Part shown: positions 1 through 32,888 of the stretch, in pieces | Layout: each line of letters starts with the position of its first letter | Position numbering within the stretch: position 1 is the stretch's first letter | Assembly: GCA_905236205.1 (NCBI GenBank) | Contig: CAJOPF010000107.1 | Coordinates: 1 to 32,888, forward strand | From: Candidatus Gastranaerophilales bacterium | Lineage (GTDB): Bacteria; Cyanobacteriota; Vampirovibrionia; Gastranaerophilales; Gastranaerophilaceae | Length of the DNA: 32,888 bases | Reading direction: 5' to 3' | Position numbers and translations under genes: made by a program | Notes under the pieces: model-generated | What the model was told of the DNA's origin: nothing | What the model saw: only the letters and a program-made list of their open reading frames with translations | The model's database searches: none

Positions 1-921
1 ACTTAATGTTTTTGCTATCATTTCTTTCATCTTATTGCGCTCTGTCTTTGGACTTTTTATTTCGCACAATGCACCGTATCTCATTAGTCTGTGCAAAAGT
101 TTATTTTTATCTTCAATTTTATTCATAACCGTAAGCTCGTCTTCATTGTATTGTACTGTTTCATCTGCTCTTGGTTTATATCTTTTTGCAAGTTTATCCG
201 TTAATTTGAATACCGTGCTGCTTGATAAACTGTGTATTCTGCTATCCGAACATTTCGACGGCATTTGTGTTATTTTTATAATTTGTTTTGAATTAAATTC
301 AACAAAATTGTTTAGCGATGCTGAGTATGAATATAAGTATACTTGGTTATCTTCAAATTTTACTTCTATCGGCTCACAGATTACTTTGCAACTCTCTCCA
401 TACATATCTTTGTATTCGATATTTATTTTCAAGTTGTCTTTGCAATATTTTTCGTATTCTTCAATAGTTTTTGCCTGATTTTCAGTCGGTATATTAAATT
501 TTATTTTTTGTATCTCTTGTTTTATGTTAAGTTCATCTTCTGGGGTGATTATACTTGTCATTTTTATTGAATAGATTAACTTTCTTATATTTTCAAAAAT
601 ATCTTGTTTCGGTAATTGATTTATAATTTCTTCCATCAATAAAACAGCTTTAATATTATTGGAATTAAACGGTATTTTGAATGGCAAATCTTTTACGAGA
701 TATTTGCAATTCTTTCTTGAAATTTTTATTCCCGCAAATTTCAAGGTTGCAATATATTTGTAAATAACACCTTTTGAAAGAGGCTTCCCACTGTTTAAAT
801 CCAATGTTTCCAAATGTTTCATAATATCGGTTACGCTTGCAGGCTGATGCATTAAGTATTTAAGCGTTTCAAATACTCTGTATGCAGCTATTGTTGTATT
901 ATCGGTGTTATATCTGCTCAT
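1..921 (-). CDS. WYL-domain-type transcriptional regulator, partial (C-terminus beyond window start)
   Basis: Minus strand reads open from ATG at 921 to the window edge: MSRYNTDNTTIAAYRVFETLKYLMHQPASVTDIMKHLE...; N-terminal wHTH-like region, similar organisation to the next gene. Absent from the ORF track because no stop lies in the window. Confidence 0.75.
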   Translation of the reverse strand, partial: MSRYNTDNTTIAAYRVFETLKYLMHQPASVTDIMKHLETLDLNSGKPLSKGVIYKYIATLKFAGIKISRKNCKYLVKDLPFKIPFNSNNIKAVLLMEEIINQLPKQDIFENIRKLIYSIKMTSIITPEDELNIKQEIQKIKFNIPTENQAKTIEEYEKYCKDNLKINIEYKDMYGESCKVICEPIEVKFEDNQVYLYSYSASLNNFVEFNSKQIIKITQMPSKCSDSRIHSLSSSTVFKLTDKLAKRYKPRADETVQYNEDELTVMNKIEDKNKLLHRLMRYGALCEIKSPKTERNKMKEMIAKTLS

Positions 922-1855
922 GCGAATATACCTCATACATTTGTTTTAATGTGTTTATGGTGTAATTACGAACACTTTCGGGTGATATTACCGTACAATT
1001 AGGACCGTATTCAAGTATTCTTTGGTTTAGTTTGAAGAAATCAAAAGATGTTATTTGTACTACAATTTTATCCGTATATTTTTCTATTATCTTTTCATCA
1101 GGTTTTTCTTTAAAATATAACATTGCCTCATTTTTAAGCTCACAAATAACTTTTATTTCATTATCGTTTGCCAAGTCTTTTTCTGTGTGAATAATTATCG
1201 GTGAAATTATGTTAGAAACAGGCAGAAACGAATATTTGTTGTAGGTCAGGTTATATCCGTTCAGGTAAAGTTTTTCGCTTCTGAAATTCATATAGCAATG
1301 TTTAAAGGTATATTTTATTTTCCCCGATGTCGGTGAATTGTAGTCAAAAGATATTGTATGACCTGTATTTTCGGCTTGTAAAAGTGATTTTAAAAGGTCT
1401 TTGTCTATGTCTTTAAGTTTCGAAAGCCCTCTTAATTTTTCGCTGTTTTCTTCGTTTGTATTATATGCTGAAAGAAAATTAAAAAATTCTTCAAAATATA
1501 TCAAGTCCGAAATCTTTAGACTTGTGTATATTTGTTTGTATAATTTAAAAATTGCTTTTACTGTCGCATTATCAACAGTAATTTCAAAAGGATGAGATAA
1601 TATTTTGTATTTGAATTGATTTGTTTTATCTGCACGTGTTATCTCGCAACCTGCCTGACGAAGTGCGTTTAGGTCATTTCTTAGTGTATCTGCAGAAAAA
1701 GTTTCTTTTGGGTAATTATTTTTTTCAAAATATTCGTTTATTTCTTCTGCTGTTATTGGTGATTTTAAAAGCAGAGAAAATATTACAAGCAGTCTTACAC
1801 CTGTTAAATTTATTTCTGTCGGTTTTATTGATTCAAGATTTAATGAATTTAGCAT
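908..1855 (-). CDS. WYL-domain-type transcriptional regulator
   Basis: 315 aa; N-terminal wHTH (TGVRLLVIFSLLLKSPITAEEINEYFEKN) and WYL-like middle region (GHTISFDYNSPTSGKIKYTFKHCYMNFRSEKLYLNGYNL). Confidence 0.75.
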   Translation of the reverse strand: MLNSLNLESIKPTEINLTGVRLLVIFSLLLKSPITAEEINEYFEKNNYPKETFSADTLRNDLNALRQAGCEITRADKTNQFKYKILSHPFEITVDNATVKAIFKLYKQIYTSLKISDLIYFEEFFNFLSAYNTNEENSEKLRGLSKLKDIDKDLLKSLLQAENTGHTISFDYNSPTSGKIKYTFKHCYMNFRSEKLYLNGYNLTYNKYSFLPVSNIISPIIIHTEKDLANDNEIKVICELKNEAMLYFKEKPDEKIIEKYTDKIVVQITSFDFFKLNQRILEYGPNCTVISPESVRNYTINTLKQMYEVYSHEQI

Positions 1856-1962
1856 AAATTTAACCCATATATATTTTATTATAAATTGTTATTTATATCT
1901 GCAAATTTTTTAATTTTCTTTAAGTATTTGGAGTTTTGTTTCATTGATGCTTTAATTAAAAC

Positions 1963-2544
1963 ATGAATTATATATTTTATTTTTTAATAGTTTTTTCAAT
2001 AATTTTTTCCGCTTTTAACGGAAAATTGCAGGACGTAGTAAATGCAATTTTATCTGGTGCTGATTTGTCGGTAAAAGTGGCATTTTCGCTTATAGGTATA
2101 ATGGCTTTTTGGCTCGGAATTATGCGTATTGCAGAAAAAGCAGGTGTTGTCGATATGTTTACGAAATTAGTAAAACCTGTTGCAAGATGGCTATTTAATG
2201 ATATTCCTTCTGACAGCAAGGCTATTGGTGATATTGCAATGAATTTTTCCGCAAATGCTTTGGGCTTAACAAATGCGGCAACTCCTATCGGGTTAAAAGC
2301 GATGAAAGAATTGCAGGAAATAAATAAAGACAAGAGTTCTGCTTCAAATGCCATGTGTATGTTTTTGGCGATGAATACAGCAGGTTTTCAAATTATTCCT
2401 GCAACTGTTATTGCCGTATTGGTCGGTATCGGTTATAAACATCCGACAGAAATAATACTTCCTACACTGATTGTTACCGGATGTGCTTTTATAGGAGCTA
2501 TTTTAACGGCTAAAATTCTGCAAAAATTCTGGAGGGCGCAATAA
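1963..2544 (+). CDS. spmA: Spore maturation protein A-like (nucleoside recognition/Gate domain membrane protein)
   Basis: 193 aa, hydrophobic, NFSANALGLTNAATPIGLKAMKELQ motif typical of SpmA; followed by SpmB with stop/start overlap (TAATG). Confidence 0.85.
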   Translation: MNYIFYFLIVFSIIFSAFNGKLQDVVNAILSGADLSVKVAFSLIGIMAFWLGIMRIAEKAGVVDMFTKLVKPVARWLFNDIPSDSKAIGDIAMNFSANALGLTNAATPIGLKAMKELQEINKDKSSASNAMCMFLAMNTAGFQIIPATVIAVLVGIGYKHPTEIILPTLIVTGCAFIGAILTAKILQKFWRAQ

Positions 2545-3083
2545 TGAATTTTCAAAGTTGTGTTAATCTGGTTTCTGTTTGGATTTTACCGATATTACTT
2601 ATTTTTATTTTGACAGTTGCGCTGTTTAAAAAAGTTCCTATTTATGAATCATTTGTTGAAGGTGCAAAAGACGGGTTTAGTGTTTCAGTAAATATTATTC
2701 CGTATCTTGTTGCAATTATTGTTGGTATTTCAATGTTAAGAGCATCAGGTTTTATTGATTCGTGCGGTAATTTAATAAGCGGCTTTTTGAATTCCGTTAA
2801 TGTTCCCGTAGATGTATTGCCTGTAATGATAGTTCGTTCATTATCTGGTTCGGCGGCTTTAGGTATTTTTTCAGATATTGCAAATAATTTTGGACCTGAC
2901 AGTTATGCAACAAAACTGGCTGCTATAATTGTCGGCAGCTCTGAAACCACCTTTTACGTTCTTGCCGTATATTTTGGCTCCGTAGGTATTTCTAAAGTTC
3001 GTTATGCAATGATAACAGGAATTTTGGCGGATATTATCGGTATTGTGGCAGCAGTAGCGGTTGCTCATCAATTTTTCTTGTAG
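2544..3083 (+). CDS. spmB: Spore maturation protein B-like
   Basis: 179 aa; VRSLSGSAALGIFSD and GSSETTFYVLAVYFGSVGI motifs typical of SpmB; overlaps the spmA stop. Confidence 0.85.
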   Translation: MNFQSCVNLVSVWILPILLIFILTVALFKKVPIYESFVEGAKDGFSVSVNIIPYLVAIIVGISMLRASGFIDSCGNLISGFLNSVNVPVDVLPVMIVRSLSGSAALGIFSDIANNFGPDSYATKLAAIIVGSSETTFYVLAVYFGSVGISKVRYAMITGILADIIGIVAAVAVAHQFFL

Positions 3084-3426
3084 TATCAACCCAGCATTGT
3101 GTAATACTGCGTTTTGGAGCGGATTGTGATTCTTTTCTGACTAATGCTGCGTAATTGATATTTATAAAATCAATAGTATCCAATTTCTCTACCTCATATT
3201 CATCGCTTCCGCAATTGTGGCAGAAGTTTCCTACCGGAACGACTTTGCCGTTTTTAACGATTGCTTTTTGTTTTATACCGCAGCAAGAACATTTTACTAT
3301 GTACCATTGATTTTCTATCAATGCGCCGCAGTCAGGGCAGTATTCAAAATCTCTGTTTAAGCCAACATGTTCGTGAGTGCAAGTTTTATTTTGTGAAAAC
3401 AACATAGCAAGAATTTTTAAAACCAT
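3034..3426 (-). CDS. Zinc-ribbon protein (three CxxC motifs)
   Basis: 130 aa; CPDCG, CSCCG, CHNCG; SD GAGG before ATG at 3426; C-terminus overlaps spmB antiparallel by 50 bp. Confidence 0.7.
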   Translation of the reverse strand: MVLKILAMLFSQNKTCTHEHVGLNRDFEYCPDCGALIENQWYIVKCSCCGIKQKAIVKNGKVVPVGNFCHNCGSDEYEVEKLDTIDFININYAALVRKESQSAPKRSITQCWVDTTRKIDEQPLLLPQYR

Positions 3427-3452
3427 ATTTACCTCGATTGCATTTTGAAGAT

Positions 3453-3478
3453 ATAAATTACATGTAGATGTAATTTAT
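3453..3478. promoter_or_regulatory. Perfect 11-bp inverted repeat, candidate operator
   Basis: ATAAATTACAT-GTAG-ATGTAATTTAT upstream of the zinc-ribbon gene start; TTGACT -35-like hexamer (minus) at 3498-3503. Confidence 0.5.
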
Positions 3479-3528
3479 TTAATGAGGTTTTTTATAAAGT
3501 CAACATTTCGGTAAAAATATTTAAAAAA

Positions 3529-4344
3529 TTAGCGACCTTTTTTGGTTGTTATTATCATGAATGATTTAAGTCTTCTTCCTGTGTCTTCACCAAAGCCTTG
3601 AGTTGAAGTTATATTTAATTTTTTGTAATTCAATGAAGTTGAACTTCCGCCATCAAATGCCATAGCATATTGCAGACCTAAACCTTTACATATATCTCTG
3701 GCTTCAAATATATTCTTCGGATTTTTGTTTGTAATAATTAAGATATGCATATCATCATCTTTTATTCCGACGATGGTTCTTGCTGTTCGGTCAAGAACAG
3801 ATGCAGACTGTCTTATAATATTACCGTTTTCATCTTCAAGTATAAAAAATTCTTCTTCCAATTTTAATTCAGGTAATAATTGAGGTCCGCCTTGAGCGGA
3901 GGTTACGATATTACAAGCAAATTCTACCGGTGTATTGTGTGGCACTATTGAATATTTTAATTTTTTGTCGCACTCTGTTATTCTAAATTCGGATCTGTTT
4001 AAGATTTTGCTTAAGTTATTTCTTAACAGCGGATTTGTATACAGATTTTCGTTAAGATAAGGGTCTTCTGCTGTTATACCGTTTGTTACTATATAAGAAA
4101 TTGTTTTTTGGTTATTAGGATCAAAAAATCCTGCATTGATAGTTAATTTCGAGTTTGTTAATTCATGAATATCTTTATTTGTTTTTAAATTTGAGCTTGA
4201 AATAAATTGAATATGTTTTTTCATTCTGTTTCCGCTGATAACAATATGATATATACCGTTATCTTCATCTACACTAATTGCTCTTGCCTGAACGGGAGAA
4301 GTTAAAAACAAAATGCTTATCATTAAAATAAATATTTTTTTCAT
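3529..4344 (-). CDS. Exported phosphodiester glycosidase (NAGPA-like) family protein
   Basis: Signal peptide MKKIFILMISILFLTSPVQARA; C-terminal AMAFDGGSSTSLNYK motif typical of NAGPA domain; start moved to internal ATG at 4344 preceded by AGGA SD. Confidence 0.8.
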   Translation of the reverse strand: MKKIFILMISILFLTSPVQARAISVDEDNGIYHIVISGNRMKKHIQFISSSNLKTNKDIHELTNSKLTINAGFFDPNNQKTISYIVTNGITAEDPYLNENLYTNPLLRNNLSKILNRSEFRITECDKKLKYSIVPHNTPVEFACNIVTSAQGGPQLLPELKLEEEFFILEDENGNIIRQSASVLDRTARTIVGIKDDDMHILIITNKNPKNIFEARDICKGLGLQYAMAFDGGSSTSLNYKKLNITSTQGFGEDTGRRLKSFMIITTKKGR

Positions 4345-4345
4345 A

Positions 4346-5464
4346 TTACAAGTCCTTACTTTTATAAAATGCATATATTGCGCCCATGAACGCTAATGGA
4401 GGAGTAATTGCCGTTATAAACGGATGTAAGACTCCTTTTTCCGCCAGTAAATCAAAAAACGGTAATGTTATGTAGTATACAAAAATTGTTCCTATGGCAA
4501 TCGTAAAACCTATCAGGCGTTGTTCTCTCGGTTTGCTGAAACCTAACAAACATCCCATAATTGCAAGTAATACACAAACAAACGGATGTAGAAAACGTTG
4601 AAAATACTTATTTAGCATATAATGGTATTCTTCATCCATTGATTCACGTTTTAACAAATTTATGTATTTCCTTAAGTCGGAATTTGTAATTTCTCTTTCT
4701 TTTTTTACAGAATATGCCATTAGCATATTTACGTCAGAAGCAATACTACCTTTAAGTATTTTTTTTGTTTTCATTTTGTCTATACTTACAAAAACACCAT
4801 TGTTTGATATTTTATATTGTACTACATTGTAGAGTTTCCAGTAATTGTTGTGTGTAACGCCTTTTTGAGCAATATAAATTCTGTACAAACCATGTATATC
4901 GTCATAGATTTTTCGAGAAAAATCCAATACAATAATGTTATTCATTCTGTTTTTTCTGAAATTTGAAACAATTATTGCTTGTATAGGTTGATTTTGTGAG
5001 TCTTTTCTTGTGTACATGTATTGAATGTTAGGATATCTTCCGCCTTCAATTTCGTGTAATTGAGTTTCAGCAAGCGGAATCAATTTATCGTATGTAATAA
5101 AGCAAAGTACGGTAAATACGAGGCTCAAACACACTATTGGCGCAATAATTCTGCCGAATGACATACCAATGGCTCTAAATATTGTCAGTTCGCTGTCTTT
5201 ACTTAATTTATCGAAAGTGAACAGTGTACCCAGCAACAATCCTACAGGAAACGCCTTACCTAAAATCTTAGGGAGTTGAAGAAATAATATTAAAAATGCT
5301 TCTCTTATTGTATGTTGCCCTTCGAGAGTTTCTTTTATTGTATTTAAAAGCATTTCAGGAGCAATCCAAACTATTGTAAAAAGCAATATAGCCCCGATGG
5401 TCGCAAATAGAACCTGCTTTAAAATATATTTGTCGTATATTGTGATTTTGAATTTTGAAAGCAT
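4346..5464 (-). CDS. LptF/LptG family LPS export permease (YjgP/YjgQ)
   Basis: 372 aa; N-terminal IYDKYILKQVLFATIGAILLFT and FPVGLLLGTLFTFDKLSKDSELTIFRAIGMS typical of LptF/G; adjacent to lptB. Confidence 0.9.
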   Translation of the reverse strand: MLSKFKITIYDKYILKQVLFATIGAILLFTIVWIAPEMLLNTIKETLEGQHTIREAFLILFLQLPKILGKAFPVGLLLGTLFTFDKLSKDSELTIFRAIGMSFGRIIAPIVCLSLVFTVLCFITYDKLIPLAETQLHEIEGGRYPNIQYMYTRKDSQNQPIQAIIVSNFRKNRMNNIIVLDFSRKIYDDIHGLYRIYIAQKGVTHNNYWKLYNVVQYKISNNGVFVSIDKMKTKKILKGSIASDVNMLMAYSVKKEREITNSDLRKYINLLKRESMDEEYHYMLNKYFQRFLHPFVCVLLAIMGCLLGFSKPREQRLIGFTIAIGTIFVYYITLPFFDLLAEKGVLHPFITAITPPLAFMGAIYAFYKSKDL

Positions 5465-6189
5465 TATAATTGGAAATCCTTTCCAAGATAAAATTCCTTA
5501 GCCACAGGATCGTTTGCAACTTCTTCACTTTTACCTTGAATTTTTATTTTTCCGTCAAAAATTACATAAGCTCTGTCTGTAATAGATAAAGTTGCTTTTG
5601 GATTGTGGTCGGTAATCAAAACACCAATACCTTTGTCATCTGAAAGTTTTCTTATATTTTCTTTAATTTCTCCGATTGCAATAGGGTCAATACCTGTAAA
5701 AGGCTCGTCAAGCAGTATAAAATCAGGACTTGCAGCCAATGCTCTTGCAAGTTCTACACGTCGTCTTTCTCCGCCTGATAATGAAATTGCGGTTTCTCCG
5801 CGTAGTTTTGTTACACCGAATTCATCTAACAATTCTTCCAGCTTATCTTTCTTTTCGTCAACAGTAAGCTTGTCATTCATTTCCAATACGAGTTTTATAT
5901 TTTCATCAACCGTAAGTTTTCTGAAAATAGAAGCTTCTTGCGGCAGATATCCGATTCCTGCTTTTGAACGTAAATTCATCGGCCATGCAGAAATATCTTC
6001 TCCATTTAACAGAACTTGTCCTTTGTTCGGTTTTACCAAACCTACAACCATGTAGAAAGTAGTTGTTTTTCCTGCTCCGTTTGGTCCCAGCAAGCATACA
6101 ACCTCACCTTTACTGACTTCAAATGAAACGTCATTAACTACACTTCTGTCGCCATATATTTTTACTAAATTTTTAGTTTCAATTCTCAT
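5464..6189 (-). CDS. lptB: LPS export ABC transporter ATP-binding protein
   Basis: 241 aa; Walker A GPNGAGKTT, signature LSGGERRRVELARALA, Walker B FILLDEPFTGIDP. Confidence 0.95.
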   Translation of the reverse strand: MRIETKNLVKIYGDRSVVNDVSFEVSKGEVVCLLGPNGAGKTTTFYMVVGLVKPNKGQVLLNGEDISAWPMNLRSKAGIGYLPQEASIFRKLTVDENIKLVLEMNDKLTVDEKKDKLEELLDEFGVTKLRGETAISLSGGERRRVELARALAASPDFILLDEPFTGIDPIAIGEIKENIRKLSDDKGIGVLITDHNPKATLSITDRAYVIFDGKIKIQGKSEEVANDPVAKEFYLGKDFQL

Positions 6190-6200
6190 AATTTTCCTAT

Positions 6201-6998
6201 CTATTTTATTTCAGCAGGTTTAAACCATTTAGCTTTAAGTTTTGCCAATTCTCCGTTTGTTTTCATTAAATTGATTACGTTATTTACCGTTTCAATAGCT
6301 CTTACGCTTTCTGTACCTTTTCTAAAAGCTACACCGTATGGTTCCTGAGTGTATTTTTGAGGTAAAATTTTCACGCTAACATCGTTTATTGAATATCCGA
6401 TAAGAACGGTATCGTCGGAAGCAAAAGCTGTAATTTCATCTGCTTTTAGCGCATTATAAGCTTCCTGATATGTTTTATAACCTTGAATAGGCGATTCAGG
6501 AGCAACTGATTTTATACCGTCAATTGCAGTTGTTCCGAAAGTTACACCGACTTTTTTTCCGTTTATATCCGTAAATGATTTGATTTTATCGTTTCTTTTT
6601 ACTAATACTGTTTGTCCAGCGTAGTAATATGGTTCGGAAAAATCAACAATACTGTTTCTTGAATTTGTTATTGTTATTGTTGCAATCAGCATATCAGCTT
6701 TGCCTGAATTAAGCATGGAAATTCTGTTTGTTGGCTCAACAGTTACAAATTCTACCGCATTTTCATCTCTTAATATTGCTTTTGCAATATTTTTTGCTAT
6801 ATCAATTTCAAATCCCTGTTGGTTGCCGTCTGAGCCTCTATAGCTGAAGGGCTGAATGTTTTTTTCTACACCTACAACAAGTTTACCTCTTTGTTGTATA
6901 CTGTCGTACAAGTCCATAGGTTGCTGTTTTTTTCCGCAGCCAACGGCTATAATTGTAATTATACCTATCAATATAATATTTAATAAAAATCTTTTCAT
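6201..6998 (-). CDS. Amino-acid-type extracellular solute-binding lipoprotein (SBP_bac_3)
   Basis: 265 aa; lipobox VGCGKK; GKLVVGVEKNIQPFSYRGSDGNQQGFEIDIAKNIA and DINGKKVGVTFGTTA motifs. Confidence 0.88.
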   Translation of the reverse strand: MKRFLLNIILIGIITIIAVGCGKKQQPMDLYDSIQQRGKLVVGVEKNIQPFSYRGSDGNQQGFEIDIAKNIAKAILRDENAVEFVTVEPTNRISMLNSGKADMLIATITITNSRNSIVDFSEPYYYAGQTVLVKRNDKIKSFTDINGKKVGVTFGTTAIDGIKSVAPESPIQGYKTYQEAYNALKADEITAFASDDTVLIGYSINDVSVKILPQKYTQEPYGVAFRKGTESVRAIETVNNVINLMKTNGELAKLKAKWFKPAEIK

Positions 6999-7062
6999 AA
7001 TACTTTTAATTAACCATAAATATACTCTTTTGTAAATATTTTTGATGTATAATGATTACGTT

Positions 7063-8196
7063 ATGAAAAGAAAAATAAGTATAATCGGTTCAACGGGTTC
7101 TATTGGTACACAAACTCTTGAAGTAATTGAAAAATTAAAAGATAGATTTGAAATTATTGCGCTTGCAGGGGGTTCAAATATTGAACTTTTAAACAAGCAA
7201 ATTGAAAAATTTAGACCTAAGTATGTTTGTTCTGCTGTAAAAACGGAGAATTTAGTACCTCAGGGGGCAAAAGTTTTATTCGGCGATGAAGGTTTGGAAG
7301 AAATTTGTTCAAATACTGAAAATGACTTAATTGTTGTTGCAGTTTCAGGTAAAATCGGTTTAAAGCCTACACTTAAAGCCATAGATAACAAAATTGATGT
7401 TGCTCTTGCCAATAAAGAAACTCTTGTAATGGCGGGTGATATCGTTATGAAACGTGCTAAAGATGCAGGTGTTAAAATTCTTCCGATTGATAGTGAGCAC
7501 TCTGCGATATTTCAATGTATTCATGGCGAATTGGATAAGGTTGACAGATTGATTATAACCGCATCAGGCGGACCTTTTCTGAATAAATCAATTGAAGATA
7601 TAAAAAATGCAACCGTTGAACAGGCTTTGGCTCATCCTCGCTGGAATATGGGAAAGAAGATTACTGTTGACAGTGCAACTTTGATGAATAAAGGGCTTGA
7701 AATTATTGAAGCTCACCATTTATTTTCTATGGATTATGACAATATAAACGTTGTAGTTCATCCTCAAAGCTATATACATTCCGCTATTGAATACAAAGAC
7801 GGAAGTATTTTGGCTCAAATAGGTCTTCCAAGTATGCATCTTCCTATTCAATATGCAATATGTTATCCTGAAAGACCTGAGGGCATTAAATCGCGTAGTT
7901 TTAGTTTTGTGGATGCTCAAAAATTTGAGTTTATGAAACCTGATTTTGAAAAATTCCCTTGTCCTGCTCTTGCTTACGAGGCAGGAAGAACTGGCGGAAG
8001 TGCAACAACTTGCCTAAATGCCGCTAATGAAGAAGCTGTTTATGCCTTTTTAGACGGCAAAATTACATTGTATGATATCTATACAACGGTTGAGAAAATC
8101 TATCGCAAGCATGATGTTGTAAAAAATCCGAATATTGATGAAATTTTTGAAATTGATAAAGAAATAAGATTAAAAACAAAAGAACTTTTTAACTAA
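7063..8196 (+). CDS. dxr: 1-deoxy-D-xylulose-5-phosphate reductoisomerase
   Basis: MKRKISIIGSTGSIGTQTLEVIE; ANKETLVMAGDIV; PIDSEHSAIFQ; ASGGPF; start set at ATG 7063 from the conserved N-terminus. Confidence 0.96.
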   Translation: MKRKISIIGSTGSIGTQTLEVIEKLKDRFEIIALAGGSNIELLNKQIEKFRPKYVCSAVKTENLVPQGAKVLFGDEGLEEICSNTENDLIVVAVSGKIGLKPTLKAIDNKIDVALANKETLVMAGDIVMKRAKDAGVKILPIDSEHSAIFQCIHGELDKVDRLIITASGGPFLNKSIEDIKNATVEQALAHPRWNMGKKITVDSATLMNKGLEIIEAHHLFSMDYDNINVVVHPQSYIHSAIEYKDGSILAQIGLPSMHLPIQYAICYPERPEGIKSRSFSFVDAQKFEFMKPDFEKFPCPALAYEAGRTGGSATTCLNAANEEAVYAFLDGKITLYDIYTTVEKIYRKHDVVKNPNIDEIFEIDKEIRLKTKELFN

Positions 8197-9347
8197 ACTT
8201 CAAACGGGTCACGTTCTTTGTAGTAATTTGTTTTCTTTTTAAGCTTATCATTTTTCTTTTTAACTTTATCAGGAACGTTTTTATAGGCATTATCTATTGA
8301 TACTTTAGAAAGAGTTTTCTTAGTTCTTCTGTCGCAGAAAGTAAGCCAAAAACTTCTGTTGATGTTGTCTACCGAAAACGAAATTCTTCCTGCAACCCTG
8401 TCACCAGGCTTTATTTGTTTAAACATTAAATTTGTATCACCGAAAATTGAAGGGTGAAAGATACTGTTGTAATCGTTTATAAGCGCCAAATCCATGCCTG
8501 ACAGTGTCAGATTTGTCATATTTGTTATGGATAGTGTTAGTGTAATAGTATTTGCTTCTCCGAACGGATCTTTTTCGTGAACAACATTTGTTATCTTAAT
8601 TGTTAGTCCAGGGTAATTTACTTCATGTTGTTTCAGCGCTGTATCTTTATATACAGGCAAACTCATTTTTGAATTTATTTTTACTCTTATTTCATCCCCA
8701 GGGGAAATAAGCACATCTTTACCTTTTCTCCAAAGAGACATACCTAATCCGACAGTTCCGCCTATTGCGGCTCCGCCCATTACAGTATAGCCTTGAGATG
8801 CAATTGCAGCTTCAATTCCGAATAAGTTTAATGCCAATAAACCACCTATTGCTCCACCTGCTGCAGTATATCCCACGTCTGTTGCAACAATTTTTCCTGC
8901 TTCTACAATAGGATGCATTCTTGTGGACATTTTTCCTTCTATTGGAATTTCTCTGCCGTCAGGAGTTACAAGGTAATCAAAATCTAAAGAAATATATCCG
9001 TTTCTTCCAAGTCTTTTTGCTTCGGATTGTTCTTTTATAATCCCATGTGCGAGAGTTCCCTTCGGTAATAATACTCCGCTGTCACCCGATACATCACTTA
9101 CAACTTCCGCAAAAAACTCATCGCCTTCAATTGCAAATGTACCGTCTATTACTTGTGAAACGGTCATTTTTATAATATCTTTTTCATCAAGAATTTCTAC
9201 TTGTCCTGTAAAAAGTTCGGATTGGTCTTGTTTAGTGGTATCGTACTTTTCCGCATGCCCTTTTATTGTGTCTGCAAAAACAAGACTTGAATTAAACAGG
9301 CAAATGATTAAAATGAACTTTGCAATATATAATCTATACTTGTACAT
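8193..9347 (-). CDS. Secreted protein with TrbI/VirB10-like LPKGT segment, glycine-zipper region and possible C-terminal Ig-like domain
   Basis: 384 aa; signal peptide; GVLLPKGTLAHGIIKEQ; GYTAAGGAIGGLLALNLFG..GGAAIGGTVGLGMSLW; C-terminal beta-rich sequence. Confidence 0.65.
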   Translation of the reverse strand: MYKYRLYIAKFILIICLFNSSLVFADTIKGHAEKYDTTKQDQSELFTGQVEILDEKDIIKMTVSQVIDGTFAIEGDEFFAEVVSDVSGDSGVLLPKGTLAHGIIKEQSEAKRLGRNGYISLDFDYLVTPDGREIPIEGKMSTRMHPIVEAGKIVATDVGYTAAGGAIGGLLALNLFGIEAAIASQGYTVMGGAAIGGTVGLGMSLWRKGKDVLISPGDEIRVKINSKMSLPVYKDTALKQHEVNYPGLTIKITNVVHEKDPFGEANTITLTLSITNMTNLTLSGMDLALINDYNSIFHPSIFGDTNLMFKQIKPGDRVAGRISFSVDNINRSFWLTFCDRRTKKTLSKVSIDNAYKNVPDKVKKKNDKLKKKTNYYKERDPFEV

Positions 9348-9467
9348 ACAAACATTTTATACTCTTTTTTATAAAATTTCCATTTGTAAACATTCGTTGC
9401 ATAAAATTTAAAAAATATTATTTTTTAGTACAATAAAAATATAGAGAAATAAGGAGTTTTTAATTAA

Positions 9468-10748
9468 ATGAGTAATTTTATTGCAATTATCGGAATGTTT
9501 GTTTTACTTGCTTTAGCTTTTGCTATGTCAAATAACAAAAAGGCAATCAATTACAAAACGGTAGGTGTTGGTTTTGCTTTGCAAGTGTTATTCGGTATTT
9601 TTATATTTAAAGTACCTGTCGGACAACAAATATTTTTGTGGATTGGTCGAGGAATTGAAAAATTGCTGGAATTTGCAAATGTAGGCGGTAAATTTGTTTT
9701 CGGACACCTTTTGGATGCAGAACAATTGCAAATGGCATTTGGTAAGCAGGCTGCAGTTCTTTTTTCTGTACAGTTAATTAGTGCGACAATTTTCATGATG
9801 ATGATTGTAAATATCTTGTATTACTACGGAATAATGCAGCGCATAGTTACAATCCTCGGTAAAGCAATGAATAAAATAATGAAAGTAAGCGGTGCAGAAG
9901 CTCTTTCAAACGTTGCAAGTGCGTTCGTTGGTCAAGTTACCGCTCAAATTATGATTAAACCTTATTTGGCAAAATTAACACGTTCTGAGTTGCTAGCTTC
10001 AATGGCAGGTTCTATGGCTTGTACATCAGGTGCTATGATGCCTGTGTATGCTATGATGGGTATTCCTATTGAATATGTTTTAGCTTCTGCTGTTATGGCT
10101 ATTCCTGGGGCTTTGGTTATGACTAAATTGGTTTATCCTGAAACTGCAACTCCTGAAACAATGGAAAATATCAAATTGAGCAAAAGAAAAACTCATTCAA
10201 ACGTTTTTGATGCTATTGCTTCAGGTGCTTCTGAAGGTATGATGGTTTCTCTGAACGTTATTGCCATGCTGCTTGCGATTGTTGCTTTAATTGCGATGAT
10301 TGATTATGTCTTAGCAGCGTGCGGCGGATTTATATACAATGTCTTTCATTTGACAGGACCTGTTTGGGGTTTTGATTTCCCTCACTTGTCATTAAAAATG
10401 ATATTGGGTAAATTCTTTGCTGTATTTGCTTGGCTTATGGGTACACCTGTTAAAGATATTTTTGATGTCGGCGGTGTTATCGGTTTGAAAATTGTTTCAA
10501 ACGAAGTTTACGGTTATACAGACTTAATCGCAATTAAAGACATAATTTCAAATAAAGCATTTGTAATTACATCTTTTGCTATTTGTTCTTTTGGTAACTT
10601 CGGTTCTATCGCAACTCAAATCGGTGCAATTGGCGGACTTGCTCCTAACCAAAGAAAAAATATTGCAAGACTTGGTATGAGAGCTTTAATATGCGGTACT
10701 TTCACTTGCTTTATGTCAGCTTGTATCGCAGGAATTTTAGTCGGCTAA
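9468..10748 (+). CDS. NupC/CNT-family concentrative nucleoside transporter
   Basis: 426 aa; LFGIFIFKVPVGQ, GKAMNKIMKVSGAEALSNVASAFVGQVTA, MAGSMACTSGAMMPVYAMMGIP motifs; SD AAGGAG. Confidence 0.93.
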   Translation: MSNFIAIIGMFVLLALAFAMSNNKKAINYKTVGVGFALQVLFGIFIFKVPVGQQIFLWIGRGIEKLLEFANVGGKFVFGHLLDAEQLQMAFGKQAAVLFSVQLISATIFMMMIVNILYYYGIMQRIVTILGKAMNKIMKVSGAEALSNVASAFVGQVTAQIMIKPYLAKLTRSELLASMAGSMACTSGAMMPVYAMMGIPIEYVLASAVMAIPGALVMTKLVYPETATPETMENIKLSKRKTHSNVFDAIASGASEGMMVSLNVIAMLLAIVALIAMIDYVLAACGGFIYNVFHLTGPVWGFDFPHLSLKMILGKFFAVFAWLMGTPVKDIFDVGGVIGLKIVSNEVYGYTDLIAIKDIISNKAFVITSFAICSFGNFGSIATQIGAIGGLAPNQRKNIARLGMRALICGTFTCFMSACIAGILVG

Positions 10749-10765
10749 GAAAATTTTATAACAAC

Positions 10766-10800
10766 AAAAAAGAACCTCATTATCCAATGAGGTTCTTTTT
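10766..10800. terminator. Bidirectional intrinsic terminator between nupC-like gene and small ORF
   Basis: AAAAAAGAACCTCATT-ATCC-AATGAGGTTCTTTTT: perfect stem with 5' A-tract and 3' T-tract. Confidence 0.9.
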
Positions 10801-10816
10801 GTTATTGAAATCTTAA

Positions 10817-10975
10817 TTATGCATTGAAAGCTGTTTCTGTGCTGCCTTGAGCGTTTCCGCCAAAGTTGTCAAAAATTGAATTTACAAAAGCAACTTGTGG
10901 TTGATTTTGTTCTACATATTTGTCTTTCTTTGCATCTATTGCATTTACTGAACCTAAAGCGTTAATTGAATCCAT
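10817..10975 (-). CDS. Small protein, 52 aa, unknown function
   Basis: Minus strand ATG at 10975 preceded by AGAGGAGATTTTAAA (strong SD): MDSINALGSVNAIDAKKDKYVEQNQPQVAFVNSIFDNFGGNAQGSTETAFNA*; ends just before the bidirectional terminator. Shorter than the ORF-track entries. Confidence 0.7.
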   Translation of the reverse strand: MDSINALGSVNAIDAKKDKYVEQNQPQVAFVNSIFDNFGGNAQGSTETAFNA

Positions 10976-11120
10976 TTTAAAATCTCCTCTGTGTTAAATA
11001 TCTCTTACTCTTATATAAAGTATTTTTGTTTTAAAAAATTGCAGGCATGTATTAAAATGTGAAGTTTTGTAAACAAAAATTTATTAAAAATATGGCTGCT
11101 TACCTTATATATAGCTGTTT

Positions 11121-11699
11121 TTACTGTTTTAATAATTCGTCTTCAACAAGTAAGCATATTAAATGTCCCAGTGTCATTTGTGCTTCCTGAATATTTGGAG
11201 TTTCTGACGAAGGTATTTTTATTAAGACAGTACAAATATTATCCATTGCACAAGGTTTTTCTCCTGTAAGTCCAATGGTTATTAGCTCCATTTCGTTCGC
11301 AATATTTATAGAATCAATTATATTCTTTGAATTACCTGACGTTGAAAGAGCAAAAAGAACATCTCCTTTTTCTCCGATTGCTTCAATTTGTCTTGAGAAC
11401 GCTTTATCATAGCTGAAATCATTTGAAAGAGCTGTTATTAAAGCATTATTTGAGGTTAATGACAGTGCATTAAATGCGTGTCTGTCCTTGTAGAATTTTG
11501 AAACAAATTCTGTTGCAAGGTGGTCGCAATCGCTTGCTGAACCTCCGTTGCCTACAAATAAAATTTTATTACCGTTTTTAAGTGCAATTACTATTTTTTT
11601 GCTTATATCTTCAACGGTTTTTAAAATATCTTCGTTTTGTAGGATTTTTTCTTTTGTTGTTATTGAATTTTTAATGTATTCTTTTATTTTATTTTTCAT
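11121..11699 (-). CDS. gmhA: SIS-domain sedoheptulose-7-phosphate isomerase (GmhA family)
   Basis: 192 aa; ILFVGNGGSASDCDHLATEFVSKF, LFALSTSGNSKNII. Confidence 0.88.
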   Translation of the reverse strand: MKNKIKEYIKNSITTKEKILQNEDILKTVEDISKKIVIALKNGNKILFVGNGGSASDCDHLATEFVSKFYKDRHAFNALSLTSNNALITALSNDFSYDKAFSRQIEAIGEKGDVLFALSTSGNSKNIIDSINIANEMELITIGLTGEKPCAMDNICTVLIKIPSSETPNIQEAQMTLGHLICLLVEDELLKQ

Positions 11700-12072
11700 T
11701 ACTTTTCTCTATCAGTTCTATTTCATTTCCGTCAGGGTCTTTTACAAATGCAATTTTTGTACCGCTAAAAATAACAAACGGTTCATAAAGGTATTCGTAG
11801 TTTAGTTTTTTTAGTTTTTCCGTAAATTCATCTAAAGATGAAACTGAAAAAGCAAAATGACCGAAAGCGTTTCCGTTTGTGTAGCCGTCTTTTGGCGTTT
11901 CGTCATTGAAGGTTAATTCAATTTGTGCAGTATGTTCTTCGTCTTCCAAAAAATACAATTCGCAGTCATCAAGACGTTTTTTCTTTACGACAGTCATATT
12001 TAATAAATTTTGGTAAAAATCAAGTGATTTTTGTAAATCTTTTACCCTAATCATAGAGTGTAAAAATTTCAT
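11689..12072 (-). CDS. Glyoxalase I-type VOC protein (lactoylglutathione lyase family)
   Basis: 127 aa; MIRVKDLQKSLDFYQNLLNM, GNAFGHFAFSV, FVKDPDGNEIELIEK. Confidence 0.88.
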   Translation of the reverse strand: MKFLHSMIRVKDLQKSLDFYQNLLNMTVVKKKRLDDCELYFLEDEEHTAQIELTFNDETPKDGYTNGNAFGHFAFSVSSLDEFTEKLKKLNYEYLYEPFVIFSGTKIAFVKDPDGNEIELIEKSNEK

Positions 12073-12551
12073 TACGTATCCTTTCTTAGTGTAACGACAG
12101 CTTGAGCTTCAATAGCTTTTTTTTCGCCTGCTGCGTCCATATTTTCGTTAGTTTTTGCTTTTATTGATATTAAGTTTATATCAATCATAAGTGCTTGTGC
12201 AAGTGTTTCACGCATTTTTGGTATATAAGGTTTCATTTTTGGTTCCTGAACTATTATGTTACAGTCGATATTGTTGATTGTGTATCCTTCATCGTTTATT
12301 AAATTCATGGCTCTTTTTAACAATAAAATACTTGAAATGTTTTTGTATTCATCGTCTGTGTCGGGAAAATGAGTTCCTATATCACCCAAAGCTAATGCTC
12401 CAAACATTGCATCTATTATTGCATGAATTAACACATCTGCATCCGAATGTCCTACAAGTCCTTTTTCATAAGGTATTTTTATTCCCCCGATTATCAAATC
12501 TCTGTCGTAATCGAGTTTATGAATATCATAACCCAGTCCTGTTCTAAACAT
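12072..12551 (-). CDS. ispF: 2-C-methyl-D-erythritol 2,4-cyclodiphosphate synthase
   Basis: MFRTGLGYDIHKL..GHSDADVLIHAIIDAMFGALALGDIGTHFPDTD; KAKTNENMDAAG. Confidence 0.96.
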   Translation of the reverse strand: MFRTGLGYDIHKLDYDRDLIIGGIKIPYEKGLVGHSDADVLIHAIIDAMFGALALGDIGTHFPDTDDEYKNISSILLLKRAMNLINDEGYTINNIDCNIIVQEPKMKPYIPKMRETLAQALMIDINLISIKAKTNENMDAAGEKKAIEAQAVVTLRKDT

Positions 12552-13347
12552 TTGCACCTTCTTTTATATAAGTTTCAACGGCTTTAACAAAGCCGTCATT
12601 TTCTATGGTATCCGTTACAAAATCAGCAATTTTTTTTAGTTCTTCAGTTGCGTTGCCCATTGCAACTTTAACTCCACCTGACATAAGCAGTTCCAAATCA
12701 TTGTTGTGGTCGCCTATTGAAAGAGTTTCTTCTTTTGTTATTCCGTAAAAGTTTTGAATGCATGCCAGTCCGTCGCCTTTTGTAGCTTCCGTATGGCAAA
12801 CTTCGCAGAAGAAGTCCGTTGATTTTACTATATACAATTCAGGAAAATCTTCCTGTAATTTATTGGTTATCATTGTAACTTTGTCTGCATTATCATAATC
12901 AATGAATAATATTTTATTTACATTATTAAGTTTAATTGAATTAAACGGCTGAATGTTGAACGGTATGTGCTGATGACTTGCATATTTACGGGTAAATTCG
13001 TTTTCCTTTTCCACATACAATTCATCATTCATGTATAAATTTATATGTATATCTTGTTTCAAGCCCCAGTCTAAAATCCTTTTTGTTGTTTCATTAGGTA
13101 TATATCTTTCATATAAAATCTGTTCTTTATTTCTTACAAGTGCACCTTGATATGAAACTATCGGAGTTGTTAAGCCGAGTTCGTCTGCTATTTTTTGAGC
13201 GGACTTGTGCATTCTGCCCGTTACAAGAACAACTTTTATTCCGCTTCTGTCTAAATTATGGATACAGTCAATTACTGATTGATTAAATTCTCCGTTGTAT
13301 TTTAGTATTGTGCCGTCTATGTCTGTTGCAACAAGTTTTATTGTCAT
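12544..13347 (-). CDS. Cof-type HAD-superfamily phosphatase
   Basis: 267 aa; LVATDIDGTIL; VLVTGR; IGDHNNDLELLMSGGVKVAMGNA. Confidence 0.92.
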   Translation of the reverse strand: MTIKLVATDIDGTILKYNGEFNQSVIDCIHNLDRSGIKVVLVTGRMHKSAQKIADELGLTTPIVSYQGALVRNKEQILYERYIPNETTKRILDWGLKQDIHINLYMNDELYVEKENEFTRKYASHQHIPFNIQPFNSIKLNNVNKILFIDYDNADKVTMITNKLQEDFPELYIVKSTDFFCEVCHTEATKGDGLACIQNFYGITKEETLSIGDHNNDLELLMSGGVKVAMGNATEELKKIADFVTDTIENDGFVKAVETYIKEGANV

Positions 13348-13348
13348 T

Positions 13349-13882
13349 TTATCCCTCTATTTTGTATGCTCTGAGTAATGCACACAGCGTTTTTGAATCG
13401 TTTATTTCTCCGTTTTTAATCATTTTGAAAATATCATTTATATTATATTCCAAGGCTTGTATAATTTCACCCTCGTCAGGGTTGGGTTTTGTGAAGGTTA
13501 AATCTTTTGCGTGATATAAATATAATTTTTCATCACAAATTCCCGGTGTTGTGTGTATGTATCCTAAAGACTTCCAACTTTTTGCAACGTATCCTGTTTC
13601 TTCTTCAAGTTCTCTTGGTGCTGCGTCATCAGGATTTTCACCGTATTCAAGTTTTCCTGCGGGAAGTTCAAGTGAGACTGATTTCAGCGGATAACGAAAT
13701 TGTTTTACCATTAAGATAATGTCTTTGTCTTTTTCTGCAACAATTACAACTCCGCCAGGGTGTCTTATAACTTCTCTGAAACTTTTATGCCCGTCAGATG
13801 TTTCTATGTCGTCATAATCAACGAATACGACTTTTCCGTCATAAACCCGTTTTGTTGATAATGTTTTTTCCGTAAATTCCAT
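13349..13882 (-). CDS. NUDIX hydrolase (ADP-ribose pyrophosphatase-like)
   Basis: 177 aa; Nudix box GKLEYGENPDDAAPRELEEETGY. Confidence 0.93.
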   Translation of the reverse strand: MEFTEKTLSTKRVYDGKVVFVDYDDIETSDGHKSFREVIRHPGGVVIVAEKDKDIILMVKQFRYPLKSVSLELPAGKLEYGENPDDAAPRELEEETGYVAKSWKSLGYIHTTPGICDEKLYLYHAKDLTFTKPNPDEGEIIQALEYNINDIFKMIKNGEINDSKTLCALLRAYKIEG

Positions 13883-13892
13883 TTATATTCCT

Positions 13893-15062
13893 TTATAGTG
13901 CTGTAATAATTGATTTAATATTTTCATCTGTGACATTTTCCAGTGCATAGTTTTTGTCATTTTGTGATAATTGATTTAATGATTTTATAACTTCAACCGA
14001 TTTTAAAATTAAAGTTTGGTTTTTTGCTGCAAGCAAAGGTCTTACGATTTCAGCATTTTTGATTAGTTCAAGTCCGCTAAAAACAAAATCGCTGTTTTCA
14101 TTTATTTCTGATTGTATGAAATTGTCTAAATTGTCATCTATGTTTGTATTAAGCAATTCCTTTATTGCATAAACTTCGTCTTTTGTATTTTTATCTTCGT
14201 CAAATAAGTATTCGTCGTTTTCTGTCAGCTGATTAAATTTGTTTTTTGCTGTGAGCAATATTATTGCATTTTTTGCATTTGGTTCCGAATAAATAAGATT
14301 TTCAAAAACTTCATAAAGTTGAAATGTAAAAATATTGCTTAGCGGTATAATTTCACCTAAGCCTTGTAAAATATTATTTATTGCAAGCAGAGTATTTTCA
14401 CGATGTTCTGTATTCAATAGGTCTAAAAAACTCTCCATATAGCCTATTTCACTTGCTATGTATTCAGATACGGAAGATTTTTTCATTGTTTCAAAAATTT
14501 TGTTGATTGCATTTTTTTCACCGTATGCTGATAAAAATTTTACGGAAGACAAAACTTCAAAATCATCATCCGAATTTAGTTTGCTGTATGCTTCGTCAAT
14601 GCAGCTTTTTTCGCCCAATGCAGATAAAGCGGTTGCACTGTTGTATGCAAGAGCCTCATTATCAGAGTAGGCGTATGTTTTTAAATCTTCAATAATATTT
14701 TCATTTTTTATAAATGAAAAATATTTTGCAGCATAAGTTTTTTGATTTTCACTGCCGTTTTTTATAAAATCAACCATTTTATTTTGAATATCATTATCAC
14801 CGTATTTTGCAAGTGTTTCTGCAATAAATGTGTCATAGAAAGGTGAATAATATTCCAAAAAGTTTAAAAGATTTTTATAATTATCACAGTTACAAGCTTG
14901 TTTAAGTCTTTTTGCCGCATTTTGTTTTATGAAATCAAACAAAAAATCATCTTTTGAAATCAATTCTTCAAAAGCTTTAACGTCAGCATTATCAATAATA
15001 TGGGCAGCAGCTTGCTCATATTCATTCTTATTTTTACCCGTAAGTTGCTTTATTAAGTCCAT
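13893..15062 (-). CDS. Alpha-solenoid (HEAT-like) protein of unknown function
   Basis: 389 aa; repeated helical pairs with Ala/Leu pattern (NSATALSALGEKSCIDEAYSKLNSDDDFEVLSSVKFLSAYGEKNAI). Confidence 0.6.
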   Translation of the reverse strand: MDLIKQLTGKNKNEYEQAAAHIIDNADVKAFEELISKDDFLFDFIKQNAAKRLKQACNCDNYKNLLNFLEYYSPFYDTFIAETLAKYGDNDIQNKMVDFIKNGSENQKTYAAKYFSFIKNENIIEDLKTYAYSDNEALAYNSATALSALGEKSCIDEAYSKLNSDDDFEVLSSVKFLSAYGEKNAINKIFETMKKSSVSEYIASEIGYMESFLDLLNTEHRENTLLAINNILQGLGEIIPLSNIFTFQLYEVFENLIYSEPNAKNAIILLTAKNKFNQLTENDEYLFDEDKNTKDEVYAIKELLNTNIDDNLDNFIQSEINENSDFVFSGLELIKNAEIVRPLLAAKNQTLILKSVEVIKSLNQLSQNDKNYALENVTDENIKSIITAL

Positions 15063-15064
15063 GA

Positions 15065-15658
15065 CTAATCAAGGTAAAATGCAGTAATAACTTTATGACC
15101 TTCTTCTGCATATTCAATAGCGCCATGCAAAGTTTTACTTGTGTGAGATAAGAAACAAATCAATTGATTACAGTCATCAATAATTTCTCTGTTACAAACT
15201 CTTGACGCATCTGCCAGTGTCATCATGGCTCTGTCGGGATGTTCAACTATATTAGGTACACCAATTAGTTGGTCTTGAACGTCAGAAGGTTGTTGACCTA
15301 TTGTTTGAGGTAAAATAACTTTCAATTTATCGGGGTTTGCCTTCATTGCTCCGCGAATAGTCGCCGCATTTGTACCTGACGAACCTCCTGATGTTATAAT
15401 TGTATTTCCTTGTGAAGCAAGGGCTGTAACTAATGTTTCTATAATTTGCTGGTGGGTTATTGCAAGGTTTCTGCTGCCAATAACCGCAATTCTTTTAGCA
15501 AATTGCTGAATAGTTGCCAATTCCATAGCAAGTTCGTCAACAGTATTCGGTGAATCATCCGAAACTGAGTCTAAGTCATCAATCGGTACCATTATTGAAC
15601 CTTGTGAGCCTTCTCCGTCTCCGTCACCTAATAGTTTAATTGTTTCTATTTCTGCCAT
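15065..15658 (-). CDS. SLOG/DprA-like Rossmann-fold protein
   Basis: KRIAVIGSRNLA..TIITSGGSSGTNAATIRGAM..; start moved to ATG 15658 (AGGTAGGG SD). Confidence 0.7.
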   Translation of the reverse strand: MAEIETIKLLGDGDGEGSQGSIMVPIDDLDSVSDDSPNTVDELAMELATIQQFAKRIAVIGSRNLAITHQQIIETLVTALASQGNTIITSGGSSGTNAATIRGAMKANPDKLKVILPQTIGQQPSDVQDQLIGVPNIVEHPDRAMMTLADASRVCNREIIDDCNQLICFLSHTSKTLHGAIEYAEEGHKVITAFYLD

Positions 15659-15670
15659 TTTCCCTACCTT

Positions 15671-15699
15671 TTGCAAATCTGTTTGTTTTTTATTATAAT
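15671..15699 (+). promoter_or_regulatory. Sigma70-type promoter for helicase gene
   Basis: TTGCAA-N17-TATAAT (-10 at 15694-15699), 37 nt upstream of ATG 15736. Confidence 0.65.
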
Positions 15700-15735
15700 C
15701 ATAATAGCATAAAAATAATTTTGTGAATAGGGGAT

Positions 15736-18204
15736 ATGGAAAATATATTAGATAATCTTAACGAAAGACAAGTTGAGGCGGTAAAGACTACAAGGGGACC
15801 GCTTTTAGTGCTTGCAGGAGCAGGTTCGGGAAAAACCAAAGTTTTGACATCAAGAATTGCATACCTCGTTCAAAATGGTGTTAAACCACGAGAAATTCTT
15901 GCTGTTACGTTTACAAATAAAGCTGCAAAAGAGATGAAAGAACGACTTTCCTCTATTTTGGGCGAGGAAATTGTTAAGTACATGTGGGTTGGTACATTTC
16001 ACAGTATTTGCGGACGTATCTTAAGACAGGATATTGAAAATTATGTATTTCCTTCAGGCAGAACTTTGGACAAAAACTTTACTATTTATGATGATTCTGA
16101 TTGTATGACCGTTGTTAAAAATGCAATTAAGAAACTTAATATTGATGATAAGGTATATCAGCCAAAGTATGTCAGAGCCGTTATTTCAAATGCAAAAAAT
16201 AAAATGGAAGACGCAAATCAATTTGCAACTTTTGCAAGAGATTTTAAAGCTCAAAAAATAGCCACTATTTTTGAAGAATATGAAAATATTTTAAATAAAA
16301 ATAACGCCATAGACTTTGATGATATGCTTATGCTTGCTGTCAAACTCTTTGAGCAAAATCCGCAGGTAAGGGAAAAATATTATTCAAGATTTACTCATAT
16401 ATTGGTTGATGAGTTTCAAGATACAAATATTGCTCAATACAAGCTGGTTAATATGTTATTTACAAACTTGCTTGACGAAATTCCTGCAGAGCGTTCTTTG
16501 TGTGTTGTAGGTGATGTAGACCAGTCTATTTACAGTTGGCGCGGTGCTGATTATAAAATTATTTTGGGCTTCCAAAAAGATTTTTTAAATACTAAAATAA
16601 TAAAATTGGAACAAAATTATCGTTCTACGGAAAATATTTTAAAAGCTGCAAATGCCATAATTGAAAACAATGAAGAACGTGTTGAAAAAGTTTTGTTTTC
16701 AACAAAAGGTGACGGTGAAAAAATCCATTATTACGAAGCTCAAGATGATTCTGACGAAGCAAACTTTATAGCAGAAACTATTAAAGCAGAAAGTAATGGA
16801 GATTATAACAGTTATGCAGTTTTGTATCGTACAAATGCGCAATCCCGTTCAATAGAAGAAGCATGTATGGCAAACGGTATTCCGTATCGTGTGTACGGTG
16901 GTATGAAATTTTACGACAGGCAAGAAATTAAAGACGCTGTTGCTTATCTAAAATTGATATATAATCCTGATGATGCCCAAAGTTTTAAACGTATTGTAAA
17001 TGTTCCAAAACGTGCAATAGGAGAAACATCTGTTTCTAATCTTCAAAAATTTGCAGATGAACACAATATGAGTTTAATGTCTGCTATTGATATTATTGAT
17101 GAATCTGAGATAAATTCAAAAACACAAATTAAATTTAAAGAATTTAAGTCTCTTATTGAAAATTTTCAGCAGGAATATTTAAAATATAATTTAGCTGATT
17201 TTTTGGGGCTTGTACTTGAACAATCAGGGTATATAAGGATGCTGCAATCTGAAGGAACTCCTGAGGACGAAGCAAGAATTGAAAACTTGCAAGAACTTAT
17301 AAATGTTGCAACAGATTTTGAACCTGAGGATTTAGAAAATGTTTTGGGTGAATTTTTGTCACAGGTTGCCTTAGTTTCTGATATTGACGGAATGGATGTT
17401 ATTGCAAACAATGTTACTCTTATGACACTCCACTCCGCAAAAGGTTTGGAATTTCCGGTAGTATTTCTTGCAGGTCTTGAAGAAGGTACTTTTCCTCACA
17501 TAAGAACTTTTGAATCACCAAGTGAAATGGAAGAAGAACGTCGTTTGATGTATGTAGGTGTAACAAGAGCTGAACAGGAATTATATTTGTCTTCTGCTAA
17601 GCGCAGACAATGCTGGGGCGAATACAAATACTATAACCCGAGCAGATTTTTGGAAGAAATTCCTTCGGAATTGTTAGACACTTTATCGTCTTCAAGTTCT
17701 ATAACAAGTCAATCAACTTTCAAAAAAGCTGTTCAACGTATACGGGCAGTTTCGGATTCAGACGGATATGTTAAGCCTTCAACAGGATTTGGCGCAAATT
17801 TTGTTGCACCTTCAAGAAGAAAATATGAAAGTCCAAAATATACTTCTTTATCTGCCAACAAAACTCATAACAGAGCTTTCGTAAAGAAGTCATTGTTGAA
17901 TCAGAAAAAAGAAGAAGAAAAAATAAAAGCTTTTTTTGAAAATAATAAAATAAAAAAAATGATAGAAGAAAAACAAAAGTACGAGCTTGAGCAGAAGCGT
18001 TTAGAAGAAGAAAAAATTAAGCAACAAAACGAGGCTGTATCATATTTTTTCTCAAAAGGTGAAAAAGTATTTCACGAGCATTTGGGCTTCGGTGAGGTTA
18101 TCGACGTTATTGAAGTCGGTGAAAGCCTTATGTATACAATTGATTTTGCGAAATACGGTAAAAAGGCCATGGATGCAAATTACGCACAATTAAAAAAAGT
18201 GTAA
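15736..18204 (+). CDS. pcrA: UvrD/PcrA-family ATP-dependent DNA helicase
   Basis: 822 aa; NERQVEAVKTTRGPLLVLAGAGSGKTKVLTSRIAYL, VDEFQDTN, GDVDQSIYSWRGAD, TLHSAKGLEFPVVF. Confidence 0.95.
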   Translation: MENILDNLNERQVEAVKTTRGPLLVLAGAGSGKTKVLTSRIAYLVQNGVKPREILAVTFTNKAAKEMKERLSSILGEEIVKYMWVGTFHSICGRILRQDIENYVFPSGRTLDKNFTIYDDSDCMTVVKNAIKKLNIDDKVYQPKYVRAVISNAKNKMEDANQFATFARDFKAQKIATIFEEYENILNKNNAIDFDDMLMLAVKLFEQNPQVREKYYSRFTHILVDEFQDTNIAQYKLVNMLFTNLLDEIPAERSLCVVGDVDQSIYSWRGADYKIILGFQKDFLNTKIIKLEQNYRSTENILKAANAIIENNEERVEKVLFSTKGDGEKIHYYEAQDDSDEANFIAETIKAESNGDYNSYAVLYRTNAQSRSIEEACMANGIPYRVYGGMKFYDRQEIKDAVAYLKLIYNPDDAQSFKRIVNVPKRAIGETSVSNLQKFADEHNMSLMSAIDIIDESEINSKTQIKFKEFKSLIENFQQEYLKYNLADFLGLVLEQSGYIRMLQSEGTPEDEARIENLQELINVATDFEPEDLENVLGEFLSQVALVSDIDGMDVIANNVTLMTLHSAKGLEFPVVFLAGLEEGTFPHIRTFESPSEMEEERRLMYVGVTRAEQELYLSSAKRRQCWGEYKYYNPSRFLEEIPSELLDTLSSSSSITSQSTFKKAVQRIRAVSDSDGYVKPSTGFGANFVAPSRRKYESPKYTSLSANKTHNRAFVKKSLLNQKKEEEKIKAFFENNKIKKMIEEKQKYELEQKRLEEEKIKQQNEAVSYFFSKGEKVFHEHLGFGEVIDVIEVGESLMYTIDFAKYGKKAMDANYAQLKKV

Positions 18205-18208
18205 ATTT

Positions 18209-19318
18209 CTATAATATCATATCTTCAAAGTTAGTCGTATCGTTGTAGCTGAACATATGTATAAATGTATACAAAGCATCTGGAATGAACGATTTAGTAC
18301 CCAATTCAAGTAATCTTCTCAATGCTTCTTTGCTGTTTCTTATAGGATAGTTAGTTCTGTTAAAACAGATGTTATCATAATAATTACATATATGGATAAT
18401 TTGACTTTCTTTTGATATCAAATCTCCTGATTTATTCATAGGATAACCTGAACCGTCATTATTTTCGTGATGTTCAAGAGCAGTAAGAGCAATGTTTTCA
18501 GGCATTCTAAGATCTTCTTTTAACATACGGTATCCTATTTTCGTATGTATCTGAATATCAATTTGTTCCTGGTTTGTAAGGTTTTGTTTATATGCTATTT
18601 CAGGATCTATCCTTGTTTTACCTATGTCGTGCAACAATCCGCAAAGTACGATATCAGAAATAAAAGTTTCTTTTAAATTCATATGTAACGCTATCAATCC
18701 TGCCATAATAGCAACATTTAATGCGTGGCATTTTTCGTATTCTCCGATTAGTTTTAGTTGTGAAGAATATGCAGATTCTTTTGAACGGTAAATAATATCT
18801 TGTAATATTTTATCTCTGATGTTTAAAAATAAATTTGCTGTTTCTGCGTGAGACCTTTTACCCATTCCGTTTATCGTTTCGTAGTAAAAGGCTTTTAGTT
18901 TTATTTGATTTTGAGCATCAATTTCGGACTTTTTGTTAATAGGTCCTTTATAGTTCATTATGTTTATTTCATCAAGAACGCTGTTGCTTTTTAAGATTTG
19001 ATTAGGATTCATGTCGAAGATTTCAACAACGGTTTCCCTTTCAGCAGCTTCTTTTGCGTATGCTTGGAACAGCATATCAATTTCATTCGTTTCGCCAGAA
19101 TCTTTTGACGTATCAATGCGTTCGTATCCGTCAAATTCTTCAACAATGTCCAGTGAAGCATCATTGTCTCTGTAAATTACGGACATTTGTTTTAACTGTA
19201 ATAATTTTCCCGGAGTAAGAACTTCGCCTGCCGAGAAAATTTGTTCTCCATATTCGGAATATATGCTAAACGGTAGAATTTTATAATTGGTTAATTCTTC
19301 AGGTGTTGTTTCTATCAT
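18209..19318 (-). CDS. HD-GYP domain phosphohydrolase (putative c-di-GMP phosphodiesterase)
   Basis: 369 aa; LLHDIGKTRID, HHENNDGSGYPMNKSGD. Confidence 0.9.
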   Translation of the reverse strand: MIETTPEELTNYKILPFSIYSEYGEQIFSAGEVLTPGKLLQLKQMSVIYRDNDASLDIVEEFDGYERIDTSKDSGETNEIDMLFQAYAKEAAERETVVEIFDMNPNQILKSNSVLDEINIMNYKGPINKKSEIDAQNQIKLKAFYYETINGMGKRSHAETANLFLNIRDKILQDIIYRSKESAYSSQLKLIGEYEKCHALNVAIMAGLIALHMNLKETFISDIVLCGLLHDIGKTRIDPEIAYKQNLTNQEQIDIQIHTKIGYRMLKEDLRMPENIALTALEHHENNDGSGYPMNKSGDLISKESQIIHICNYYDNICFNRTNYPIRNSKEALRRLLELGTKSFIPDALYTFIHMFSYNDTTNFEDMIL

Positions 19319-19324
19319 ATTTTA

Positions 19325-19353
19325 ATTATACACAAATATATAAAATATGGAAA
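19325..19353 (-). promoter_or_regulatory. Promoter for HD-GYP gene, -10 only 6 nt from ATG
   Basis: Minus strand TTTCCA-N17-TATAAT-N6-ATG. Confidence 0.6.
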
Positions 19354-19363
19354 TACTTTAAGT

Positions 19364-19395
19364 AAAAAAAAGCTATGTACAAAATGTGCATAGCT
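19364..19395 (-). terminator. Intrinsic terminator (minus strand) in noncoding region
   Basis: Minus strand AGCTATGCAC-ATTTT-GTACATAGCT followed by TTTTTTT; 10-bp stem with one G-U pair. Confidence 0.75.
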
Positions 19396-19578
19396 AATGA
19401 TTAGGGATATGTGTATCGTCGTCTCTAAGGAGTATAGTGTTATATTATCAGCGGGCATGATTTTTTTTATCATACAAATTTATGATTTTGTGGAGTTTCC
19501 TCATTCATTAAGTTTATATAAAGACATGAAAAAATCATGATAAAATAAATCTTGTAATTAGAAACAGGAGATTAAAAC

Positions 19579-20946
19579 ATGAAATTTGAATTTAAACATG
19601 TTCCGTTAAACGGTAAAAATATTACTGAGGAACAAATAAAGAAAATTATCAAAGATAAAAACGTAAAATTTATTGAATTACAATTCGTTGATATAAACGG
19701 TCAGGTAAAGAGCTTAACTATTCCGTCTGAACATATTGACAAAGCTTTGCAAAATGAAATGATGCTTGACGGTTCTTCTATTAAAGGTTTTAGGAGTATT
19801 GAAACATCAGATATGTATTTTTATCCTGATAAAAATACTTTTACATTATTGCCTTGGAGAGAATTTGACGGTACAAATACAGCAAGGTTAATTTGTGATA
19901 TTCACAATGCTGACGGTACTCCGTTTGAAGGCTGTCCTCGTTGTAACCTTAAACGGGTTATGACAGAAGCTAAAAAGTTAGGTTATTCAATGAATATGGG
20001 ACCTGAAGTTGAATTCTTCCTGTTTAAGCGTAACGACGAAAACAGACCTACGACCGAGAAAGTTGATGTCGGCGGATACTACGATATAGGACCTGACGAT
20101 TTGGGGGAAGATATTCGTGCGGAAATAGTTTTAACGCTTCAAGAAATGGGCTTTGATATTGAAGCTTCACACCACGAGGTTGCAGACAGTCAACACGAAA
20201 TTGATTTCAAATACGCTGATATACTGACGGCGGCAGATAATGTTGCAACATTTAAAATAGCAGTTAAGGCAATTGCTGCTCAATACGGTTTGCACGCTAC
20301 ATTTATGGCAAAACCTCTATACGGAATTAACGGTTCAGGTATGCACTGTAATGTGTCATTGTTTAAAGACGGCAAAAATGCTTTTTATGATGAAAGTACC
20401 GACACAAAATTATCTGATGTTGCTATGTATGCAATAGGCGGCATGCTAAAACATGTTCAAGGGTTTACGGCAGTAACTAATCCTACGGTAAACAGTTACA
20501 AGAGATTAGTACCGGGGTATGAGGCTCCTGTTTATTTGGCTTGGTCTTTAGCAAACAGAAGTGCGTTGTTAAGAGTTCCTGCAAAACGCGGTAATGCAAC
20601 ACGTGTTGAGTTGCGTTCACCTGATCCGTCTTGTAATCCGTATTTAGCATTTGCTGTTATATTAGGTGCTTGTGTTGACGGTGTTAAAAATCAAATTAAA
20701 CCGCCTAAACAAGTCGGAGCAAATATTTATGCACTTTCTTCCGAAGAAAGAAAAAGAAAAAGAATTGATTCCCTCCCAGGCAGTTTGGCAGAGGCTTTAA
20801 ACTTAATTGAAAAATCTAAAGTTGCTAAAGAGTCGCTTGGTGAACATATATTTAAAGAATTTACGGAAACGAAACATAAAGAATGGGATGCATTCAGAAT
20901 TTATGTTTCTCAATGGGAATTGGATAAATATTTAGAAAGATACTAA
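19579..20946 (+). CDS. glnA: Type I glutamine synthetase
   Basis: 455 aa; MMLDGSSIKGFRSIETSDMYFYPD, GPEVEFFLF, NGSGMHCNVS, KRGNATRVELRSPDPSCNPYLAFA; SD CAGGAG. Confidence 0.96.
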   Translation: MKFEFKHVPLNGKNITEEQIKKIIKDKNVKFIELQFVDINGQVKSLTIPSEHIDKALQNEMMLDGSSIKGFRSIETSDMYFYPDKNTFTLLPWREFDGTNTARLICDIHNADGTPFEGCPRCNLKRVMTEAKKLGYSMNMGPEVEFFLFKRNDENRPTTEKVDVGGYYDIGPDDLGEDIRAEIVLTLQEMGFDIEASHHEVADSQHEIDFKYADILTAADNVATFKIAVKAIAAQYGLHATFMAKPLYGINGSGMHCNVSLFKDGKNAFYDESTDTKLSDVAMYAIGGMLKHVQGFTAVTNPTVNSYKRLVPGYEAPVYLAWSLANRSALLRVPAKRGNATRVELRSPDPSCNPYLAFAVILGACVDGVKNQIKPPKQVGANIYALSSEERKRKRIDSLPGSLAEALNLIEKSKVAKESLGEHIFKEFTETKHKEWDAFRIYVSQWELDKYLERY

Positions 20947-20951
20947 TATTT

Positions 20952-20988
20952 AAAAGGCGGTTTAAATTTTTAGAAACCGCCTTTTTTT
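20952..20988 (+). terminator. Intrinsic terminator of glnA
   Basis: AAAAGGCGGTTT-AAATTTTTAG-AAACCGCCTTTT-TTT directly after glnA stop. Confidence 0.92.
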
Positions 20989-20990
20989 AC

Positions 20991-21018
20991 TTGACAATTA
21001 TCTGTTTTGGTTTAATAT
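20991..21018 (+). promoter_or_regulatory. Candidate promoter upstream of nadB
   Basis: TTGACA-N16-TAATAT; an alternative TATAAT lies at 21024-21029. Confidence 0.45.
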
Positions 21019-21048
21019 GTCGGTATAATACGTATTGGGAAATTTATT

Positions 21049-22653
21049 ATGGAATACTTTAATTATTCGACGGTTATTATCGGCAGCGGGCTGGCAGGCT
21101 TGTATGCTGCCATAAAAATTCAGGAAAATTTGCCTGACGGTAAAATTCTTTTGGTAACAAAGGCTGATTTAGGGGAAAGTAATTCAAGATATTCTCAAGG
21201 CGGTATTGTTGCTGTGCTGAATGAAAATGTGTCGGATAATACAGCTTCTCACATAGCCGATACGCTCAATGCAGGAGCAGGTCTCAGTGATTTTAATGTT
21301 GTAAAATATATTTCAGAAAATTCTGATAAAGTTATTAAAGATTTGATTTCTTACGGAGTTGAATTTGATAAAGATGAGGAAGGTAATTTGATGTTTACTC
21401 TGGAAGGGGCTCACAGCGTAAACAGAATACTGCATTGTAACGGTGATGAGACGGGCAGATGTATAGAAAGGAAACTTTCTTCATTAGTTTCAGAAAATGA
21501 AAATATTATTGTTATGCAAAATACGATAGCCGTAGAATTGATTGTTGAAAACGGTGCTTGCAAAGGAGTTGTTATTTTTGACGGCAATAATTACAGAACA
21601 ATTCTTTCAAATACTGTTATTTTGGCAACAGGCGGAATAGGTCAGTTATACAAAAATACTACAAATCCTTTATGCGCAACAGGTGACGGAATTGCAATGG
21701 CATATTGCGCAGGTGCAATTTTGCAGGATATGGAATTTGTTCAATTCCACCCTACTGCACTGGCTGTTCAGGGTAATGACAGAAATTTTCTTATTAGTGA
21801 AGCTGTTAGAGGTGAAGGGGCAAAATTACTTGATGCAAATGGCAAATATTATATGTCAGAGTATCACGATATGCGGGAATTAGCTCCGCGTGATATTGTA
21901 ACAAGAGCAAATTTTGACAGAATGGAAAAATGTGGAGAAGATTTTGTATATTTAGATGCAAAATCAATTCAAGCAGAAAAATTTAAAAAACGTTTTCCAA
22001 CGATATATGCAACTTGTGAAAGAAACGGCATTGATGTGTCAAAGGATTATATTCCTGTTCATCCTGCTGCTCATTATTTTATGGGCGGAATTAAGGCAAA
22101 TGTTGACGGCAGAACTTCTATTAAGGGCTTTTATGCAATTGGAGAAGCTGCTTCGACAGGATTACATGGTGCTAACAGGCTCGCAAGTAATTCCTTGTTG
22201 GAATGTGTTGTTATGGCATATTCTTTAGCTGAATTTTTGAAGAATAATCTTGATAATACTCCGATTGTAATTAGCGAGGATGTTGAAAAAAATTTAAGAA
22301 AATACTCTCAAGAACTGGGTTTTATTGAATATGATACAGATACTTTAAAAAAAGAATTGCAAAATATAATGTGGGATTATGTTGGGATAATAAGAAGTGA
22401 AGATACGTTAAAAACTGCAAATATGCAGCTTCAAAATTTAAAATATAAATTTCAACGAAATTCAAAATGCTTAAATATTGCAGAATATGAGTTTAAAAAT
22501 ATGCTCATTGTTGCTCAGATTATTATAAATTCGGCTTTGAACAGAAAAGAATCGAGGGGGGCTCATTACAGGACAGATTACCCCCTGACTAAAGATGTTT
22601 CAGAGCATAATTGTATATTAAAACAACAGGGAGAACTAAGTTTTGTTAGATAA
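21049..22653 (+). CDS. nadB: L-aspartate oxidase
   Basis: 534 aa; VIIGSGLAGLYAAI, SRYSQGGIVAVL, EFVQFHPTAL, HPAAHYFMGGIKANVDGRTSIKGFYAIGEAASTGLHGANRLASNSLLE. Confidence 0.95.
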   Translation: MEYFNYSTVIIGSGLAGLYAAIKIQENLPDGKILLVTKADLGESNSRYSQGGIVAVLNENVSDNTASHIADTLNAGAGLSDFNVVKYISENSDKVIKDLISYGVEFDKDEEGNLMFTLEGAHSVNRILHCNGDETGRCIERKLSSLVSENENIIVMQNTIAVELIVENGACKGVVIFDGNNYRTILSNTVILATGGIGQLYKNTTNPLCATGDGIAMAYCAGAILQDMEFVQFHPTALAVQGNDRNFLISEAVRGEGAKLLDANGKYYMSEYHDMRELAPRDIVTRANFDRMEKCGEDFVYLDAKSIQAEKFKKRFPTIYATCERNGIDVSKDYIPVHPAAHYFMGGIKANVDGRTSIKGFYAIGEAASTGLHGANRLASNSLLECVVMAYSLAEFLKNNLDNTPIVISEDVEKNLRKYSQELGFIEYDTDTLKKELQNIMWDYVGIIRSEDTLKTANMQLQNLKYKFQRNSKCLNIAEYEFKNMLIVAQIIINSALNRKESRGAHYRTDYPLTKDVSEHNCILKQQGELSFVR

Positions 22654-23476
22654 TTTTTTAATTGATGAACACGTAATTCAGGCTTTGAAAGAAGATATCG
22701 GATTTTCTGATATTACAACCGATAGTATTGCAAAAGATGATGATATATTAACAGCCAAATTAAATACTCGTACTGACGGTATTTTGTGCGGAGTAAGGGT
22801 TTTTGAAAGGGTTTTTAAATTATTATCCGATAATGTTGATATAACATTTTATTTCAAAGACGGGGATAAAATAAAGGCAGGTGATACAATAGCCGTATTG
22901 AATGGCTCTGCAAGTGCAATTTTAAAAGGCGAAAGAACTGCGTTAAATTATGTTCAGAGGATGAGTGGAATTGCAACCGAAACTCGTAAATATCAAGATG
23001 CAATAGGGGATAATAAAGCAAGGATTTCTGATACCCGTAAAACGACACCTAATTTCAGAATTTTTGAAAAATATTCTGTTTTTGTAGGGGGGGCGTGTGT
23101 TCACAGATTTAATCTTTCGGATTGCGCTATGATAAAAGATAATCATATAAAACTTGCCGGTTCTGTTAAAAATGCCGTTGAAGCCGTAAGAAAAAATATT
23201 TCGCACACTCATAAAATTGAAGTTGAGTGCGACAATATTGAGCAGGTAAAAGAGGCGCTTGAATGTGGCGCAGATATTATAATGCTGGATAATATGAATA
23301 ATGAAACAATGAAAAAGGCTGTTGAAATTATTAACGGAAACGCCATTGTTGAGGCAAGCGGTAATGTAAACCTTGAAACCGTTTTTGATATCGCAAAAAC
23401 AGGTGTTGATATAATATCTTCAAGTGCAATTGTTGCAAAGGCTCCTACATTAGATTTGGCATTGGATATAGATTAA
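22643..23476 (+). CDS. nadC: Nicotinate-nucleotide pyrophosphorylase (carboxylating)
   Basis: 277 aa; TTG start; LNYVQRMSGIATET, DTRKTTPNFRIFEKYSVFVGGACVHRFNLSDCAMIKDNH, EVECDN, IMLDNM, EASGNVN. Confidence 0.95.
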   Translation: MLDNFLIDEHVIQALKEDIGFSDITTDSIAKDDDILTAKLNTRTDGILCGVRVFERVFKLLSDNVDITFYFKDGDKIKAGDTIAVLNGSASAILKGERTALNYVQRMSGIATETRKYQDAIGDNKARISDTRKTTPNFRIFEKYSVFVGGACVHRFNLSDCAMIKDNHIKLAGSVKNAVEAVRKNISHTHKIEVECDNIEQVKEALECGADIIMLDNMNNETMKKAVEIINGNAIVEASGNVNLETVFDIAKTGVDIISSSAIVAKAPTLDLALDID

Positions 23477-23491
23477 GATATTATAATCTAT

Positions 23492-23520
23492 TTGCCCGTA
23501 TTTTTAGTGCATGGTATAAT
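23492..23520 (+). promoter_or_regulatory. Promoter for histidine kinase gene, -10 only 6 nt from ATG
   Basis: TTGCCC-N17-TATAAT-N6-ATG. Confidence 0.6.
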
Positions 23521-23526
23521 TTATTT

Positions 23527-25410
23527 ATGAACTGGTTCAAAGATATGACAACTCAAAATCGATTGATTATTTTGGGGCTGCTATCGACTACGATAGTAAT
23601 GCTTTGTCTTACCTGTTTTGCCGTAAACAAAATAAAAAGAGATTTGGATAACGGCTATAAAAATTTTGGACAAATAATTTCAAAAACGTTAGCAATAGAA
23701 TCTGTCGAAATTACGAAAGATATTCCAGAATTGAGTAAATATGATACTTTGCGTTCTCATTCTTTATCTATTCTAGGCAGTAATGATGATATTGCCTATA
23801 TCGAATTTAAAGATTCAAATTCAAGAACTGTTTATTCCAGTGTAGAGGATTATTCAAAGCGTGCTGACAGTGCAAAAATAGTTGTAAGTTCTCCTATGGT
23901 TTTAAAAGTGGGAACGGTTTCAAAAAATGTCGGATCTGTTATGGTAGGTCTTTCAGGTTCGATAATTAACGAAATTACCGATACAACAACAATGTCTTTG
24001 ATTATGGTTTTTGCTCTGACTTGGGGTTTAATAGTTCTTGTAATGCTTGCTCAGACTATTCTTACAACAAAAGAACTAAAACTTCTTCAAGACGGTGTTA
24101 AGAAGATATCTTCAGGTACGTTCGGCATAAAAGTAGAATCTCAGGGTATGAGTAAAGAAGCAAAACAATTGTTTGAGGCTTTTAATGATATGTCTACAAG
24201 ACTTCATAAATACGAAGAACAAAATATCGGTCAGTTGACGTTGGAAAAGAACAAATTAGAAGCAATTTTGGCTTGTATTGCTAACGGTGTTCTTGTTTGT
24301 GATAACTATGATAATGTTATTTTGATAAACGAACATGCTCAACAATTACTAGATGTTACACCAAGTGAAATTCTAAAAACAAAAATTCAGCAGTATTGTG
24401 ATACAAGCGGTGAGATGTGTTTTAAAGATCGTATAGAACAGTTTAAAGATACTCCGCTTGATATTATGGAACAACGACCTTTGGCATTTAATATTGAAGT
24501 TAATAAAAGAGTTATTAAATCTGTAATGTCTCCTATGTTTACACTAAACAGAGAGTATGTCGGTTATATTATAGTAATGATTGATGTAACAAGAGAAATT
24601 GAAATGGATAATTTGCGTTCTCATTTTATTTCAAATGTTTCTCACGAATTAAGAACTCCTGTTACAGTTTTAAGAAGTTATATTGATACTCTTTATAACT
24701 ATGGTAATGATTTTGATTTCAATACTCAAAAAGAATTTATAGGAGTTATGAATCAGGAAATTATTCGTCTGAATAGAATGGTTAACGATATTCTTGATTT
24801 TTCAAGATATGAGTCTCAAAATGTTAATTTAGAAAAAACAAAACAGGATATTATGCCTGTAATTGAAGATGTTGTTGATGAAATGAAGGTTCTTGCTTCT
24901 GAGCACAATTTGACATTCTCTGTAATGAAAGAACCTGATTTGCCTGAAATTCCGTTTAACAAGGACAGCATAAGACGAGTTATGGCAAATATCGTTTCTA
25001 ATGCTATAAAATATTCTCCTGAAGGTAAACGTATAAAAATTCGTGCTGAGAGGGCTAGAGTAGGAGAATTTGTTGAAGTTAGCGTTGAAGACCAAGGACA
25101 AGGTATTGCTCCTGAATATCAAGAGAAAATCTTTGACAGATTTTTCCGCATTGAAAATGACACTCATACAATAAAAGGTACGGGATTAGGACTTCATTTG
25201 GTTAAGATATCAGTAGAAAAACATCATCAGGGACAAGTTTTTGTTCATTCAAAATTGGGTGAAGGTTCAACTTTTGGTTTTAGATTACCTATCAATCCGC
25301 AATCTGAAGAAGAAGAAACAAAAGATGAAATGCCTGTAAAATCACCTGAATTACTTGCAGCCGAAAACAACGGAAATGACGGCTGGGAAATATCTTTTGA
25401 AAAACACTAA
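23527..25410 (+). CDS. Membrane sensor histidine kinase (HAMP, PAS-like, HisKA, HATPase)
   Basis: 627 aa; two N-terminal TM segments; FISNVSHELRTPVTVLRSYIDTL; VMANIVSNAIKYSPEG; DQGQGIAPEYQEKIFDRFFR; GTGLGLHLVK. Confidence 0.95.
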   Translation: MNWFKDMTTQNRLIILGLLSTTIVMLCLTCFAVNKIKRDLDNGYKNFGQIISKTLAIESVEITKDIPELSKYDTLRSHSLSILGSNDDIAYIEFKDSNSRTVYSSVEDYSKRADSAKIVVSSPMVLKVGTVSKNVGSVMVGLSGSIINEITDTTTMSLIMVFALTWGLIVLVMLAQTILTTKELKLLQDGVKKISSGTFGIKVESQGMSKEAKQLFEAFNDMSTRLHKYEEQNIGQLTLEKNKLEAILACIANGVLVCDNYDNVILINEHAQQLLDVTPSEILKTKIQQYCDTSGEMCFKDRIEQFKDTPLDIMEQRPLAFNIEVNKRVIKSVMSPMFTLNREYVGYIIVMIDVTREIEMDNLRSHFISNVSHELRTPVTVLRSYIDTLYNYGNDFDFNTQKEFIGVMNQEIIRLNRMVNDILDFSRYESQNVNLEKTKQDIMPVIEDVVDEMKVLASEHNLTFSVMKEPDLPEIPFNKDSIRRVMANIVSNAIKYSPEGKRIKIRAERARVGEFVEVSVEDQGQGIAPEYQEKIFDRFFRIENDTHTIKGTGLGLHLVKISVEKHHQGQVFVHSKLGEGSTFGFRLPINPQSEEEETKDEMPVKSPELLAAENNGNDGWEISFEKH

Positions 25411-26201
25411 TTTTTAGTAATCCGCTTTTTATAAATTAAAAATATACTTGCTGCTATTATGGTAAGTATACAAACTATTTGCGGAACATGGAATACTCCG
25501 ACATTTACGATACTGTCAAGTCTCAGAGCTTCTATATAAAATCTTACCGTTGAGTATAAAATCAGGTAATATGCAAAAAATATTCCGTCAAATTTTGTTT
25601 CATATTTTCTGACAATAAAGTACAAGATTAAGAATATAAAAATATTTAGTATTGATTCATATAAAAAAGTCGGATGAAAATATTTGTAAGTTTCATATCC
25701 GTTTATACGCAGAGTTTCAGGTATAAATGTTCCTATAAAATGTTTTGACGGTAAGCCGTATGCTTCCGAATTAAAGAAATTGCCCCATCTTCCTATTGCT
25801 TGTGCAACAACAATTCCAAAAGATATAATATCAGCTAATTTTAATATGGGGTATTTTTTTATTTTACAATATAGTGACGTTATTATAAAACTTCCGAATA
25901 TTCCGCCCTGAATAGCAAGACCGCCCTGACGGAAATTAAATATGTTTTCCGTATGGATTGAGTAGTATTCAAAATTGATTAAACAATAATAAATTCTTGC
26001 GCATATAAAACCGCTTATTATTGCAACTGTTGTAACATCAAAGAAAATGTCGGGTTCAATTTCTTTGTAGTCTTTTTTTATAATTTTATACGAAACTACG
26101 ACTCCGACCAAAGCTGCCAGAGCTATACAAATGCCATAGTAGTAGACAGGAAAACCTCCTAATCTGAAAGCTATTGCCCCTGGTGATGCAAGTATAATCA
26201 T
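25407..26201 (-). CDS. lgt: Prolipoprotein diacylglyceryl transferase
   Basis: 264 aa; RQGGLAIQGGIFGSF, GRWGNFFNSEAYG, HPTFLYESILNI. Confidence 0.95.
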   Translation of the reverse strand: MIILASPGAIAFRLGGFPVYYYGICIALAALVGVVVSYKIIKKDYKEIEPDIFFDVTTVAIISGFICARIYYCLINFEYYSIHTENIFNFRQGGLAIQGGIFGSFIITSLYCKIKKYPILKLADIISFGIVVAQAIGRWGNFFNSEAYGLPSKHFIGTFIPETLRINGYETYKYFHPTFLYESILNIFIFLILYFIVRKYETKFDGIFFAYYLILYSTVRFYIEALRLDSIVNVGVFHVPQIVCILTIIAASIFLIYKKRITKN

Positions 26202-26791
26202 TAGTTAGTGTCAATATCCAATGTGTCTAAATTTGCACGCAAATCTTCAATATGAGCTTTGACATCCAAGGTATCCTTACTGTCAGTGCTTAATTCCAAA
26301 TATTTTTCGTAAGAGGCTATTGCTTCGCCATAATATTGTTTAACTTCGTTTAATTCTTCTTCTGTCGGTTTATATTTTCCTTCGGAATCAAAGGAAACTT
26401 TATCTTCGTCGTCATCACTCTTAGCTTCTTCTTTTTGCACTTTTGTATTACCAGTAAACAAATCTTTAGCGTAATTTTCATACATTACTGCCATAGAGTA
26501 GTATGTTTCTTTTGAGTCAGGTTTTAAAGCCAAAGCTGTTTTGTATGTTTCTATTGCTAAGTCATAATCTTCATTTTCCGTATATGCAATGGCAAGATTA
26601 TATTGAGTTTCAAATATTGAAGGATCTAAGTCTACACTGGATTGAAGCCTGCTTATTGCGTTTTCGTATTCGCCTTTTTTCATAAATTCGGCAGCTTTAT
26701 TGTTCAGTTCTTGTACTGCCAAATTGTTTATACATGCGGTTGTAAAAACAGACAGTGCCAGTATAGTGAAGATTAAGAGAACTTTTTTCAT
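26201..26791 (-). CDS. TPR-repeat lipoprotein
   Basis: 196 aa; lipobox FTTACINN; tandem TPRs (AEFMKKGEYENAISRLQSSVDLDPSIFETQYNLAIAYTENEDYDLAIETYKTALALKPDS). Confidence 0.88.
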   Translation of the reverse strand: MKKVLLIFTILALSVFTTACINNLAVQELNNKAAEFMKKGEYENAISRLQSSVDLDPSIFETQYNLAIAYTENEDYDLAIETYKTALALKPDSKETYYSMAVMYENYAKDLFTGNTKVQKEEAKSDDDEDKVSFDSEGKYKPTEEELNEVKQYYGEAIASYEKYLELSTDSKDTLDVKAHIEDLRANLDTLDIDTN

Positions 26792-26848
26792 TACTAATTC
26801 CTTCTTGATATAAATAACTTAATAATATTTTAAAATAAATGAAATAAT

Positions 26849-26878
26849 TTGGCAATAAAATTAAATTTAAGTTACAAT
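26849..26878 (+). promoter_or_regulatory. Promoter for the orphan Clp-domain operon
   Basis: TTGGCA-N18-TACAAT, with AAGGAA SD before ATG 26904. Confidence 0.55.
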
Positions 26879-26903
26879 ATAAATGTAAAAAAGGAAATTC
26901 AAA

Positions 26904-27173
26904 ATGTCTGAAGAAAAAGTTGTTAAATTAGGTAAAAGAACGCATAAAGAACATACTCATGAGGAAAATGAAAACATAATTCATAATGAGGCTGTTTTTT
27001 GCAGTTTTTGCGGTCGTCCGAATACAGAGGTCTTAAAAATGGTTAAGGGGCCCGGAGTTAATATTTGCTCCGAATGTACAATGATAGCCGTACAATATTT
27101 AATAATGAACGACAGAATGCCGTCAGAAGAAGCTCAAAAAGTTCTTGATGCAATCTGGAGGATTAGTAAATAA
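26904..27173 (+). CDS. Stand-alone ClpX-type C4 zinc-binding domain protein
   Basis: 89 aa; AVFCSFCGRPNTEVLKMVKGPGVNICSECTMIAVQYLI matches the ClpX N-terminal zinc-finger pattern (CSFCG..VKLIAGP..ICDEC); no Walker motifs, stop in frame. Confidence 0.88.
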   Translation: MSEEKVVKLGKRTHKEHTHEENENIIHNEAVFCSFCGRPNTEVLKMVKGPGVNICSECTMIAVQYLIMNDRMPSEEAQKVLDAIWRISK

Positions 27174-28810
27174 TGGAACAGCTTAATAAAATTCAGCTTA
27201 AAGCAGAAATCTTAACGGTAATATCTAAACTACAAACATTATCCGACACTTCAAAAGTTGAAGGTATTATTGAAGTTTTGGCTTGTCAGGAAGACAAAAA
27301 ACTGATTTTGGATTTACTTATGCGTGAATTTGTAAAAACACGCGAAGACAAAGCTTTTATTCTTAGTTTTTTAATGCTTAGATTAACCGATAAAGAACAA
27401 TTGGAAAATGCTCTTTGGACATCTTTAAAAAGCCCTACCGTAAGCGATTATAATAAAGCATTGATACTTAATCTTTTAAAAGATATGGGTAACAGGGTTG
27501 ATTATAATGATATCGACGAATATTTTGAATCTCCTGAAGAAATCATTGACGCGGAAACAAAAGAGTTGCTTCATACGGCAATAATGAATCCCGAAGCTCA
27601 AATAGATTTTTTGGATTTTTTGGAAGCGCTTTCTTATGAAGATAAATTGACTTTAGTTGAATCATTGGGTGATGATTATTCGGAAGATGCTCTTGCAAAT
27701 ATTTTAATTCCGTTGTTTGTACACGATCCTACTTCAAGAATTGCGCTTGTAGCTTTGAATATTTTAGGCAAAACAAAATCTCAACTTGCACTTCACGCTT
27801 TAAACGAGGTTCTTGAATATGCTGATGAGGATATTGTACCTGCTATTAAAAGAAATATTTCAACATTGAGGTTATCAGGCGTAAGAGAAGATAATGCCAT
27901 AGATTTTTATAAAGATGTATTATCAGAATCAAAGGTCTATGAATGTTATACAAGTTATCCTGACGGTCATGGAAATCAGGCTCTTATTTTTTCAAGAGAA
28001 AGAGAAGATGAATCTATCCAGTTTTTGGCGGTTGTAGTCAATGATAAATGGGGCATTGTTGATTGTTTCGGATTTAATCAAATCACAAAAGATGAATTTG
28101 AAAGAATTGTTGCAAGATTTTACGGTGAGGAAGACAGCGTTTATATAAATCAAACAGTTCTGAAATCTTTGTTAAACAGTGCAGAAAACATTGTTCACAG
28201 AAACGGCGAAGTTGTTTCTTATGAGTATATCTGCTGGAGAACTATTACTTCTGATATTCCTGTTGAACCTGTTCCTATGGACTTTATTATGGAAGATAAA
28301 TTCACTAAAGATGCTTTAAGTCAGGCTGATTTTGATAAAATTTGCTTGTCGGATGTCGCTCAGAAATGGTTCTTAGACACTGATTTTTCTGACGAATTCG
28401 CTGAATTTATTTCTAATTTGAATAAAGAATTCAGAGCAGGTAATTATTCTGTGGATTTGGACGGAATGATAGAAGATAATATTGATGATATTATTTCTAA
28501 AAAAGATTCTAAAAAATGGCAAAAAAGAATACTTACTTCCGCATATTTAAAGTATTTGGCAAATGAAAAAGCAGAGGCTCAAAGGCTATATTCTTTATAT
28601 TTTGATGAAAAATCAATGCATAATATGTTCTTAAATATTGTGAGAAAAAGTATATATGAGTATTATGTAGGATTAAAATTCAGAATTAAAGAAGAATCAG
28701 AAACGACAAGTATTTTTGCAAGAAACAGAGCTGAAGTCAGAAGAATATTCACTTTGGAAGAACTTGAAAAAATAATTACCGTAATAGAAGATAAATGGGT
28801 ATCTGACTAA
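27173..28810 (+). CDS. Large alpha-solenoid (HEAT-like) protein of unknown function
   Basis: 545 aa; helical repeats in N-terminal half; start overlaps preceding stop (TAATG). Confidence 0.65.
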   Translation: MEQLNKIQLKAEILTVISKLQTLSDTSKVEGIIEVLACQEDKKLILDLLMREFVKTREDKAFILSFLMLRLTDKEQLENALWTSLKSPTVSDYNKALILNLLKDMGNRVDYNDIDEYFESPEEIIDAETKELLHTAIMNPEAQIDFLDFLEALSYEDKLTLVESLGDDYSEDALANILIPLFVHDPTSRIALVALNILGKTKSQLALHALNEVLEYADEDIVPAIKRNISTLRLSGVREDNAIDFYKDVLSESKVYECYTSYPDGHGNQALIFSREREDESIQFLAVVVNDKWGIVDCFGFNQITKDEFERIVARFYGEEDSVYINQTVLKSLLNSAENIVHRNGEVVSYEYICWRTITSDIPVEPVPMDFIMEDKFTKDALSQADFDKICLSDVAQKWFLDTDFSDEFAEFISNLNKEFRAGNYSVDLDGMIEDNIDDIISKKDSKKWQKRILTSAYLKYLANEKAEAQRLYSLYFDEKSMHNMFLNIVRKSIYEYYVGLKFRIKEESETTSIFARNRAEVRRIFTLEELEKIITVIEDKWVSD

Positions 28811-29215
28811 ATGGATAAAATAATGTCACTCGATATCGGTACAAAAAGGGTGGGAATAGCCTTAAGTGATTATCTGCATATAATTGCAAACGGCCATTCT
28901 TACATAAGCAGACAGCCTGAAGATATTGCAGTAACAAACATAAAAAAAATAGCCAAAGAAAACAATGTAAAAAAAATAGTTATAGGTGTACCATACAATA
29001 TGGACGGTACAAAAGGTGAGCAGGCAAATGATTGCATAAATTTTTCAAAAAACTTTTCAGAATTTGAAATTATACAAGAAGACGAAAGACTAACTTCAGA
29101 GTATGCGGAAGAAAACTTAAAATCTAAAGGTATTGATTTCAGAAAAGAAAAAGGTTTAGTTGATGTAGAAAGTGCATGTATCATATTAGAGCAATATTTA
29201 TCAAAATTAAAATAA
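28811..29215 (+). CDS. ruvX: Putative pre-16S rRNA nuclease / Holliday junction resolvase-like YqgF
   Basis: 134 aa; MSLDIGTKRVGIALSD, KIVIGVPYNMDGTKGEQA, EDERLTSEYAE. Confidence 0.93.
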   Translation: MDKIMSLDIGTKRVGIALSDYLHIIANGHSYISRQPEDIAVTNIKKIAKENNVKKIVIGVPYNMDGTKGEQANDCINFSKNFSEFEIIQEDERLTSEYAEENLKSKGIDFRKEKGLVDVESACIILEQYLSKLK

Positions 29216-29230
29216 AGAAAGTAGGTTAAA

Positions 29231-29491
29231 ATGGCAGAAGAAAAAAGAATAATTGAAACAATAGATGAAAACGGAAATGAAGTAAAATTTGAATTGTTTG
29301 ATATAATTGTTTTCGAAGAACAGGAATATGCACTGTTAACTAATCCTGAAGATGATGATGACGAAAATATTGTTGTTATGAAACTGTTAAAAGAAGGCAG
29401 CGGTTACTCTTTAGAAACAATTGAAGATGATGACGAATTTGAAAGAGTTTCTGAATATATTGAATCATTGGAAGAAGAAGCAGAGGATTAG
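29231..29491 (+). CDS. DUF1292-family acidic protein
   Basis: 86 aa; GNEVKFELFDIIVFEEQEYALLTNPEDDDDENIVVMKLL..DDDEFERVSEYIE. Confidence 0.88.
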   Translation: MAEEKRIIETIDENGNEVKFELFDIIVFEEQEYALLTNPEDDDDENIVVMKLLKEGSGYSLETIEDDDEFERVSEYIESLEEEAED

Positions 29492-29493
29492 TT

Positions 29494-30855
29494 TTGTTAG
29501 AAAAATTTACTGAAAAAGCTATAAATGTCGTAACTGAGGCGCAAAATCAAGCTAAATTGATGCAAAATGTCTCTGTTCAGCCTGAGCATTTTTTACTTGC
29601 TCTTGTAAAACAGGCAAGAGGTATTTCATTAAACGTTTTTAGAACTTATAAAGTCGATTTTCAAACGCTGCAAAAGGTTGTTGAGGAAAAGTTGCGATTT
29701 GAAAAGTCTTCAAAAATATTTACTGCGCCACCTTTTAGCAAAGCAAGTAAGGAATTGCTGAAAAGAGCGTCTGATATAGCGGAAAAAAGCTCTAATCAAA
29801 ACATACTGTATGAACATATTTTTCTTGCTGTTCTTCATGATAAAAACTCTTATATCTCAAGAATTTTAGAAAAATTCAATTTTGATGTGTATAAAACAAA
29901 AGATTTAATTTCAAGATTAGTACAGAGAAAAGTTAAAAGAGTTTTGCACCCTGAAAGTTATGATTCTGCAAAATTACCGTCAGAATTATTAGATACAAAA
30001 AATTTGCTATCAGGTAGCAAAGAAGTTTTTGACAGAGCTCTTTCAAAGCTATCCGCTTCTAATTATGAAATTTTGGGTACAGAACAAATTATTTCGTCAA
30101 TTTTGGAAGATAAAGACTCTGAATTGACAAAAATCTTGTCAGAAAACGGTATTAACTCTGAGAGTTTCGATAAAAAATTAAAAGAATTAACTACACGTCA
30201 GGACGAATTTGAAGATAAGCAGATAATTTTTACTCCGAATGCGTTTCTTGCAATGAACAATGCTATTGAATGTGCAAAAGAGCTGGGTTCTTCAGTTGTT
30301 ACTCCTACTCATTTGATCTTAGGTATTCTCAAGTCTAAAAAAGGTATAGCTTATAATATATTTAAGCAGCTTGGAGTTTCTGAAATTTTGTTGGAAAAAG
30401 AAATTGTAAGACCAATAGAAAATCAAATGCCTGAAGCTATGACAATAATGAAATTGGCAAAAGAAGAAGCTCGTCGTATAGGACGTAATACTGTCGGAAC
30501 GGAAATGTTTTTACTTGGTATAATTTCTGAAGGTAACGGAATAGGCTATCAGGTATTGAACGAATTGGAAGTTACAATTAAAGATGCAAGAGCGGCTGTT
30601 GAAGATATTATCGGTTATGGTGATGATTATTTTGATACGGAAATTACTTTTACCGACAGAGCTAAAAAAGTCTTGGAAGAGGCTTGGAAACTTGCAAAAA
30701 CAAGAAATGAACCAAAAATAGAATCTTCTCATTTGTTATATGCTATAACAAATTTTCCTGATTGCGTTGCAATGAAAGTTCTTGAACAGCTGGGCGCAGA
30801 TGTTGTTGAAATTAAACAAGGCATTATTTTAGAAAAGCAAAGAAGTGAAAAATAA
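29494..30855 (+). CDS. Protein of three tandem ClpC-type N-domain (Clp_N) modules, no AAA+ domain
   Basis: 453 aa, TTG start; LEKFTEKAINVVTEAQNQAKLMQNVSVQPEHFLLALV; third module (aa ~310-447) MKLAKEEARRIGRNTVGTEMFLLGIISEGNGIGYQVLNELEVTIKDARAAVEDIIGYG is very ClpC-like; no Walker A/B anywhere. Confidence 0.9.
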   Translation: MLEKFTEKAINVVTEAQNQAKLMQNVSVQPEHFLLALVKQARGISLNVFRTYKVDFQTLQKVVEEKLRFEKSSKIFTAPPFSKASKELLKRASDIAEKSSNQNILYEHIFLAVLHDKNSYISRILEKFNFDVYKTKDLISRLVQRKVKRVLHPESYDSAKLPSELLDTKNLLSGSKEVFDRALSKLSASNYEILGTEQIISSILEDKDSELTKILSENGINSESFDKKLKELTTRQDEFEDKQIIFTPNAFLAMNNAIECAKELGSSVVTPTHLILGILKSKKGIAYNIFKQLGVSEILLEKEIVRPIENQMPEAMTIMKLAKEEARRIGRNTVGTEMFLLGIISEGNGIGYQVLNELEVTIKDARAAVEDIIGYGDDYFDTEITFTDRAKKVLEEAWKLAKTRNEPKIESSHLLYAITNFPDCVAMKVLEQLGADVVEIKQGIILEKQRSEK

Positions 30856-32170
30856 AATTGAAAAATTTTTAAAAGAGCATAATCTTGCTGCAAAGGATAA
30901 AATTATTGCAGTCGGTTTTTCGGGCGGATATGACTCTATGGCTTTGCTAAACGTCGTTTATGAGCTGTCAAAAATATATAATTTTACTGTTATAGCAGCA
31001 CATTTGAACCATAATTGGCGTGGATGCGAATCTCTTCAGGAGATGAAAAATTGTGAAAAGTTTTGTCTTGACAATGATATTTGCTTTTACTGTGAAACCC
31101 TGGATGAGAATGAGAAACATACAGAAACTGTTGCAAGAGAATTGAGATATAAATTTTTTGAAAGAGTTATTGAAAAGTATCATGCGGATGCTCTTTTAAC
31201 CGCTCATACAAAAAGCGATATTGTGGAAACTGTTATTTACCGATTGATTAAGGGTACAGGTATAAAGGGACTTCAGGGTATTTCTCCAAATCTTGGGAAA
31301 ATATACAGACCAATGCTGGATATATCAAGAGATGAAGTTTTGAATTATTGCCAAAATAATTCGTTAAATCCAAATAATGACAGTTCTAATACGGATAATA
31401 AGTATGCAAGAAATTATATCAGAAATCAAATAGTTCCTTTGTGTAAAGAAATCAATCCAAAGTTGGAAAATGCAATAAGTTCTCTTTCTGAATTGGCGTA
31501 TGAGGAAGAACAAATTGTAAAAGAGTACATTAACAGTTTAGATATGTATGACGGTAATAAAATTAAAACCAAAGTGTTTAAAACTCTTTCAAAAGTTCTT
31601 CAAAAACGTGTGGTTTATGAAATTTTTGTGAAATATGATTTTGAATATACGCAGGAACGTGTTGAAAATGTTTTAAATTTTATTTTGGAAAATCTAAATT
31701 CAAAATCGGGCAAGAAAGTGTCAGTATGTGCTGATAATTGGATATACGTAAATTCAAACGAAATTTATGTTATAGGTAAAATACAGAAAAATAGTCAGGA
31801 GATTTTTATAAAAAATGAAGGTAAATTTGTTTTTGGAGATTATGAATTTACCATAGAAAAATGTATTTCAAAACCTGATAGATATCCGTTAGATTCTGAA
31901 TATAGGGCATTTGTTGAATTGGATAATATTGATTTTATATTGCGTACAAGAAGATTTGGAGATAAATTTCAGCCTTTAGGTTCGTCTTCTGTTACAAAAT
32001 TAAAGAATTATTTTATCAATAAAAATATTCCTCAACATGAAAAAGACAATATTGTATTACTTTGTAAAGAGGATGAAGTCCTTTGGATAAGCGGATATTC
32101 TCTTAGTGATAAAATAAAAGTTGTCAATAATTGTACACATGTGCTAACATTAAATAAGATAGGTGGTTAA
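30845..32170 (+). CDS. tilS: tRNA(Ile)-lysidine synthase
   Basis: 441 aa, GTG start; IAVGFSGGYDSMALLNVVYEL; AAHLNHNWRG; HTKSDIVETVIYRLIKGTGIKGLQGI. Confidence 0.94.
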   Translation: MKNKIEKFLKEHNLAAKDKIIAVGFSGGYDSMALLNVVYELSKIYNFTVIAAHLNHNWRGCESLQEMKNCEKFCLDNDICFYCETLDENEKHTETVARELRYKFFERVIEKYHADALLTAHTKSDIVETVIYRLIKGTGIKGLQGISPNLGKIYRPMLDISRDEVLNYCQNNSLNPNNDSSNTDNKYARNYIRNQIVPLCKEINPKLENAISSLSELAYEEEQIVKEYINSLDMYDGNKIKTKVFKTLSKVLQKRVVYEIFVKYDFEYTQERVENVLNFILENLNSKSGKKVSVCADNWIYVNSNEIYVIGKIQKNSQEIFIKNEGKFVFGDYEFTIEKCISKPDRYPLDSEYRAFVELDNIDFILRTRRFGDKFQPLGSSSVTKLKNYFINKNIPQHEKDNIVLLCKEDEVLWISGYSLSDKIKVVNNCTHVLTLNKIGG

Positions 32171-32171
32171 T

Positions 32172-32711
32172 ATGCTTGAAATGATTACGGAAAAGGATTT
32201 AAAAGTCCTTATAAAAGAGGATGAACTCCAAAATAAAATCAAAGAACTTGGGGACAGGTTAAATGATTTTTATAAAAATGAAGAGTTGTATGTAGTATCG
32301 GTATTAAAAGGTTCAGTAATGTTTACTGTTGACCTTGTAAAACATTTAAAAATGCCTTTGAATATGAATTTTATAAGATTATCAAGTTACGGTTCAAGTT
32401 TTACTTCGTCAGGAAAAGTTAATGCTGTTGATATTTCTTTGCCTGATTTGAACGGTAAAAATGTTATTATCGTTGAGGATATAATTGATACAGGTTTGAC
32501 CGCAAAATTTTTATTGGACTTTATTCATTTAAACTTTAAAACAAAGTCTTTAAAATTCTGTTCATTATTGGATAAAAAAGAAACAAGAAAAGTTGACGTT
32601 CAGCCAGATTATTATTGTTTTGAAATCGGTAATCAGTTTGTTGTTGGTTATGGTTTGGATTACGACGGATTTTACAGAAATTTACCATATATAGGATACC
32701 TTGAAACATAG
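32172..32711 (+). CDS. hpt: Hypoxanthine phosphoribosyltransferase
   Basis: Start ATG 32172; VSVLKGSVMFTVDLVKHL; VIIVEDIIDTGLTAKFLLD. Confidence 0.94.
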   Translation: MLEMITEKDLKVLIKEDELQNKIKELGDRLNDFYKNEELYVVSVLKGSVMFTVDLVKHLKMPLNMNFIRLSSYGSSFTSSGKVNAVDISLPDLNGKNVIIVEDIIDTGLTAKFLLDFIHLNFKTKSLKFCSLLDKKETRKVDVQPDYYCFEIGNQFVVGYGLDYDGFYRNLPYIGYLET

Positions 32712-32713
32712 TT

Positions 32714-32888
32714 ATGCAAAGTAATTTAATTAGTATTATTCCGCAGTTGCTAAATTGTGATGTGGAAATTTGTGAGAATTTCTTTAATCAGATTAAATCG
32801 GTTTTTAATTTCGATAATTACTATGTATTTTTGCTAAATTCAGAAAATATTCAGTTGAAATCTACAAGCTCGACTTTAGAAGAAGGAG
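32714..32888 (+). CDS. Unknown protein, N-terminal fragment (truncated by window end)
   Basis: ATG 32714 two nt after hpt stop; open to the edge: MQSNLISIIPQLLNCDVEICENFFNQIKSVFNFDNYYVFLLNSENIQLKSTSSTLEEG. Confidence 0.6.
   Translation, partial: MQSNLISIIPQLLNCDVEICENFFNQIKSVFNFDNYYVFLLNSENIQLKSTSSTLEEG

Follow-up and report, generated by a model that had tools for sequence, protein, structure and literature searches.

A motor-less array of three Clp_N modules as a candidate regulator of protein degradation in Gastranaerophilales

The ClpN3 locus

The window, by which we mean the whole stretch of DNA that was analysed (32,888 nucleotides from a Candidatus Gastranaerophilales bacterium), contains a compact run of seven genes on the forward strand, in which neighbouring genes overlap by up to 11 bases or are separated by gaps of at most 15 bases. 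The fifth gene codes for a motor-less protein with three Clp_N modules, for which we use the working name ClpN3. The genes of the run and the parts of ClpN3 are:

26904..27173, forward strand: stand-alone ClpX C4 zinc-finger protein, 89 aa, first gene of the putative operon (PF06689, E=1.8e-13)
27173..28810, forward strand: 545-aa protein with a weak HEAT-repeat match (Pfam)
28811..29215, forward strand: ruvX (PF03652, E=5.3e-34)
29231..29491, forward strand: DUF1292 protein (PF06949, E=5.7e-13)
29494..30855, forward strand: ClpN3, motor-less three-Clp_N protein, 453 aa (Pfam; orthologues full length in 53/58 genomes of the order)
29494..29934, forward strand: module 1, aa 1-147, the fastest evolving (35% mean pairwise identity)
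29935..29994, forward strand: linker, aa 148-167, with an invariant HPE, predicted to be disordered (alignment, AlphaFold)
29995..30414, forward strand: module 2, about aa 168-307 (42% mean pairwise identity)
30415..30834, forward strand: module 3, about aa 308-447, the most conserved (53% mean pairwise identity) and nearest to ClpC
30845..32170, forward strand: tilS, overlapping ClpN3 by 11 bases (PF01171, E=4e-51)
32163..32711, forward strand: hpt, phosphoribosyltransferase (PF00156, E=1.5e-23)

The open reading frame of ClpN3 (29494-30855, forward strand) has 453 codons, giving the 453-aa protein; it starts with TTG and ends with a TAA stop at 30853-30855. The purine-rich AGAGG at 29482-29486 lies seven bases upstream of the TTG start. 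There is a promoter-like TTGGCA-18-TACAAT upstream of the zinc-finger gene, although matches of this kind are no more frequent in this DNA than expected by chance.

Many genomes of the family share the seven-gene order; in others, ClpN3 is surrounded by unrelated genes, and no single gene stays its neighbour throughout the order. The zinc-finger gene, too, is found across the order (53/58 genomes plus one fragment); it is followed by the HEAT-like gene (500-545 aa) in 30/30 loci examined and, by comparison of coordinates, has ClpN3 within about 4 kb in 24 genomes. That a single operon carries two Clp targeting domains, both motor-less, points to the Clp system. However, this tie is tempered by ruvX, tilS and hpt, which are ordinary housekeeping genes, and by the loss of the link in other families.

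As a separate observation, the ClpN3 operon of one genome (G030, L073 9131-11164, forward strand) runs on into clpP, identified by direct reading, and clpX.

Three Clp_N modules without a motor

A Pfam hmmscan of ClpN3 finds six stretches of Clp_N (PF02861; E=1.1e-50, 170 bits versus a cut-off of 20.7) and no match to any AAA family. When the genome is searched in all six frames, every one of the six half-repeats scores above the Pfam Clp_N cut-off by itself, including the four in modules 1 and 2, so that both of these modules are recognised. An earlier note on this DNA, made from the sequence alone, had described three Clp_N modules without an ATPase, and this description is borne out by the six half-repeats, the lack of AAA family matches and the true stop codon. 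A read-through or frameshift that would join ClpN3 to an AAA+ domain, which the same note had named as a possible refutation, is ruled out by the TAA stop, by the 11-base overlap with tilS and by the orthologues, which share the position of the stop; no ATPase domain is found among the orthologues examined. The other refuting outcome in that note, HMMs that miss Clp_N in modules 1 and 2, is excluded by the half-repeat scores. By its repeats above the curated cut-off ClpN3 is a member of the Clp_N family, but it is not an Hsp100 unfoldase of the ClpC/ClpA/ClpB type, which has two AAA+ modules. ClpN3 is a genuine, order-specific protein with a conserved architecture that fits named families at the domain level only.

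AlphaFold models built with 28 or 71 orthologues contain three 8-helix modules (about aa 1-144, 168-311 and 314-452) with a mean pLDDT of 84-86, in agreement within a few residues with the module boundaries first proposed. Modules 2 and 3 are joined almost directly, and a disordered stretch separates modules 1 and 2. The pTM is just 0.56-0.58, and the relative placement of the modules in the model is therefore unreliable. The top Foldseek matches of the model are ClpC N-domains (5gui, TM 0.89 on the target, 44% identity, module 3), with ClpT2 (4y0c) and Hsp104 N-domains further down the list. Together with the Pfam matches and the models, these matches show a Clp_N fold in the modules. In sequence searches, the best match of module 3 is the chloroplast ClpC1 N-domain (E=3.1e-28), and modules 1 and 2 have weaker matches to the Hsp104 and ClpC2 N-domains. 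The idea that the third module is the closest to ClpC therefore holds by sequence search, by the identity to the chloroplast ClpC1 N-domain and by the tree described below.

The resting-state and ligand residues of ClpC reported in PMC12583610 and PMC10030653 were mapped onto ClpN3. Module 1 retains the ClpC ligand-site residues as F2 (F/L/I), F5, T6, K8, E31, F81, K86 and E107, where F2/F5/T6/K8/E31 and F81/K86/E107 are the equivalents of groove, pArg and anchor residues. In module 2 the F-T motif is gone from the first half, where E197 is kept; the second half retains FTPNA, and E263, G265 and H273 are invariant. In module 3 the first half has lost F-T-K and kept E337, and the second half retains F386, T387, R389, K391, E395 and K428. 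A phosphoarginine-reading ClpC N-domain has paired T/E pArg pockets and goes with a McsB kinase in the genome; of the pocket residues, module 1 keeps T6/E31 and S82/E107, and the other modules keep a part.

The most surprising feature of ClpN3 is the HPE tripeptide at aa 152-154 (bases 29947-29955), which sits in the least conserved part of the protein and is nevertheless invariant in 113/113 unique full-length sequences. The pLDDT is below 50 on both sides of it, and the linker is modelled with low confidence even with 71 sequences. A J-domain-like reading of the tripeptide (HPD in DnaJ) finds no support, since Pfam gives no match to DnaJ at E<=1. By direct reading, the disordered linker does not contain the ClpP-docking (I/L)G(F/L) tripeptide.

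Distribution, selection and origin

In a phylum-wide sample, ClpN3 is matched in 129/131 Gastranaerophilales genomes and in 0/161 genomes from the rest of the phylum. Within a set of 58 genomes of the order, the full-length protein is encoded in 53, a fragment at a contig edge in one and module 1 alone in another, and three lack ClpN3 altogether. This occurrence rules out a one-genome artefact, and the conservation in related genomes that the earlier note had proposed to check is order-wide. Genomes from other orders of the class offer nothing better than a match between module 3 and the N-domain of a full-length ClpC. Identity to the ClpN3 of the window is down to 37-40% in the families furthest away, with the length still at about 450-467 aa. 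Against two congeners dN/dS is 0.057 and 0.067; as dS is saturated (1.6), these values indicate purifying selection and no more. The genome with module 1 only (G008) retains it as a 143-aa protein (L059 2113-2544, reverse strand), and modules 2 and 3 are not found downstream.

A tree of the single ClpN3 modules together with ClpC and ClpB N-domains shows that modules 1, 2 and 3 each form one clade (SH-aLRT support 85, 100 and 99), which implies that the three-module array was assembled once, before the order radiated. Module 3 groups with ClpC (support 92). The placement of module 1 near ClpB/ClpA (87) is not trusted because of long branches. The internal duplication proposed earlier is borne out only in part: each module has one origin, and the tree gives no dependable parent for modules 1 and 2. 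The ClpC N-domain of the order is nearly invariant, while the ClpN3 modules diverge strongly.

Comparison with known Clp_N proteins

Besides plastid ClpT, bacterial Clp_N proteins without a motor have been described before. ClpT had been named as the best-known relative and is indeed motor-less kin; the better precedent, however, is mycobacterial ClpC2 (PDB 8AD9), which is bacterial and has a worked-out sponge/competitor function (PMC10030653). Like ClpN3, ClpC2 is a motor-less protein with a ClpC-type Clp_N that exists alongside a full-length ClpC, and it is matched from ClpN3 by sequence at E=7e-7. However, ClpC2 consists of an N-terminal four-helix dimerisation domain and one Clp_N, while ClpN3 has three modules from its N-terminus and no extra domain. 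ClpC2 also represses its own promoter, whereas ClpN3 has the HPE linker and the window has no ClpC2-type operator: CGTCAAC-n5-GTTGACG is absent upstream of ClpN3, and its one match in the window, with 3 mismatches, is at chance level and far away. At the cyclomarin site (F2, F80 and E89), module 1 keeps both Phe residues and mostly has K/R for E89, and module 3 keeps the equivalents of F80 and E89 but not the first-half Phe.

Plastid ClpT1 and ClpT2 (PDB 4Y0B, 4Y0C) are motor-less Clp_N proteins as well, they come from a cyanobacterium-derived Clp system, and 4y0c is a structural match. They differ from ClpN3 in having one module, which sits on the ClpP ring, and in sequence they are much more distant than ClpC. 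The ClpC N-domains of Arabidopsis ClpC1 (5GUI), M. tuberculosis ClpC1 (3WDC) and B. subtilis ClpC (2Y1R) have the fold in common with ClpN3, but in ClpC a single module is attached to AAA+ rings.

Clp partners and adaptors

ClpS docks on the Clp_N surface of ClpC/ClpA. The same surface of ClpC is the binding place of MecA and McsB (PMC12583610). ClpS is found in 0/58 genomes of the order by a search that matched its control (G058, another order), and in the class sample it occurs in two other families only. MecA is found in 0/59 genomes of the order, again with a matched control. For McsB the search matched 0/59 genomes, but it matched no control genome either. Several families of the class without ClpN3 also lack ClpS, which speaks against ClpN3 as a mere stand-in for ClpS; a plain replacement of a lost ClpS is unsupported.

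ClpP is present in the order, usually with two per genome, and a full-length ClpC with the M-domain/UVR motif is present in relatives. The window's own assembly, which is 88.6% complete, has ClpB and ClpX, but ClpC was not recovered. As ClpC-like matches are found in congeners (G001, G003, G004 and G006), the absence is probably an assembly gap.

Proposed mechanism and alternatives

We suggest, tentatively, that ClpN3 may act in trans on ClpC-ClpP as a holdase or competitor that binds what the ClpC N-domain takes as clients or ligands. It would then be a free-standing ClpC N-terminal domain in the form of a three-module array, i.e., a multivalent counterpart of mycobacterial ClpC2. The ligands could be exposed client segments, lineage-specific adaptors yet to be found or ClpC-directed peptides, and by holding or competing for them ClpN3 would tune the amount that reaches the ClpC-ClpP protease. 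Judged from its intact groove residues, module 1 is the likeliest ligand-binding unit, and modules 2 and 3 are probably a structural or docking unit.

The Clp_N fold without an ATPase, the order-wide conservation, the dN/dS of 0.06-0.07, the residues of module 1, the ClpC and ClpPs of relatives and the operon link to the ClpX zinc finger in 24 genomes all argue for this proposal. Against it stand the absence of ClpS and MecA, the ClpC N-domain ligands that could be searched, the lack of a constant neighbour, and an own assembly without a recovered ClpC, though congeners have one. The invariant HPE linker also counts against it, as a simple decoy would not need it. There are, however, precedents for action in trans: mycobacterial ClpC2 is a competitor of ClpC1 for cyclomarin and perhaps also a holdase (PMC10030653), and free ClpT1 binds ClpC2 and ClpD and alters the ATPase rate of ClpD (PMC4243950). 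Moreover, ClpC activity is controlled through contacts that the N-domain of ClpC makes and that ligands break (PMC12583610). On these grounds we prefer a competitor or holdase over an activator that docks on ClpC, and both over a factor that binds the ClpP core.

An activator or delivery adaptor specific to the lineage is possible but less likely. Such a protein would dock on ClpC itself, via module 3 and/or HPE, on the M-domain, the AAA1 face or the rim of N-domains; it would displace the anchors of ClpC's own N-domain and open the resting state, with the client presented by module 1. In the second half of module 3, R389 and K391 (97% each) and K428 (K/R in 81%) are the equivalents of ClpC R83, K85 and R122, and in resting ClpC, K85 and R122 tether the N-domain to AAA1 and to the M-domain (PMC12583610). 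The order has a ClpC with M-domain/UVR and neither ClpS nor MecA, which may leave a need for a different activator; free ClpT1 stimulates the ATPase of ClpD (PMC4243950), and the invariant HPE could serve as a docking motif. However, the F-T-K residues are gone from the first half of module 3, and the families of the class that lack both ClpS and ClpN3 show that loss of ClpS alone demands no replacement.

It can also be speculated, although we consider it unlikely, that Gastranaerophilales use free-standing Clp targeting domains as order-specific adaptors in trans, namely ClpN3 and the ClpX zinc finger, which frequently share an operon; these would replace the missing ClpS and MecA types, with the HPE linker as a docking signal for the motor.

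It is rather improbable that ClpN3 is a ClpT-like factor that binds the ClpP core (with usually two ClpPs per genome) and controls its assembly or the docking of chaperones. ClpT, itself a motor-less Clp_N protein, sits on the ClpP ring (PMC7966870), ClpT1 and ClpT2 are detectable relatives of ClpN3 (4y0b E=1.1e-5, 4y0c E=7.8e-4), and the operon that extends into clpP-clpX in G030 would fit. However, ClpT has a single module, module 3 is far nearer to ClpC than to ClpT, the linker lacks (I/L)G(F/L) and the link to clpP is seen in one genome only.

We see still less reason to regard ClpN3 as a sponge for ClpC-directed peptide antibiotics or phage proteins, as in ClpC2. Module 1 keeps the equivalents of F2 and F80, which hold cyclomarin in ClpC1/ClpC2 (PMC10030653), but its E89 equivalent is mostly K/R; ClpN3 is near-universal in the order and not patchy, its operon in the window is of the housekeeping kind, and both the ClpC2-type operator and the dimerisation domain are missing. 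Finally, the decoy and scaffold ideas of the earlier note are plausible, but its version of a reservoir for ClpS, MecA or McsB is hardly credible: the Clp_N surface is the site of these adaptors on ClpC/ClpA (PMC12583610 for MecA and McsB), yet with working controls the reservoir is near refuted for ClpS and MecA, and for McsB the 0/59 comes from a search with no control genome matched.

The near-universal presence of ClpN3 in Gastranaerophilales suggests that it is a candidate helper or decoy by which this lineage controls its protein degradation. The known bacterial ClpC adaptors that could be searched are missing from the order, and ClpN3 bears on the question of which adaptors drive ClpC in these non-photosynthetic relatives of cyanobacteria. 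As a fast-diverging N-domain array with a conserved architecture, it is a concrete and expressible candidate for a ClpC regulator. ClpN3 would also show how Clp targeting domains can be uncoupled from motors and reused as regulators, like ClpC2 and ClpT in two distant lineages.

Other motor-less Clp_N proteins

A search of the available literature found no paper on ClpC together with Melainabacteria, and among the plasmid matches examined there is no clear motor-less array, the best match being an annotated ClpC-type ATPase. Besides ClpN3, one genome (G007) codes for a 250-aa protein with one Clp_N and a hydrophobic, membrane-like C-terminal region (L064 3337-4089, forward strand).

In a genome from another order of the class (G058), three Clp_N proteins resemble ClpN3 in having no AAA+, and two of them are multi-module. 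The 434-aa protein (L060 11154-12458, reverse strand) has four Clp_N stretches and, as a difference from ClpN3, no HPE linker was seen in it. The 829-aa protein (L060 13802-16291, reverse strand) has at least five Clp_N stretches, and in the 482-aa protein (L061 2400-3848, reverse strand) a Clp_N module is fused to a Ser/Thr protein kinase domain. The arrays of this genome are apparently an independent expansion.
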